A stretch of 64,000 bases of DNA, taken from contig JAJYEX010000002.1 of assembly GCA_021785515.1 (NCBI GenBank), positions 22,836 through 86,835 of the forward strand, given 5' to 3'. Under the pieces are notes generated by a model. That model was not told the DNA's origin, made no database searches, and saw only the letters and a list, made by a program, of their open reading frames with translations. This DNA is from Pseudomonadota bacterium (GTDB lineage: Bacteria > Pseudomonadota > Gammaproteobacteria > Acidiferrobacterales > UBA6901). Shown piece by piece: positions 1-64,000 of the stretch. Both the position numbers and the translations under genes were made by a program. Position 1 is the stretch's first letter; the number at the start of each line of letters is the position of its first letter.

Positions 1-150
1 CCCCGGCTGCTGCGTCTGCTCCAGCCCCGGCTGCTGCGTCTGCTCCAGCCCCGGCTGCTGCGTCTGCTCCAGCCCCGGCTGCTGCGTCTGCTCCAGCCCC
101 GGCTGCTGCGTCTGCTCCAGCCCCGGCTGCTGCGTCTGCTCCAGCCCCGG
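1..150. repeat. 24-bp perfect tandem repeat, at least 6 copies
   Basis: The 24-bp unit beginning CCCCGGCTGCTGCG is repeated without mismatch at 1, 25, 49, 73, 97 and 121, with a partial copy at 145. The unit is a multiple of three, so copy-number change would add or remove whole octapeptides without breaking the frame. The array continues past the window's left edge. Confidence 0.95.
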
Positions 151-167
151 CCAAGCAGGACCACTGA
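3..167 (+). CDS. C-terminal end of an Ala/Pro-repeat protein (partial)
   Basis: The reading frame is open from the window edge to TGA at 165-167. It encodes about six copies of the octapeptide PAAASAPA, then a short tail ending in KQDH. Only the C-terminus is visible, so no function can be assigned. Ala/Pro-rich tails occur on envelope, phasin-like and histone-H1-like bacterial proteins. Another frame of the same repeat is also open, but this one is preferred because its composition is typical of low-complexity linkers and it ends cleanly before a non-coding stretch. Confidence 0.55.
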   Translation, partial: PAAASAPAPAAASAPAPAAASAPAPAAASAPAPAAASAPAPAAASAPAPAKQDH

Positions 168-247
168 CGCCGCCGGGAGCTGGTTGACGCAGGGTCCTCG
201 CCGGGGGGTATGATCTGAACCTCCGGGCTCTGTCCCGAGCGACCACA

Positions 248-847
248 ATGCGCCACGTCAGCCGATATGCGGTTCGTGTCCTCGTGCTCACCGTTGCGCT
301 TACCGCAGTGGCGGGAAGTGCGGGGGCGAACGGCGCGGGGCTGACAGCCGCGCGCCTGGAGGGCCAGCCCATGAAATTCGCAATGAGCTCACCTGCGTTC
401 CGGTCATACGGTGAAATTCCGTCCCGGTATACCTGCGATGGAGAAGACGTGTCACCCCCGTTGAAGTGGAGCGGGATCCCGGCGGGGACTCGGAGTCTGG
501 CGCTGATTATGGAGGATCCTGACGCGCCGGATCCGGCGCACCCGACGATGATCTGGATACACTGGGTGCTCTACAACATTCCGCCCGGTACCGATGGGCT
601 GCCGGAAGACGCGCACGGTGCGGATCTGCCGCACGGTACGCGGGAGGGTCTGAATGACTGGAAGCGTCGGGGGTATGGAGGACCCTGTCCTCCGATCGGC
701 CGACACCGCTACTTCGCAAAACTGTACGCCCTCGACAGCGTACTGCCTGATCTGGTGCCGCCGACCAAAGCGGTGCTGGAGAAGGCCATGCAGGGACACA
801 TTCTGGCGCAACAGGAGCTCGTGGGAACCTATCAGCGTCGACGCTAG
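248..847 (+). CDS. Exported PEBP-family (YbhB/YbcL, Raf-kinase-inhibitor-like) protein
   Basis: The protein has 199 residues, with a signal peptide at about 1-27 (hydrophobic core followed by AGSAGA). The phosphatidylethanolamine-binding protein fold follows. Its ligand-site motifs are visible as DPDAPDP (residues 90-96), HWVLYNIP (105-112) and GGPCPP (144-149). Bacterial members are small and mostly of unknown ligand, and the signal peptide places this one in the periplasm. Translation could also begin at the internal Met-42 (MKFAMSSP), which would give a cytoplasmic form, but the upstream signal sequence is convincing. It stands alone and ends before a bidirectional terminator. Confidence 0.85.
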   Translation: MRHVSRYAVRVLVLTVALTAVAGSAGANGAGLTAARLEGQPMKFAMSSPAFRSYGEIPSRYTCDGEDVSPPLKWSGIPAGTRSLALIMEDPDAPDPAHPTMIWIHWVLYNIPPGTDGLPEDAHGADLPHGTREGLNDWKRRGYGGPCPPIGRHRYFAKLYALDSVLPDLVPPTKAVLEKAMQGHILAQQELVGTYQRRR

Positions 848-999
848 CCGAGGATATTGGCCCAGCCGGAAATCCCCGGCGCTTGGCGGTCGCGGAACCC
901 GTTCGCTGACCGAGTGCAGACGGGGCGGGGAGTCCGCGCCGATTGCCGGGAACGGTGAAGTCGTGATGTCTCCCGTGCAGACCCCGGAGTACGGACGAT

Positions 1000-1034
1000 A
1001 AAAAAGGCGGGCCCGCAACGGACCCGCCTTTTTT
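1000..1034. terminator. Bidirectional rho-independent terminator
   Basis: A GC-rich inverted repeat (GGCGGG / CCCGCC) is flanked by an A tract on the left and a T tract on the right, so it can end transcripts from both sides. It sits between the convergent PEBP gene and the HiPIP gene. Confidence 0.85.
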
Positions 1035-1087
1035 CAGCCCTGCATTCCCGCCCGCGTCCTGCCTATCCGGCGCGGACAGGACGAAGA

Positions 1088-1378
1088 TCAGGCCTTGGGT
1101 GCGAAGGCGATGCAGTAGCCGTGCGGGCTGATCGAGCCGGCCACAACCTTGCACGTTCCATTGGCCTTCGCGCTCGGTCCGGGAATGAACTGCATGCAGA
1201 GGCGGCACTCCTTGTTCCCGTTCGGGTGGTCGCGGTACTGCATCGCGGACTTCGGCACCTTGGCGGCCTGGGCTGCCTTAGTCACCAGCAGGCCCGGTAC
1301 CGCAGCGGCACCGGCTACCAGCGCGGCACCCTTGAGCAGCGAGCGGCGGGAAACCTTCTTGTCGGAACTGTCAGTCAT
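1088..1378 (-). CDS. hip: High-potential iron-sulfur protein (HiPIP)
   Basis: This is a 96-residue precursor with a twin-arginine signal (RR at 11-12, then a hydrophobic segment and AAQA cleavage region). The mature part has four cysteines at 58, 61, 76 and 89 in the C-x2-C...C...C spacing of HiPIP, which carries one 4Fe-4S cluster. HiPIPs are periplasmic one-electron carriers between the bc1 complex and a terminal oxidase or reaction centre, typical of purple and sulfur-oxidising proteobacteria. A strong GGAGGT ribosome site precedes the ATG. The gene lies downstream of petC on the same strand, so bc1 is the probable donor. Confidence 0.93.
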   Translation of the reverse strand: MTDSSDKKVSRRSLLKGAALVAGAAAVPGLLVTKAAQAAKVPKSAMQYRDHPNGNKECRLCMQFIPGPSAKANGTCKVVAGSISPHGYCIAFAPKA

Positions 1379-1546
1379 CTATCGTTACCTCCGTTGATTG
1401 TTTCAAATGCATCGGGTCGCGGTGATCTGGGATTGCGGATGCCGGATGGACCCGGGACACCCATTTCCGCATGTCAGCGTTACCCGCTTCTCTTTAGTCC
1501 AAGAGCTACCAAGAATAATCCTTATGCTGCTTGCGGTCCATGGACG

Positions 1547-1574
1547 CCCGGTACGCAGTCGCCTGTGTACCGGG
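1547..1574. other. 11-bp-stem hairpin between petC and the HiPIP gene
   Basis: Positions 1547-1557 and 1564-1574 pair over 11 bp (one G-U) around a 6-nt loop. There is no T tract on either side. It may stabilise the petABC mRNA 3' end or act as a weak terminator. The rest of the 250-bp gap (1379-1628) shows nothing I can name apart from the HiPIP ribosome site. Confidence 0.5.
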
Positions 1575-1628
1575 TCATATCCACCGTCCGGTCAGACCGC
1601 AGAAGGCATCTGCGGCGGCAGGAGTTTC

Positions 1629-2327
1629 CTATTTCCCGGTCTTGTCGTTTTTGTGGACGTCCTTCCAGTACTCCTTCTTGAGCAGATAGGCGAACAGGGA
1701 GAGCAGAATCAGCACTCCGAGAACGTAGGGCCCATCCGCGCGGCGCTTGAATATCGACGGATCGCTGGCGTAGCGCAGGAAGTCGACGATTTCCGCAACC
1801 TGTTTGTGGTAGACCGCCTGCGACTCAAGACCAGGCTGCATCAGCGTGCCGTCCTTGGCGTAGGTGCCACCCCACGGGGAAAGAATGTCGGGCATGGCCA
1901 CGTTCGGAAAGAGGTGATTATTCCACCCCGACGGCCGTTGCGGATCCCAGTAGAAGGAGGTCAGATAGGTGTATACCCAGGTCTTCCCCTGGGCGCGCAC
2001 GATATGGCTCAGGTTCGGCGGTGCTATGCCGAACCACTGCTTGGCCTCAGCCATGTTCATCGTGGGCGTCATGCCCTGCAGATAGTTGGCACCATCCGGA
2101 GTCATGATGTCCTTCTTGATCTGCGCCTCGGTCATGCCGAGTTCCACCAGGCGGTTGTAGCGCAGCGAACCCACCGAGTGGCAGGCACTGCAGTGCTCCG
2201 CGAAAAGTTTCGCCCCGGCGATGACCGACGGCTTGCTGAAGGAGAACTGCGGTGCCGCGAAGGCACAGCCCGTAGCGAGCCAGGCCGCGATGCCCGCAGC
2301 CGCGGAAACCAATGCTTTTTTCGTCAT
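1629..2327 (-). CDS. petC: Cytochrome c1 subunit of the bc1 complex
   Basis: The protein has 232 residues with an N-terminal signal peptide (cleaved near residue 25). It has one haem-binding site, CSACH at 46-50, and an axial-ligand candidate Met-145 in VAMPDIL. A C-terminal membrane anchor spans about 201-216 and is followed by a basic cytoplasmic tail. Cytochrome c1 passes electrons from the Rieske centre to soluble carriers such as cytochrome c4 or HiPIP. Its start overlaps the end of petB by four bases, and petA-petB-petC form one operon read leftward. Confidence 0.96.
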   Translation of the reverse strand: MTKKALVSAAAGIAAWLATGCAFAAPQFSFSKPSVIAGAKLFAEHCSACHSVGSLRYNRLVELGMTEAQIKKDIMTPDGANYLQGMTPTMNMAEAKQWFGIAPPNLSHIVRAQGKTWVYTYLTSFYWDPQRPSGWNNHLFPNVAMPDILSPWGGTYAKDGTLMQPGLESQAVYHKQVAEIVDFLRYASDPSIFKRRADGPYVLGVLILLSLFAYLLKKEYWKDVHKNDKTGK

Positions 2328-3532
2328 GACCTTACCCTTTCCGGCACCTTTCTGGTCGGCTCAATGGAACTGATTATCGGTAGCAGCAGGTAGAACCCGA
2401 TGTACAGGACTGCCCCCATGCGTTCTACGATGAAGTACTTCGGCAGTGGCGGCTGTTCGCCCACCCAGGCCAACGTAAAGAAGGTGATGGCCATGATGAT
2501 GATCATCACGCGGTACACCGGCCGGTAGCGCGATGAGCGGACCGGGTTGCGGTCAAGCCAGGGCAGCAGGAACGGAAGCGTGATCGCGAGTGCCATCAGT
2601 CCGATACCCAGGTACTTGTTCGGTATCGCCCGCAACATCGCATAGTACGGTGCCAGGTACCACGGAGGGGTCACGTCCGGCAGTGACACCATGGGGTTGG
2701 CCCGGAAGAACGTGGTGCGCTCCAGGAACACGCCATGCATGGTCGGGGCGTAGAAGATGATGGCGGCGAACACCGTCAGCCATACACCCACACCGAAGAT
2801 GTCCTTGACGGTGTAGTAGGGGTGGAACGGAATCCCGTCCAGGGGATGGCCGTCCGCGCCTTTCGTCTTCTTGATTTCGATCCCGTCCGGATTGTTCGAT
2901 CCGACCTGATGCAGAGCCAGTATGTGCATCACGATCAGGGCGGCGATTATCAGGAACCACAGCACCGCATGCAGCGCCAGGAACCGCTCCAGGGTCGCAG
3001 TGCCCACGCCTGGACCGCCTCGGGCGAGGGTGGTGAGTCCCGGCCCTACAAACGGGACCGCATGAATGATTGAGGTGATGACCTGCCCTGCCCAGTAGGA
3101 CAGATTGCCGAAGGGCAGCACATAGCCGAAAAACGCCTCACCCATCATCATGATGTAGGTCAGATAGCCGATGATCCACAGCAGCTCGCGCGGTTTGCGG
3201 TAGGAGCCGTAGAGCAGTCCGCGTCCGATATGCAGGTACAGAAGGATGAAGATCAGTGAAACGCCATCGACATGCATGTAGCGGATCAGCCAACCCCACT
3301 TGGTGTCGTACATGATCCCCTGCACCGAATTGAAGGCATCGGCGCTCGTCGGCACGTAATGCGCCATGAGCAGGAATCCCGATACCAGCTGCAGGGCAAT
3401 CATCAGCAGCAGCAGCGATCCCGTGTAGTAGAAGATATTGAAGTTTTTGGGAGCGTAGTATTCCGTCATGTGCTCGCGCATCAACTCGCGAGCCGGAAAC
3501 CGCTCGTTCAGCCAGTCACCAAACCTGCTCAT
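2324..3532 (-). CDS. petB: Cytochrome b subunit of the bc1 complex
   Basis: This 402-residue polytopic membrane protein binds two b haems and forms the quinol oxidation and reduction sites. The b-haem histidines are visible in RYMHVDG and YLHIGRG in the first half and in the LHAVLW...MHILALHQVGSNNP segment. The length is right for a non-split bacterial cytochrome b. The Qo-site PEWY motif reads PPWY here (in TPPWYLAPYY), so the Glu is missing, as in several other gammaproteobacterial cytochromes b. It lies between petA and petC in one operon. Confidence 0.96.
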   Translation of the reverse strand: MSRFGDWLNERFPARELMREHMTEYYAPKNFNIFYYTGSLLLLMIALQLVSGFLLMAHYVPTSADAFNSVQGIMYDTKWGWLIRYMHVDGVSLIFILLYLHIGRGLLYGSYRKPRELLWIIGYLTYIMMMGEAFFGYVLPFGNLSYWAGQVITSIIHAVPFVGPGLTTLARGGPGVGTATLERFLALHAVLWFLIIAALIVMHILALHQVGSNNPDGIEIKKTKGADGHPLDGIPFHPYYTVKDIFGVGVWLTVFAAIIFYAPTMHGVFLERTTFFRANPMVSLPDVTPPWYLAPYYAMLRAIPNKYLGIGLMALAITLPFLLPWLDRNPVRSSRYRPVYRVMIIIMAITFFTLAWVGEQPPLPKYFIVERMGAVLYIGFYLLLPIISSIEPTRKVPERVRS

Positions 3533-3564
3533 TTAGACCCTCCTCAAATTGCTCGTCGTTCCGG

Positions 3565-4185
3565 CTAGCACAGGTGCGCCTTCGCGTACATGTCCGTGAT
3601 GGTCACAACTTTCCCGTCTGCCGAAAAATCGTATTCGGGAACGGCCATGTTGTGAGGTGCCGGAGAGCCCTTGATCACGCGTCCGGACAGGTCGTACATC
3701 GATCCGTGACAGGGGCAATAGAAGCCACCCAACCACCACGGTGCCACGCTCGCCGGCTTCGGCCGGTAGTGCGGTATGCAGCACAGGTGGGTGCAGATCC
3801 GGACCATGACCAGCCATTCCGGTTTGCGCGCGCGATAGCGGTTGCGGCAGTAGGGAGGCTGCTGCGGTACGCTGCAATCCGGATCCTTCAGCAGTTTCTT
3901 CTGTTCCGCTTCGGCGAGCGTTGCAAGCATCGCGGGGGTGCGGTTGACGATGATGGCCGGCTTTTTCTGCCATGGCACCGTCACCTGCATCCCGGGCTCG
4001 ATCGGCGCGAGATTTACGGTGGTCGATGCCGCAGCTTCTTCCGCGGCCGTTGGCTCCATGCTCTCAACCATGGCAACCACTGTCGCGCCCGCTATTGCTG
4101 CGCCGACAACGGAAGTGGCCGCCGTCAGAAATCGGCGTCGGCCCGGGTTGGGTGCCTCGTTCGAATTTTCAATTGTCTCTGCCAT
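3565..4185 (-). CDS. petA: Rieske iron-sulfur protein of the bc1 complex
   Basis: The protein has 206 residues. A twin-arginine-type N-terminus (GRRRFL at 15-20) and a hydrophobic segment form an uncleaved Tat anchor. The 2Fe-2S site is complete: CTHLCC at 131-136 and CPCHGS at 157-162, giving Cys/His ligands plus the disulfide pair. The usual CTHLGC has an extra Cys (135) in place of Gly. The insert between the anchor and the cluster is longer than in mitochondrial forms. It is the first gene of the petABC operon. Confidence 0.95.
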   Translation of the reverse strand: MAETIENSNEAPNPGRRRFLTAATSVVGAAIAGATVVAMVESMEPTAAEEAAASTTVNLAPIEPGMQVTVPWQKKPAIIVNRTPAMLATLAEAEQKKLLKDPDCSVPQQPPYCRNRYRARKPEWLVMVRICTHLCCIPHYRPKPASVAPWWLGGFYCPCHGSMYDLSGRVIKGSPAPHNMAVPEYDFSADGKVVTITDMYAKAHLC

Positions 4186-4219
4186 ACGTTCACTTTCTCC
4201 TCAAACTGCGAACCATTGT

Positions 4220-4253
4220 CCGGTTACGGGATGTTGGAGCGCTCCCGTACCGG
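4220..4253. other. Strong hairpin upstream of petA
   Basis: CCGGTTACGGGA (4220-4231) can pair with TCCCGTACCGG (4243-4253) with a single bulged T, making an 11-bp stem. It lies between the end of the SDR gene and the start of petA on the minus strand. No T tract follows in either direction. It could be a transcript-processing or attenuating structure in the petA leader. Confidence 0.5.
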
Positions 4254-4256
4254 CCC

Positions 4257-5051
4257 TCAAGCATTCGATGCCCTGCCAGGCTGGCAGGAATCAGTATCGT
4301 GCGATTCGGTCAACCACTCGGCGGCCCGTACGACACTATCTGTCGCCGGTGTGTCCGGGTTCATAAGGTGCACATAGGCCGGCATCAGCTCATCGGGCAG
4401 CGGCCATGAGGCAAGCGGTGCGCCGGGGTGGGTCCGCAGACGCATGCCCGTGCGGGCCGGGCCGGGATCGAGGACATGCACCCGCAGCTCCGTATCACTC
4501 AGTTCCTTCGCCCACATGAAAGCCAGGTTGTTAAGCGCCGCCTTGCCGATGCCGTAGGCACCCCAGTATCCTTTCGGTGTCGCTGCGCATTCGTCCGTCG
4601 TGAATACGACAGTGCCCCGCCTGGCCGCCTTCAGCAGCGGCAGACAGGCTTGTGTCAGCAGGAACGGCGCCGTCAGGTTTACCCGCAGGGTCCGTTCCCA
4701 GTCATCCGCCGTGTGAAATGCCAGTGGCGTCAGCAGCTCCAGCTCAGCAGCATTGTGAAGCAGTCCTTCCAGGTGTCCCAGCCGGTCGCGAACGGTTGCC
4801 GCAAGCTCCTGGAAATCCCGTACCGAGGCGCCCGAGAAATCCATGGGGTACACCGCCGGCGTAGGCCCGCCCGCAGCCACAATCTCGTCGTACACCGCTT
4901 CCAGCTTGGGTATGGTTCTGTCCAGCAGGACGACTTCGGCTCCGTGGCGGGCAAACGCGAGGGCCGCAGCTCGGCCGAGGCCCTCGCCAGCACCTGTCAC
5001 CAGGATGGTTCGCCCTTCTAGACAGTTGGGCGGTGACGCATTCCGTGGCAT
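4257..5051 (-). CDS. YciK-like short-chain dehydrogenase/reductase
   Basis: The protein has 264 residues with a Rossmann fold. The NAD(P) glycine motif is TGAGEGLG (19-26), followed by the LHNAAE motif near 98-103. The catalytic Tyr-166 and Lys-170 are present in WGAYGIGK. Overall pattern and length resemble Escherichia coli YciK, whose substrate is unknown. The residue 13 before the Tyr, normally the catalytic Ser, is Asp-153. The start at 5051 is chosen because the Rossmann motif begins about 15 residues later. It lies between cytochrome c4 and petA, 15 bp after the cytochrome c4 gene. Confidence 0.8.
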   Translation of the reverse strand: MPRNASPPNCLEGRTILVTGAGEGLGRAAALAFARHGAEVVLLDRTIPKLEAVYDEIVAAGGPTPAVYPMDFSGASVRDFQELAATVRDRLGHLEGLLHNAAELELLTPLAFHTADDWERTLRVNLTAPFLLTQACLPLLKAARRGTVVFTTDECAATPKGYWGAYGIGKAALNNLAFMWAKELSDTELRVHVLDPGPARTGMRLRTHPGAPLASWPLPDELMPAYVHLMNPDTPATDSVVRAAEWLTESHDTDSCQPGRASNA

Positions 5052-5065
5052 GCCTAATCCGGATT

Positions 5066-5692
5066 TCAAAGCGTGCGGAGATAGGCAGCCACGGCGTTCA
5101 TCTGCGCCGGCGTCAACTTGGACGCGACTGTCCGCATGATTGCCAGCGGATCGTTGGCTCTCTGGCCAGACTGGAAGGCCGCGAGCTGTGCCGTCAGATA
5201 GGCCATATGCTGGCCGGCGAGCCGCGGGAACAGTGGCGGCAGACCGAGGCCGGTGGGACCGTGGCAGGCGGCGCAGGCCGGCAGTTGGTCGGTGGCGTCG
5301 CCGCCCAAATAAAGCTTGCGGCCGGCCGCAACCAGCTGGGCATTCTCGCCGGCGCCTGGCGCCGGCTTCTGGCTGGCGTAATACGCGGCTATTTGCGGGA
5401 TCTGGTTGGCGGGAATGGTCGCAGCCATGCCCCACATGATTGACTTTGCCATGGCGTCGGCCCGCGCGTGGCTTCTGAAATCATTGATCTGCTTTACCAG
5501 GTAGGGCGCGCCCTGAGCGGCCAAATCCGGAAATGTCGGGGACAACGATATACCAGTTGCGCCGTGGCAGGCTGCGCAGGTCGTGGCTGCGATTGCCGGC
5601 TCCTTGACCTTCATGGTGCTGCCATACGCGTTACCCGCCAGCAATGCTGCGCTTGCCGTAATGGCCAGCGCCTTGTATACCGCTTTCAACAT
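5066..5692 (-). CDS. Dihaem cytochrome c4
   Basis: The 208-residue precursor has a signal peptide (about 1-24) and two similar class-I cytochrome domains, with haem sites CAACH at 39-43 and 140-144. Methionine ligands are likely in the segments about 45 residues after each site (SIMWGMAA and PLAIMRTV). Cytochrome c4 is a periplasmic carrier linking bc1 to haem-copper oxidases. A sigma-54-type promoter lies 150 bp upstream, which is unusual for a respiratory cytochrome. Downstream genes on the strand are the SDR and petABC. Confidence 0.94.
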   Translation of the reverse strand: MLKAVYKALAITASAALLAGNAYGSTMKVKEPAIAATTCAACHGATGISLSPTFPDLAAQGAPYLVKQINDFRSHARADAMAKSIMWGMAATIPANQIPQIAAYYASQKPAPGAGENAQLVAAGRKLYLGGDATDQLPACAACHGPTGLGLPPLFPRLAGQHMAYLTAQLAAFQSGQRANDPLAIMRTVASKLTPAQMNAVAAYLRTL

Positions 5693-5851
5693 GGAACCCC
5701 CTCGTTACGTCCCGACCGTGTCACCGACAACAACCGATGCACTCCGGGAAACCGGATTGATGATTGCAAACCTGATGGATTATACGGGTTCGGGCGACGG
5801 CTTGCAGGGTTACTGTGGGCCGCCCAGTCCTTATCGTCCAGCGCACCGTAA

Positions 5852-5867
5852 GGCAATTTCTGTGCCA
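5852..5867 (-). promoter_or_regulatory. Sigma-54-type promoter of the cytochrome c4 gene
   Basis: Read on the minus strand the site is TGGCACAGAAATTGCC, with GG and GC separated by 10 bases. It matches the -24/-12 consensus TGGCAC(R)N4TTGC(W) except in the last base. It would start a transcript near 5840, giving a leader of roughly 150 nt. Confidence 0.7.
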
Positions 5868-5929
5868 GAGAATTTTTCCCGTAAAATCAAAACTCCGTGA
5901 CAATCCGCACAGATTCTAGTTGGTATAAT

Positions 5930-5957
5930 CCACCACTACAGGTGGACTACAACCACC
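5930..5957. promoter_or_regulatory. Alternating CCACC / GGTGG repeats, candidate enhancer site
   Basis: CCACC (5930), GGTGG (5941) and CCACC (5953) alternate with spacers ACTACA and ACTACAA, making two overlapping inverted repeats. They lie 63-90 bp upstream of the -24 element of the cytochrome c4 promoter, the distance typical of sigma-54 activator sites. A sigma-54 activator is encoded next door. Confidence 0.45.
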
Positions 5958-6424
5958 ACTTAAATACAAATCGTCTTCGGCGAAACGGGCAATACCGATA
6001 AGGTCACGGCATTCCAATTACTAAAGTAGTGCAGGGCGCTGCTACAAACCGGTTCCCGCGATCAAGGACAGGCTGTTGACCCTTAGTGATTATATAAGGA
6101 GACGGTCTGGATGTAGTTTAAGTGTTAGTCTGGCTAAAAATCAATCATCGAAACCGATGCAGGTTGTGGGTTGGGTTGGTGGAAGGTGACGTCCGACGGC
6201 AGAAGGCGGTCGCAGCATCCGGCCAGCACAATGCGGGCGCGCTATTTCTTAAGGATACGCGGTGTCTGTATGCAGCGGCTGCGATGGATGCATTGTCCAG
6301 CGCAGTGCGCATCCGCCACGCCCGTGGCCGGGGGGGGATGCTTCCCAGGGCCGGTCTCCCGCAGGCTTGCCCGGCTGCTGCCGGGAAACCCTGCCGTGCC
6401 CTGGGTGCAGCCAAGAACCCGCGA
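5958..6424. other. Intergenic stretch without a supported gene
   Basis: There is no convincing coding frame on either strand. An extended -10-like TGGTATAAT (5921-5929) on the plus strand overlaps the repeats above, and a GGAG ribosome-like site near 6099 is followed by ATG-TAG, which encodes nothing. The stretch separates the sigma-54 regulator's stop codon from the cytochrome c4 promoter region. Confidence 0.4.
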
Positions 6425-7822
6425 TCAGTGGTTAGGTCGGGACAGATTGTATTTCTGGATCCGGTAGCGCAGCGTCTCGCGGGTCGCCCCGAGGGCCCTC
6501 GCCGCCGCAGTCACATTGAAATTATTGCGTTCCAGGGCGCGCTGGATGATGTGCCGGTCCATGTCCTCCAGCGCCATGCTGCCATCCATGGGCAGCCACA
6601 GATGATCATTACTCGCAGTCACCGCAACCGCCGCTGACATGGAGGCGGTGCTGCGCAGCTGCAGCCACTGTTCAGGAAACACTTCCCCATCTGCAAACAG
6701 CACACAGCGTTCGACAACATTGCGAAGCTCGCGGACATTGCCTGGCCAGTCATGGGAATGCAGTTTCTGCTGCACGCCTGCCGGTACGAACTTGACCGAT
6801 TTCCCGGCCTTGGTGTTGAACTCGGCGAGAAACGCGGGAACCAGATCATTCACGTCCTCACGGCGTTCTCGCAGGGCTGGCAGATGCAGATGAAACACGC
6901 TCAGGCGATGAAACAGATCCTGACGGAAGCGGCCGGTGCTGACCAGCGATTCGAGGTCGCGATTGCTGGCGGCGACGATCTGGACCTCGACCTTGATTTC
7001 CCGGTCTCCGCCCAGCCGCCTTATCGTGCGGTCCTCGATGGCCTTGAGCAGTTTCGCCTGCAGATCCAGATCCATCTCACCGATTTCATCGAGGAACAGT
7101 GTGCCGCCGTGTGCCTGCTCGAGCAGTCCGCGGTGACGGCTGCGGGCACCGGTGAAGGCGCCAGCCTCGTGCCCGAACAGTTCCGATTCGAGCAGTTCAC
7201 GCGGCAGCGCAGCGCAGTTGAGTTCGATGAGCGGTCCTTCACGGCGTGCACCGCTGTGATGAAGTATGCGTGCCGCAAGTCCCTTGCCGGTACCCGTCTC
7301 GCCGCTGATTACCAGTGCGCTGAACGGCACGCGACTCAATTTGGACAGCATATTGCGCACTTCAGTGGCCGATTCGCTGTGCCCAAGAAACGACGAGACC
7401 GGATACCGGCGCGACTGTGCGGCGGCCTCATCCAGCAGGCGACGCTGTGCACGGCTGCTGCGCGCGGCGCCGGCTACGATCATGTCGAGCCGCTCCTGGT
7501 CGCATGGTTTTTCCACAAAATCGAAGGCGCCTAGGCGCAGCGCCCGCACCGAATCCGGTACGCTCCCGTAGGCGGTGAGCAGTATCCATTCCCCGCCAGC
7601 GCGCCGCCCCTGCATTTTTTCCAGAAGATCCAGCGCATTGCCGTCCGGCAGGCTCATATCCGACAGCACTACCAGGGGATCCACCGGTTGTTCCAGCAGC
7701 GCCCGTTCTGCGTGCGCCAGGGTTGTCGCGACCACAACTTCCCAGCCCTCATTCCGGTAATGGCGCGCCAGTTCCGAGCCGAGCAGCATCTCATCTTCAA
7801 TTACTAACAGGGTATCAGCCAT
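6425..7822 (-). CDS. Sigma-54-dependent response regulator (NtrC family)
   Basis: The protein has 465 residues. The receiver domain (1-120) has phospho-acceptor Asp-55 and Lys-105. The AAA+ domain has Walker A GETGTGKG (174-181) and the sigma-54 contact loop GAFTGA (221-226). A C-terminal Fis-type helix-turn-helix follows. ATG at 7822 is chosen over GTG at 7837 because GGAGAG sits 7 bases before it. It overlaps the end of the kinase gene by 8 bases, so the two form a pair. The target is unknown, and the nearby sigma-54 promoter of cytochrome c4 is an attractive candidate. Confidence 0.92.
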   Translation of the reverse strand: MADTLLVIEDEMLLGSELARHYRNEGWEVVVATTLAHAERALLEQPVDPLVVLSDMSLPDGNALDLLEKMQGRRAGGEWILLTAYGSVPDSVRALRLGAFDFVEKPCDQERLDMIVAGAARSSRAQRRLLDEAAAQSRRYPVSSFLGHSESATEVRNMLSKLSRVPFSALVISGETGTGKGLAARILHHSGARREGPLIELNCAALPRELLESELFGHEAGAFTGARSRHRGLLEQAHGGTLFLDEIGEMDLDLQAKLLKAIEDRTIRRLGGDREIKVEVQIVAASNRDLESLVSTGRFRQDLFHRLSVFHLHLPALRERREDVNDLVPAFLAEFNTKAGKSVKFVPAGVQQKLHSHDWPGNVRELRNVVERCVLFADGEVFPEQWLQLRSTASMSAAVAVTASNDHLWLPMDGSMALEDMDRHIIQRALERNNFNVTAAARALGATRETLRYRIQKYNLSRPNH

Positions 7823-9320
7823 GGTGAAGCTCTCCACAGGGTAGGTCTATCGTGATGCAGGCGCCATGCGGCGCACGGTTGGAAATGTGCAGTTCGCCGC
7901 CGAGGTCAGCGACAAACCGTCTTACGGTGGCCAGTCCGAGACCGGTACCGTGTTCGCGGCTGGTGACGAACGGTCTGATGCCCGTATCCAGCAGCTCCTG
8001 CGGGAACCCCGGACCGTCATCGCAGATCTCGAGGTGCAGGGAATGGTCGTCGTGCCGGGCGCCGATTGCGACAGTCCCCGGACAACTGTCGAGCGCCTGG
8101 GCGGCGTTGAGAATCAGATTGAGCAGGGCCTGCCGTAACCGGTCCTCCGGCAGGCGGCAGGAAAGGCTTGGTGCGATATTACATTCCACGCGCACGTGCT
8201 CAGGCAACTGGTAGCGCGCCAGCGTCAGCAGCTCCTCCACCAGCCGCGCAAGAGGCACAATCTTCATGGGTTCCGGTGCCTGGTGCGCCTCGTTCAGGAC
8301 ATCGTTCAGCAGGCGTGCGAGCCGTTTAAGTTCGGCGATGACGAGGTCGATGCGTCCGGTCTGTTCGACATTCTGTATCTCCTTGCGCAAATTGCTGAGC
8401 GTCATCTGTATCGCGGCCAGCGGATTGCGCAGCTCATGGGCGAGGCCGGCCGCGATCTCGCCGACCGCAGCGAGGCGCTCGGCGCTGGCGAGACTGCGCT
8501 GTTGCTCGAGCAGCGCCTGGGCAGCGGTGCGCACCTCTTGCTCCAGGGATTGCTGGCGTGCGTTGCGCGCTTCCTCCAGGCGGGCCAGGCGACCGACGAG
8601 CTGGTTGTAATTTTCGAACAGCGGTCGCAGCATCGGGTCCACCTTGTCGGCCGGTGCCGCGTTGTAATTCTGCTGGGCCAGCATCGTCATCAGCGAGCGC
8701 AGGTTGTTTAGCGGCAGCAGGATGCGGTGCCGCAGAAAGTACAGCGTCAGCATGGCAAGCAGGGGAAGCGTGATAATCGCGACGAAGACCAGGTGAAATT
8801 CCAGTTCAGTGTTTCGGTATACCCGTGCGACGAGTTTGTTGTGGGCGCTGACTTCGTCCAGCATGATGCTGCGCATGAGCCCGAGCGCCTCGACGGCCGC
8901 GACCCGTGGCGAGCGGCTGTTGCCGGACAGCAGGGTTTCGATACGTTTCATGCGCGCAGGTGTCTTCGGTGCCAGATAGGTATCCAGTGCGCCGACTTCC
9001 GCGATCTGCCGTCGGAGCTGCCGAAGGGACCGCTTGCTGATTGGCTTGTTGTTGTTGATGCTGGTTACGAGCACCTGTTCGAGTTTCAGGCCTGCCTTCT
9101 CGATGCGGCTGACGAGCGCACGGTGCTGCTGCACCGGACGCAAGCGCTCGAGGCTGTGCCAGGACATGCTCAGCAGCAGGGCGAGGGCGATCAGCAGCAG
9201 CGTCGCCGACACGATGGCGGGCAGCCACATGGACCGCAGAAACAGGGCGCTCATGCGCCGCGATCCGGGCACGCTGCTGGTGCCGGTATTGCGCTGAATC
9301 TCTGATTCCACTGCGGACAT
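7815..9320 (-). CDS. Membrane sensor histidine kinase
   Basis: The protein has 501 residues. Membrane segments at about 31-52 and 173-197 enclose a periplasmic domain of 120 residues without a recognised sensor family. A linker and coiled coil follow, then the dimerisation domain with H-box AHELRNP (His-295) and an ATPase domain with N (NLILNAAQAL), G1 (DDGPGF) and G2 (GTGLGL) boxes. It is the partner of the adjoining sigma-54 regulator. An AGGATAGGG ribosome site precedes the ATG. The signal is not evident. Confidence 0.9.
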   Translation of the reverse strand: MSAVESEIQRNTGTSSVPGSRRMSALFLRSMWLPAIVSATLLLIALALLLSMSWHSLERLRPVQQHRALVSRIEKAGLKLEQVLVTSINNNKPISKRSLRQLRRQIAEVGALDTYLAPKTPARMKRIETLLSGNSRSPRVAAVEALGLMRSIMLDEVSAHNKLVARVYRNTELEFHLVFVAIITLPLLAMLTLYFLRHRILLPLNNLRSLMTMLAQQNYNAAPADKVDPMLRPLFENYNQLVGRLARLEEARNARQQSLEQEVRTAAQALLEQQRSLASAERLAAVGEIAAGLAHELRNPLAAIQMTLSNLRKEIQNVEQTGRIDLVIAELKRLARLLNDVLNEAHQAPEPMKIVPLARLVEELLTLARYQLPEHVRVECNIAPSLSCRLPEDRLRQALLNLILNAAQALDSCPGTVAIGARHDDHSLHLEICDDGPGFPQELLDTGIRPFVTSREHGTGLGLATVRRFVADLGGELHISNRAPHGACITIDLPCGELHHG

Positions 9321-10099
9321 GTTTTTACCCTATCCTGGCACGGGTTGTAGAACGAAAATCATCCATCCCGTTTGTCCCCTGCGCCCTGCGCCCTGCGCCC
9401 TGCGACTGCGGCCACGGTTGCGGGCGAAGACTCATGATTCATGTTGAGGGCCCGGCCTTCTCTCATAGATAACCGTCAGACGCGGCAGTTCCGCAGCACA
9501 GTGCTAACGGGTTCTGTCAGCCGGCGGCGTCTGGATACGCCCCTGGCGTTTGCGCTGCTGCCTCGCAGTCTGGACGAGTCTGGATAGCGCGGCCTCTCTC
9601 CTGTCCCCCCGGCGTCGCACCCAGCTGTGCCGGGTTTGCAACGGTGCGGGATCCTTGACCGGAAAGACGGCAGCAATTGGCGTGCCAGTACATGTAATAT
9701 AATATAATCAAATAGTTACATCAACTCCGGTCGTTTTTGGAGTGGTGATTGCCCCCGCAAGTGGTGGTATTACACCAGTCTGGAAAAGACGGGCTGCTGG
9801 AAAACTGGCATGCCCGCGCCGATGGCTGGACCGAGTTCCGGGATATCCGCGTGCACGGGCGCCTGGGGCAGGACCGTTCGCGATGTCGAGCCCGTTGCCG
9901 ATCATGCGTGCGACCGGACGGCGGGCCGCGCGGCTGGACCGGGGAGAAATGAGCGCGTTAAATGTCCAACGAAGGCAATACGGGATTTTAGGGGAGGGTC
10001 CTGGACAGGTGTGCTGGACGCGATACACCGCGTCAGCGCAAAACGAAATGTTTCCGGCGGCATCCTGTGGAATGCCCCGGTGGATTGCGAGGAGCGGCG
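9321..10099. other. Intergenic stretch between divergent units
   Basis: This 779-bp stretch separates the leftward kinase gene from the rightward gnd operon. I see no supported gene. It contains four tandem copies of CCCTGCG and an AT-rich patch with two overlapping TATAAT hexamers at 9698-9708, without a clear -35 box at the right distance. Confidence 0.5.
9377..9404. repeat. Four tandem copies of CCCTGCG
   Basis: The heptamer is repeated exactly four times. It lies about 60 bp upstream of the kinase start, so it could sit in the leader or promoter of the two-component pair. The unit length is not a multiple of three, and it is not in a supported gene. Confidence 0.85.
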
Positions 10100-11020
10100 A
10101 TGAACGATATCGGATTTGTGGGACTGGGCAGGATGGGTGGCAACATGGCGCGGCGATTGCGCCGAAATGGTGTTGCCGTTGCAGGGTACAACCGGAACGC
10201 AGCACTGACTGTTACGCTGTCCCGAGAAACAGGACTGCAGGCCGCTGATTCCCTGACCGAGCTCGTGCAGTCACTGTCCCGGCCGCGGATCGTGTGGCTC
10301 ATGGTTCCGGCGGGCGCCGCGACCCAGGAAAACATAGACCAGCTCGCGGGGCTCCTATCGCCCCAGGATATCGTCGTGGACGGTGGCAACAGTTACTACA
10401 AGGATTCCATGCGCAGGGCATCGGAACTGGCGAGCCGCGGGATCCGTTTTGTCGATGCCGGGGTTTCGGGAGGCATCTGGGGTCTGGAGAACGGCTATGC
10501 CTTGATGGTCGGTGGCGAGACCGGCGCGGTGGCGGTGATCGAGCGGTTCCTGAAGCTGCTTGCCCCTACACCCCAGTCCGGCTGGCTGCACTGCGGTCCG
10601 GTCGGTTCCGGGCATTACGTCAAGATGGTTCACAACGGTATCGAGTACGGGATGATGCAAGCCTACGCCGAAGGCCTGTCCCTGCTGCGGTCGCGTACGG
10701 ACTTCAGTCTGGACCTGGCGGCGGTTTCCGAGATGTGGCGCCATGGCAGCGTGGTGCGTTCCTGGCTGCTCGATCTGACCGCCGAATTCCTGAAGAGCGA
10801 TCAGAAGCTCGATGCGATAGCGCCGTATGTGGCGGACTCGGGGGAGGGGCGGTGGACCGCGATCGAAGCCATAGAGCAGGGCGTTCCCGCTCCGGTCATG
10901 AGTTTGGCGCTGATGGCACGTTTCGCGAGCCAGGACCGGGATGATTTTGCGGCGCGGCTGCTGAGCTTGATGCGCAAGGGTTTTGGGGGGCACGCCGTGC
11001 GTCCGGGCGGTAGTGGTTGA
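10100..11020 (+). CDS. gnd: 6-Phosphogluconate dehydrogenase (decarboxylating), short bacterial type
   Basis: The protein has 306 residues, the length of the short YqeC/GndA-like class. It oxidises and decarboxylates 6-phosphogluconate to ribulose 5-phosphate. Visible features are the dinucleotide motif GLGRMG (8-13), the DGGNSYYKDS loop, the substrate motif GVSGGIWG and the KMVHNGIEYGMMQ catalytic helix with Lys and His-Asn. ATG at 10100 is preceded by GAGGAG. It is followed by a cytochrome, SulP and pgl genes on the same strand. Another pentose-phosphate enzyme (pgl) three genes on supports co-function. Confidence 0.93.
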   Translation: MNDIGFVGLGRMGGNMARRLRRNGVAVAGYNRNAALTVTLSRETGLQAADSLTELVQSLSRPRIVWLMVPAGAATQENIDQLAGLLSPQDIVVDGGNSYYKDSMRRASELASRGIRFVDAGVSGGIWGLENGYALMVGGETGAVAVIERFLKLLAPTPQSGWLHCGPVGSGHYVKMVHNGIEYGMMQAYAEGLSLLRSRTDFSLDLAAVSEMWRHGSVVRSWLLDLTAEFLKSDQKLDAIAPYVADSGEGRWTAIEAIEQGVPAPVMSLALMARFASQDRDDFAARLLSLMRKGFGGHAVRPGGSG

Positions 11021-11352
11021 GTCGCGGTCTCGGCCGGCGCGCACGTTCTGGTTCAGCGCTGCGCGTACGGCGTGGGCAGCCGCGCAACCCGCGGCGCCCA
11101 TTGCTGGCAGGAGCGGCAACGCCGCATTCCGGGATATCCGCGAGCGGAAATTTTCGGTGGTCCCCGTGCTCCGTTTCTACGGGCTCTGATAGAACCATTC
11201 TCGGCTTCTTGCTATCCTGCGGCTGTGCCGACAATACGTCGCCCGCTGGTCCCGGAGTTTTGCAATCCGCTGTCCGCTGTAGCTGCCAGGAGGAAGAGCA
11301 TGCGCCCACTTGTTGCCGCATACGGGCTGGTACGGTCGGGATGTCGTCCGTG
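11021..11352. other. Gap with a strong ribosome site and a 17-codon ORF
   Basis: AGGAGGAAGAGC is followed by ATG at 11300 and a 17-codon frame that stops at TGA 11351-11353, overlapping the ATG of the next gene. It may be a leader peptide coupling translation to the cytochrome gene, or the real start of that gene displaced by a frameshift. Nothing else is recognised in this stretch. Confidence 0.45.
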
Positions 11353-12225
11353 ATGCCGCACTCAGCACCGGCCACGGGTGGCCGATGCGGATTGCCCGTC
11401 CGCGAACACCGTCGGGTAGACACGCACGTGGCAGTAGCGGTTGCGTCGGTGCTGATTGCGATGATGCTGGTATGGTCCGCGGCCGTGCAGGCAGGCGTGC
11501 TGGCGGGGCGATTCGTACCACCGCCCGACTCGTCCATGCCTGGCGGGCAGTACGGCGCGCTCGTGCGCGACGGGTACAAGATCTTCACGGATACGCCCAA
11601 GTATGCCGGTCAGTACGTCGGCAATGCGTTGTCCTGCAAGGATTGCCACCTGGATGCTGGCCGCAAACCCTATGCGATACCGATCTGGGCCGCCTATGGG
11701 ATGTTCCCGGAATACGAGGCCAGGGCCAGGCAGGTGATTGACTATCCCCGGCGTCTGCAGGAGTGCTTTCAGTTCTCGGAAAACGGTTACCCCCCGCCGC
11801 TCGACAGCCAGGTCGTGCGCGCCTTGACGGCCTATTCGCACTGGCTTGCCACGGGCGCGCCGGTCGGCGTGCAGATGCCGGGACGGGGGGTGCGTCCCCT
11901 TCCGCAGACTGCGCACGGACCCGACCCCGTCGCCGGTCGGACGATTTACGTGGACCAGTGTTCCACTTGCCACGGCTATGACGGGCACGGTCTGGTCTCA
12001 GACGGCAAGTACGTGGTTCCGCCGCTCTGGGGACCGGCATCGTTCAATCGCGGGGCAGGCATGGCGAAGCTGCCGGTGGCCGCTGCCTTCATCAAGGCCA
12101 ACATGCCCGAGAATGACGCTGACCTGACTGACCAGGAAGCCGAAGACGTGGCCGCCTGGATGGAACTGCAAGTCCGCCCCCCCAATCCGAGCAAAGGGCC
12201 GCTGGCGTGGCTGCTGCACTGGTAG
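11353..12225 (+). CDS. Exported dihaem cytochrome c, thiosulfate dehydrogenase (TsdA)-like
   Basis: With this start the protein has 290 residues: a basic N-region, a membrane or signal segment (about 26-48) and two haem sites, CKDCH (95-99) and CSTCH (203-207). A conserved Cys-138 in the RRLQECF context matches the region that supplies the unusual Cys haem ligand in TsdA, which couples two thiosulfates to tetrathionate. The start is uncertain: GTG at 11428 is also possible. It overlaps the SulP gene by 19 bases. A sulfur role is inferred from the motif and from the neighbouring SulP gene. Confidence 0.75.
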   Translation: MPHSAPATGGRCGLPVREHRRVDTHVAVAVASVLIAMMLVWSAAVQAGVLAGRFVPPPDSSMPGGQYGALVRDGYKIFTDTPKYAGQYVGNALSCKDCHLDAGRKPYAIPIWAAYGMFPEYEARARQVIDYPRRLQECFQFSENGYPPPLDSQVVRALTAYSHWLATGAPVGVQMPGRGVRPLPQTAHGPDPVAGRTIYVDQCSTCHGYDGHGLVSDGKYVVPPLWGPASFNRGAGMAKLPVAAAFIKANMPENDADLTDQEAEDVAAWMELQVRPPNPSKGPLAWLLHW

Positions 12226-13784
12226 GTCGCGGCCGGTCTTGGCTGCGGTGGGTGCTGCCCTTCCTGGAGTGGGCGCCTGGCTATCGGCGCAACGGGCAGT
12301 GGAAGAGCGATGCCCACGCGGCAGTGGTATCGGCCGGAATCATGCTTCCCCAGGCGGTGGTGCTGGCGCGGCTGGCCGGGTTGCCTGCGCAATATGGCAT
12401 CTATGCCGCGTTCCTGCCCGTGGTCGTCGCGGCGTTGTGGGGATCTTCGCGCCAATTACTGTCCGGACCGAACACGGCAATCTGCCTGCTGCTGGCAGCG
12501 ACGGTGTCTCCCTTTGCGGCGCCCGGCAGCGGCGACTACATGCGCTACGTGGCGACCCTGACACTCATTGTTGGTGCCGGGCAGTGGCTGCTCGGCGCGC
12601 TGCGTCTCGATGCCGTGCTTGACTACCTTCCGGTTTCCGCCGACGTCGGGATCACGACCGCGGTCGGAATAACGATCATTCTTTCGCAGGCTTCCTACCT
12701 TCTCGGGCAGGTGCCGACGTACGGCATACCCTCGTGGGAGACGGCTTATGCCGCGGTCGTGGCGGGTACCACCCATGTGGCTAATCTGGTGATTGCGGGG
12801 GCGACGGTGGGCATTGGCCTGCTTGCCCAGCGTTCGCGCCCGCTCTGGGTGCGGCGTCTGGCTCTGCTCATCGCGCTGCTGGGTGGGACCCTGCTTTCCC
12901 TGGTGCTGGACGCGCTGTATGGATCCGCGACCATGAACTTTCTGGTTGTCGGCCGGCTCCCGGTCAGCTGGCCCGGTCTTTCGCTGCCGGATTTCGGATC
13001 GCGTGAGCTGGCTGCGATCCCGGAGATGCTTTCCGGCATTCTGACCATCGCCTATCTGGGGCTTGTCCAATCCGTGGTGATCGCGCGCACACTTGCCGAT
13101 GAGACCGGCCAGCGTCTTGATCTCGGTCAGGAGATCCGGGCTCAGGGGTTGGCAAACCTGACGGCGGCCTTTACGTCGGGCTTTGCCGGATCAGGTTCCT
13201 TCAACCGGTCGCGGGTGCACGCGCGGGCCGGTGCGCAGACGCAGATGGCGGCGGTGATGTCAGCCTTCGTCATGATCGTGGCGGCCATTGCAGGCAGCCG
13301 TTTTCTTGCGGAAATTCCTGATCCTGCCATGGCGGGCGTGCTGGTCCTGGTCGGTCTGGGGCTCGTCGATCTGCGCAAGCTCTGGGCGCAATGGCGGATC
13401 GGAGCGGCACAGGCCGCTCTGGTGGCGGCGGTCATCGCTGCCGGTGTACTGGGCGGCCTGCAGGATGCGGTAATCATCGGCGTATTGGCGCCGCTCGCAG
13501 GATTTCTGTCCAGGGCCGCGCGGCCTGCGATCCGCGTTGAGAGAACTGCGGAACGAATTCATGTCCATCTGGACGGGAATGTGTTCTTCGCGTCGGCCCA
13601 GCGGATTGCAACAGTGCTGCGTACGCTTGGTGAGGAATGCGGATTCCGGGGCTGCGTCGATGTCGATCTGCGCGACGTAGGCTATGTTGACGCCGACGGC
13701 TTTGCGATGTTGCACCGGGAGCAGGCGCGCTGGCGGGAGCGGGGCGGATCCCTTGTGCTGTCGGGGGAGGCCGGGAAGGCATGA
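12207..13784 (+). CDS. SulP-family anion transporter with STAS domain
   Basis: The protein has 525 residues with 10-12 predicted membrane segments. The SulP N-terminal signature is visible (VVSAGIMLPQAVVLARLAGLP, then GIYAAFLPVVVAALWG and SSRQLLSGPNTA). A C-terminal cytoplasmic STAS domain covers about 430-525. SulP proteins move sulfate, bicarbonate or other anions. The substrate cannot be read here: the cytochrome next door suggests sulfate, while bicarbonate would suit an autotroph. The GTG start lies inside the cytochrome gene, and the stop overlaps the pgl start (ATGA). Confidence 0.9.
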   Translation: MAAALVGRGRSWLRWVLPFLEWAPGYRRNGQWKSDAHAAVVSAGIMLPQAVVLARLAGLPAQYGIYAAFLPVVVAALWGSSRQLLSGPNTAICLLLAATVSPFAAPGSGDYMRYVATLTLIVGAGQWLLGALRLDAVLDYLPVSADVGITTAVGITIILSQASYLLGQVPTYGIPSWETAYAAVVAGTTHVANLVIAGATVGIGLLAQRSRPLWVRRLALLIALLGGTLLSLVLDALYGSATMNFLVVGRLPVSWPGLSLPDFGSRELAAIPEMLSGILTIAYLGLVQSVVIARTLADETGQRLDLGQEIRAQGLANLTAAFTSGFAGSGSFNRSRVHARAGAQTQMAAVMSAFVMIVAAIAGSRFLAEIPDPAMAGVLVLVGLGLVDLRKLWAQWRIGAAQAALVAAVIAAGVLGGLQDAVIIGVLAPLAGFLSRAARPAIRVERTAERIHVHLDGNVFFASAQRIATVLRTLGEECGFRGCVDVDLRDVGYVDADGFAMLHREQARWRERGGSLVLSGEAGKA

Positions 13785-14500
13785 GTGTCGCTGCCGGCAG
13801 CCGGCAGCTTTTACGCTGGCACCTCTATCCGGATGTCGCCGCCTTGCATGCGGCGGCGGTGCGCGCCATTACGCGCATCGCCCGTGAGGCGGTGTCGGAA
13901 CGTGGCGCGTTCCATGTTGTGCTGGCGGGTGGCGGGACGCCGCGTGCGCTGTACGCGCAGCTTCCCGCGGTCGATGCGAACTGGGGCGCGTGGCACGTCT
14001 ATTTCGGTGACGAACGCTGCCTGCCTGAGGATCACCCCGAGCGCAACAGCGTCATGGCGTTTGAGACGTTCCTGAATCAGGTTCCGGTACCGGCCGGGCA
14101 GATCTTCACCGTGGCCTGCGCCCAGGGTGCGGCCGTGGCGGCGCAGGCCTACGCTGCGCGGATTAAAGGAGTGGGTGACTTTGATCTGGTATTGCTGGGC
14201 ATAGGCGAGGACGGGCACACAGCCAGCCTGTTTCCTGGAGCCGAGTGGGGCACCGGAGAACGCGATCCGGCGGTGTTTGCCGTGGACAATGCGCCCAAGC
14301 CGCCGCCGCAACGCGTGACCCTGAGCGCCAGGCGTCTCAGTGCAGCGCGGGTTGTTATGGTGTTCGTGGCCGGTGCCGCGAAACGCGCGGCGCTCGCGGC
14401 CTGGCGGTCCGGCGTGGAGCTGCCCATAGGGGCAATCCGCCCGGGGTCCGGTGTGGACGTGCTGGTGGACCCGCAGGCCTGGAGCATCGAGCCATTTTGA
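13781..14500 (+). CDS. pgl: 6-Phosphogluconolactonase
   Basis: This 239-residue protein of the DevB/SOL family hydrolyses 6-phosphogluconolactone to 6-phosphogluconate, the substrate of the Gnd enzyme encoded at the start of this operon. Family motifs are visible: LAGGGTPRALY, FGDERCLPEDHPERN and LLGIGEDGHTASLFPG. It overlaps the SulP stop by four bases, indicating translational coupling. No zwf gene is in the window. Confidence 0.93.
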   Translation: MSVAAGSRQLLRWHLYPDVAALHAAAVRAITRIAREAVSERGAFHVVLAGGGTPRALYAQLPAVDANWGAWHVYFGDERCLPEDHPERNSVMAFETFLNQVPVPAGQIFTVACAQGAAVAAQAYAARIKGVGDFDLVLLGIGEDGHTASLFPGAEWGTGERDPAVFAVDNAPKPPPQRVTLSARRLSAARVVMVFVAGAAKRAALAAWRSGVELPIGAIRPGSGVDVLVDPQAWSIEPF

Positions 14501-14603
14501 TCCTGGGGTCTGCCTTTTCTGGACTATAACTTACGGTGATCGGCGCGCAGGGATGCGGCGCTGATCGGTAACACCCGCCATTCCCGTCTGCAGGAGGCCG
14601 TCC

Positions 14604-14846
14604 GTGACCGATGACATCAAGGCCGATAGGACCGTGGACACGTGTGGAACCTGCTGTCCCACACCGCTTCTAGAAGTGACCCGTGCCGTGCGCCGGATGA
14701 AACCGGGCGAGATCGTGGAGCTGGTCGCCACAGACGTCGGTTCCCGCATGGATATCCCGCTGTGGTGCGGCCGCACCGGAAACGAACTGCTTCTCCAGCA
14801 GGAGCATGCGGGAGTGTTCCATTACTTCATCCGCAAGCGGCGCTGA
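14604..14846 (+). CDS. TusA/SirA-family sulfurtransferase
   Basis: The protein has 80 residues, with the active-site Cys in the CPxP signature CCPTPLLE and the typical alternating fold (MKPGEIVEL...). TusA-like proteins carry persulfide sulfur for tRNA thiolation, cofactor synthesis or, in sulfur oxidisers, cytoplasmic sulfur oxidation. A doubled Cys (CC) precedes the Pro. A GGAGG ribosome site precedes the GTG start. It stands alone, about 100 bp after pgl, and converges with the MFS gene. Confidence 0.85.
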   Translation: MTDDIKADRTVDTCGTCCPTPLLEVTRAVRRMKPGEIVELVATDVGSRMDIPLWCGRTGNELLLQQEHAGVFHYFIRKRR

Positions 14847-14866
14847 CGCGGGGCGGCGTGCTGTGT

Positions 14867-16489
14867 TCAGGGCGGCGGACGCCTGACCTCTGGCGCAGGT
14901 TCCACCAGATAGTGTGTGACCACCGCGGGCGCTGCAGCCGTGTGGAATGATCGCGCGTGATCCAGGATGTGCCGGTCGGCCCGGGTTACGCGGGCGTGTT
15001 GGCGCAGGTGTTCGATCCACGACTCAACCACGAATGCTTCAGTATAACGGTCCGGGGCAGCGACGTCGGCCAGCACCGTCCAGCTGATCGCCCCGTCGCG
15101 CCTGCGGATCCGGCCCACGGGCTGCATCGCCTCGAGAAACTCCCTCTTGCGCTGCGGATCGATCCGGTATTCCACGGTCACGACCACCGGACCGCGTTCC
15201 GGATGGGGTTCGCTTGCTGGTTGTGGCATTGGCCAGTGGAAAGAGGGGGTGAGGTCCACCTCTTCGATGCCGTGCAGACGCAGGTGCCGCGTCGCCAACA
15301 GTCCGATGCACGTGCAGGCGGCCGCGATGGTCAGTGCCGCAGGTATGCTCGATAGCGATGCAACGTACCCCCAGAAAGCGCTGCCGCAGGACATGCCGCC
15401 GAAGAACACGAGGATCGAGACCGCCAGAGTGCGCCCCCTTACCCAGGAGGGCGCCACCGCCTGAATCCGGGAATTGAAGGTCGAGATCAGCGAGATCCAG
15501 GCGGCCCCGCAGCTGAAGACTGCCAGGTCCGCCACGGCGTACCAGCGAACCCAGGCCAGGATTGTCAGTCCGGCCGCGAATACCAGCGTCGCACCGGCGA
15601 GAAGCACATCGATATTGGTCCGCTGTCGCAGGCGCGGCAGCAGTGTGGCAATCGAGACCGCGCCCAGTCCGAACGAGGCCAGCATGATACCGTAGCCACC
15701 CGGGCCGCGGTGGAATTCGAAACGGGCCACTGCCGGCAGAAGACTCCACAGCGCACTGCCGAAAAGAATAAACGCTGCGAAGCGCGCGAGTACTGCTCTT
15801 GCCGGTGGTGTGTGCCGCACGTAGCGCACGCCGGTGCGGATTGCCCCCATTACGCGCTCGGCTGGCAGCACGCTTTTTTCCGGTGCGCGCCGCCAGCGGT
15901 AGAGGACGACAATGACGCCGCTGAAGGAAAGGGCATTGAGTACAAAGGTGATGCCCGGCCCGGCCGCGGCGATGATCAGGCCGCCGATTGCAGGGCCAAG
16001 GGCGCGCGCCAGATTCATGCTCGCACTGTTGAGTGACACGGCGTTGGTTATCTGGGACTGTGGCACGACCTCCGGGATGATCGCCTGCCACGCCGGCGCA
16101 TTGAGCGCGCTGCCCAGGCCAAGCGCGAAGGTCATCCCCAGCAGGATGGCAGGCGTCGTCAGACCGGCCAGCGTGAGCACCCCAAGGGTCGCCGCCGCGG
16201 CCAGCATCCACACCTGGGTCGCCAGGAGCAGGCGTCTGCGATCGACCACATCGGCCAGGGCGCCGGCCGGAAGTGCCAGCAGGAAGATAGGCAGACTGCT
16301 GGCGGTGCGCACCAGTGCGATCACTGCCGGAGACGGCGTGATCGAGGTCATCAGCCAGGAGGCGCCGACATCCTGCATCCAGCCGCCGATGTTCGACGCC
16401 ACCGTTGCAATCCACAACGCCCGGTAGAGCGGTTCGCGGAGCGGACCGAACAGTGATGTATCCCCGCCTTGAGAACTGGAGCTGGGCAT
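14867..16489 (-). CDS. MFS transporter of the MFS_3 / EntS-like exporter group
   Basis: The protein has about 540 residues: twelve membrane segments (about 1-410) with the MFS loop ADVVDRRRLLL after the second segment, followed by a C-terminal soluble domain (about 430-540) resembling the dimeric alpha-beta barrel often fused in this family. Members export siderophores or small organic molecules, and the substrate here is unknown. ATG at 16489 with GGGAAG upstream is preferred to TTG at 16555. It follows the protease gene on the same strand. Confidence 0.85.
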   Translation of the reverse strand: MPSSSSQGGDTSLFGPLREPLYRALWIATVASNIGGWMQDVGASWLMTSITPSPAVIALVRTASSLPIFLLALPAGALADVVDRRRLLLATQVWMLAAAATLGVLTLAGLTTPAILLGMTFALGLGSALNAPAWQAIIPEVVPQSQITNAVSLNSASMNLARALGPAIGGLIIAAAGPGITFVLNALSFSGVIVVLYRWRRAPEKSVLPAERVMGAIRTGVRYVRHTPPARAVLARFAAFILFGSALWSLLPAVARFEFHRGPGGYGIMLASFGLGAVSIATLLPRLRQRTNIDVLLAGATLVFAAGLTILAWVRWYAVADLAVFSCGAAWISLISTFNSRIQAVAPSWVRGRTLAVSILVFFGGMSCGSAFWGYVASLSSIPAALTIAAACTCIGLLATRHLRLHGIEEVDLTPSFHWPMPQPASEPHPERGPVVVTVEYRIDPQRKREFLEAMQPVGRIRRRDGAISWTVLADVAAPDRYTEAFVVESWIEHLRQHARVTRADRHILDHARSFHTAAAPAVVTHYLVEPAPEVRRPPP

Positions 16490-16561
16490 ACTGGGCTTCC
16501 CGGTAGCGATCCCGTCAGGGCGCGGGCATGCGTAACAGGCTACGTCAGGCCGCAAACGGCG

Positions 16562-17827
16562 TCAGTGCCGGACCTTTCCGTTCTGGCTTAGCAGTTTCAT
16601 CGCACGCAGCAGCTGCGTGTCTCGGCTGTGCCGCAACTGCTGTGCGGTCATGCTGTGCTCACTTTCCGGTTGCAGCGGAGTAACCCCCGGCGGAAGCGCT
16701 ACGATGTAATTTGGCGTGATGCCATGATGCCAGAAGCTGTGGCCGTGCGGGGTGAGCCATTCCTGTACGGCCAGCACCAGAGCCGAACCATCCGAAAGCG
16801 GATAGGACTCGAGCACCGTCCCGGTACCGAACGTAGTCTGTCCGACCAGGTCGGCGCGGCCGGCGTCACGCAGGGCCCCGGCAACGATCTCGGCAGCGCT
16901 GGCGGTGCCGGAGTTGACGAGCACCTCCATCGGCAGGCTGAACTTCGGCAGGCCAGCTCGTATCGGCACGCTATGGATCTGTCCGTAGACGTTTTTCTCG
17001 AGCAGCACATTGCCGTGCTGGATGAGGAGACTGGCTGTGTCGATGGCTTCCTGGAACAGGCCGCCTGGGTCGTTGCGCAGGTCCAATATGACCGCCTTTG
17101 CTCCCTGCTTCTGCGCCGCGTCCAGTGCCTTGGCGAGCCCTTTTGCGGTTCCCTTGCTGAACAGCGCAATACGGACGTGTGCGATATGCGTTCCCGGCAA
17201 CATATGCCAGGTCACGCTGCTCAAGTGGATGTGGGCGCGCACGAGATGGTACTGACGCAGCTTTCCGGTCTTGGGGTTGAGCACGGTCAGCGATACGCGC
17301 GTACCCGGCGGTCCCTTGATCTCCCCCACCACCTTGTTGATCGGCTGACCGACGATGCTGTGCCCGTTTACCTCAAGAATGACGTCGCCGGCCTCCAGGC
17401 CGGCTCTCTGCGCGGGCGTGCCGTCAATCGGGGCCACGATGACCAGCTTGCGGTTCTTCATCTGGACCTCGACCCCGATGCCGGCAAACTGACCGCGCAG
17501 CGATTCACGTTCCTCACGCACCATTTTCGGGGTGAGAAAGGTGCTATGGTCGGTGTCGCCCAAGGAGTTAACCATGCCGGAGATGGCGCCATAGGCGATT
17601 CGGCGCGGCTTGACCGCAGAGCGGTCGACATAGTGGTGCTGGATGATATCCCAGGCTTCGGCCATCAGCCGGAAATCGGGAACCGCCTTCGGCGGCACGG
17701 TGCATGCCTGGATGATGTCGGAAACGGTATGGCGGTCGACGGCCACTCCGGCCACGAACCCAAATGCGAATGTCAGAAGCAGGGCAAGGGCCGGCCGCAG
17801 CCGGTGCTTGGAATGCTGTGAAGTCAT
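16562..17827 (-). CDS. S41-family C-terminal processing peptidase-like protein
   Basis: The protein has 421 residues. It has an N-terminal membrane or signal segment (about 11-30), a PDZ domain (about 110-195, FAGIGVEV...AGLEAGDVILEVNG) and an S41 catalytic domain with nucleophile Ser-310 in NSGTASAAEI. The Lys that normally serves as general base in the FGKG motif is Thr-335 here (TFGTGTV). Ctp proteases trim periplasmic proteins. Activity of this variant is open, although relatives with FGTG exist as far as I recall. The start at 17827 directly precedes the membrane segment. Confidence 0.85.
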   Translation of the reverse strand: MTSQHSKHRLRPALALLLTFAFGFVAGVAVDRHTVSDIIQACTVPPKAVPDFRLMAEAWDIIQHHYVDRSAVKPRRIAYGAISGMVNSLGDTDHSTFLTPKMVREERESLRGQFAGIGVEVQMKNRKLVIVAPIDGTPAQRAGLEAGDVILEVNGHSIVGQPINKVVGEIKGPPGTRVSLTVLNPKTGKLRQYHLVRAHIHLSSVTWHMLPGTHIAHVRIALFSKGTAKGLAKALDAAQKQGAKAVILDLRNDPGGLFQEAIDTASLLIQHGNVLLEKNVYGQIHSVPIRAGLPKFSLPMEVLVNSGTASAAEIVAGALRDAGRADLVGQTTFGTGTVLESYPLSDGSALVLAVQEWLTPHGHSFWHHGITPNYIVALPPGVTPLQPESEHSMTAQQLRHSRDTQLLRAMKLLSQNGKVRH

Positions 17828-18544
17828 CTCTTCTTCTCTTTCGCCCAAGAGGTATGCGGATCGGGACACGGCCCGCCCATACGGGTATTGTCGCGCCGCA
17901 GTTGCGGATCGAGCACGGATGCCGACGATCGATTCGCAAGGGGCGCCGCTACTATACCCTTTTGCGGCGGAAAAATTGAAGCCGGCTGGACGGAGGACGG
18001 CGGTTGGCGGTCCGGCAACCGTATGAAAACCCCCGAAAATGATGGGCAGCTCTCCGTCCGCAGCGATCCCGCATGGGGGCGGGAAGGCCCGGCCGGTTCC
18101 ATTGGGCAAGATGGCGGTCGGCCCGCGCTGGCCCTGTCGTATGTGCGCCGGCCCTCGATAAACGCGACGGGACGTCCAAGTCTCCCTCGCGCACTCGGTC
18201 GCGGCGCACTCTTTGTGCCTTCGCATCCGCTACGGCACTGCCGCGGCCGCCCTGCTGCGGCGAGCGGCACGCATTTCCGATGCATGCCAGAGCGCTCGAT
18301 ACGCACTGGCTCAACGGCATTTCGGTTGTCCTTGCAGGTGGCCTTACGAGCCACCCGCCCGGACCCTACGCCTCCCGCGGACTACGCGCCCTCGCTTCGC
18401 TTTCCATGGCGCGCAGCGATGGAATGTCCTGACAGCGGGCATACCGTTTTTTCCGTGGCGCGCTATATTCTTTAGAGAAGTCCAGACCAACCAGATAACG
18501 GAGGACCGGCTGCCGGATGTACGGGAGTGCACGGCGGCGCATCC
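17828..18544. other. Intergenic stretch between divergent genes
   Basis: This is about 717 bp between the leftward protease gene and the rightward small membrane protein gene. I find no supported gene, RNA, repeat or clear promoter. The open frames here lack homology and ribosome sites. Confidence 0.4.
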
Positions 18545-18958
18545 ATGAAGTCATCGACGCTAATGGGTTTTGATGTGGTTATTCACCTGATTCCGGGCAT
18601 CGCACTGCTATTTTTCCCGGACGTCATCATTGATGCACTGGGTATTCCGGTGCCAGGGACGCGGTTCTACGCGAGCGTGCTGGGCGCGATGCTCTCGGGG
18701 ATCGGATTGGCCCTGTTGGCGGAGCGTTTCCGCAAGACCCTGGGCATCGCCGGTCTCGGCCAGGGCGGCAGCATTTGCGTCAAGATCTGTACCGGTGGTG
18801 TGCTGAGCGCGTGGCTGGTGCATGGCGATCTCCCCATCCCGGTTCAGGGTTATGCCATCCTGGGCCTGATCGCCTTTGCCCTGCTTATGCTGAGCGGTGC
18901 CCAGTTCTGGGTCCAGATCCGGCACAGCCATGACAGCCGCGGTACGGTGCCTGAGTGA
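18545..18958 (+). CDS. Small integral membrane protein of unknown function
   Basis: The protein has 137 residues with about four hydrophobic segments (roughly 5-28, 42-60, 75-95, 100-122) and a polar tail. There are no recognisable catalytic motifs. Codon use and the hydrophobic pattern support a real gene. The second ATG (18545) is preferred over 18527 because the first helix begins right after it. It is isolated between divergent and convergent neighbours, and the function is unknown. Confidence 0.65.
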   Translation: MKSSTLMGFDVVIHLIPGIALLFFPDVIIDALGIPVPGTRFYASVLGAMLSGIGLALLAERFRKTLGIAGLGQGGSICVKICTGGVLSAWLVHGDLPIPVQGYAILGLIAFALLMLSGAQFWVQIRHSHDSRGTVPE

Positions 18959-19055
18959 GCGGGTGCGGCGCCGCTATGCGGATCGGGTGTTGATTCCCCA
19001 CAATTAAGTCCGCCGTGCCGGCGGTCCCGACATCCCGCCGCCGGCCTCGGTACGG

Positions 19056-20123
19056 TCAGTGCCGGTGCCGGTGATGAATATCAGGGTAGTGGCGGTGGCT
19101 GTGGGACATGGGCGGGTGATCGTGCCGGTGGGTGTGCGGCTCGTGCCCATCCCACGGGAAGTCGTGAACATGCTGGTGGTGTTCATCGTGCCGGTGGCTG
19201 TGGTCATGGGTGAGGGATTCGTGCTGATGGTGATGTTCGTGGCGCTCATTGAGGTGCAGCCACACGCCAAGGGCCATCAGCGCGGTTGCCGGCCAGAACA
19301 GCACGGCCGGATGTTCCCGCAGCAGCAGGATGGCGGCGCCGGCGCCAACGAAGGGTGCGAGCGCAAAGTATGCTCCGGTACGTGCCGCCCCGATCCGCCG
19401 CAGCGCCAGCACGTAGAGCAGGATGCTGAGCCCGTAACCGGCAGCCCCCACTGCAAGTGCGCCGGCGATTCCTGGGTAGGGTGGTGTCGCGGCATTGTGG
19501 AACAGGCCGACGCCGACGTTGACGCATCCCGCAACCAGGCTCTTGATCGCCCCGATCTGCAAGGGGTCGCGCCCGGAAATCCGGGCGGTCAGGTTGTTGT
19601 CGATGGCCCAACCCAGACAGGCGCCCACCACAGCGAGCGCGCCCCAGGCATCATCCCGGGCCGCTCCAGGTGCAGGCCATGCCAGCAGGGCGCCGGCCGC
19701 CACGATCGCCGCCATGCCCATGGCAATGCGCCGGTCCACATGTTCACGGAATACGAACCAGGCCAGCAGTGCGGTAAAAACGTTCTCGAAATTGAGCAGC
19801 AGTGCGGTGCTGGCGCCACTGGTCGAATGCAATCCGGTCACAAACAGCAGTGGCGCCACAATTCCACCGGCCAGGATCGCCCCCGCAAGCACCGGCAGGT
19901 CGGCGCGGACGATGCGCGCCTCGCGTCCCGATGTTGCACCTGAAGACAGCCGGCGTATTACGTAGTAACCGGCCAGTGCGGTCCCCGAACCCAGATAGAG
20001 GAGGCCGGCGAGCCATGCCGGATCCATTTCCCCTGACAGCAGCTTGGCAAAGGGTATGCTCGCGCCAAACAGCAGCGCAGCCGCCAGGGCGTTGACGATA
20101 CCGGAGTCCAGATCGTAGGGCAT
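19056..20123 (-). CDS. EamA/DMT-superfamily transporter with histidine-rich tail
   Basis: The protein has 355 residues. Ten membrane segments arranged as two EamA repeats fill about 1-290. The last 62 residues are extremely His-rich, with about 25 His in HxH and HHxH clusters mixed with Asp, Ser and Pro. EamA proteins export or import metabolites. The tail suggests binding of Ni, Zn or Co and so a metal-linked transporter or sensor. The tail is in frame and without stops. The substrate is not known. Confidence 0.85.
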   Translation of the reverse strand: MPYDLDSGIVNALAAALLFGASIPFAKLLSGEMDPAWLAGLLYLGSGTALAGYYVIRRLSSGATSGREARIVRADLPVLAGAILAGGIVAPLLFVTGLHSTSGASTALLLNFENVFTALLAWFVFREHVDRRIAMGMAAIVAAGALLAWPAPGAARDDAWGALAVVGACLGWAIDNNLTARISGRDPLQIGAIKSLVAGCVNVGVGLFHNAATPPYPGIAGALAVGAAGYGLSILLYVLALRRIGAARTGAYFALAPFVGAGAAILLLREHPAVLFWPATALMALGVWLHLNERHEHHHQHESLTHDHSHRHDEHHQHVHDFPWDGHEPHTHRHDHPPMSHSHRHYPDIHHRHRH

Positions 20124-20292
20124 GGTCAGCTAAGTTGTTCCCGTGACGAAAGTGCATCCATGGGTCCCGTGACCAGGGCTGGCACTGGTACGGTACTTGA
20201 CCATACCCGTACCACCGGCTCTGCAGGTTGGCAATTCCGGCCCCAGCCCACGGTCGGTCCGCAGTCGTCAGCGGCGGCTGTGCTTGGGTCGT

Positions 20293-20877
20293 CTAGGATC
20301 CGTTGGTGCCCAGGAGTCCCCTCTTGAGTTCGGCCGTGGGCGGATGGGGACCGATGAAGACCTGCAGAAAGCGGTCGGAAAACGCCTTGCCGGGGAGGGT
20401 AAGGGCCCGGAAGGAGCCGACCCTGAAGGTCGATCCGGCGCCTGGCTCGTAGGTAAATGTGAATCGCTCGCCCTTGTGCACGTTGGGCAGGAATGCCAGG
20501 AACCGTTTGATGTCCTGCTCCTGTCCTGCGGTCGGCGGTGAGCCGTTCTTCGCGAACGCCTCCCGGTAAGCCTCCACCATCTGGCTGCGGCTGAAGTCGC
20601 GCAGGAACTGCATGACCAGGACCTTGGGGGCCCGGGACTGGATGATTGCAGCCGCACGATGCTCCGGCTGGGTGACATAGAGCCCGGCGACATAGATCTT
20701 GAAGAAATATTTCGTGCGCAGGCCGATGCCGTTCAGCCGGAGGGTAGTATGGCCGACTGCCAGAGTGTTGCCGAGCTGTACGCCGTCGAGTTCGGCCGCG
20801 GTGGCGGCCAGCGGGGCGGCGGTCGAAAGCAGGATCGCCATGATCATTGTCGTTACCGGCAGTGTCTTACGGCCCAT
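20293..20877 (-). CDS. Exported chalcone-isomerase-like protein
   Basis: The protein has 194 residues with a signal peptide (about 1-27). The chalcone-isomerase-like fold is recognised from LNGIGLRTKYFFKIYVAGLYV and from the later segments VMQFLRDFS and FLQVFIGPHP. Bacterial periplasmic members are not known to isomerise chalcones and may bind fatty acids or other ligands. It stands alone upstream of the ribosomal protein operon and is read in the opposite direction. Confidence 0.8.
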   Translation of the reverse strand: MGRKTLPVTTMIMAILLSTAAPLAATAAELDGVQLGNTLAVGHTTLRLNGIGLRTKYFFKIYVAGLYVTQPEHRAAAIIQSRAPKVLVMQFLRDFSRSQMVEAYREAFAKNGSPPTAGQEQDIKRFLAFLPNVHKGERFTFTYEPGAGSTFRVGSFRALTLPGKAFSDRFLQVFIGPHPPTAELKRGLLGTNGS

Positions 20878-21137
20878 TTGATGATCTCCAGTCAGTGCAG
20901 GTCGCCCCGGAATGCCTGTCCGTGCCTTGGGAGGATTAGCGCATCGGCCCGCCCTGCTGTCAACGGGTTGCCGTAATGACTGCCTGCGGCCACGGCCTCC
21001 TGCAGGGGTTTGTGGCCGGGAACCGTTTCCGCTTTCCTTCAGGCCTATTCCAGGCTAGAATTCCCCTCTTTTGTGGCGCCACCGTCTGATTCCTTGGCGG
21101 TCCGCCGTTACCCGGAAACCCAGAAGAGGAACCGTTC

Positions 21138-21386
21138 ATGGTTACAATCCGCCTGGCGCGTCGCGGCGCCAACAAACGCCCGTTTTACTCCATTATCGTT
21201 GCCGACCGCAGACGTGCGCCCAACGGGGCCAACGTCGAGCAGCTCGGTTTCTATAACCCGCTGGCAACGCCGACCGAAGAACGGGTGCGGATCGACATGG
21301 ACCGCTACCAGTACTGGCTGAGCAAGGGAGCCAAGGCGTCCGATCGTGTGGCCACCCTGGTGGAGCAGAGCAAGGCCTCTTCCTGA
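21138..21386 (+). CDS. rpsP: 30S ribosomal protein S16
   Basis: The 82 residues match S16 from the first residue (MVTIRLARRGANKRPFY...). The protein binds 16S rRNA in small-subunit assembly. It is the first gene of the conserved rpsP-rimM-trmD-rplS operon. AGAGGAACC upstream supplies the ribosome site. Confidence 0.98.
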   Translation: MVTIRLARRGANKRPFYSIIVADRRRAPNGANVEQLGFYNPLATPTEERVRIDMDRYQYWLSKGAKASDRVATLVEQSKASS

Positions 21387-21396
21387 AAGGGGGCTC

Positions 21397-21924
21397 ATGA
21401 CCGACCGGGTACCGCCTGAGGCTGCGGACAGCGGGCTGGTCGTGATGGGCCGCGTCACAGGTGTGCATGGCGTGCGCGGTTGGGTAAAGGTCAGGTCGCA
21501 CACCCGGGAGCGGGCAGGGGTTCTCGATTACGATACCTGGATGCTCCGGCTTGAGGACCGCTGGCGCGAATTCAGGTTGGCCGAGGGGCATATCCAGGGA
21601 GCAGGGCTGGTTGCCAGGCTCGAAGGGGTTGCGGACCGCGATGCGGCCGCAGGCCTGGTGGGAGCCGATATCGCAGTACGCAGATCGCAGCTGCCGCCGG
21701 TGGCACCGGGCACTTATTACTGGGCGCAGCTGGAAGGTCTGAATGTGATCAACAGCCACGGGGTCGAGCTGGGCCGGGTGCAGGGCCTGTTCGAAACCGG
21801 GGCGAACGACGTGATGGTGGTAACCGGCACGCGTGAGCGATTGATACCCTTCGTGCCTGGTGTTGTGCAGAAGGTGGATCTCGCCGCTGGCATCCTGCAC
21901 GTGGACTGGGATGCGGAATTTTGA
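21397..21924 (+). CDS. rimM: Ribosome maturation factor RimM
   Basis: The protein has 175 residues. The N-terminal RimM domain has the signature [15 protein letters not shown], and a PRC-barrel C-terminal half follows ([13 protein letters not shown], then [10 protein letters not shown]). RimM assists 30S maturation by binding S19. ATG at 21397 lies 10 bp after rpsP and is preceded by AAAGGGGG. Confidence 0.97.
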
Positions 21925-21940
21925 TCGTGGCGCGGGCCGT

Positions 21941-22687
21941 ATGAGGATCGATGTCGTCAGCATCTTCCCGCCCATGTTCGACGGGCTTACCGCCTACGGA
22001 GTGGTCGGCAGGGCAATCGGGAACGGCCTGCTGGGTGTGACGGTCTGGAACCCGCGTGATTACACGACGGACCGTCATCACTCGGTGGATGACCGCCCCT
22101 ATGGGGGCGGGCCGGGAATGGTCATGCGACCGAAGCCGATCGCCGCGGCGATTGCGGCCGCGCGGTCAGCAAACACGGATGCCGGTGTTATCTATCTGTC
22201 GCCGAAGGGGAGGCGATTGGACCAGGCGGGCGTGCTCGAGCTTGCTGCGCGCCCCGGTCTGATATTGCTGGCGGGCAGGTATGAGGGTGTGGACCAGCGT
22301 GTACTCGATGCTGAAGTGGACGAGGAGTGGTCGATCGGTGATTACGTGCTTTCGGGCGGCGAACTTGCTGCGATGGTGCTAATCGATACGGTTGCCCGTC
22401 AGCTGCCGGGAGTTCTCGGTCATGGACAGTCGGCGCTGGAGGATTCATTCGCAGCAGGCCTGCTCGAGTGTGAGTACTACACCAGGCCCGAGGTGTATGC
22501 CGGGCGTGCGGTTCCTGCTGTTCTGCTGTCCGGGGATCATCAGCAGATCCGGCAGTGGCGGCTAAAGCGCGCTCTCGGCCAGACCTGGTTGCGGCGCCCG
22601 GACCTCCTGGAGCGGCTGGAGTTGGATGACGAGCAGCGGCGCCTGCTGGAGGAATTCCGGCGGGAGCAGGCTGGGGACGCAGATTAA
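21941..22687 (+). CDS. trmD: tRNA (guanine-37-N1)-methyltransferase
   Basis: The protein has 248 residues and belongs to the SPOUT class of trefoil-knot methyltransferases. Conserved segments are [34 protein letters not shown] and [11 protein letters not shown]. It uses S-adenosylmethionine to methylate G37 of tRNAs reading CNN codons. The start at 21941 is set by the family N-terminus and lies 16 bp after rimM. Confidence 0.98.
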
Positions 22688-22714
22688 CAGAGCGAAGTAT
22701 ATCGGAGCGATATC

Positions 22715-23062
22715 ATGAGCAAGATCATTGACGAGTTGGAGGCGCAGCAGCGCGGCGACCGCGAGGTTCCGGATTTCGTGCCCGGGGACACCGTTGTCGT
22801 GCATGTAAAGGTGGTCGAGGGTGAACGCGAGCGTCTGCAGGCCTTCGAGGGCGTGGTGATTGGCCGCCGCAACCGTGGCGCGAATTCCTCATTCACCGTG
22901 CGCAAAGTGTCCTACGGCGAAGGTGTGGAGCGCGTGTTCCCCCTGTACAGTCCGGCAGTAGCCAAGGTCGAGGTCAAGCGCCGTGGTGACGTGCGGCGCG
23001 CCAAGCTGTACTACCTGCGCGATCTCGCTGGCAAGGCCGCGCGAATCACCGAAAAAGTCTGA
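22715..23062 (+). CDS. rplS: 50S ribosomal protein L19
   Basis: The 115 residues match L19 ([27 protein letters not shown] and the end [14 protein letters not shown]). The protein lies at the 30S-50S interface. It is the last gene of the rpsP operon. Confidence 0.98.
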
Positions 23063-23152
23063 ACCCGGGCGCACCCGGCCATGCATGTCAGGCCAGTGGC
23101 CGGGCGGGTGGCGGGGTCGCGGCCGCAGCGCGGTGGCCACGCATGGCGCGGG

Positions 23153-24934
23153 ATGCTGCGGGGATTGCCGGCATCGCTGCTGCTGCTGCTGTTGTTGTTG
23201 TTGTCGGTCCCGGCAGCATGGGGCGTGACGTCAGCGCCGGATGGATCACTGAAGCGCGTAGCGGCGCTGATCAGCGGTGGGGCTCCCCAGCTGGCGATAC
23301 GCATGATCGACCGGCAGCAGCCTTCGCCCCGGCATGTCAGCCAGTGGATGGTGTGGGAGAGGGAGCGCTACGCGGCCTACGCCGCTGAACGGAACTGGAA
23401 TGCCATTACACGGCGGGCCACCCATCTTCCTGCCGGTATTCCCGACGACTTTCTGCAATGGGTGATGGTCCAAGCGGCCGAGGCCGGGCTCTCCGCCCAT
23501 GACGGCGCGGACGCGCGGTTTTTCCTCAGGCGGCTCCTGTGGCGGGAGCGTGGAACCCCTGCAGCGCTCGCCCGGTGGCGCCGGATGGTTATCCGCTCCT
23601 ATCTGGTGGATGGCGATCTTGCCGATGCGGCCACGGCCGTGGCGCGCTATCAGAAGGAATATCACGCCAACAGCGACAGCTGGAACACCCTGCGTGGCAC
23701 TATTCTGCTGCGAGAGGGCCACAACCGAACGGCACTGTCCGTGCTGGCCGGGGTCCGGACCTATGAGGGACGCCTGCTTCTCCTGCTGGCCGGGCTGCGC
23801 AGCGGCGACTATGAACCGGCGACAGTGCTGACGCGCGCGCTCTATCTGGCGCGCGTGACGAGAGACCGGCCGAATCTAAATCGCCAGGCATGGGTTCTGG
23901 CGGCCAATGCCGCAGCCCTGTCGGGCAGCATCCCGCAGCATCTCTCTGCTCTGGAGCACGCGCTCGACTTTCCGTCCGATGCCGATGCCGATGACCCGTT
24001 GTTCCGGGTCGATGCCGATGACCTCTGGTCGGCCTACGAACAGGCCGGAAGCCATATCGGGAACCGCTTGCGTCTTCTGGTCGGGGATGACCGCGCCTGG
24101 TTTGCCCGGGCCGTCACATACGGCCGGGACTATCCCCCATACGAGCGCGCCCTGTACGGTTTCCTGTCGATTCACGCTGCAACCGCCAAGACCCGGGCGT
24201 TAGCGCAGGAGCAGCTGGCGGATTCGCTATTTGCGGAACATGATGGCCGCGTGGTCCAGGCGCTGTTCAGCCGGTCGTCGCGCTTCCCGTCCCTGGCCCT
24301 GGTGCCACCCGGGGTCCGCTACCGGCTGGTGAATCAGGCCATCGCGGATGGCAATATCATTTTTGCCGGCCGCCTGATGCGAAGCATCAAGGCGCCACCT
24401 CCAGGAGACAAGGCCGATGACTGGGCGCTGCGGCGTGCCCGGGTGCTGGTCTATGCCGGCGATTTCCGGGACAGCCTGGCACTGCTCAGCGGTTTGCTCG
24501 ACCGCAACCAGCCGCCGAGCGACGGGTTTGTGCGACACTATCTGCAGGTGATTTTCGAACTGCAGGCGGCAGGGGCGAACCGTGCGGCCGGCGATCTGCT
24601 GAAAAGCCTGTTTCCGCTGGTGCGCAATCCCGAGATTCGCCGCCAGATCCTGTTTTGGAGAGCGGATTCCGACAAGACACGCGGAAAATTTACCCGGGCG
24701 GCAGAGCTGTACCTGCGTTCGGCATTCTTTAGCGGTGCCTCTGCAGACGACATGTGGGGGCAGACCGCGCGCTACAATGCGGCCGATGCATTGGCGAAAG
24801 CGGGCCTGACATCGGATGCACGCAGCGTCTACCAGCGCCTGCTGGGGTCCACACGCAATCCGCAGCGGCGCGTTGCCATAGAGCGGAGGATGCAGCAGCT
24901 GTGGCTGCTCAAGTCCAGGGCCTCGACGCAGTGA
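23153..24934 (+). CDS. Exported tetratricopeptide-like (helical repeat) protein, function unknown
   Basis: The protein has about 593 residues. A signal peptide with a run of Leu is followed by a long alpha-helical protein with TPR-like repeats spread along its length and no catalytic motif. It may serve as a periplasmic scaffold. An earlier in-frame ATG at 23081 would add 24 residues, and neither start has a good ribosome site. The ATG at 23153 gives a normal signal peptide. It lies between rplS and xerD on the same strand. Confidence 0.7.
   Translation: MLRGLPASLLLLLLLLLSVPAAWGVTSAPDGSLKRVAALISGGAPQLAIRMIDRQQPSPRHVSQWMVWERERYAAYAAERNWNAITRRATHLPAGIPDDFLQWVMVQAAEAGLSAHDGADARFFLRRLLWRERGTPAALARWRRMVIRSYLVDGDLADAATAVARYQKEYHANSDSWNTLRGTILLREGHNRTALSVLAGVRTYEGRLLLLLAGLRSGDYEPATVLTRALYLARVTRDRPNLNRQAWVLAANAAALSGSIPQHLSALEHALDFPSDADADDPLFRVDADDLWSAYEQAGSHIGNRLRLLVGDDRAWFARAVTYGRDYPPYERALYGFLSIHAATAKTRALAQEQLADSLFAEHDGRVVQALFSRSSRFPSLALVPPGVRYRLVNQAIADGNIIFAGRLMRSIKAPPPGDKADDWALRRARVLVYAGDFRDSLALLSGLLDRNQPPSDGFVRHYLQVIFELQAAGANRAAGDLLKSLFPLVRNPEIRRQILFWRADSDKTRGKFTRAAELYLRSAFFSGASADDMWGQTARYNAADALAKAGLTSDARSVYQRLLGSTRNPQRRVAIERRMQQLWLLKSRASTQ
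23176..23202. repeat. CTG/TTG triplet run encoding poly-Leu
   Basis: Five CTG and four TTG codons in a row form the hydrophobic core of a signal peptide. Triplet slippage would change the length of the core but keep the frame. Confidence 0.85.
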
Positions 24935-25001
24935 CCTGGGTGCGACCCGGGTCCATCGAACCGGGGCGCCATTTCTGTGGTCCGGTGCAACGCGTGCGGT
25001 C

Positions 25002-25916
25002 ATGAAATCTTCCGAAGCGGGCGCAGCCCGCGATGCTGCACTAGTCGAGCGGCTCGTGGACTCGCTATGGACGGAATGCGGCCTGAGCGACAAGACGCTC
25101 GACGCCTATCGTGGCGACCTGCTGGCCTATGCGCGCTGGCTGGGCACGCGCGACCTGGACCTTCCGTCCGCCGCTCGTGCTGACCTGCTGGACTATCTGG
25201 CGCACTGCGTGGAGACGGGCGCGAAGCCGCGCACCACGGCGCGCCTGCTCTCCAGCATACGGCGCATGTACCGCTACCTGCTCCGCGAAGGGATCGTTCA
25301 GGAAGATCCGACGGCACTGGTCGAGTCCCCAAAACTCGGCCGGCCGCTTCCGCGGTCGATCACGGAAGCCCAGGTGGAACAGCTTCTGTCCGCGCCGGAC
25401 ACGACTACGGTGCTCGGTCTTCGCGACCGGGCGATGCTCGAGACCCTTTACGCCACCGGGCTGCGCGTATCCGAACTGGTCGGCCTGAGCCTGTCGCAAG
25501 CCAACCTCGATGTCGGGGTAGTGCGGGTGATCGGCAAGGGTGACAAGGAGCGTCTGGTGCCGCTGGGCGAGGAGGCGATTGCGTGGCTGGATGCCTTCCT
25601 GCAGAACGGACGGGCGAGTCTGGTCCGCGGTTACGCTACAGACGTGCTGTTTCCGACAGCCCGCGGTGCTGCCATGACGCGGCAGGCGTTCTGGCACAAC
25701 ATCCGGCGTCATGCGCGCACCGCCGGAGTCAGTGCCAAGCTGTCCCCGCATACGCTGCGCCATGCGTTTGCAACCCATCTGATAGACCATGGCGCGGATC
25801 TGCGTTCGGTGCAGATGCTGCTCGGTCACGCGGATCTGTCGACTACCCAGATCTACACCGAGGTGGCGCGCGAGCGTCTGAAGAATCTGCACGCCCGCCA
25901 TCATCCGCGCGGCTGA
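25002..25916 (+). CDS. xerD: Tyrosine recombinase XerD
   Basis: The protein has 304 residues. An N-terminal SAM-like core-binding domain (about 10-95) is followed by the catalytic domain with Arg in TGLRVSEL, Lys in GKGDKERLVPL, HTLRHAFATH, LGHADLSTTQIYT and the Tyr nucleophile. XerC/XerD resolve chromosome dimers at dif, and the length and sequence fit XerD rather than an integrase. No dif site or phage genes are visible. It converges with dedA. Confidence 0.93.
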   Translation: MKSSEAGAARDAALVERLVDSLWTECGLSDKTLDAYRGDLLAYARWLGTRDLDLPSAARADLLDYLAHCVETGAKPRTTARLLSSIRRMYRYLLREGIVQEDPTALVESPKLGRPLPRSITEAQVEQLLSAPDTTTVLGLRDRAMLETLYATGLRVSELVGLSLSQANLDVGVVRVIGKGDKERLVPLGEEAIAWLDAFLQNGRASLVRGYATDVLFPTARGAAMTRQAFWHNIRRHARTAGVSAKLSPHTLRHAFATHLIDHGADLRSVQMLLGHADLSTTQIYTEVARERLKNLHARHHPRG

Positions 25917-25938
25917 TCCGTCCGCTCCCGCGACCGTC

Positions 25939-26559
25939 TCAGGATCGTCGCAGATTCTTCAGGTGGCGATACAGGTACCAGAGCGCGCCTGCGACCAGAA
26001 CCGCTCCGATCGCGGTCTCAGAGCGATGGAAATAGGGTCCGAGCGTATCCCAATGCGTCCCCAGCTTCATGCCGATCCATGCCAGGCCGATGCTCCAGAT
26101 GAAGGATCCGACGAAGGTATATATGTTGAATCGCCATATCTCCATGCGGCTGATCCCGGCCGGTAGCGCAATGAAGGTGCGGATCACCGGCAGCAGCCGG
26201 GCAAAAAATACGGTGATGTCTCCATGTCTCTGGAACCAGCGGTCCGCGATCTCCAGGTCATGGTGCGAGAACAGAACGTACCGTCCGTAGCGTTCGGCCA
26301 GAGGGCGGCCACCCAGCGCGCCGATGTAGTACGCAACGAGCGATCCGATTTGGCAGCCGATTGTTCCCGCGAGCGCGACGAGCCACAGGTTCATGTGACC
26401 GGTGCTTGCCAGGTAGCCGGCAAACGGCATGGTGATTTCCGATGGCAGCGGGATGCAGGCGCTTTCGAATGCCATGAGCAATACGATGCCGGTGTAGCCC
26501 AGATGGGTAATGGTGCTGATGACCAGTGAGGCCAGCAGCGCGACGATTTTTGCAATCAT
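25939..26559 (-). CDS. DedA-family membrane protein
   Basis: The protein has 206 residues with about five membrane segments. It has the DedA motifs ESACIPLPSEITMPFAGYLA and FFARLLPVIRTFIALPAGISRM. DedA proteins are linked to lipid scrambling, membrane potential and drug resistance. AGGAGA precedes the ATG. It sits between convergent xerD and the dihydroorotase gene. Confidence 0.92.
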   Translation of the reverse strand: MIAKIVALLASLVISTITHLGYTGIVLLMAFESACIPLPSEITMPFAGYLASTGHMNLWLVALAGTIGCQIGSLVAYYIGALGGRPLAERYGRYVLFSHHDLEIADRWFQRHGDITVFFARLLPVIRTFIALPAGISRMEIWRFNIYTFVGSFIWSIGLAWIGMKLGTHWDTLGPYFHRSETAIGAVLVAGALWYLYRHLKNLRRS

Positions 26560-26663
26560 GAATACAGAGTCTCCTGGAATCTGATGTATGAATGATTAAA
26601 AGGTATCAGGACATGAAAGCCTGCCAGCGCCGGCGCAGATGTCTTGATCCAAAGCGTCGTGGC

Positions 26664-27971
26664 CTAGCCGAATTGCAGCGGCTGGCCGCGCGCGCCGTCT
26701 CGAATATGGCCGCGCTCGAAAACAACGTGACCGCCCACGATGGTGTAATCGGGCCAGCCGACCAGTTCGCGCCCGGCATAGGGCGACCAACGCACGCGCG
26801 TGAACAACTCCTCGTTTCGTACCGGCCTGGTATGCGCCATATCCACCAGCGTGAGGTCCGCATCCCACCCCTCGAAGATCTTTCCCTTGTTGCGGATGCC
26901 ATAGGCCTGAGCCGGTCCGTAGCACATCCAGCGCTGGATTTCGGCGAGCGTGCAGTGTCCCGACGCCATTTCAGTAAGCATCAGCGGCAGCGACGTCTCC
27001 ACTCCGGGCATTCCGGCGGGCGAGCCGGGATAGGGTCGGAGTTTTTCATCCAGGGTGTGGGGCGCATGGTCGGTGGCGATGAAATCGATGATCCCGTCAT
27101 GCAGTCCCGACCAGAGCGCGGCGTTGTCCGCGACGGTCCGTATTGGCGGATTCATCTGGACCAGGGATCCCAGGCGCGCATAATCCGCTATGTTCAGCAG
27201 CAGATGATTGGGAATTGCCTCGGCCGTGACCCATTGCGGCTTGTTGCGGCGCAGCAGACCCACTTCCTCGTGCGTGGATAGATGGAGGATATGCAGGCGC
27301 CGGCCGTATTTTACGGACAGCGACAGCGCCAGCTCTGTCGCCTGCAACGCGCATTCATTGTCGCGAATCTCGGAATGGACCGCGACATCCGTTCGGCCGG
27401 AAAACAGTTTCCTGCGTTCCCGGATGCGTGCCTCGCTCTCCGCGTGCACCGCAATGAGGCGCTTGCCATTGGCAAAAATGCGTTCCAGGTCGTGCGGCTC
27501 GTTTACGAGCAGGCTGCCGGTGCTTGCCCCCATGAAGATCTTGATTCCGCATACGGGAGCCGCGCTGTTGACCTGCTCGAGGTTGTCCGGTGTCGCACCG
27601 ATGAAGAAGCCGTAATTAACCACGCATTTGTGCGCGGCACGGGCAAGCTTGTCGGATAGCGCCTGCTGGCTGGTGGTGGGCGGATCGGTATTGGGCATCT
27701 CGAGAAAGCTGGTCACTCCGCCGCGCGCCGCGGCGCGCGAGCCGCTCCCCAGGTCTTCCTTGTGCCCGTTGCCGGGTTCCCGGAAATGGACCTGGGGGTC
27801 GATGACGCCGGGAAGCAGCAGCCGGCCCTCAGCCTCTATATCGTCCCGGGCGCTGGCGTCCAGTGTCGGCGCGATACGCGCAATGACGCCATCCCTGCTG
27901 GCCACGTCGGCAGGGATGGTGCTGCCGTCCGGTTGGGCCACGACGGCGTTTCGGATAATGAGGTCGTACAA
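26664..27971 (-). CDS. pyrC: Dihydroorotase (pyrimidine biosynthesis)
   Basis: The protein has 435 residues of the amidohydrolase superfamily. It cyclises carbamoyl-aspartate to dihydroorotate. The metal-site region is DPQVHFREPG, where Gln replaces the first His of the usual HxH pair. The carbamylated-Lys region KIFMGAS and the late FIATDHAPH motif are present. The start is inferred as TTG at 27971, preceded by GGAG at 7 bases and followed at once by the family N-terminus (YDLIIRNA). No ATG suits. It follows dksA on the same strand, with a terminator between. Confidence 0.85.
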   Translation of the reverse strand: MYDLIIRNAVVAQPDGSTIPADVASRDGVIARIAPTLDASARDDIEAEGRLLLPGVIDPQVHFREPGNGHKEDLGSGSRAAARGGVTSFLEMPNTDPPTTSQQALSDKLARAAHKCVVNYGFFIGATPDNLEQVNSAAPVCGIKIFMGASTGSLLVNEPHDLERIFANGKRLIAVHAESEARIRERRKLFSGRTDVAVHSEIRDNECALQATELALSLSVKYGRRLHILHLSTHEEVGLLRRNKPQWVTAEAIPNHLLLNIADYARLGSLVQMNPPIRTVADNAALWSGLHDGIIDFIATDHAPHTLDEKLRPYPGSPAGMPGVETSLPLMLTEMASGHCTLAEIQRWMCYGPAQAYGIRNKGKIFEGWDADLTLVDMAHTRPVRNEELFTRVRWSPYAGRELVGWPDYTIVGGHVVFERGHIRDGARGQPLQFG

Positions 27972-27988
27972 ACGGTGTCTCCGGCAAC

Positions 27989-28012
27989 AAAAAAGGGGAG
28001 CGGACGCCCCCC
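27989..28012 (-). terminator. Rho-independent terminator between dksA and pyrC
   Basis: On the minus strand a 7-bp stem (GGGGGGC / GCTCCCC, one G-U) with a 4-nt loop is followed by six T. It ends only 17 bases before the pyrC start codon, so it may act as an attenuator for pyrC as well as ending the dksA transcript. Confidence 0.85.
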
Positions 28013-28042
28013 GTGTATCCGGCTGCCGGAAGCGGCGGTGTT

Positions 28043-28489
28043 CTAGCCCATCTGCTTTTCGCGGATCTCGTCCAGCGTCTTGCAGTCGATGCACAGCGCG
28101 GCAGTCGGACGCGCCTCCAGGCGCTGCACTCCGATTTCGACACCGCAGGATTCGCAGTACCCGTAGTCGCCGGTGTCGATCTTGCCGAGCGCCTCTTCGA
28201 TTTTCTTGATGAGCTTGCGCTCGCGGTCGCGATTACGCAACTCCAGAGACATGTCGGTTTCCTGGCTGGCGCGATCGTTGGGGTCAGGGTGGTTGGCGGT
28301 TTCGTCCTGCATGCTGTGTACCGTCCGCGAAACCTCTTCCAGCAGTTCTTGCTTCCAGGCATTGAGAATCGCCTGAAAGTGTTCGACCTGCTTCTTGTTC
28401 ATGTATTTCTCGCCCTTTTTTTCCACATAGGGTTTGATCCCGTGGATCAGGGCGCCGGAAGAGAGTTCCATCTTTTTGCGTACAGGCAT
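28043..28489 (-). CDS. dksA: RNA-polymerase-binding transcription factor DksA
   Basis: The protein has 148 residues. It has a coiled-coil tip with the [11 protein letters not shown] acidic segment, the [14 protein letters not shown] stretch and a C-terminal zinc finger CESC...CIDC. DksA enters the secondary channel of RNA polymerase and, with ppGpp, lowers rRNA and raises amino-acid gene transcription. ATG at 28489 is preceded by GGAG. It is read divergently from the phosphatase gene. Confidence 0.96.
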
Positions 28490-28655
28490 CGTAGCTCCTG
28501 CCAAAATCAATCGTATGGCCAAAAATCAAGCGCGCATCTATACCAGAAAACCGGGGTAGGGCGCAAGGATTCCAAATGCAAAAATTGCGCCATGCTGGCA
28601 CGGTGGGAAAATGGAGTAAAATGCCGGCCGTGTTTTGGCGCACTGGGGCGGTGAA

Positions 28656-29420
28656 ATGGCGTTGACAACCCTCATATTCGATGTGGACGGGACCTTGGCC
28701 GATACGGAGCGGGACGGCCATCGGGTGGCTTTCAACCGGGCCTTCGCCGAGGCCGGTCTGGCCTGGGACTGGGACAGTGCGCTGTACGGTCAGCTGCTCG
28801 CCGTCAGTGGAGGAAAGGAGCGTATACGCCACTATCAGAACCGGTGGCGTTCCGACCAGCCGTTCCCGGAGGGCGACGACGGCTACGTGGCGCGTCTGCA
28901 TGCCGCCAAGACACGGATCTATACGGAGCTGCTTGCGCGCGGGTCCATCCCGCTGCGGCCCGGTGTGCGCCGACTGCTGGATGAGGCGCGCCGCTGCGGG
29001 CTCAGGCTGGCCATCGCGACAACGACGACGCCGGAAAACGTGACCGCCCTGCTTGAGCATGCCCTGGGGCACGGTTCGCCGGGCTGGTTCGAGGTGATCG
29101 CCGCCGGCGATGTGGTGAGACACAAGAAGCCCGCGCCGGACATTTACCTCTATGCGATGGAGCGCATGGGTGTGGCGCCGGAAGAATGTCTCGCTTTCGA
29201 GGACTCCGAAAACGGTCTACGCTCGTCTCTGGCCGCCGGCCTGGCCACCGTGGTGACGGTGAGCGATTATACGCGTGACCACGATTTTGACGGGGCGGCG
29301 CTGGTTCTTGACGGTCTCGGCGAACCGGATAAGCCCTGCACGATTCTTCAGTCGATCTCTGGTGCCGGGCCTCTATCCATGTTCAACGTCAATGTCGCCC
29401 GCAGACTGTTGCCGCGCTGA
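28656..29420 (+). CDS. HAD-family phosphatase, CbbY-like
   Basis: The protein has 254 residues. It has the HAD nucleophile motif FDVDGTLADTE, the TTTTPEN motif II, the KKPAPDIY motif III and FEDSENG motif IV. The pattern is that of CbbY, which removes xylulose 1,5-bisphosphate, an inhibitor of Rubisco, and it fits an autotroph, though no Rubisco gene is in the window. A close phosphoglucomutase/phosphatase relative is an alternative. Confidence 0.85.
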   Translation: MALTTLIFDVDGTLADTERDGHRVAFNRAFAEAGLAWDWDSALYGQLLAVSGGKERIRHYQNRWRSDQPFPEGDDGYVARLHAAKTRIYTELLARGSIPLRPGVRRLLDEARRCGLRLAIATTTTPENVTALLEHALGHGSPGWFEVIAAGDVVRHKKPAPDIYLYAMERMGVAPEECLAFEDSENGLRSSLAAGLATVVTVSDYTRDHDFDGAALVLDGLGEPDKPCTILQSISGAGPLSMFNVNVARRLLPR

Positions 29421-29459
29421 GGCCGGCGATCACGATGGGCTGTCATTTCCCCGCCGGAA

Positions 29460-30635
29460 GTGTCTGAGTTGACGCAAGCAATCGCCGCCCGCATGGCCCG
29501 GATAGCACCCTTCCGCGTAATGGAGGTGCTGGCCCGTGCGCGCGAGCTCGAGGCGCAAGGCCGGTCCATCATCCATATGGAGATCGGCGAGCCTGATTTC
29601 CCGACGGCGTCAGAGATTCTGCGCGCCGGAATTGCCGCACTCCAGGCCGGACACACGCAGTACACCCCGGCGCTTGGTCTGCCGGAGCTGCGGGCACGCA
29701 TCACGGAAACCTATCCTGCCAGCGCGCGCCCTGAACCTGCGCGGGTTGTGGTGACCCCTGGAGCATCGGGCGCGCTGCAACTGGTGTTCGGGGTGCTGAT
29801 CGACCCGGGAGACGAGGTGATCATGGCCGACCCGGGATATCCCTGCAACCGTCACTTCGTGCGGCTGTTTGGCGGGGAGGCGCGACTGGTGCCGGTCGAT
29901 GAGACGACCGGTTACCAGCTGAACGCAGAACTGGTGCGACGCCACTGGTCGGACCGCACGCGCGCGGTATTGCTGGCTTCGCCGTCAAACCCCACGGGCA
30001 GCGCGGTGTCACCCGCGGCAATGGGCGCCATCGTGGAAACCGCGCTGCGCCTGGGAGGTCGGGTGATCGTCGACGAGATCTATCTCGGCCTGACCTACGA
30101 CGGGGAGGCGGTAAGCGCCCTGACGCACTCGGATGAAGTATTCGTGGTGAACAGTTTCTCGAAGTACTACGGCATGACCGGCTGGCGCGTCGGCTGGCTG
30201 GTGGCGCCGCACGATTACGTTCCGCAACTGGAGCGGCTCGCGCAAAATATTTTCCTGGCAGCCAGCACGCCAGGCCAGCACGCGGCGCTTGCCGCATTCG
30301 GGCCCGAGGTCGGCGCCGAACTTGCGCGGCGGCGCGACATTTTCCGGCAGCGTCGCGATTACCTGCTTCCGGCGCTGACGCGCCTGGGATTCGCGGTGCG
30401 CGCGACCCCGCAGGGGGCATTCTATATTTATGCCGATTGCAGCGGTTTCAGCCGCGACTCCGGGGTTTTCGCCATGGATCTGCTGGAGCGGTCGGGCGTT
30501 GCGATTACACCGGGTCTTGATTTTGGGGAACACCGGCCGCTGCAGCATGTGCGCTTTTCCTATGCCAATACGCTCGAAAACCTGGCTGAAGGTGTACGGC
30601 GGATCGGCGAACATCTCGGCGTTAATCCCCGCTAG
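29460..30635 (+). CDS. Class I/II pyridoxal-phosphate aminotransferase
   Basis: The protein has 391 residues of fold-type I. Conserved features are EIGEPDFPT near the N-terminus, TQYTPALGLPELRARI, PSNPTGS, VDEIYLGLTYDG and the PLP-binding Lys in NSFSKYYGMTGWRVGW. The substrate is probably an amino acid such as aspartate or alanine, but cannot be fixed from sequence. The start is GTG at 29460. It follows the phosphatase gene by 39 bp, so co-transcription is likely. Confidence 0.88.
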   Translation: MSELTQAIAARMARIAPFRVMEVLARARELEAQGRSIIHMEIGEPDFPTASEILRAGIAALQAGHTQYTPALGLPELRARITETYPASARPEPARVVVTPGASGALQLVFGVLIDPGDEVIMADPGYPCNRHFVRLFGGEARLVPVDETTGYQLNAELVRRHWSDRTRAVLLASPSNPTGSAVSPAAMGAIVETALRLGGRVIVDEIYLGLTYDGEAVSALTHSDEVFVVNSFSKYYGMTGWRVGWLVAPHDYVPQLERLAQNIFLAASTPGQHAALAAFGPEVGAELARRRDIFRQRRDYLLPALTRLGFAVRATPQGAFYIYADCSGFSRDSGVFAMDLLERSGVAITPGLDFGEHRPLQHVRFSYANTLENLAEGVRRIGEHLGVNPR

Positions 30636-30709
30636 CGCACATTCCCGGCGATCACGGTGCGTGGGGCGCCGTCGGTTCCGCAGGCTGCCATTGGGTTCGG
30701 CTCGGCCCG

Positions 30710-31150
30710 CTACAATTTCAGCAGTCCCCGGAGGTGATCCGGCAGATCCTGTTCCGGAACCTCATAGAGGTCCTTTGCAAGCGACCCGGTCACCAGCTTT
30801 GCGGTATGGGCGTCGAGTGCTGCGCGCAGATCCCCGAGAAAATGCGGATCTGCCACCAGTACCAGGTGTTCGAACTCTCCCGAAGTGCGCCCCCGCTGTA
30901 GCAGATCGGCGAGGTGCCGGGCGAATTCAACCGCGAGCTGCTCTTTGGGGTCGGACGCCCGGCCGACGGTGTGGCGGCTGTGGAAGCTGTCGAACAGGCG
31001 TCCCTCCTTGTCGGCGGTGATCTCCCGATTTTTCAGACGGCCTTCGGGATGGGGGATGTCCTGCATGTGGCGCAGCGGGCCACCTTGCCGATCCTGTCCG
31101 TACAGGCGCGCGCCACCGCGATGTGCAAGCAAAACCCAGGTTCTATCCAT
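30710..31150 (-). CDS. Host-attachment-protein family (small soluble protein)
   Basis: The protein has 146 residues, recognised by the N-terminal WVLLAHRGGARLYG, the middle DPKEQLAVEFARHLADLL and the later LVLVADPHFLGDLRAAL, which match the family first named in Agrobacterium for attachment to host cells. Its molecular role is unknown and it is common in free-living bacteria. ATG at 31150 is chosen because AAGGTGG sits 5 bases upstream. It is convergent with the aminotransferase. Confidence 0.8.
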   Translation of the reverse strand: MDRTWVLLAHRGGARLYGQDRQGGPLRHMQDIPHPEGRLKNREITADKEGRLFDSFHSRHTVGRASDPKEQLAVEFARHLADLLQRGRTSGEFEHLVLVADPHFLGDLRAALDAHTAKLVTGSLAKDLYEVPEQDLPDHLRGLLKL

Positions 31151-31415
31151 ATTGTCCACCTTTTCCGGGCGCGAACCGAAGCGTAAATCCCGGATAACCT
31201 AGTCTGCCGTGCCGCGGCAGTCGCCGGCATGATCTGGGTCAAAATCCGTTCGCAAACCCCAGCCACAACTTGAATGTTCCCCGGTTTGCGTCATAGCGGC
31301 GCGGGCGCGGGTATCCAGGCGCGTTGCCCCACCACCAGTATGGCTGGCACGGTCCTTGCTCTCTGTTTATCAGGGATCTGGCTGAGGTCTGCAGAGCAAG
31401 CAGGAAGGGGGGTGG

Positions 31416-31613
31416 ATGGACCATCTACTGAACTTGCCGTCAGCACTTGCCGTGCAGGTAGGCGGAATGATCCGTCAGGTTGTGGACGCCCATCCCGGGA
31501 TGCTTGAAGTGGCGCTCATGGTCTACGTCGGTGACGTGTACGCGATGCGCGAGCAGCTCGAGTTGTCCAGGACGGGCACCGGTAGCCAGGGTTATCAACC
31601 GGAAAGAAAATAG
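31416..31613 (+). CDS. Small hypothetical protein
   Basis: This is a 65-residue frame with AGGAAGGGGGG directly upstream of the ATG, a strong ribosome-binding signal. The protein has a mildly amphipathic first half and a polar tail. I recognise no family. The good start site is the main support. Confidence 0.4.
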   Translation: MDHLLNLPSALAVQVGGMIRQVVDAHPGMLEVALMVYVGDVYAMREQLELSRTGTGSQGYQPERK

Positions 31614-31759
31614 CGCGCCGGCCGCAGCCGGTGCGCAGGGGTGGGGTGCACGGACGCGAGGACAATGCGTCTGCTTGGCATGCCGCAGCGTCGACTGGGC
31701 ATGCCAGCCAATCCAGGGAAGGATTGCGCCCCTTTATTTGTTCTGTGCCGGTGTCGGTT

Positions 31760-32575
31760 CTATTCGACCGGCGTGTCCGTGCTGTTGCCCCATTCGGACC
31801 AGGATCCCGGATAGCCGGCGATTCGCGGGAATCCGAGACTCTTGAGTACGATGAATGTGTGTGCCGACCGGTGGTGGGTCTGGCAGTAGGCGATGACTTC
31901 CTTGTCGGCGGTGACGCCGATCGCGGCCAGCGCCGACCGCAGTTCCGCCGCCGGTTTGAGGCGCAGATGGTTTTTCTGGTCGATGGCATTCACCCAGTCG
32001 AAATTGACAGCACCGGGAATGTGTCCGGCGCGTGCGGACAGGCGCCGTTCACCGCGGTACTCGGCGGGCGTGCGGGCATCGACCAGCACAATGCCGCTCT
32101 TCCCGAGGCTGTTCCGCACATAATCCTTGCTCACCGCGCCACTGGCGGTAAAGGTGACGTGATATTTGCTTGCGGGGCGTAAACGGATCTCGGAGGTCAG
32201 TGGCCGCTGCTCCGCGATCCAGGCCTGGATACCGCCGTTCAGCAGTGAATAGTTCCGGTGCCCGATGATCTCGAGTGTCCAGAGCAGACGGCAGGCGCGT
32301 CCGCCACCTTCGTCGTCGTAGGCCACTACGTGATGTTCGGGTGTCAGACCGATGGCGGAAAACAGCGTCGAGAGCTGAGCTGGATTGGGCACTAGCCCCA
32401 TGACGGGCGGACGTGTGGCCACGATCTGGCCGTAGTCAAGGTGGACCGCTCCCGGGACGTGCCCCTGGGCATAGATCTCGGGTTTGCACAGGTCTATAAC
32501 CATGATCGACTCGGACGTGAGCCGTTTCTCGAGGTCTGCAGGTTCTACAATAAGGGGTATGGAATCGTCGTTCAT
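31760..32575 (-). CDS. Two-domain sulfurtransferase (rhodanese)
   Basis: The protein has 271 residues with two rhodanese domains. The C-terminal one carries the active loop Cys-231 in AYCQTHHRSAH. In the N-terminal domain the matching position in AYDDEGGGR has Asp, so only one half is catalytic, as usual for this family. It moves sulfane sulfur from thiosulfate or another donor to thiophilic acceptors, fitting other sulfur genes in the window. The start at 32575 has AAGGAC upstream. Confidence 0.9.
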   Translation of the reverse strand: MNDDSIPLIVEPADLEKRLTSESIMVIDLCKPEIYAQGHVPGAVHLDYGQIVATRPPVMGLVPNPAQLSTLFSAIGLTPEHHVVAYDDEGGGRACRLLWTLEIIGHRNYSLLNGGIQAWIAEQRPLTSEIRLRPASKYHVTFTASGAVSKDYVRNSLGKSGIVLVDARTPAEYRGERRLSARAGHIPGAVNFDWVNAIDQKNHLRLKPAAELRSALAAIGVTADKEVIAYCQTHHRSAHTFIVLKSLGFPRIAGYPGSWSEWGNSTDTPVE

Positions 32576-32772
32576 TGTCCTTGTCCATTGGGGCGCTGAG
32601 CCCGGGGCTGGCTGCGCGACCGGAAATTCTAGCGTGAAGGTAAAGGGGGCAGGTAGTCCGGCGTGGCGGCGTCCCGACCGGCCGGGACTTTTGCTCCGTG
32701 GCATTTTCTGTGCAATGCTTTAGGGAGCGGCGAGAACCTGCCGATTCTAGGTGACGCACTTCGGAGCAGTCG

Positions 32773-33129
32773 GTGGAAATTTTCAAGGTCTTCACAATCG
32801 AGGCAGCACACCGGTTACCCAATCTTCCTGAACACCACAAGTGTCGTCGTCTGCACGGACACTCCTTCCGTGTGGAAATCCACGTGTCCGGATCACCGGT
32901 GGAGCCAGAGGGGTGGGTGATGGATTTTGCCGATATCGGTCGTGCGTTTACTCCGGTCTACGAGCAGCTTGACCATCATTATCTGAACGAAGTTCCTGGT
33001 CTGGAGAATCCGACAAGCGAGCGTCTGGCGTGCTGGATCTGGAACAGGCTGAAGCCGCAGCTGTCGCCGTTGTCAAAGGTGGTGGTGCGTGAGACCTGTA
33101 CGGCTGGTTGTGTCTATAGCGGAGAATGA
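32773..33129 (+). CDS. queD: 6-Carboxy-5,6,7,8-tetrahydropterin synthase (QueD)
   Basis: The protein has 118 residues of the PTPS family. Zinc-binding His residues are in AAHRLPN and HGHSF, the catalytic Cys is in [11 protein letters not shown], and a C-terminal [13 protein letters not shown] segment is present. It makes carboxytetrahydropterin on the queuosine/7-deazaguanine path. GTG at 32773 has GGAG upstream. It stands divergent from the sulfurtransferase gene. Confidence 0.93.
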
Positions 33130-33150
33130 CCTGCGCTGGTTGCCCTGCCC

Positions 33151-33828
33151 ATGAGTGCCGGAAAGACAGAAGCCCCGATAGAACTGGAGACTGCGCCGCG
33201 GCCGGACGCGAGCGTAATCTTGCTGCATGGACTAGGTGCCGACGGGAACGACCTTGCCGCGATCGTTCCGGAGCTCGGTCTGCCGCGCTCCTTGGCGGTG
33301 CGCTTTGTGTTGCCGCACGCACCCTACCGCCCCGTCACTATCAACGCCGGACAGGTGATGCGCGCCTGGTACGACATCAAATTGACGGATACCGGATTCA
33401 ACCAGAGCCTCACTCACATTCGCGAATCCGAGCAGCTTGTCCGGGGCATGATCGAAACCGAGATCGGGCGGGGCGTGCGACCGGAACGTGTGGTGCTCGG
33501 CGGGTTTTCCCAGGGCGGGGCGATTGCGCTCGTTACCGGTCTGCACCTCGCCAGCCCGCTGGCAGGAATTATGGCCCTGTCCGCGCCCGTGCCTCTGGCT
33601 GGCAACCTCATGGGCCAGGCTGATCCGGCCAACCGGCAGGTCCCGATCTTCATGGCACATGGGGCCTACGACGGCATCATTCCCTTCGCGACGGCCGAGG
33701 CGGCACGCAACCTGTTGTCGGCCGGTGGCGCGTGTATCGAGTGGCACGAGTATCCCATGGAACATTCCATCTGTATGGCTGAAATCAAGGATATCAGCCG
33801 TTGGCTGGCCGAGCGTTTCGGCCGCTAG
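33151..33828 (+). CDS. Alpha/beta-hydrolase carboxylesterase (phospholipase/carboxylesterase family)
   Basis: The protein has 225 residues. The oxyanion motif LLHGLGADGND lies near the N-terminus, the nucleophile is Ser in GGFSQGGA, the Asp is in HGAYDGIIP and the His in PMEHSI. These are small cytosolic esterases of broad substrate range. It follows queD by about 20 bp. Confidence 0.93.
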   Translation: MSAGKTEAPIELETAPRPDASVILLHGLGADGNDLAAIVPELGLPRSLAVRFVLPHAPYRPVTINAGQVMRAWYDIKLTDTGFNQSLTHIRESEQLVRGMIETEIGRGVRPERVVLGGFSQGGAIALVTGLHLASPLAGIMALSAPVPLAGNLMGQADPANRQVPIFMAHGAYDGIIPFATAEAARNLLSAGGACIEWHEYPMEHSICMAEIKDISRWLAERFGR

Positions 33829-33919
33829 GAAGCCACCGTCCAGGAATTCGGCCCGCAGAGCCGCGGCTGCGCGAGCGTGCGAGGCATCGGGCAAATCTGA
33901 CATTTTCAGGGGCATTGCG

Positions 33920-34333
33920 ATGGATGGCCACCGTTGTCCATTTGAAAAAGCGATCCTCAGCACCCAGTTTGTGTGTGACAAGGCGGTGCACCGGTACGTC
34001 GGCGAGCGCACCGGCGTGGCGTGCGAGTCGGCGAGCGCGCGCCAGGATTGCGTGACCCTGCTGCGGTTGCTGCGCGAAGGGTCGCGTTTCGCGCTCCGGG
34101 TAACGGATACGGCGCGCGCGTTGCCATTCGGCATGGAAATGAAAATCGTCTTCGGAGGCTTGGCTGCCCTGCAGGCCTTGCTGCGGAGGACGGAGGGCAG
34201 TATGGCGGACACTATTTATGGGATGGTGCAGGAGGCGAAGCAGTATTATGGATCCTTGGAACAAATACCCTGCCAGGAAATGGTGCGTTATATTGCTGTT
34301 TCCCGGCCGGGACGACGGGGGCCGCGTGGCTGA
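33920..34333 (+). CDS. Cys-containing hypothetical protein
   Basis: The protein has 137 residues with four cysteines in the N-terminal third at positions 6, 19, 35 and 44, in a CPFEKAIL context, and another Cys later in IPCQEM. The spacing could hold a metal or Fe-S cluster or disulfides. I do not recognise a named family. Neighbours are the esterase upstream and a small membrane protein downstream. Confidence 0.6.
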   Translation: MDGHRCPFEKAILSTQFVCDKAVHRYVGERTGVACESASARQDCVTLLRLLREGSRFALRVTDTARALPFGMEMKIVFGGLAALQALLRRTEGSMADTIYGMVQEAKQYYGSLEQIPCQEMVRYIAVSRPGRRGPRG

Positions 34334-34400
34334 GTTCCGGGTCAGGCGGAATTCTGCCGCCTGAGGGCGGCGTGCAGTATCGACGACAGGAGACAGAGTA

Positions 34401-34688
34401 ATGATTCCGCAGAGCGACGGATTCAGCAGAAAGGGGCGCAGGCCGGAATGGATGCGCAATCTGGCGCTCGCCCCGCTGGCTGCGGGGGCAATCCTCCTGT
34501 CCGCATTTTTCTTCACCGCGGTCATCGCGCTGTTTCTGATTGCGATTATCGGCTTCAGCCTGCGTACCTGGTGGTTGCGTCGCCGCCTGCGGGCCACAGC
34601 GAGTCAGACGGCAGTCGACAGCCGCCAGCCGCTCGAGGGCGAATATGTGGTGGTGAAAGAGGAAGACAGCGTTACGGAGCGCCGCTGA
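34401..34688 (+). CDS. Small membrane protein, hypothetical
   Basis: The protein has 95 residues. A basic N-terminus is followed by a long hydrophobic stretch (about 20-55, one or two membrane segments), then Arg-rich and acidic cytoplasmic tails. A GGAGACAGAGTA ribosome site precedes the ATG. It may be co-transcribed with the Cys-containing protein. Function unknown. Confidence 0.65.
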   Translation: MIPQSDGFSRKGRRPEWMRNLALAPLAAGAILLSAFFFTAVIALFLIAIIGFSLRTWWLRRRLRATASQTAVDSRQPLEGEYVVVKEEDSVTERR

Positions 34689-34834
34689 GTCGCGTGGATC
34701 CAGGTTCGTGACGGCCGCTTTCTTTTCCATCGTTGGCCAGCGGCTTGTGGCCGACGTTGATGATGTGCAGGTCGCCCGGAAGCGGGGCCCCCTGGCTCCA
34801 GGGCAGGAACGCGCCGCAGACTGCAAGTCGTGCG

Positions 34835-35698
34835 TTAGTTCAACGCCAGGGACAGTTGGGTTCGGTAGTGCTTCACCAGTTCGCCTTTGCCGCCCAGCAG
34901 GGTGAAGATTGTCAGCATGGCCTTGCGTGCACCATCGTCGCGGAACCGGCGGTCGCGCCGAACAATGTCCAGCTGCAGTGCCAGAGCGGAGTCGTAATTC
35001 CCCTGCAGCACCCGGTGTGCGCTGAGCCGGTAGCGCGCCTCGTTGTCTTCGGGTTTCGCGGCGATGAGTTGTTCAAGCTCCTCTGGCGCCGGACTGTCTG
35101 CTGCGAGTTGTGCAATTTCGAGGCGTGCGCGTTGTGCCTCGGCCTCGGGGCCTGATCGGGCAGTCGGTGACAATCCGTCCAGAACCTGCCCCGCCTCTGC
35201 GACGCGACCGTCATCGAGCAGCAGACCCGACAGATCAAGTCTGATCTGATCGTTACCAGGGTCGATATCGAGAGCGCGTCTTAGAATATCGTTGGCCAGA
35301 CGCTTCTCGCCGCTTTCGATGGCCCGGTGCGCTTCAATCCGAAGCGTGTCCGACGGGCGGAACGCATGACGACTGATCATGTTGCGAATGACCTGCTCCG
35401 GCTGCACGCCCAGGAATTCATCCACCACCACCCCGTTCTTGAACAGCTTGACGGTCGGCAGGCTCCGGACGCCGTAACGTGCCGCAAGGTCCTGCTCCCT
35501 GTCCGTGTCGACCTTGGCAAGATGAACTTTCCCCTGATACTCCTCCGCAAGCCGTGCCAGAACAGGCATGAGCATCTTGCAGGGCGCGCACCAGGATGCC
35601 CAGAAATCCACCAGCACCGGCGTTGTTCGCGACCGGCTGACTACTGCAGTCTCAAAGTCTGTCCCGGTGACGTCAGTGATGTACGGCGATGTGCTCAT
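34835..35698 (-). CDS. Thioredoxin-domain co-chaperone, CnoX/YbbN-like
   Basis: The protein has 287 residues. An N-terminal thioredoxin domain (about 1-110) has active site WCAPC with Cys-37 and Cys-40. TPR-like helical repeats follow (about 115-285), ending in a YRTQLSLALN-type tail. The architecture is that of CnoX (YbbN), which forms mixed disulfides with substrates and hands them to GroEL or DnaK. An intact CxxC suggests redox activity. The start at 35698 follows the family N-terminus. Confidence 0.88.
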   Translation of the reverse strand: MSTSPYITDVTGTDFETAVVSRSRTTPVLVDFWASWCAPCKMLMPVLARLAEEYQGKVHLAKVDTDREQDLAARYGVRSLPTVKLFKNGVVVDEFLGVQPEQVIRNMISRHAFRPSDTLRIEAHRAIESGEKRLANDILRRALDIDPGNDQIRLDLSGLLLDDGRVAEAGQVLDGLSPTARSGPEAEAQRARLEIAQLAADSPAPEELEQLIAAKPEDNEARYRLSAHRVLQGNYDSALALQLDIVRRDRRFRDDGARKAMLTIFTLLGGKGELVKHYRTQLSLALN

Positions 35699-36124
35699 GG
35701 CGTGGACTCTGAAAATGCGGTGTTTCCGCAATATGCGGTTCACGGAAATGGATATCAAGAGTGCGCGCTTGCGGTCCCGATCGGAGCGTGCGGGAGGGGT
35801 CCGGAATATCGGGCTCGTGCTCCGGCGGGGTAGTCTGGCCGGATGCGGAAATGCTCGTTTCAGGCATCGTGCAACGGCTGGCCGTCGTTTGGGGCGAACT
35901 GCCGTGCGGGCGCTCTGTTCGCACCGCGCAGCTATAGTAGAATCACGACGGTTGCTTTCACCAACAGGCCGTTGGCTTGTGGGAAAGCCCCGGGGCTGGT
36001 CTGTACGTGTCTGGGGTCCACCGGAAATCAGCGTGACCCGGATTCGCGGCATGCCCCAGATCTCGCCGGACTTGCGCGCTTGTCCGGCACAGCGAGTCGT
36101 GGATAGGGGTAGAGGGAAACCGGG
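35699..36124. other. Intergenic stretch before the GGDEF gene
   Basis: This is 426 bp with no supported gene. A weak -10-like TATAGT near 35932 lies about 190 bp before the diguanylate cyclase gene, without a matching -35. Nothing else is recognised. Confidence 0.35.
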
Positions 36125-37333
36125 ATGCGCGGGACATCAGTCCTGAACAGGTGCCGGCGCTGGGCCGCCTATCTTTTTGGGACGCATCGGTTTGCGATTC
36201 CCATGATGCTCGTGCAGGTGCTCAGCCCCGCGCGGCATACCCCGTTGTTCCGGTTGCACCGGGGCCGTCTGGTGGCGTCGCGGGTGCGTGCCGTGGCGGG
36301 AGCGTTTGCGGTCCTGACACCGATGTGGTTTGGCGCGGATATGCTGGTGTTCCGGCGCTCTGTTTACCTGCAGCTTCTGGCCGCACGCATCGCCACAACC
36401 GCTGCCTTTGCGGTGCTGGCGTTTTCGGGCAGGGACCGGGCGGGTCAGGGAACCGCCTACCGGATGGTGGTGCTGCTGTATGCCATTGCCGCTGCGTTCT
36501 ATCTTTATGTCCAGCACGTTCTGCACGGGGTGGTGCTCACCACGGCCGGCGCTGCGGTTGCCACGGGCTATCTGTATCTTCCATTTGCGCTTGTGGCCGG
36601 ACTCAGCATCTTTCCGCTGACGCTGACTGAACTGGCGGGCATTGCATTTCCGCTGATTGGAATCGCCGCAATTCCCATGCTCGGATTACCAGGGCTCGAC
36701 GGTGCCATGGTGTTGTGGCTGCTGCTGGTGGTGATCACGATTAGCGCTGTGGCATCCATGAGTCAGCTGCATCTGATGCACGAACTGTTTCAGGAGTCAG
36801 CCTTTGATTCCCTGACCGGCGTACACAACCGGCGCAGCGGGGAGGAAATTCTTGCACAGCAGTTCGATCTTGCACGCCGTCACGGGTTTCCGCTGTCCCT
36901 GGTGTTCGTGGATCTGGATGACTTCAAGCAGCTCAACGACCGCAGCGGTCACGATGCCGGAGATGCGGCGCTGCGCGAGACGGCGCGGGTTTTGCACTCC
37001 AACCTGCGTGCCAGCGATATCCTGATCCGCTGGGGAGGGGAGGAGTTCCTGCAGGTATTGCCCCATACTGACATCGAGGAGGCGCAGCGCCAGCTCATCA
37101 GGCTGTGCAAGGACGGTGGTTGCCGGCTCGACTCATGCCCGGATGGCACAGGCCGGACCCTCACCTTCAGCGCAGGGATAGCGGAGCTGCAGCGCGACCG
37201 GATTTCCGTGTCGCAGGACTGGCGAGCGTTGCTGGCGCTGGCAGACCGGCGCATGTATCAGGCGAAGATCCATGGCAAGGCACGCATTGTGGCGAGCGAC
37301 TCGGCCGGGCTGATGCAACCGATGGACACTTGA
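36125..37333 (+). CDS. Membrane-bound diguanylate cyclase (GGDEF)
   Basis: The protein has 402 residues. About six membrane segments occupy 50-225, then a GGDEF domain (about 235-395) with signature GGEEF and, five residues before it, the RASD inhibitory I-site for product feedback. It converts two GTP into cyclic di-GMP. The N-terminal sensor has no named family. It stands alone. Confidence 0.92.
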   Translation: MRGTSVLNRCRRWAAYLFGTHRFAIPMMLVQVLSPARHTPLFRLHRGRLVASRVRAVAGAFAVLTPMWFGADMLVFRRSVYLQLLAARIATTAAFAVLAFSGRDRAGQGTAYRMVVLLYAIAAAFYLYVQHVLHGVVLTTAGAAVATGYLYLPFALVAGLSIFPLTLTELAGIAFPLIGIAAIPMLGLPGLDGAMVLWLLLVVITISAVASMSQLHLMHELFQESAFDSLTGVHNRRSGEEILAQQFDLARRHGFPLSLVFVDLDDFKQLNDRSGHDAGDAALRETARVLHSNLRASDILIRWGGEEFLQVLPHTDIEEAQRQLIRLCKDGGCRLDSCPDGTGRTLTFSAGIAELQRDRISVSQDWRALLALADRRMYQAKIHGKARIVASDSAGLMQPMDT

Positions 37334-37634
37334 GTACCGGGGTATCAGAAGGGCGGTGACGTCCAGGTTTCCAATGGATCCTGGGGTCCGGGCCGGCCTG
37401 CACGGAAGGCTTATGGCTACCGTTGGGCCGGAGCGTAGACCGGTCCGCCGGTGCCGACTATCCAGTCTGCCACCGTTAGACGGCGCCGGTATGTTGATGA
37501 TTTTGGTGTTGCGTGCTCTGTACGCGGGAAGATCAGGTCGCTATGATTGGAGATGCCGGGAGGCGTCCCGGCGCCAACCGGATCAATAATCAGTCATTTC
37601 CCCGTCTGTTTAATTTATTCAAGGAGTTCAATTC
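37334..37634. other. Gap upstream of the DUF302 gene
   Basis: It contains a perfect 7-bp hairpin (GCCGGGA 37555-37561, TCCCGGC 37566-37572) without a T tract, and the AAGGAG ribosome site of the next gene. Otherwise nothing is recognised. Confidence 0.45.
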
Positions 37635-38108
37635 ATGAAACGTTTACTCGTGGCCCTTGTGTTGCTGGCATCAGCGTCAAGCGTGTTCGCAGCTGATTCC
37701 AGTGTCGGTGTGCTGAGCACCAAGAGGCCAATCGGTCCGGTTTTCAAGCGTGTCGTCATGGCGCTGCAGCATTCCGGATTCAAGGTTGTAAACAAGATCG
37801 ACATCAGCCGGAACCTGAGCATGGCGGCAAAGCATTTTCACTGGAAGGACTATAACGTCAATCACCTGGCCGGAATCCGCACGGTGGTGTTCTGCAATGC
37901 CGGTTTCGCCAACGCCATCAGCAATGCAGATCCGGACATGATGGCGCTGTGCCCGCTGCATGTGACGCTGGTTCAGGAAGGTGACTGGACGCGGGTGGAG
38001 TTTCTCAAGCCGGCTGCCATCGCCAGAGGGACCAAGGCTGAGGGTGTTGCTATGAAGCTCCAGGGCCATATTGAAATGGCCCTGCACCGCGCGCTGGAAG
38101 CCAAGTAA
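37635..38108 (+). CDS. Exported DUF302-family protein
   Basis: The protein has 157 residues with a clean signal peptide (cleaved after VFA near residue 19). The DUF302 domain is recognised from ALQHSGFKVVNKIDIS, the TVVFCNAGFANAIS segment and MALCPLHVTLVQEG. Members are often linked to sulfur metabolism or copper handling, but the activity is unknown. AAGGAG lies at a good distance from the ATG. Confidence 0.85.
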   Translation: MKRLLVALVLLASASSVFAADSSVGVLSTKRPIGPVFKRVVMALQHSGFKVVNKIDISRNLSMAAKHFHWKDYNVNHLAGIRTVVFCNAGFANAISNADPDMMALCPLHVTLVQEGDWTRVEFLKPAAIARGTKAEGVAMKLQGHIEMALHRALEAK

Positions 38109-38350
38109 GCGGTAGCTTCAAGGGTCCTCCCGGTGGCGGTTCCGATCCACCGGGACGGACCGTTTTCCGCGGCGCATGTCAGCCACTGCTGTGGGCGCGG
38201 GTTGTTCCTGTCGGGCCCGGATTACCACGCGTTCCGGCATTTCGGCGCCCGTGGCGTCTACCTTCCGGAAATCGGCGGCGCGGGCTGGCGCCGTGGTGGT
38301 AACGCCGCCGGCGGCCAGAGACCATTCATCACTTCCGGAGATATGCAGTC

Positions 38351-38770
38351 ATGGCGCAAATCACGCTTCGTGGGGGCTGTCTTTGTGGTGCCGTCCGCTA
38401 TGAAATCACGGGCGAAGCGACCCGATTTTACCACTGCCATTGTCAACGCTGTCGCAGGGCGACCGGAACGGGGCATGCGAGCAATGTTATCGTTACGCCC
38501 GAAAACGTACGCTGGACCGCGGGCGAGGAGTGGCTCGGCCGTTACAAGGTACCCGAGGCGAAGCGCTTCGCAACCTGTTTCTGCAAGAACTGCGGCAGTC
38601 CTCTGCCGCGGATCGCACCGGACATGAGTCGTGCCGTGATTCCAGCGGGATCGCTTGATGGGGATCCGGGGATCCGGCCGATGGCGCGCATTTTCTGGGA
38701 CTCGCGCGCGCAATGGTTATGCGGCGGCGACGATATTCCTGTGTATGCGGAGTACGTGCCTGAGGGTTGA
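38351..38770 (+). CDS. GFA-family zinc protein (glutathione-dependent formaldehyde-activating-like)
   Basis: The protein has 139 residues. Zinc-binding Cys residues lie in GGCLCGAVRYEI, CHCQRCRRATG and CFCKNCGSPLPR. The typical spacing of GFA and CENP-V-like proteins is present. The name comes from the paralogue that reacts with formaldehyde and glutathione, and the activity of this one is not known. A GGAG site precedes the ATG by 10 bases. Confidence 0.9.
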   Translation: MAQITLRGGCLCGAVRYEITGEATRFYHCHCQRCRRATGTGHASNVIVTPENVRWTAGEEWLGRYKVPEAKRFATCFCKNCGSPLPRIAPDMSRAVIPAGSLDGDPGIRPMARIFWDSRAQWLCGGDDIPVYAEYVPEG

Positions 38771-39347
38771 CGACGGCAGCCATGCCCTTCGGGGCGGCGG
38801 ATGTCTTCGATGCCACGTCGCCGCCACATGTGGACGCGATGGTCGGGTGTGCAGGCAGTCGATCTGGCCAATGGCGACAGCCCCGTGGTCACCCATGCGG
38901 TCTGCTGTGTCGTGGCGCGATGTTCCTCGACCCATCGGTCATACTTTATAAAGATGTGGCCGCTTGCGTAACCGATGTGTCGGACGCCCGCTGGCCCGTG
39001 CATGTCCGCAGAACGGCCACTTTCGGTGATTCTTAATCTCCTTGAGGTTTAAAGGTTTCGCCTTTCAGGCCTGGCCTGGCGTGGATGCGGTATACCTAAA
39101 TATACCGTCGTGGCGCCTCTGTTTTCGTATCAACCAGCACATCCTGGACGTTGATATTCGGTTTGCGGCCGCGTGGACCGGGGCCGAAAAGATCAGGGCT
39201 GTCTTGTCATAAAGGTTGCGTTGCCGAATCGGCTGCCAGACGCCGGCGACGGCCCGTCACCGTTCCTGTAAGCCGGACAGCCAGGGGCGGGGCTGGCGGC
39301 CAGGGTGCAGACCAACACGTGGCAGTCAGGTCTGGCCGTGGTTGCGC
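38771..39347. other. Intergenic stretch, non-coding
   Basis: This is 577 bp with no supported gene. The one structured element is the inverted repeat at 39088-39107 listed separately. It forms the boundary between the housekeeping part and the nitrogen-fixation island. Confidence 0.45.
39088..39107. promoter_or_regulatory. Perfect 7-bp inverted repeat, operator-like
   Basis: CGGTATA (39088-39094) and TATACCG (39101-39107) are separated by CCTAAA. The dyad is perfect and AT-centred, as many regulator binding sites are. No adjacent regulator gene is present. Confidence 0.35.
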
Positions 39348-39635
39348 TCAGCCGAACTTGAACAGGATGCCGTAGCCGCCGCGCGGATACTCCCACTGCA
39401 CGTTGCGATGGTCTGTGCAGATGATGCGGCAGGTGCCGCACTCCAGGCAGCCGTCGGTGATAAGTGTCACGCGCCCATCGCCTTCTTGCGTGTAGCATGC
39501 TGCAGGGCAGCAATAGGTGCAGGGTTTCGTCTTGCATTTGAGCTGGCAGACGTCGGGCACGACGATCTGTATGTGTGGCCGGCCGGCGTCAACGCGGTAG
39601 CGGTTCTGGAACAGCTTTTCCTCGACCTTTATCAT
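39348..39635 (-). CDS. fixX: Ferredoxin-like protein FixX
   Basis: The protein has 95 residues. It has Fe-S motifs [10 protein letters not shown] and [11 protein letters not shown] in the order of FixX, the ferredoxin subunit of the FixABCX complex. Its start overlaps the fixC stop by four bases. It is the last gene of the nifV-nifP-nifW-fixABCX operon. Confidence 0.95.
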
Positions 39636-40930
39636 TCAAAGGCCCTCCACAGTTTGAATGCGTCGCCGAGCAATCCCAGGCGCGAACGCCTGGTGACAAG
39701 GCCGCTGCGGATCTCGCGTTCCTTGGACTTCTTGTCCACGCCGTCAACTGTGACCATGGTATGCGCGGCCCGGTTCAGAAACTCCGGATAGTCGGTGAAG
39801 AACTGGTGGTTGTGCTCCAGGATGTCTGGCATGCGACGGTATTTTTTCAGATCCTTGATGACAAAGCTGTCATCGAGCTTCTTGCGGTAGCGCGCAAGGT
39901 TGTTCGCGGTCATGGGACGGCCCTCTTTGGCCAGCTCGATGACCGTTTCGGCAGCAAGCTGGCCGCTGGTCATCGCCAGATTGGAGCCCTCGCGGTGGAT
40001 GCCGTTCACGAACATGCTGGCATCTCCAACCATCAGCCAGCCGTCACCGTAAACGGCCGGGATCGCGTTATAGCCGCCCTCGGGGATCAGATGGGCGCTG
40101 TACTCCTTCATTTCGCTGCCCTCGATGAGGGGGTGTATGGCCGGGTGCATCTTCATCTGTTCGAGCAAAGCATACGGCGAGATGCCTGATTCCTGAAAAT
40201 CCGAAAGCAGGCAGCCGATGCCGATCGTGATCGACTCACGGTTGGTATAGAGAAATCCGGTGCCGACCATCCCGCGGGTGATTTTTCCGGCCATTTCTAT
40301 GACGACACCCTGCCCACCTTGAACATTGAAGCGGTTTTCGATCGCCGACTCCGGCAGAAAGTGAATTTCCTTGGCGGCAAGCGCGACGTCACGCGGTTGC
40401 AACTCGCCGTGGAATCCGGCCTTGCGGGCAAGTAGGGAGTTGACCCCGTCGGCCAGAATTACGACGTCGGCGTAGACAGACCCGCCGGCGCGATCGGTTT
40501 GCACCCCTACTACGCGGCTTCCATCCATGTGCAGGTCGGTAACGGTGGTCTCACAGATGGTCAGGGCGCCGGCCTCCTGGACCTTCCGTGAAAACCATCG
40601 GTCAAATTGCGCCCGGATGATCGTATAGCGGTTGTGCGGCGGTCTGTTGAAGGCGTTTGAGCGGTATATCGAGCCGACGTAGGAGTCATCATCGAGCATC
40701 CAGGCACGCTGCTCGATGATGTGCCGCTCGAGTGGCGCGTCTTCGCGAAAGTCGGGAATGATCCGCTCCAGGGCGTGGGAGTAGAGGATCGCACCCTGCA
40801 CATTCTTCGAGCCGGGATATTCCCCGCGCTCGATCTGCAGGACGGCGAGCCCCGCCCGTGCCAGAACGTAGGCTGCGGAGTTTCCGGACGGACCGGCGCC
40901 AACCACGATTGCATCAAATTTTTCTGCCAC
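39632..40930 (-). CDS. fixC: Electron-transfer flavoprotein quinone oxidoreductase FixC
   Basis: The protein has 432 residues. It has an FAD-binding N-terminus [19 protein letters not shown], then RAQFDRWFS, and [13 protein letters not shown] in the second FAD region. FixC receives electrons from the ETF-like FixAB pair and reduces quinone, while FixABCX couples NADH oxidation to ferredoxin or flavodoxin reduction for nitrogenase. It lies 21 bp downstream of fixB. Confidence 0.95.
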
Positions 40931-40951
40931 GTGTCACCTCCTTGGGTATCG

Positions 40952-42085
40952 CTATCCGGCGAGTTTCGCCGTGGCCAGATGTTGGCGAAACGCCTCAGTC
41001 AGCGCCGGCATGATCTGCATGGCGTTTCCCACGATTCCGTAGGTCGCAAAGTCAAAGATCGGCGCAGCCGGGTCCTCGTTGATTGCGATGATCACGTCAG
41101 CGCCTTCCATGCCGACGCGGTGCTGGATTGCGCCGGAGATGCCGGCGGCAATGTACAACTTGGGACGCACGGTCTTGCCGGTCTGACCTACCTGCCGTTC
41201 GGCACTCACCCACCCGGCCTGGACTACCGGGCGCGTTGCGCCCACTTCGGCGTGCAGGACGGAGGCCAGATCCCAGACGAGCTGGAAATTCTCCGGGCGT
41301 TTCAGACCGCGCCCGCCGGCGACAATAATGTCGGCGTACTCGAGCCGCGCCTGTTCTTGGTTGGCGTCGGGAATGAATTGAAGAACCTTGGTCATGATGT
41401 CGGCTTCAGCCAGTGCGATCCGCTGTTCGACAATGCGGCCGGTGCGATCGGTGTTACGCTCGGGCATTTGCATTACGCGCGGCCGTACCGTGGCCATCTG
41501 CGGGCGGTAATTCAGGGTCTGGATGGTGCACAGCAGGCTGCCGCCGAAAGTGGGGCGTGTTGCCGCCAGGCTGCGATTTTCCATGTCTATGTTGAGTCCC
41601 GTGCAGTCTGCGGTGAGTCCCGTACCAAGCGTGGTGGCAACGCTTCCGGCAAGGTCGCGGCCCAGGGTGGTGGCTCCCAGCAGCAGGATCTCGGGCTGGT
41701 ACTCCCTGACCAATGCGGTCAGACTGCTCGTGTACGGGTCGTTACGATACTGAGCAAGCACCGGGTCCTCGACCAGGTAGCACAGGTCCGCCCCGTAGTG
41801 AAACGCCTCGGAGCAGAAGTCGCGCGTGGCCGCTCCGGGTTCGCCCATGACGACGCCGGCAAGTTCGACGCCGATACGGTCGGCGAGTTTTCGTCCCTCA
41901 CCCAGCAGTTCCCAGGAGACGGGGTGTACCCTGTTGTGCTCGTGTTCAATAAACACCCAGACCCCTTTGTAGGCGGCCAGACGCGGATCGAACTCGACCC
42001 GGCGCCGGCCGGCGGGCTTTTTGGCAGGCGTGGTACTGGGGGCTTCGGCGGTCATGACATAGTCCTCATTGGCATGGGCGCTCAA
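40952..42085 (-). CDS. fixB: Electron-transfer flavoprotein alpha subunit FixB
   Basis: The protein has 377 residues. It has an N-terminal extension of about 40 residues rich in Lys, Pro and Arg before the ETF-alpha core. The C-terminal FAD-binding domain is clear: [38 protein letters not shown]. It forms the bifurcating flavoprotein with FixA. It overlaps fixA by four bases. Confidence 0.95.
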
Positions 42086-42927
42086 CCCGCCTGCTTGCGG
42101 ATTTCGCGTTCGATGTGCGGGTAGCGGGTGAACAGTTTGGCGAGCAGGGTGACGGCGAGATCTGCCGGGGCGCCGGTCTGGGTTTCGATGCGTTCGGCCT
42201 TCTGCGCCCTGGGTTGCGGGGCGAATACCTTGGCGACCACGGTCGGCGATCCCTTTAGGCCGACTTTCTCGATGTCCTCGATACCGGCTGCGTCCTTGTC
42301 CCAGACCTTGAGCGGGTAGCGCGCGGCGCGGAACATGTCGCCCATGGTGGCGAAACGCATCTCGTTGACACCCTCCAGTATTGTGACCAGGCAGGGCAGG
42401 CGGGTCTTGAGTATTTGTGCACCGCCCTCGGCGCGGCGATGCACCACGATTTCCTTCTTTTCGACATCGATACCTTCGATTTTCGACACGTAGGTGAGCA
42501 GCTGCAGGCCCAGGCGTCTGGCAATTCCCGGCCCCACCTGGGCTGTGTCTCCGTCGATGGTCTGTTTCCCGGAAAATACCAAATCCACCGCCATGTCTTT
42601 CTGAATCTGCCTGATCGCCGCGGCCAGGGCGTAACTTGTGGCGAGGGTGTCAGAGCCGGCGAATGCGCGGTCGCTTACAAGGATGGCCTCGTCGGCACCG
42701 AAAGACAGGGCCTTGCGCAGGGCGGCTTCGGCCTGCGACGGACCCATGCACAGTACGGTGACGCGCCCGCCGTAGCGGTCCTTGAGCCGCAAGGCCTCTT
42801 CGAGCGCGTACAGATCATAGGGGTTGACGATTGCTGGAACGCCTTGACGCATGATCGTATTGGTTACCGGGTGCACCCGGATCTGGGCGCTGTCGGGGAC
42901 CTGTTTGATGCAGACTATGATGTGCAT
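42082..42927 (-). CDS. fixA: Electron-transfer flavoprotein beta subunit FixA
   Basis: The protein has 281 residues beginning [16 protein letters not shown], as in FixA. The signature [22 protein letters not shown] and the [15 protein letters not shown] segment are present. The start at 42927 is fixed by the family N-terminus and lies one base after the nifW stop codon. Confidence 0.96.
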
Positions 42928-42928
42928 G

Positions 42929-43327
42929 TCAGCCTCGGGTTCGGTGATCTTGTCCGGTCTGCGGCCCTTCGCCGGTGCCAGCGCGCCGTGATGGCAGAGT
43001 GCGGCGGAGGCTGGCGAGCGCGACACGCTTGCCGGTCATGTCCTGAAACACCCTGAAAACACGTTCCTGTGCCGGAGTCGAGTGCACGAAGTCCTCGTAG
43101 GCGCGCCGCAGCAGATCGCGATATGCGTCCCGAAGCGGACCCGACTCCAGTGTCGTCAGGCCCGGGGTGGCGCCGAGGTATTGCCGGAAGCGCTTCAGAA
43201 TATGCAGCCGGCTCACGTGAACGACCGCCGGAATGTAGGAAATGGCAAAAAATTCGAGAAATTCCTCGGCGCTGGACAGAGCCTTCAGCTCGGTCAGCAG
43301 CTCGTTCATCGCAGCACTGATCTTCAT
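42929..43327 (-). CDS. nifW: Nitrogenase-stabilising/protective protein NifW
   Basis: The protein has 132 residues. The NifW core is recognised from [31 protein letters not shown] and [24 protein letters not shown]. NifW helps mature or protect MoFe protein against oxygen. It overlaps the nifP stop by four bases. The last 20 residues are a poorly conserved tail. Confidence 0.93.
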
Positions 43328-44133
43328 GGCTGGACCTGCTCACGCGCGGAAGTCCTGGAGTCGGTCGCGGAAGCGGCCGCAGTGCAGGGCTGGGCGCAGG
43401 CGCAATGTTTGTTCTCATCCGCCAGAGGACCGGGCTGCGGGACAACGCGAAGCTGCTGTTCAAGGTTCTGGATGCGGTCGAGAAGGCTCGCAAGTGCCTT
43501 GCCGACCGGGTCCGGCATCAGGTGATGATCGAGATCAATGCCATGTTCGGGAATCCGGCGGCCGGTGAGAGGCAGCACAACCCGTCCCGGTATGCCAACC
43601 ACTGTCATGTTGTCCGGTACATCCCGGATCACCACTGAGTTGGCGCCCACGCGGACGCCGCGGCCGATCCGTATCGGTCCCAGGATTTTGGCGCCGGCAC
43701 CCACGATCACCCTGTCTTCCAGGGTCGGGTGTCGCTTCCCTGGTGTCCAGGAAACGCCTCCAAGCGTAACGCCGTGATACAGCGTAACGTCGTCGCCGAT
43801 CACGGCGGTCTCGCCGATTACGACACCGCATCCGTGATCGATGAACAGTCTGCGGCCTATGGTCGCACCGGGGTGGATATCGACCTGCGTGAATGCCCGT
43901 GCCAGAAAAGCGGAAAATCGGGCGATGAAGTGCCAGTTGCGCCGCCACAGAAGGTGCGCAAGGCGATGGGCCATGATTGCATGGACTCCGGGATAGGCCA
44001 GCATGATTTCAAGACGCGTGCGCGCCGCAGGATCACGCTGGAATACGCAATCGATGTCCTCGCGCAGCCGTCTCCAGGACGCCGCTACGCGGGCGGTGAT
44101 CGCAGGAAGCTTCAGGCGACTGCACTGTTCCAT
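43324..44133 (-). CDS. nifP: Serine O-acetyltransferase, NifP type
   Basis: The protein has 269 residues. It makes O-acetylserine for cysteine synthesis and is often duplicated in nif clusters to supply sulfur. It has an N-terminal helical domain, the hexapeptide-repeat core ([39 protein letters not shown]) and a C-terminal extension with Cys residues ([10 protein letters not shown]). Its start overlaps nifV by 22 bases. The position between nifV and nifW supports the NifP call rather than the housekeeping CysE. Confidence 0.92.
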
Positions 44134-45254
44134 TTCATCATCTCCCGGTGAAAGCGCCGCAGATCGTCAGCATCTGGCGGCCGCTTGCTGGTCACTGCGT
44201 GCTGGCGTATGCGCGGCAGAAGCTCGCGCGCCTGGCTGCCCGTCAGCTCGATTCCGATCCGCGAGTAAGCCTGTTCGACGGCTGCCGATCCGGAATGCTT
44301 TCCGAGCACGATGCGGTGCGTCCTTCCGACCTCGGCAGGATCGAAACTCTGGTACGTAAGGGGATTTTTCATCAGACCGTCCACGTGAATTCCGGATTCG
44401 TGTGTGAACACCGATTCGCCGACGATGCTTTTGTTGGCGGCCACCGGGCGGCCGGAAGCCGTTGCGACCAGCTGCGAAATGCCAGGGAAGCATTTCGTGT
44501 CCACGCCGGTCTCGATGCCATACAGATGGCGCATGGCCATGGTGACCTCCTCGAGCGGGGCATTGCCGGCGCGCTCGCCGAGCCCGTTCACCGTGGTGTT
44601 GATATGTGTGGCCCCCGCGAGGGCGGCGGCCAGGGTGTTGGCGGTCGCCAGGCCGAGGTCATCATGTGCGTGCATCTCGATGTCCATGTCGATGCTGGCG
44701 GAAAGTTGACGAATGCGCCTGAAGGTCGTGAACGGGTCCAGCAGGCCCAGGGTGTCCGCGTAGCGCAAGCGCCGGGCGCCGGCAGCGCGCGCGGTCTCGG
44801 CGACCTGCACCAGAAAGTCAAAGTGCGCGCGGGACGCGTCCTCGGCGCCTACGCAGACCTCAAGACCGGCCTCGACAGTGGTACGCACGCAGCACTCCAC
44901 CCGATGCAGTACCCAGCCATGATCGTGCCCGAGCTTGTGGTGAATATGGATGTCGGAAACTGGAATCGACAGATTGACAACGTCGACAGGGCATCGGCAG
45001 ACGGCGTCGATGTCCTCATCAGTCATGCGTCCCCATACCATAAGTCGAACCGGAAGCCGCAGCGCAGCAATGGCCTGGATGGTCTCCTGCTCGGCCCCGC
45101 CCATGGCCGGAATGCCGATCTCCATCTCCGGAACCCCGGCCGCGGCAAGCGCGCGGGCGATGGAAAGTTTTTCCTCGACTGTGAATGCGACACCGGCGCT
45201 CTGTTCGCCGTCGCGCAAGGTCGTGTCGTTCACAATGATGCTACGTTCCGGCAT
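44112..45254 (-). CDS. nifV: Homocitrate synthase NifV
   Basis: The protein has 380 residues. It joins acetyl-CoA and 2-oxoglutarate to make homocitrate, the organic part of FeMo-cofactor. Motifs are [16 protein letters not shown] near the start, [29 protein letters not shown], and the [14 protein letters not shown] and [10 protein letters not shown] segments. The start at 45254 follows the family N-terminus. It is the first gene of a unit with a sigma-54 promoter. Confidence 0.95.
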
Positions 45255-45296
45255 GCCTGATTTCCTGATGAGTCCGTCTTCTCTCGGGCAGTATTT

Positions 45297-45312
45297 AGCA
45301 AACGGCATGCCA
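45297..45312 (-). promoter_or_regulatory. Sigma-54 promoter of the nifV-nifP-nifW-fixABCX operon
   Basis: The minus-strand site TGGCATGCCGTTTGCT matches TGGCACGN4TTGCW with one change. GG and GC are 10 bases apart. It lies about 45 bp upstream of nifV. Confidence 0.85.
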
Positions 45313-45704
45313 GACGAGAACAGAACATTTTTTCGGACGGAATCAGCTACTTGTGTGCGGACGATCAGAAAATGGTCGGATGCGGATCCGACAATGTCGG
45401 GGGTTTGTCGCGTTCACGACACGCGTCCGCGGCTGTGATCAGCGTCTCTCGCTGGTGTGATTCCGGTGGCAGGACGGAATTTGATCGTTTCGAATGCGGG
45501 TCGAGACAGGTGACCGGGCGGTTCTGTCGTTGGGATGCTCGCATCGAATCGCGTACCGCCTTGTGCTTCGGGGCCAGGGTGACGGGACGGCGGCCTCGAC
45601 TTCGGCAGAACCGGGCCGGATCGCTTATGAAGAACCTGTCGGACTCAGTGGCGTCTGAAGTCCGGGCGATTTCCTGACGGTTCGCTGCAAGCGAGGTTGC
45701 ATTG
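45313..45704. other. Regulatory region between nifV and nifA
   Basis: The region between divergent nifV and nifA contains a NifA UAS, a T6 run near 45328 and no supported gene. No sigma-54 or clear sigma-70 promoter for nifA could be found, so how nifA itself is switched on is not visible. Confidence 0.5.
45406..45421. promoter_or_regulatory. NifA upstream activator sequence (TGT-N10-ACA)
   Basis: TGT CGCGTTCACG ACA is an exact NifA consensus. It lies about 95-110 bp upstream of the -24 element of the nifV promoter, a standard distance. It also lies about 285 bp before nifA. Confidence 0.8.
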
Positions 45705-47528
<1,824 letters not shown>

Positions 47529-47561
47529 TCGGGACCTGCCTCCGCCATCTTCGCATTCGGT

Positions 47562-47577
47562 TGTTCGCTTCCAGACA
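47562..47577. promoter_or_regulatory. NifA UAS, distal, upstream of nifB
   Basis: TGT TCGCTTCCAG ACA is an exact match to TGT-N10-ACA. It is the first of two such sites 39 bp apart, just after the nifA stop codon. Confidence 0.8.
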
Positions 47578-47600
47578 AAATCCCGACATCGGGTCGCAGC

Positions 47601-47616
47601 TGTAGGAGTTGCGACA
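47601..47616. promoter_or_regulatory. NifA UAS, proximal, upstream of nifB
   Basis: TGT AGGAGTTGCG ACA is an exact match. Its distance from the -24 element is about 55 bp, short but usable. Confidence 0.8.
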
Positions 47617-47656
47617 GGAGTCTTTTGCCAAACTTCCGGATTTCAGGCGTATTTTT

Positions 47657-47670
47657 CGGACTTTAGTCCG
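47657..47670. promoter_or_regulatory. Perfect inverted repeat touching the nifB -24 element
   Basis: CGGACT-TT-AGTCCG is a 6-bp perfect dyad with a 2-bp centre that ends directly before TGGCAC. It could be a binding site for another regulator or a hairpin. No matching regulator is known. Confidence 0.4.
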
Positions 47671-47686
47671 TGGCACGGTCGTTGCT
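47671..47686 (+). promoter_or_regulatory. Sigma-54 promoter of nifB
   Basis: TGGCACGGTCGTTGCT is a perfect match to the -24/-12 consensus TGGCACGN4TTGCW. It gives a transcript start near 47698 and a leader of about 60 nt before the nifB ATG. Confidence 0.95.
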
Positions 47687-47756
47687 AATCCTGTTGCACA
47701 ACCTTTAGGTACCGCGCCGTCAACCGGTGATGGCGCGGGTGCGAGCAGGAGCCACC

Positions 47757-49319
47757 ATGCAAGATGACAGGCAACAGCTGGAAAAGCGCACGCAGAACCC
47801 GACCGCTGAATGCGCCGGCCTGGTCTTCGGAGAGCAGGCCGCGCCACAGGGCTGCAGCGCCGGGGGCAATGGACGAATGGGATGCGGTTCCGGTGCCGGG
47901 CGGGGAGACCTGCCCCCGGAAATCTGGGAAAAAATCAGGAATCACCCCTGCTACAGTGAAGCGGCACACCACCACTACGCGCGCATGCACGTGGCGGTCG
48001 CGCCGGCGTGCAACATCCAGTGCAACTACTGCAACCGGAAATACGATTGCGCCAATGAGTCGCGCCCCGGGGTAGTAAGCGAGCGCCTTACGCCTGAGCA
48101 GGCGGCAAAAAAAGCACTGGCCGTGGCCTGCGCCATCCCGCAGATGACGGTTCTCGGCATAGCTGGACCCGGCGACCCGCTTGCCAATCCGGAAAAGACG
48201 TTCAAGACCTTCGGGCTTGTGGCGCAGGCCGCGCCCGACATCAAGCTGTGTCTGTCCACAAACGGCCTGGCGCTACCGGAACATGTGAACAGAATCAAGG
48301 CTCTCAATGTCGATCACGTCACCATCACCGTTAACATGGTCGATCCTGAGGTCGGCGCGCAAATCTACCCGTGGGTGTTCTTCAGGCACAAGCGCTACAC
48401 CGGCCGGGATGCGGCCAGGATACTCTCGCAGCGCCAGCTGCAGGGTCTCGAGATGCTCGCCGAGCGCGGCATCCTGTGCAAGGTCAACTCGGTGATGATC
48501 CCGGGAATCAACGACGAGCACCTGGTCGAGGTGAATCGAGCAGTAAAGTCGCGTGGCGCGTTTCTGCACAACATCATGCCGCTTATCTCGGCGCCTGAGC
48601 ATGGCACGGTGTTCGGGCTGAACAATCAGCGCGGACCGACGGCGCGGGAGCTGAAGGCGTTGCAGGATCGCTGCGAAGGCGAAATGAACATGATGCGGCA
48701 CTGCCGCCAATGCCGTGCCGACGCTGTCGGACTTTTGGGTGAGGACCGATCAGCGGAGTTCACCACCGAAAAGGTGATGGCCGCCGAGGTGCGCTACGAC
48801 GTTTCGGCGCGCCGGACTTACCAGCAGGCGGTCGAAAGCGAGCGCATGGCGAAGGCCGCCGCAAAACAGGCCGAGTTGAGCACTTGCTCCGGAAAGTTCA
48901 GTGACATCGCTATCCAGGTGGCTGTCGCCACCAAGGGCGGCGGGCGGATCAACGAGCACTTCGGTCACGCCAAGGAGTTCCAGATTTACGAGATCGGAAC
49001 GGCCGGGGTCAAGTTCGTGGGGCACCGGCGCGTGGACCTCTACTGTCAGGGCGGGTACGGCGAGGAGGACGTACTACCCGTGATTGTACGCGCCCTCAAT
49101 GACTGCGTCGCGGTTTTTGTCGCCAAGATCGGGGGTTGTCCGCGCGATACGCTGCAGGCGGCGGGCATCGATCCGGTGGATCGCTATGCGCACGGTTTCA
49201 TCGAACAGTCGGCGATTTCCTACTTCAAGGACTACCTAGAAAAGCTCGAGCGTGGAGACATCGTTCACGTCCCGCGCGGGGATGGCGCAATCCGGCAGGG
49301 AGCCTATGTGGCGGCGTAA
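47757..49319 (+). CDS. nifB: FeMo-cofactor core synthase NifB
   Basis: The protein has 520 residues. Its radical SAM domain binds a 4Fe-4S cluster through CNIQCNYC (Cys-85, -89, -92). A C-terminal NifX-like domain (from about 395, [19 protein letters not shown]) is present, as in most proteobacterial NifB. It turns Fe-S clusters into the carbide-containing NifB-co. The start at 47757 is preceded by AGGAG. It leads the unit fdxN-hesB-like-nifZ and onward. Confidence 0.96.
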
Positions 49320-49398
49320 CGCAGCTGTGCCGAGTCCGGGGTTGCTGAGCATCGGGTTATACGTGCCCAGATTTTAAAAAAAACGTCAGGAGACAGAC

Positions 49399-49623
49399 AT
49401 GGCCTACAAGATCGTTGGTTCCCAGTGCACAGCCTGTGCGGCGTGTGAGCCGGAGTGCCCGAACAATGCAATCCGCGAGAAAGAAGGCACCTACCTCATC
49501 AAGTCCGAGAAATGCACCGAGTGCATCGGCTATTTCGACGATCCGCAGTGTGTGGCGGTATGTCCGGTGGACGATACCTGCGTAATCGATGCCGCATATC
49601 CACGCTACCAGGCGTCGGCCTAG
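49399..49623 (+). CDS. fdxN: 2x[4Fe-4S] ferredoxin, FdxN type
   Basis: The protein has 74 residues with two 4Fe-4S motifs: [12 protein letters not shown], then [23 protein letters not shown] with an insert in the second motif. Position straight after nifB is typical of FdxN, which may supply electrons to NifB or nitrogenase. A GGAGAC site precedes the ATG. Confidence 0.92.
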
Positions 49624-49631
49624 GAGCAATC

Positions 49632-50000
49632 ATGACTATCGATATCAGCCACCTTGCCGAAGCCTTTATGCGCCGCATGATCCGCCTGGCAGCGCTTGAC
49701 GGAGGAGGGTTCCGGTTGTCGGTAAGTAGCGGTGGCTGCGCCGGACTGGATTCGAAATTCGGCGTCGAAGCGGCACCGCGTCCTGGTGACGTGGTACTTG
49801 AATACCGCGGTATCCGCATCTTTCTGTCTGCGGAGAGCCTGCCGCTGCTTGAGGGTGTGACTGTCGATTTTTCTGATACGCCGACCGCATCCGGTTTCGT
49901 GTTCCGTGATCCGAAAAGTGATCCGAAGAATAGTGCTTGCGCCTGTGGCAGTCCGGCGGTTGGCCGTATGGAATTTCACAACCTGATGCGCCGGCACTGA
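49632..50000 (+). CDS. HesB/IscA-like Fe-S assembly protein
   Basis: The protein has 122 residues of A-type carrier fold. Conserved cysteines lie in SSGGCAGLDSKFG and ACACGS, near the three-Cys pattern of IscA/HesB. Such proteins hand Fe or Fe-S clusters to target proteins. Within the nif unit it probably serves nitrogenase maturation. The 9-bp gap to fdxN suggests coupling. Confidence 0.88.
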   Translation: MTIDISHLAEAFMRRMIRLAALDGGGFRLSVSSGGCAGLDSKFGVEAAPRPGDVVLEYRGIRIFLSAESLPLLEGVTVDFSDTPTASGFVFRDPKSDPKNSACACGSPAVGRMEFHNLMRRH

Positions 50001-50018
50001 GAAAACGCCGACAACGCC

Positions 50019-50312
50019 ATGAACATGAATCGCGACAGGGAAGTGGTGGAGCTGGACGGGCCGCCGTGCTTTGAGTATGGCCAGAAGGTGCGGTCGCGGC
50101 GCACGGTGCGCAATGACGGCACGTTTTGCGGCAAGGACATCGGTGAAATCCTCGTACGCAAGGGAGAGACCGGCTACATTGTCAGCATCGGCACGTTTCT
50201 GCAGCAGTTTTATATCTATGGCGTGGATTTTTTCGAACGTGGTTATCGGGTAGGCATGAAGGGCCGGGAGATCGAGCCGGTCTCAGGGGTTCCGAACGCG
50301 AGCGAAACATGA
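50019..50312 (+). CDS. nifZ: Nitrogen fixation protein NifZ
   Basis: The protein has 97 residues. The signature FEYGQKVRSRRTVRNDGTF, then GEILVRKGETGYIVSIGTFLQQFYIYGVDFFERGYRVGMKGREIEP, is classic NifZ. It aids P-cluster formation in the MoFe protein. Its stop overlaps the next gene's ATG. Confidence 0.94.
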   Translation: MNMNRDREVVELDGPPCFEYGQKVRSRRTVRNDGTFCGKDIGEILVRKGETGYIVSIGTFLQQFYIYGVDFFERGYRVGMKGREIEPVSGVPNASET

Positions 50313-50549
50313 ACGCAGACCGCAAGGCGAAGTACCAGTGGGGGCAGCGCGTAGAGTCTGTCCCGGACCTGTACAACGACGGGTCCTGCCCGCAGTGGCC
50401 GCTACAGGAGCTGCGGGTGTGCGCCGGGGCACACGGCGAGATTGTGCGGGCCGGCCACACATGCCGAGAGTGGCGTGCCGGTATTTCTGGTCGAGTTTAC
50501 CGCAGACCGGGTGGCGGGCTGCCTGAAAGAGGAGATCACGCCGCTATGA
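50309..50549 (+). pseudogene. Second NifZ-like gene, disrupted by a frameshift
   Basis: From ATG at 50309 the frame encodes YQWGQRVESVPDLYNDGS and a GEIVRAGH segment like NifZ. At a CACACA tract (50456-50461) the frame is lost: the C-terminal part (SGVPVFLVEFTADRVAGCL and KEEITPL) continues in the +1 frame to TGA at 50547-50549. Restoring one CA unit, or removing one base, rejoins it. It may be a real pseudogene, a slippage-controlled gene, or a read error. Confidence 0.8.
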
Positions 50550-50562
50550 CCGGGAACGGGAA

Positions 50563-50925
50563 ATGAGTGCGATTGTCATGCTGCCGGCACGTTGCGCGGC
50601 GGGTGGACTGCATCCAAACGATGTCGAACGTAAGCGCATCGAGCGAACGCTGGGCCAGCGCAAGCGCTACCGCTACGTCCGGCCGCGGGTGCGAGCGGTG
50701 GCGGGCGGTTATCTCATTGACAGTCCTTGCTGTTCGCGCAATATCGACGCCGACGGTGAGGTGGTAGACATTGCGCTGCTGCTGTACGGCGGGGAGCCGC
50801 AAACCTGGGAACTGTACGCCAGGGATCACCGTGCCCAGAAATGGTGCTGGTACGCGAGCTACGTTCGGATCAGCGATCTGTTGGGGGATCTCAACGCCGA
50901 CAAGAAGCGGGTGTTTTGGAAATGA
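50563..50925 (+). CDS. DUF3024-family protein in the nif unit
   Basis: The protein has 120 residues. The DUF3024-like core is HPNDVERKRIERTLGQRKRYRYVRP followed by GYLIDSPCCSRNID and a WELYARDH segment. Several Cys (CC at about 57) could bind metal. No function is known. Position between the nifZ genes and nifT suggests a nitrogen-fixation role. Its stop overlaps the start of the nifS remnant (ATGA). Confidence 0.8.
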   Translation: MSAIVMLPARCAAGGLHPNDVERKRIERTLGQRKRYRYVRPRVRAVAGGYLIDSPCCSRNIDADGEVVDIALLLYGGEPQTWELYARDHRAQKWCWYASYVRISDLLGDLNADKKRVFWK

Positions 50926-51195
50926 ACGTGCTGACTGACACCGTGTATCTCGACATCAACGCGACTACATGGGTGGCCGAAGAATGCCATGGAAGCCATG
51001 GCGGCATGCCTATAGCGGGGTCCTGGAAATTCCTCGAGCACGCACCGTCCGGGCGACGAGTCGCGCCAGCGGCTAAATGCGGCGCGTACATCGATCCGGT
51101 TTTCGCCTGGCCGGTACAACACGGCACGGGACATTGAGCGGCTGCTTGCGGCCTTGCCCGGGATCGCAGGTGAGACGGCGGCGCAGGTTGCCTGA
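50922..51195 (+). pseudogene. Remnant of a cysteine desulfurase gene (nifS-like)
   Basis: From ATG 50922 the frame gives VYLDINATTWVAEE, the NifS N-terminus (VYLDNNATT). An extra base at 50985 shifts the frame, and a TAG follows at 51013. The shifted frame then gives GNSSSTH, like the GNPSS region, and jumps to the C-terminal signature SIRFSPGRYNTARDIERLLAALP ending at TGA 51193. Only about 270 of the usual 1,170 bp remain, so the central part with the PLP-Lys and catalytic Cys has been deleted. It cannot be active. Confidence 0.8.
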
Positions 51196-51227
51196 TCCGC
51201 ACAGATTTGTTGGAACGGAGAAATGCG

Positions 51228-51437
51228 ATGAAAGTAATGATACGCCGAAGCGCCGAAGGGGTGCTTTCAGCTTATGTTGCCAAGAAGGATCTGGAAGAAC
51301 CGATCGTTGCCATGGAACGGCCGGAGATGTGGGGCGGGCGGGTGACGCTTGCCAACGGCTGGGAACTGGAGTTGCCGTCGCCGGAACCCGGTACGGTTCT
51401 CCCGGTCACGGTCGAAGCGCGTCGTGTGAGCTCCTGA
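51228..51437 (+). CDS. nifT: NifT/FixU-family protein
   Basis: The protein has 69 residues. Motifs are MKVMIRRSAEGVLSAYVAKKDLEE and the later GRVTLANGWELELP, as in NifT. The function is not well known, although it is near-universal in proteobacterial nif clusters. The second ATG (51228) follows the family start, with GGAG upstream. Confidence 0.9.
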   Translation: MKVMIRRSAEGVLSAYVAKKDLEEPIVAMERPEMWGGRVTLANGWELELPSPEPGTVLPVTVEARRVSS

Positions 51438-51487
51438 CCGGCGTGCACGCCGGCGTTATCGAAGCAGCAAAAGGGAGGATCCTGCCC

Positions 51488-52348
51488 GTGCAGACCCTCG
51501 ATGATATCCGCGTGGCCCTGAACCGCGGTTGCGCTGTGCCCTATCTCGGCCCTGGTATGCTGGCGCTCGCGGCGCAGGCCGGACCAGGCGACCCGCCACC
51601 GGGCATGTCAGCCGAGGCCCTGGTCGGTCGGCTGACGACCAGGATAAGCGTGCCGCACAAGATCCGGAACAATCTCGGCGCCGCAACCCAGTTCATTGAA
51701 AACTTCAAGCACCGCAAAACCGTACGCGCGTTCATGACCGAGGCGTTCGGTGTGGAGCTGCGCCCGTCCACCGTCCATTATTGGCTTGCTTCACAGCCCT
51801 CGTTACCGCTTCTGATCCACGCCTGGTACGACGATCTGCCGCAACGCGCGCTGGCAGCGCGCGCCGACTGGGGTGTGGTTCAGGGCGTGAGCCAGGCCGA
51901 ACATGCGGGGGCCTGGGTGCAGTATTTCAGCGCTTCGGGGGTACCGGTGCAACCGGACATGGCCGAAACATGGCCGTCACTGCTTTACCAGCCGATTGGC
52001 TCGGTATCGCCGGCTGCCAATTTTCTGGTGTCGGATTCGGACTTTGTGGAAGTGCTCACCGAGATTGATATCCAGACACCGATTCCTCCGGCAGTGCAGG
52101 AGCGCCGTGCCGGTCGGTCGTTTCTGTTTCTCGGCTGTCGCTTTGCCAGCCAGATCGAGCGCAGCTTCGCCCGCCAGATCATGAAGCGCTCTTCGGACCG
52201 TCACTGGGCGGTGCTGCCCGAGACCCCCACACGCAACGAGGAGCGCTTTCTTGCAGAGCAGAACATAGAGCGGATTCCATTGCCGATCGCAGTCTTTATG
52301 TCGCTGCTGGATGGCCTCGCTGTTGCGAGCGCTGCCATCGCACCCTGA
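51488..52348 (+). CDS. SIR2-like domain protein, nif-linked
   Basis: The protein has 286 residues. A Rossmann-like N-terminus (GCAVPYLGPGMLALA) and a middle segment (LPLLIHAWYDDL) resemble the SIR2-like NAD-binding fold, and the FLFLGCRFASQIERSF segment supports it. Residues needed for sirtuin deacylation (the HG active site) are not evident. GTG at 51488 has GGGAGG upstream. It is the last gene of the nifB unit and converges with draG. It may act on NAD or sense it. Function unknown. Confidence 0.7.
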   Translation: MQTLDDIRVALNRGCAVPYLGPGMLALAAQAGPGDPPPGMSAEALVGRLTTRISVPHKIRNNLGAATQFIENFKHRKTVRAFMTEAFGVELRPSTVHYWLASQPSLPLLIHAWYDDLPQRALAARADWGVVQGVSQAEHAGAWVQYFSASGVPVQPDMAETWPSLLYQPIGSVSPAANFLVSDSDFVEVLTEIDIQTPIPPAVQERRAGRSFLFLGCRFASQIERSFARQIMKRSSDRHWAVLPETPTRNEERFLAEQNIERIPLPIAVFMSLLDGLAVASAAIAP

Positions 52349-52459
52349 TGGCGTGGGCTATGGGGCGGCGCAGGATCGGCGGAACCGGCCTCCAGCGATA
52401 GGCGGGCATCTGACGGGCGGTGTTCGCGCCTTCGGGTTTTTCATGGGAGCTGCCAAAAC

Positions 52460-53368
52460 TCATGTTGGGAGTTTTCCGGTGTCAGTGAAGGCTGAAGACA
52501 GCGCGAGCAGGGCTTCTGTCTGGGCTTCAATGGTTTCCCGGATTTCGGGATCGAGTGCCTTGAGCCAGCGCTCGGGGATGTCGTCCGCCCCGTATGCGGC
52601 ACCGGCGAGCATGCCTGCCAGTGCGCCGTTGGTGTCGGCGTCCTCACCGCAATTGACCACCGCGGTGAGGCAGCTCTCGAATCCGTCGCTGCGGAAAAAG
52701 TGATGCAATACCGTCTGAACGGTGTCCACGATGTAGCCGGAGGCGCGACCCGGGTAGGGGTCGAAGCGGAACAGAGGAAACCGGGTGACGAGCCGGTTGG
52801 CCTCGACGCGGCACGCCTTCAGGCCGCCGCCGCCGAGCAGCCGGCGCGTCATGGTTCCGAGCGCCAGTGTCGCGGCGTCAGATAGTGGATGGTTGTGGGT
52901 GAGATGACATTGTGCGATGGTCCAGCGCTCGTAGGCCTGGTCCTCACCCAAAGTGGCAAGCGTTACCGGAAGATTGCGCATGCACGCGCCGTTGCCGGCA
53001 TCCCCTTCGTTCGACGGGGCTTCAAGGCTGCCATCCAGCATGTAGCGCCGGATTCCACGACGGCAGATGTTGCCGACGTCTACCGGCTTGCCGCGCAGCC
53101 AGACCACGAACGCCCTGGCGGCGGCTTGCGGGTCCCAGTCACCCTCATTGACAATCGCTGCGCCTAAAGCCAACGCCATTTCAGTATCATCGGTTATCTG
53201 GCCTGGCTTCAGGCGCAGCCAGCCGCCGCCGCGCATGCGTCGGTGAATGCCATAGGCGGCCTCGATTTCGCGCGGCGTCATGAACTCGACGGTCGCACCC
53301 AGTGCATCGCCGACGGCAAAGCCGAGATATGCCCCTACAGCCCGGCGCCGGATCTGGTTTTGGTCCAT
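52460..53368 (-). CDS. draG: ADP-ribosyl-dinitrogen reductase hydrolase DraG
   Basis: The protein has 302 residues of the ADP-ribosylglycohydrolase fold. The N-terminal GFAVGDALGATVEF, the manganese motif TDDTEM (59-64) and the late GEDADTNGALAGMLAG metal motif are present. It removes ADP-ribose from the NifH Arg, reactivating nitrogenase. It lies directly downstream of draT. Confidence 0.95.
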   Translation of the reverse strand: MDQNQIRRRAVGAYLGFAVGDALGATVEFMTPREIEAAYGIHRRMRGGGWLRLKPGQITDDTEMALALGAAIVNEGDWDPQAAARAFVVWLRGKPVDVGNICRRGIRRYMLDGSLEAPSNEGDAGNGACMRNLPVTLATLGEDQAYERWTIAQCHLTHNHPLSDAATLALGTMTRRLLGGGGLKACRVEANRLVTRFPLFRFDPYPGRASGYIVDTVQTVLHHFFRSDGFESCLTAVVNCGEDADTNGALAGMLAGAAYGADDIPERWLKALDPEIRETIEAQTEALLALSSAFTDTGKLPT

Positions 53369-53372
53369 GCCG

Positions 53373-54161
53373 TTACAGGTGTCCCAGGTCCACGCGATAG
53401 TCGCCCCCGATAACGAGGTACTCGTCCTCGCCGGTCAGCGGGTGGGTTGGCAGCAGGTCACGGAAAAAGAGGATTTTCGCTGCGGGCACGTCGACCTCAA
53501 GTATCATCGTGCCAAAGGTGTCGGCGATGGCGCGGTCGGCGGAAAACGAGGTCAGGCTGTTCAATCGCACGATGGCACTATGACGGCCGGGACGTTCCAG
53601 GACCTCGTGCTCCGCGAAGTCGTTGACGCCACGGTAGAGCGTGACGTGGTGGCGACCGCCACGGCGTGCCAGCGACCACTGACAGAATTCATACAACAGA
53701 TCAAGCTGAAGGTTGATGGTGTTGTTGTGAAAGCGGCTCGACATCTTTTCCTCTACATAGGTGATCCAGGCCGGTGAGCCCACGCGCCGTATGGGGCTCT
53801 TGTGAAAGCCGGGCAGCAGTCCGAAGCGGCTTTCCACCCAGCCTTTTATGACAGCACCGGACTGGCCGTTCGCGTCGTAGCCCCAGCCCTCGAGCAGCTG
53901 GCGATAACTCGCTCGAAATCGGCGCCGGCCGTGTGCAGTCGCCGCTTCAGCGCCGAAGAGGGCGTGCATGTACTTCTCGAATGCCTCGGCCGCCTGGGCG
54001 GGGTCAACCGCCAGCGCCAGCATCTCGAACAGCGCCGAATTGGTTTCACGGGTACCGGCTATGTGCAGCGCGATGGGGCGGTCATTGAATGCCTGACTGG
54101 CCAGAAGCCCCGTTGGAACGCCGACCAGGTTGGTCGAGTGGCCGGGCCAGTCGCCGTTCAT
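53373..54161 (-). CDS. draT: NAD+-dinitrogen-reductase ADP-ribosyltransferase DraT
   Basis: The protein has 262 residues with the R-S-E triad of Arg-specific ADP-ribosyltransferases: Arg-177 in LYRG, SFS at 205-207 and ExE at 245-247 in EDEYLV. It transfers ADP-ribose from NAD to the Arg of GCAGRG in NifH, shutting off nitrogenase under ammonium or dark conditions. It is followed by draG after 4 bp. Confidence 0.95.
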   Translation of the reverse strand: MNGDWPGHSTNLVGVPTGLLASQAFNDRPIALHIAGTRETNSALFEMLALAVDPAQAAEAFEKYMHALFGAEAATAHGRRRFRASYRQLLEGWGYDANGQSGAVIKGWVESRFGLLPGFHKSPIRRVGSPAWITYVEEKMSSRFHNNTINLQLDLLYEFCQWSLARRGGRHHVTLYRGVNDFAEHEVLERPGRHSAIVRLNSLTSFSADRAIADTFGTMILEVDVPAAKILFFRDLLPTHPLTGEDEYLVIGGDYRVDLGHL

Positions 54162-54203
54162 TCCCTGTCCTAAAGGAAATCGAAGAAGCCGGAGGCAGGT
54201 CGG

Positions 54204-54629
54204 CTAGACTGCCATAACCGGAATGGTCACCACCGTCCGGCGGCCCAGAATCCGGTCCACCTTGCGGCGCACGGACTCCACAGCCAGCGGTTTGACGAGC
54301 AGGCCGCTCGCGCCTGCCTGCAGGCACGGCTGCGCCAGGCAGTCGTCAAATGCATCCGCGACAAGGATTATTTTTGCTTGCGGGTTGGAACCTGTGAGGA
54401 TGTCCAGCACCACCATGCCATGCGTGTGCACCACCGGGAGGCCTAGCAGGATCAGGTCCGGACGGCCCTGCGCCCCTTGGGCCAACAACTGCTCGACATC
54501 GGACAGTTCATGGGTTTCGTAGTGGTCCTGCAACATGAAGGCGAGTGCTGCGGGCGTGATCTCGTCGCTGTCCAGCACAAAAACCAGTTTACTTTCCGTC
54601 GCCCGTGTCGTGTCGATGCCGATCTGCAT
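54204..54629 (-). CDS. Receiver-domain protein without phospho-acceptor Asp
   Basis: The protein has 141 residues with a CheY-like receiver fold. Acidic residues near Asp-20/22 and Lys-113 of LVKPL are present, but the phospho-acceptor position in DLILLGLP is Gly-63. It therefore cannot be phosphorylated in the normal way and may bind a partner or ligand. There is no output domain. It heads a unit with draT and draG, behind a sigma-54-like promoter, and is divergent from nifH. A link to the DraT/DraG switch is inferred from position. Confidence 0.8.
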   Translation of the reverse strand: MQIGIDTTRATESKLVFVLDSDEITPAALAFMLQDHYETHELSDVEQLLAQGAQGRPDLILLGLPVVHTHGMVVLDILTGSNPQAKIILVADAFDDCLAQPCLQAGASGLLVKPLAVESVRRKVDRILGRRTVVTIPVMAV

Positions 54630-54663
54630 GTTGCCCCCGCTTTAGCGATTTCGGTCTAAGCAA

Positions 54664-54679
54664 AGCAATTTCCGTTCCG
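54664..54679 (-). promoter_or_regulatory. Sigma-54-like promoter of the receiver-draT-draG unit
   Basis: The minus-strand sequence CGGAACGGAAATTGCT has GG and GC 10 bases apart and matches the consensus except in two bases of the -24 block. It lies about 35 bp upstream of the receiver gene's ATG. Confidence 0.6.
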
Positions 54680-54755
54680 TCACGCGGTGTCTTTGCAATC
54701 CGCCGCGAATGCCCGCCCTGACGTGGCAGCGCCTGCCGGACAGGGCAACAAACAG

Positions 54756-54771
54756 TGTTTCATTCGAGACA
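54756..54771. promoter_or_regulatory. NifA UAS, distal to nifH
   Basis: TGT TTCATTCGAG ACA is an exact TGT-N10-ACA match. It lies about 97 bp upstream of the nifH -24 element and about 78 bp from the receiver-unit -24 element, so it could serve both. Confidence 0.85.
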
Positions 54772-54785
54772 GCGATCGGACGAGA

Positions 54786-54801
54786 TGTCCGGTTTGAGAC
54801 A
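54786..54801. promoter_or_regulatory. NifA UAS, proximal to nifH
   Basis: TGT CCGGTTTGAG ACA is an exact TGT-N10-ACA match. The two UAS are 30 bp apart, about three helical turns, so NifA dimers on them would face the same side of the DNA. Confidence 0.85.
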
Positions 54802-54867
54802 AGTCCGACACTGCATGCCGGGCGCCGTTTTCCGCGAAATCCGGGCGTTTGCGCCGTTTTTCCGTAA

Positions 54868-54883
54868 TGGCACGGCAGTTGCT
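54868..54883 (+). promoter_or_regulatory. Sigma-54 promoter of nifHDK
   Basis: TGGCACGGCAGTTGCT is a perfect consensus match. It gives a transcript start near 54895, about 75 bp before the nifH ATG. Confidence 0.95.
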
Positions 54884-54924
54884 TTACCGGTGCATTGACG
54901 ACTGCTGCGTGGGGCCCGCAATAG

Positions 54925-55857
<933 letters not shown>

Positions 55858-55966
55858 CAGAATGGCCGGGCGAACGGCGGCGGTCATGCATAGCGTAAAC
55901 CTGACGCCGAATCAAACACTCTGTGTTCCGCCCCGCAGCAACTGACGATATTTACTGGAGACAACC

Positions 55967-57415
55967 ATGAGCCTTACGGCAGAGGAAGTGAAGGCCCGCA
56001 ACAAGGACCTGATCGACGAGGTCCTAAAGGCCTATCCCGAAAAGACCGCCAAGAAGCGCACCAAGCATCTGGGTACCTTCGACGAGGGCAATCCGGATTG
56101 CGGCGTCAAGTCCAATATCAAGTCCATTCCGGGAGTGATGACCATCCGCGGTTGCGCCTACGCCGGTTCCAAAGGCGTGGTATGGGGGCCGATAAAGGAT
56201 ATGGTGCACATCAGCCACGGCCCGGTTGGTTGCGGGCAGTATTCCTGGGGATCGCGCCGCAACTACTACGTCGGAACGACCGGTGTAGACAGCTTCGTAA
56301 CCATGCAGTTTACGTCCGATTTCCAGGAAAAGGATATTGTGTTCGGCGGTGACAAGAAGCTCTCCAAGATCATCGATGAAATTCAGGTGCTGTTTCCGCT
56401 CAACAAGGGCATCAGCATCCAGTCTGAATGTCCCATCGGTCTGATCGGGGACGACATTGAGGCGGTGTCCAAAGTCAAAGGCAAGGAGTACGGAAAGACC
56501 ATCGTGCCGGTGCGCTGCGAGGGCTTCCGCGGCGTCTCCCAGTCCCTTGGCCATCACATTGCCAACGACGCCATCCGGGATTGGGTATTCGACAAGGCGC
56601 CGACGCAGACCCAGACGTTTCAGTCCACGCCGTATGACGTGGCAATCATCGGCGATTACAACATCGGTGGCGACGCCTGGTCCTCGCGCATTCTGCTGGA
56701 AGAAATGGGGCTGCGAGTGATCGCGCAGTGGTCCGGAGATGGGTCGCTTGCAGAACTTGAGGCAACGCCGAAAGCCAAGCTCAATGTGCTGCACTGCTAC
56801 CGATCCATGAATTACATTTCCCGCCACATGGAGGAAAAGTACGGAATTCCATGGGTCGAGTACAACTTCTTCGGTCCGACCAAGATTGAAGACAGTCTGC
56901 GCAGAATCGCAGGTCACTTTGACGACCGCATCAAGGACGGTGCCGAGCGCGTCATCGCCAAGTACCGGCCGCTGATGGACGCGGTGATCGCCAAGTACAA
57001 GCCACGCCTGCAGGGCAGAAAGGTGATGCTGTTTGTCGGAGGCCTGCGGCCGCGCCACGTCATCGGTGCTTACGAGGATCTCGGCATGGAGGTGGTCGGC
57101 ACCGGTTACGAGTTTGGACACAACGACGACTATCAGCGCACCACGCACTATGTCAAGGACGGCACGCTGATCTACGACGACGTCACCGGATACGAATTTG
57201 AGAGATTTGTGGAGAAGGTTCAGCCCGATCTGGTGGGTTCCGGGATCAAGGAGAAGTATGTGTTCCAGAAGATGGGTGTGCCATTTCGCCAGATGCATTC
57301 CTGGGACTATTCAGGCCCGTATCATGGTTATGACGGTTTTGCGATCTTTGCGCGCGACATGGACATGGCGATCAACGCGCCCGTGTGGGGCCTGACGAAG
57401 GCGCCGTGGAAATAG
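55967..57415 (+). CDS. nifD: Nitrogenase MoFe protein alpha chain NifD
   Basis: The protein has 482 residues. P-cluster ligands Cys-63, Cys-89 and Cys-155, FeMo-cofactor ligands Cys-277 (LHCYRSMNY) and His-444 (MHSWDY), and substrate-path His-196 are present. The Cys/His set and sequence identify the molybdenum type, not V- or Fe-only. It lies 109 bp after nifH. Confidence 0.99.
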
Positions 57416-57522
57416 CATGTGCAAGGTGGGTGGGGCGCGCAGCGCCCTGAGCCGAAGAACCACAGCAGCGGTCCGGACTTGATGTGCCGCCGGCCCGCTC
57501 CCAAGACAGTAGAGACAGTGCC

Positions 57523-59061
57523 ATGACCCAAAATTCCGATAACGTTCTCGATCACTTTGACCTGTTCCGCGGCCCGGAATACCAGGAGATGTTCAAGAAC
57601 AAAAGAAAGAACTTTGAGAATCCAGTCGCCGATTCCGGAGTGGATGAGGTTTGCGAGTGGACCAAGACCATGGAGTACCGCGACAAAAACTTCGCGCGCC
57701 AGGCGCTGACAATCAATCCGGCCAAAGCCTGCCAGCCTCTGGGGGCGGTATTTGCGTCCGTGGGTTTTGAGGGAACGTTGCCCTTCGTGCATGGCTCGCA
57801 GGGCTGTGTCGCATACTACCGCTCGCATCTTTCCCGGCACTTCAAGGAGCCGACGTCCTGTGTGTCGTCCTCGATGACCGAGGACGCCGCGGTGTTCGGC
57901 GGCCTGAACAACATGATAGACGGGTTGGCCAATGCCTACAGCCTCTACAAGCCGAAAATGATTGCGGTGTCGACTACCTGCATGGCGGAAGTCATCGGCG
58001 ACGATCTAAACGGCTTTATCAAGAACGCCAAGGACAAGGGGTCGGTACCGCAGGACTTTGATGTTCCCTATGCCCATACCCCGGCGTTTGTGGGCAGCCA
58101 CGTGACCGGCTACGACAACGCGCTCAAGGGCATTCTCGAGCATTTCTGGAATGGCCGGGAGCGCAGTGTCTGCGAGCGGATAAACTTCATCGGCGGGTTT
58201 GACGGCTTCGCAGTCGGCAATCTGCGGGAGGTCAAACGCCTGCTGGGACTGATGGGTGTTGAGCACACGATTCTGGCGGATAACAGCGACGTCTTCGATA
58301 CGCCTACCGACGGCCAGTTCCGCATGTATGACGGTGGTACGACGCTCGAGGATACCAAAGCCGCGCTTGATGCGCGGGCCACGGTGTCCATGCAGGAGTT
58401 CTGCACGGAGAAGACCCTCGCCTATTGCCGGGAACATGGGCAGGAGGTTGCTGCCCTCAACTACCCCGTTGGAGTGCGCGGAACCGACCGGTTTCTGATG
58501 GAGATCGCCAGACTAACCGGCAAGCCCATCCCGGAAGCAATCGTCAAAGAGCGGGGAAGAATGGTAGATGCAATCGCCGATTCACAGTCGCACATACACG
58601 GTAAGCGCTTTGCGCTCTACGGCGATCCTGACGTGACTCTCGGTCTGACAGAATTTTTGCTTGAGCTGGGTGCCGAGCCGGTGCACGTCCTGTCTACGAA
58701 CGGTGGCAAGGAATGGGAAGCCAGAGTGCAGGCGCTGCTGGACGGCTCGCCTTTCGGGCGCGGTGGTCACGCGTACCCGGGCAGGGATCTGTGGCACATG
58801 CGCTCGCTGCTGTTTACTGAGCCTGTCGATTTCCTGATCGGGAACACCTACGGCAAGTACCTGGAACGCGACACGGGAATTCCCCTCATCCGCATCGGCT
58901 TCCCGATCTTCGATCGCCATCACAAGCACCGCTACCCGGTGTGGGGTTATCAGGGTGCGATGAACGTGCTGGTGTGGGTGCTGGACAAGATCTTCGATGA
59001 AATGGACAGACACAGCAATCTGGCTTCGAAGAACGACTACAGCTACGACATCATCCGCTAG
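57523..59061 (+). CDS. nifK: Nitrogenase MoFe protein beta chain NifK
   Basis: The protein has 512 residues. P-cluster ligands Cys-70, Cys-95 and Cys-153 fall at the same numbers as in Azotobacter. [21 protein letters not shown] is typical. The start at 57523 follows the family N-terminus ([11 protein letters not shown]) and is preceded by AGAGACAG. It ends the nifHDK core. Confidence 0.99.
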
Positions 59062-59103
59062 GCGGCGGATTGCCGGCCGGGCGGGCGGCAGAGGAGCTGC
59101 GTT

Positions 59104-59457
59104 ATGACAACCGTGACGTTTCTCGCTGCACCGTTCAGCCGGCGCATGGTGGCCCGGGTGTCGCCGTCCGGGCAGCGCAAACTGCTCAGTGTCATACGGG
59201 CTGTCGGATTGCCACGGGACTGCGAGAGCTGCAGCGGGCTGCACGGACAGTGCGCGGTAAAAGTCGTTGTCAAGCGTGCGGATTCGCGCGTCGGGCGCGT
59301 ACGTTTGGGTGAGGAGGAGAAGCGGGCGCTGTATGAGGCCGGCAAAATCGGACGCGAGCAATACGAGGCCGAGGAACTGCCGGACACCCCGCCGCTCTGG
59401 CGCCTGGTCTGCCAGTACGTGGTGCGGGAAGAGGACGAAATCGTCGTGGTGCTGTGA
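59104..59457 (+). CDS. 2Fe-2S ferredoxin-like protein between nifK and nifE
   Basis: The protein has 117 residues. Cysteines in DCESCSGLHGQC and the later RLVCQY correspond to the plant-type 2Fe-2S pattern, but spacing is C-x2-C-x6-C rather than the usual C-x4-C-x2-C. A charged helical insert (about 65-90) lies between. It may donate electrons to nitrogenase or aid cofactor synthesis. GAGGAGC precedes the ATG. The unusual spacing makes the cluster assignment uncertain. Confidence 0.7.
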   Translation: MTTVTFLAAPFSRRMVARVSPSGQRKLLSVIRAVGLPRDCESCSGLHGQCAVKVVVKRADSRVGRVRLGEEEKRALYEAGKIGREQYEAEELPDTPPLWRLVCQYVVREEDEIVVVL

Positions 59458-59483
59458 GACTTGCAGTGGTTGCGGAGGCCTGA

Positions 59484-60962
59484 ATGAACACGCTTACGAA
59501 TAAGGTCCAGGACGTATTCTGCGAGCCGGGCTGTGGAAAAAACCAGGCCAAGGGGGAAAAAGAACGCAAAAGTGGCTGCAGCAAACAGCTCAAGCCCGGA
59601 GCCGCTGCCGGAGGTTGTGCGTTCGACGGAGCAAAGATCGCGCTGCAGCCCATCACCGACGTGGCGCATCTGGTGCACGGGCCGATCGCCTGCGAGGGAA
59701 ATTCCTGGGACAACCGTGGAGCCGCGTCTTCGGGGCCCGCGCTGTACCGAACCGGATTTACCACTGACATCAGCGAGTCCGACGTGGTGTTCGGCGGAGA
59801 AAAGCGGCTGTTCAGGGCGATAAAGGAGATCATAGACAAGTACGATCCGCCGGCGGTGTTTGTATATCAGACGTGCGTGACAGCAATGATTGGCGATGAC
59901 ATCGAGGCGGTGTGCAGGGCCGCGGCGAAGAAGTTTGCAAAGCCGGTGATCCCCGTGAATGCTCCTGGTTTCGTCGGGAGCAAGAATCTTGGCAACAAGC
60001 TGGCCGGTGAGGCATTGCTCGACTACGTGATCGGTACCGAGGAGCCGGAGCGGACAACTCCTTATGACATCAACATAATCGGGGAATATAACCTTTCGGG
60101 TGAGCTGTGGCAGGTGAAACCGCTGCTTGATGAGCTTGGTATCCGGATCGTGGCGTGTATTTCCGGAGATGCGCGTTACCACGACATAGCGTGCAGCCAC
60201 CGGGCGCGGGCGGCGATGATGGTGTGCTCCAAGGCCATGATCAATATTGCGCGCAAGATGAAGGAGCGCTACGGGATTCCGTTCTTTGAAGGATCGTTCT
60301 ACGGCATTTCGGATACCAGTGAGGCGCTTCGTTCCGTTGCCGGTCTGCTGGTCCAGCGCGGTGCCCCAGAAGAACTGATTGAGCGTACCGAGGCTGTGAT
60401 CCGGCGCGAGGAGACGCGTGCCTGGGAACAGCTGCTGCCCTATCGTGAGCGTCTTGGTGGCAAACGCGTGCTGCTGATCACCGGCGGCGTCAAGTCCTGG
60501 TCTGTGGTCTCTGCCATCCAGGAGGTCGGCATGATCGTGGTCGGAACCAGCGTGAAGAAGTCGACCAAGGAGGACATTGAGCGGGTCAAGGAAATCATGG
60601 GCGAGAACGCGCATTTGTTTGACGAACTCCCGCCGCGCGAGATGTATCGAATGCTCAAGGAGGCACAGGCCGACATCATGCTCTCCGGCGGGCGCTCACA
60701 GTTCGTGGCGCTCAAAGCCAGAATGCCATGGCTAGACATCAATCAGGAACGTCATCACGCCTACGCCGGCTACGACGGGATGGTGGCGTTGGTGCGCGAG
60801 ATTGACAAAAGCCTTTACAACCCGGTGTGGGAGCAGGTGCGGTGCCCCGCTCCATGGGAACAGCGGCAGGCGGCATCGGTGACCGGAAGCGAAGCAATCG
60901 GCGACGCCACGAAGTTTGGCGGTGTGCCCGTCAGGCCGCGGCTCGTGCACCCGGGGGCATAG
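59484..60962 (+). CDS. nifE: FeMo-cofactor scaffold protein NifE
   Basis: The protein has 492 residues and resembles NifD. It has an N-terminal Cys-rich segment (FCEPGCGKNQ, CSKQLKPGAAAGGCAFDGAKIAL), HGPIACEGNSWDNRG and the [18 protein letters not shown] segment for P-cluster-like Cys ligands. NifEN takes the NifB precursor and adds Mo and homocitrate. It is immediately followed by nifN. Confidence 0.97.
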   Translation: MNTLTNKVQDVFCEPGCGKNQAKGEKERKSGCSKQLKPGAAAGGCAFDGAKIALQPITDVAHLVHGPIACEGNSWDNRGAASSGPALYRTGFTTDISESDVVFGGEKRLFRAIKEIIDKYDPPAVFVYQTCVTAMIGDDIEAVCRAAAKKFAKPVIPVNAPGFVGSKNLGNKLAGEALLDYVIGTEEPERTTPYDINIIGEYNLSGELWQVKPLLDELGIRIVACISGDARYHDIACSHRARAAMMVCSKAMINIARKMKERYGIPFFEGSFYGISDTSEALRSVAGLLVQRGAPEELIERTEAVIRREETRAWEQLLPYRERLGGKRVLLITGGVKSWSVVSAIQEVGMIVVGTSVKKSTKEDIERVKEIMGENAHLFDELPPREMYRMLKEAQADIMLSGGRSQFVALKARMPWLDINQERHHAYAGYDGMVALVREIDKSLYNPVWEQVRCPAPWEQRQAASVTGSEAIGDATKFGGVPVRPRLVHPGA

Positions 60963-60965
60963 CCC

Positions 60966-62288
60966 ATGGCCGTTGTCGTGACGTTAAAAAAGGCATGTGC
61001 GGTCAATCCACTCAAGATGAGTCAGCCGATTGGTGCGGCGCTCGCCTTTTTGGGGCTGAACCGCTGTTTGCCAGTACTGCATGGTTCCCAGGGCTGCACG
61101 GCCTTCGGGCTGGTGCTGTTTGTGCGCCACTTCCGCGAAGCCATTCCGTTGCAGACCACGGCCATGAACGAGGTCACTACCGTTCTAGGCGGCATGGAGA
61201 ACATCGAGCAGGCCATACTTAATATATATACCCGCGCCCGTCCTGCGATTATCGGCATCGCCTCCACCGGACTTACCGAAACCAAGGGTGACGACGTCGA
61301 CGGTTGCCTGAAACTGATTCGAAAGGGGCATCCGGAGCTCGACAAAGTGGCCATTGTCTATGTCTCCACGCCCGACTATGTAGGCGCGTTCCAGGACGGC
61401 TGGGCCAAGGCTGTCACGCGTCTGGTCGAGGACCTGGCCGAGTCCGGACCGGCAGTTGCCGGACGTATCGGAGTGCTGGCAGGCAGCCATCTCACGCCGG
61501 GAGATATCGAGGAACTGCGCGAAACGGTGGAAGCGTTTGGGCTCGAGCCGGTCATTCTGCCGGATCTCTCGGGTTCGCTCGACGGCCACGTGCCCGAGGA
61601 CTTTTCACCGACCACGCTGGGCGGCACAAGCGTCGCGGATGTGCGTGACCTGGGTGCCGCGGATTTCGCCATCGCTGTCGGTGAGCAGATGCGTCCGGCT
61701 GCGGAAGCGCTTACCCGCAAGTGCGGCGTGCGTCACACGGTTTTCAACCGGCTTACCGGATTGCAGGAAAACGACCGGCTGCTGATGTTGCTTGCCGATC
61801 TCTCGGGGCGGCCGGTGCCGGACAAGTTTCGGCGCCGGCGCAGCCAGCTGGTGGATGCCATGCTTGACGGTCACTTTTTCTTCGGAGGCAAGCGGGTGGC
61901 GATCGGCGCGGAGCCCGATCTGCTCTGGTCGGTGGGCAGCCTGCTTTCCGAGATGGGATGCGAGATCGCTGCGGCCGTGACCACAACCACCTCACCGCTA
62001 CTGCAGTCGATGCCGTGCACGGAGGTGGTCATCGGCGACCTCGACGACCTTGAAGTCCGCGCCGGCGGGTGCGACCTGATCATCACGCATTCTCATGGCC
62101 GGCAGGCCGCCGCACGCCTGGGCATCTCGCTGCTGCGGATGGGAATTCCGATGTTTGATCGCCTCGGCGCGGCGCACCGTGTGGGCATCGGCTACCGCGG
62201 GACGCGCGAGCTTATTTTTGAAATTGGCAACCTGTTTATGGCGGACGAACGCCCGGCGCATCCGGTTCGTGCGGCGGCGGCTCATTGA
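60966..62288 (+). CDS. nifN: FeMo-cofactor scaffold protein NifN
   Basis: The protein has 440 residues and resembles NifK. MSQPIGAALAFLGLNRCLPVLHGSQGCTAFG and ASTGLTETKGDDVDG are typical. It forms the NifEN scaffold. It starts 4 bp after the nifE stop. Confidence 0.97.
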   Translation: MAVVVTLKKACAVNPLKMSQPIGAALAFLGLNRCLPVLHGSQGCTAFGLVLFVRHFREAIPLQTTAMNEVTTVLGGMENIEQAILNIYTRARPAIIGIASTGLTETKGDDVDGCLKLIRKGHPELDKVAIVYVSTPDYVGAFQDGWAKAVTRLVEDLAESGPAVAGRIGVLAGSHLTPGDIEELRETVEAFGLEPVILPDLSGSLDGHVPEDFSPTTLGGTSVADVRDLGAADFAIAVGEQMRPAAEALTRKCGVRHTVFNRLTGLQENDRLLMLLADLSGRPVPDKFRRRRSQLVDAMLDGHFFFGGKRVAIGAEPDLLWSVGSLLSEMGCEIAAAVTTTTSPLLQSMPCTEVVIGDLDDLEVRAGGCDLIITHSHGRQAAARLGISLLRMGIPMFDRLGAAHRVGIGYRGTRELIFEIGNLFMADERPAHPVRAAAAH

Positions 62289-62346
62289 CGCGAGTTCGCG
62301 CCGCGTCCGGACGTGTGACGCGGTCGGACCGGACACAGGAGGAAAT

Positions 62347-62748
62347 ATGAAAATCGCGTTTGCTACCCAGGACCTCAGGCAAATCGATGCGCACTTTGGC
62401 TGGGCTAAAAACATTGCCATATACGAAATCTCGCCCGACGGTCACCGCTTTCTTGAGGCTGTGCAGTTCGATGGCGATCTGGCGGAAGACGGCAATGAGG
62501 ACAAACTCGCACCCAAACTCGAGGCCATCAAGGACTGTGCCATTCTCTATGTCGCTGCCATCGGCGGATCGGGAGCAGCGCGCGTGGTGGCACAGAACGT
62601 CCATCCGGTGAAGGTCTCGCAGCCGGAGAATATCGCCGAGGCGCTGGAGAAACTGCAGGGTGTGCTGCGGGGCACTCCGCCGCCGTGGTTGCGCAAGGCG
62701 ATGCGTAAGGGCCACCCGAACACTTTCGACTTCGACAGCGAGGCGTGA
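62347..62748 (+). CDS. nifX: Nitrogenase cofactor carrier NifX
   Basis: The protein has 133 residues. [21 protein letters not shown] and [24 protein letters not shown] are NifX features. It binds NifB-co and helps move it to NifEN. A GGAGGAAAT site precedes the ATG. Confidence 0.95.
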
Positions 62749-62749
62749 C

Positions 62750-63223
62750 ATGAAGGAACAGTGCGCACCCAGGCAGATCGCCGGCGCGATAGCATCGCCG
62801 GTGGTGCAGGAGCTCATCAAGCAATGGCGGGCACAGGATGCTCATGGAGTATGGGACGGTAAGAGCGATATGGACCTTCTTGCGCCGTATATTCTGGATC
62901 GCGAGAAGCGCCGGCAGATACCCCTTCTTGGTGACCCGGATCCGGAAACCCTGTGGCGGTTGGAGCTGTATTACAACGCCATAGGGCTGGCTATGGAGCG
63001 CGCCACGGGTGTCATGGTCGCGCCGATGATCAGGATGCATCACGAAGGGTTCGGACGTCTGGTGTTGATTGCGGGGCGGCTCATCGTGGTCAACAGGCAG
63101 TTGCGCGATGTGCACCGCTTTGGTTTCGAGAGCCTGGAGCGGCTGGCGCAGGAGGGCGAAAAGTACATGACCTCCGGCATGCAAATGATCCGAAAGTATC
63201 CGGAGCTGGCCGCATACGGCTAG
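62750..63223 (+). CDS. NifX-associated protein (DUF269)
   Basis: The protein has 157 residues. The DUF269 pattern [23 protein letters not shown], then [28 protein letters not shown] and [19 protein letters not shown], is clear. It is found next to nifX in many diazotrophs, role unknown. It starts one base after the nifX stop. Confidence 0.94.
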
Positions 63224-63264
63224 ACGGCGCTTTGGTTCCTGCTGATTACCGAGGGCTATGTCCG

Positions 63265-63462
63265 ATGGACGACGTCAATACCTTAAAGGCACGTATCAAG
63301 ACGCTCAGTGCCCGGGCCATGAACCTGAAGCTGAATCTGCATGATCTTGCGGAAGACCTTCCGACCGGCTGGGAGAAGATCCCGGAGGTCGCGGAGCAGG
63401 TGTTCCAGGCATATCGCGATCTGGCGCAGGCGCGCTCCCTTCTGGCGGCGGCCGGTGGCTGA
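63265..63462 (+). CDS. CCE_0567-family small nif metalloprotein
   Basis: The protein has 65 residues of two-helix type ([33 protein letters not shown], then a second helix ending [12 protein letters not shown]). Family members next to nifX bind metal through a short N-terminal region. GAGGG precedes the ATG, and no shorter start fits. Confidence 0.85.
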
Positions 63463-63466
63463 GACC

Positions 63467-63790
63467 ATGGACTACGTGACCCTTAGGCTACGACCGGACG
63501 GACGCAGCTGGACGCCGCGTTTCGCGCAGGCCATCAACTCGCAGAAATGCATCGGATGTGGCCGCTGCTACCGGGTCTGCGGACGCGACGTGCTGCAGCT
63601 CATGGGCGTCAATGAGGACGGAGAACACCTGCCGATTGTCGTTGGCGAGGACGATGACGACGATGGCGAGTATGAGAAGAAGGTCATGACCATTTCCAAT
63701 CCAGGAAACTGCATCGGTTGCGAGGCCTGTTCCCGTATTTGTCCAAAGAAATGCTATACGCATGCCCCGCTGCCTGTGGAGGCCGCATGA
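63467..63790 (+). CDS. fdxB: Nif-specific ferredoxin III FdxB
   Basis: The protein has 107 residues. Two Cys motifs, [14 protein letters not shown] and [15 protein letters not shown], flank an acidic insert ([11 protein letters not shown]). It has the size and order of FdxB. It is a likely electron donor in cofactor biosynthesis or to nitrogenase. The stop overlaps the next start (ATGA). GTG at 63455 is an alternative start. Confidence 0.92.
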
Positions 63791-64000
63791 CAGCAATCGA
63801 TACCACTGCTCTTTCCGACGCCATGACCCGGGCATTGGGTGGTGTTTCGGCGCGCTTCGGGATTCAGGGACTGGAAACCGCGGAGCGCAACCGGATGCTG
63901 CGCCGGCATTTTCCGGGCGGGACCGCGAATGCCGGACACGATCCGGGCCAACGCGCGGATGAGTTTGAGGATCTGCGGGAGCTGCTGATGGCGCATGGAC
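63787..64000 (+). CDS. nifQ: Probable NifQ, N-terminal part (partial)
   Basis: Only 71 residues are present before the window edge. The start [17 protein letters not shown] and the [12 protein letters not shown] stretch fit a NifQ N-terminus, and position after fdxB is usual for nifQ, the Mo-handling factor. The Cys-rich C-terminus that would prove it lies outside. Confidence 0.6.

Follow-up and report, generated by a model that had tools for sequence, protein, structure and literature searches.

Many diazotroph species have a gene for a SIR2_2 protein at a constant position in their nifB operon, and a single published suggestion was found for what its product does, that of an NAD-dependent deacetylase. 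One such gene lies within the stretch of DNA analysed here (64,000 nucleotides, hereafter the window) and raises the question of what a protein with this fold contributes to nitrogen fixation. The initial annotation described an NAD-binding protein that might sense or consume NAD, or regulate the modification of NifH by the neighbouring draT and draG genes. The evidence from sequence speaks against the deacetylase suggestion and favours an accessory protein of the Nif system that has no catalytic activity. This bears on the choice of genes when a nif cluster is transferred, and it adds a conserved nif-linked branch of pseudoenzymes to the SIR2 fold, which is otherwise known chiefly from NAD-consuming defence proteins and deacetylases.

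The gene and its surroundings

The gene starts with GTG at 51488, behind a good ribosome binding site (AAAGGGAGG), and ends with TGA at 52348, the reading frame is intact and the coordinates first given to it are exact. Its product matches the Pfam profile PF13289 (SIR2_2) over residues 108-261 with 68.8 bits against a cut-off of 24.5, it consists of a single SIR2_2 domain with no extra domain, and a search of NCBIfam assigned it to no family. The features of the region are as follows.

47562..47577, + strand: NifA upstream activator-like site (TGT-N10-ACA)
47601..47616, + strand: NifA upstream activator-like site (TGT-N10-ACA)
47671..47685, + strand: sigma-54 promoter-like site before nifB, TGGCACGGTCGTTGC
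47757..49319, + strand: nifB (open reading frame; gene order as in annotated nifB units)
49399..49623, + strand: 4Fe-4S ferredoxin, fdxN-like (open reading frame with Cys motifs)
49632..50000, + strand: IscA/HesB-like protein (PF01521, TIGR00049)
50019..50312, + strand: nifZ (PF04319, E 6e-32)
50309..50549, + strand: second nifZ-like gene, with a frameshift in the window (one NifZ protein is matched across two frames)
50563..50925, + strand: DUF3024 protein (PF11225, E 1e-17)
50922..51195, + strand: remnant of a nifS-like cysteine desulfurase gene, about 325 codons deleted (matches to residues 6-20 and to 345-383 lie in different frames)
51228..51437, + strand: nifT (TIGR02934, match at G000:C3:74063-74263)
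51488..52348, + strand: SIR2_2-fold protein, catalytically degenerate, 286 aa (PF13289, E 7e-19; AlphaFold2 model)
52415..52431, + strand: weak terminator-like hairpin 3' of the SIR2_2 gene, not above shuffle expectation
52460..53368, - strand: draG, in a convergent neighbouring unit (TIGR02662, 448.7 bits)
53373..54161, - strand: draT, in the neighbouring unit (PF07357, 338.4 bits)

The genes on the + strand thus run nifA, nifB, fdx, iscA-like, nifZ, nifZ-like, DUF3024, nifS remnant, nifT and the SIR2_2 gene, which begins 50 bases after the end of nifT (51437). That it is the last gene of the nifB unit and lies opposite draG and draT had been noticed from the start and is borne out, with the two units standing tail-to-tail. 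The sigma-54 site and the two NifA-type sites before nifB suggest that the unit, the SIR2_2 gene included, is under NifA control in the source organism, and no sigma-70-like site was found within 51000-52700.

Just upstream of the gene the second nifZ and nifS-like copies have decayed in the window, with nifT and the SIR2_2 gene intact. The disruption at 50309-50549 may be a true frameshift or an assembly error; of the nifS-like gene only the first and last codons are left in the window, and it is intact at the same place in relatives. The idea that the SIR2_2 gene is itself a decaying pseudogene was rejected, given its intact frame and low dN/dS in its relatives. The ratio for close pairs is about 0.08-0.38, below 0.4 throughout, and is taken from close pairs only as distant pairs are made unreliable by saturation and codon bias; the gene is under purifying selection.

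Beyond draT, a stand-alone response-regulator receiver protein is encoded at 54204-54629 (- strand), between draT and nifH, and a similar receiver gene lies upstream of nifH on the opposite strand in 23/80 related nif loci. Two TGT-N10-ACA sites and a sigma-54 site precede nifH (54756-54801 and 54868-54882), in a layout that matches that before nifB.

Recurrence in nif clusters

The initial annotation took the nif-linked placement to be a lone one and proposed a survey of other nif clusters. When about 85,000 species-level genomes were scanned with an alignment of 22 sequences as the query, at least 561 relatives were found. The placement is not a lone one, as the gene recurs widely in nif clusters, and the absence of recurrence that was to refute the original proposal is strongly contradicted. 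The 80 of these loci that were inspected come mostly from Alpha-, Beta- and Gammaproteobacteria, and some records carry the labels Acidobacteria, Fibrobacteria or Binataceae. A same-strand nifT precedes the gene by 21-2413 bp in 76 of the loci, and in the other four the sequence ends before nifT could be reached. The usual order is nifB, fdx, iscA, nifZ, nifZ-like, often DUF3024 and nifS-like, then nifT and the SIR2_2 gene. Between the last two there is often a DegT-type aminotransferase gene, found upstream of the SIR2_2 gene in 61 loci (for example L051:8272-9420 and L080:8155-9303) and absent from the window, and a 2Fe-2S ferredoxin gene, found in 42. Rhizobium tropici has nifA, nifB, a 4Fe-4S protein gene, nifZ, nifT and SIR2 (WP_004126018.1) in succession, and neither draT nor draG is present within the 18.8 kb shown. 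The linkage to nif genes is thus conserved across lineages, as would be expected of an accessory protein of the nif cluster.

That SIR2 genes occur in nif clusters is already known. In Rhodobacter capsulatus Rcc03262, which adjoins NifT, was detected in the wild type and not in a nifA1-A2 mutant (PMC6925177), in Zymomonas mobilis ZMO1821 is up under N2 fixation (PMC8600466), a deacetylase function having been guessed for it (PMC8600466, PMC8594446), and in Rhodovulum a SIR2-like gene is listed after nifT (PMC9412634). Rcc03262, the Rhodovulum gene and that of R. tropici share the place of the window gene beside nifT; Rcc03262 and ZMO1821 share a place in the nif cluster and are NifA-dependent or induced by N2 fixation, a likeness of position and description. 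These proteins have been published only as names or as a supposed deacetylase, with no analysis of the catalytic site found. A search of openly licensed PMC papers found no mutant of a nif SIR2 gene and no account of a degenerate active site, for which no prior description was found.

Fold and active site

An AlphaFold2 model built from 81 sequences (pLDDT 88, pTM 0.88) predicts a SIR2-type Rossmann fold over the whole domain. Aligned with VIA-align, the predicted model matches the SIR2 domains of DSR2, ThsA and KomC with Z 19-20 over about 240-250 residues. By sequence, the nearest structures that have been solved are SIR2 domains of ThsA, with 7uxt at 6.9e-11 when the wider alignment is compared with the PDB, and the ThsA proteins of Thoeris (7uxt, 6lhx, 8bto) are the best sequence-profile match of the family there, with Z about 20. 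They differ from the nif protein in having a catalytic N112 and H152, where it has Trp and Ile, and a C-terminal SLOG domain, where it has no extra domain. KomC and DSR2 are NADases that are active and have a sensor domain or partner. The nif protein matches their SIR2 domains in fold over its whole length (Z 18-20), without the catalytic Asn and His and without a sensor domain. With the classical sirtuins it shares the Rossmann core (Z 14.5 against the complex of a Sir2 homologue with NAD, 1ici), lacking both their four-Cys zinc site and their QNID and HG motifs.

The replacements in the window protein fall at these codons.

51548..51562, + strand: GPGML, codons 21-25, in place of the GAGxS nucleotide loop (alignment to SeThsA 7uxt)
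51824..51826, + strand: W113, where ThsA has its catalytic Asn, N112 (alignment to the TTNYD motif of ThsA)
51995..51997, + strand: I170, where ThsA has its catalytic His, H152 (alignment to the YKLHG motif of SeThsA)

Set against SeThsA 7uxt, the family consensus reads GPGVL for GAGLS, DAWYD for TTNYD and YKPLG for YKLHG, and the window protein itself has PIG and HAWYD where sirtuins carry the catalytic His and the QNID motif. Two alignments were used, a close set of 81 sequences and a wider set of 22, with the window protein and a few loci common to both. Position 113 is Trp in all sequences of both (81/81 and 22/22). At position 170 His never occurs in the close set, and 6/22 sequences of the wider set have it. 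The loop is GPG, GPE, GPN or GSG, its third Gly being replaced in 11/81. As a control, ten SIR2_2 proteins not linked to nif genes were taken from related genomes and all ten retain the Asn-x-Asp and His-Gly motifs, hence it is the nif-linked family that has lost the catalytic residues. The N112A change in ThsA abolishes both the binding and the cleavage of NAD+, and H152A is also inactive (PMC7272460). The only cysteines of the nif protein are C15 and C217, which leaves it without the classical sirtuin zinc site.

Consumption of NAD and deacetylation are therefore unlikely on sequence grounds. Of the original description as a SIR2-like NAD-binding protein, the SIR2-like part stands on the fold and the Pfam match, and the NAD-binding part finds no support in the residues, the catalytic Asn and His being lost; the proposal that NAD is consumed is likewise unsupported. 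Ligand sensing without catalysis is possible: R76, F87, P93, H97 and D185 are common to ThsA and conserved. With some further residues of the NADase pocket kept, and the His kept by 6/22 wider sequences, a ligand pocket may survive.

Residues W113, C217, R218 and Q222 are invariant and the segment DFVEVLTEIDIQTPIP, residues 185-200, is nearly so. The region around this segment is strongly conserved and is modelled with low confidence in the monomer, which would fit a segment that is mobile or dependent on a partner.

A sister nif-linked group of SIR2_2 proteins, here called subfamily B, that of the window protein being A (L010, L011, L028-L032; 24-28% identical), has the motif DINRDTQLQ, with the Asn kept and the His missing. 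Its genes lie in or near nif clusters in several genomes, close to nifH-draT in G350, G041 and G007, and G104 and G116 have theirs near nifB. In Pseudomonas stutzeri a SIR2 family protein, PST_1325, counted here with neither subfamily, adjoins nifH.

Co-occurrence with nifD and draT

In a survey of 397 genomes of the phylum, the SIR2_2 gene is present in 22 and nifD in 45. Carriage of the two is closely associated, with nifD present in 20 of the 22 carriers (Fisher p = 3e-19), although shared ancestry of the genomes means that this p value and the one for draT below overstate independence and it is the direction that matters. Of the two exceptions one (G249) retains a nifA-nifB-fdx-nifZ-nifT-SIR2 block, and the other (G108) has a copy of subfamily B, the 12 kb that was read showing no nif gene among those looked for. 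As 25 of the 45 nifD genomes are without the gene, it is not essential to nitrogen fixation in general. Carriers and non-carriers are not separated by nifT, which is found in 44/47 genomes.

The special tie to DraT and DraG that the position of the window gene had suggested is not seen. Nine of the 22 carriers have draT, and it is missing from 11 of the 20 that have nifD. Among diazotrophs the SIR2_2 gene is carried by 9/28 genomes with draT and 11/17 without, so that any association leans towards the negative (odds ratio 0.26, p = 0.06). In the inspected loci draT lies within 10 kb of the SIR2_2 gene in only 9/80, and the convergent arrangement with draG-draT is found in a few relatives (e.g. 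L071 and L104) and is not general. A DraT/DraG partnership was rejected on the absent or negative co-occurrence with draT.

Possible function

The reading that best accounts for these observations, and that we hold to be probable by a modest degree, is that the protein is a NifA-regulated accessory of the nif cluster with a catalytically degenerate SIR2 fold, which serves as a scaffold or chaperone in the maturation or protection of nitrogenase and needs no NAD chemistry to do so. NifA would drive its synthesis alongside that of NifB, FdxN, the IscA-like protein, NifZ and NifT. With the residues that bind and cleave NAD in SIR2 enzymes lost, its action is most likely a non-NAD one, and it may contact a partner or ligand whilst the cofactor and the MoFe protein are matured or protected. 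The best candidates for the contact surface would be residues 185-200 together with W113, C217, R218 and Q222. A more specific form of this proposal, which we put forward tentatively and think somewhat less probable than not, is that the nitrogenase apparatus has taken on a widespread pseudoenzyme of the SIR2 fold as a permanent component. The invariant Trp would seal or remodel its NAD pocket, which would bind either a partner among the Nif proteins or a ligand specific to nif, and full maturation or protection would depend on it.

The main rival is a non-catalytic nucleotide sensor, in which the remodelled pocket would still hold a nucleotide such as NAD(H) or ADP-ribose and would signal the redox or energy state to the nif machinery. 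The predicted model retains the SIR2 fold at high confidence and other residues common to ThsA are conserved, but the Asn is Trp throughout, the nucleotide loop is altered and the corresponding Asn change in ThsA is the one that lost NAD+ binding (PMC7272460), so that such a sensor is rather unlikely. Far less probable is an enzyme that consumes NAD, whether an NADase that controls NifH modification with DraT and DraG or a deacetylase of Nif proteins as the Z. mobilis authors proposed for ZMO1821 (PMC8600466). The PF13289 match and the convergent draG-draT of the window would suit it, yet the catalytic Asn is absent from all aligned subfamily A sequences, the His is absent from the window protein, two cysteines cannot make a four-Cys zinc site, and draT is missing from 11 of the 20 nifD-bearing carriers and lies within 10 kb in only 9 of the 80 inspected loci; it was rejected on the catalytic residues, with the ten non-nif proteins as the control.

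An anti-phage defence protein of the ThsA type, captured in a nif cluster, seems the most improbable of all, and the initial annotation had already thought it less likely. There is a likeness to ThsA in fold and, weakly, in profile, and 38/81 sequences match a PADLOC ThsA model (best 3.5e-7), but the window protein matches no PADLOC model, there is no sensor domain or partner gene, the catalytic residues are lost and its place in the nif operon is fixed across many species, unlike that of defence genes; a defence role was accordingly rejected. A role in protection and not assembly, in which the protein acts with the 2Fe-2S ferredoxin and the DegT-type aminotransferase encoded between nifT and the SIR2_2 gene, is improbable, though less so than either enzyme or defence. 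The frequency of these two genes in the inspected loci speaks for it, as does the R. capsulatus ferredoxin FdxD, which is described as shielding Mo-nitrogenase from O2 (PMC6925177), yet the window and R. tropici are without both genes after nifT and have kept the SIR2_2 gene.
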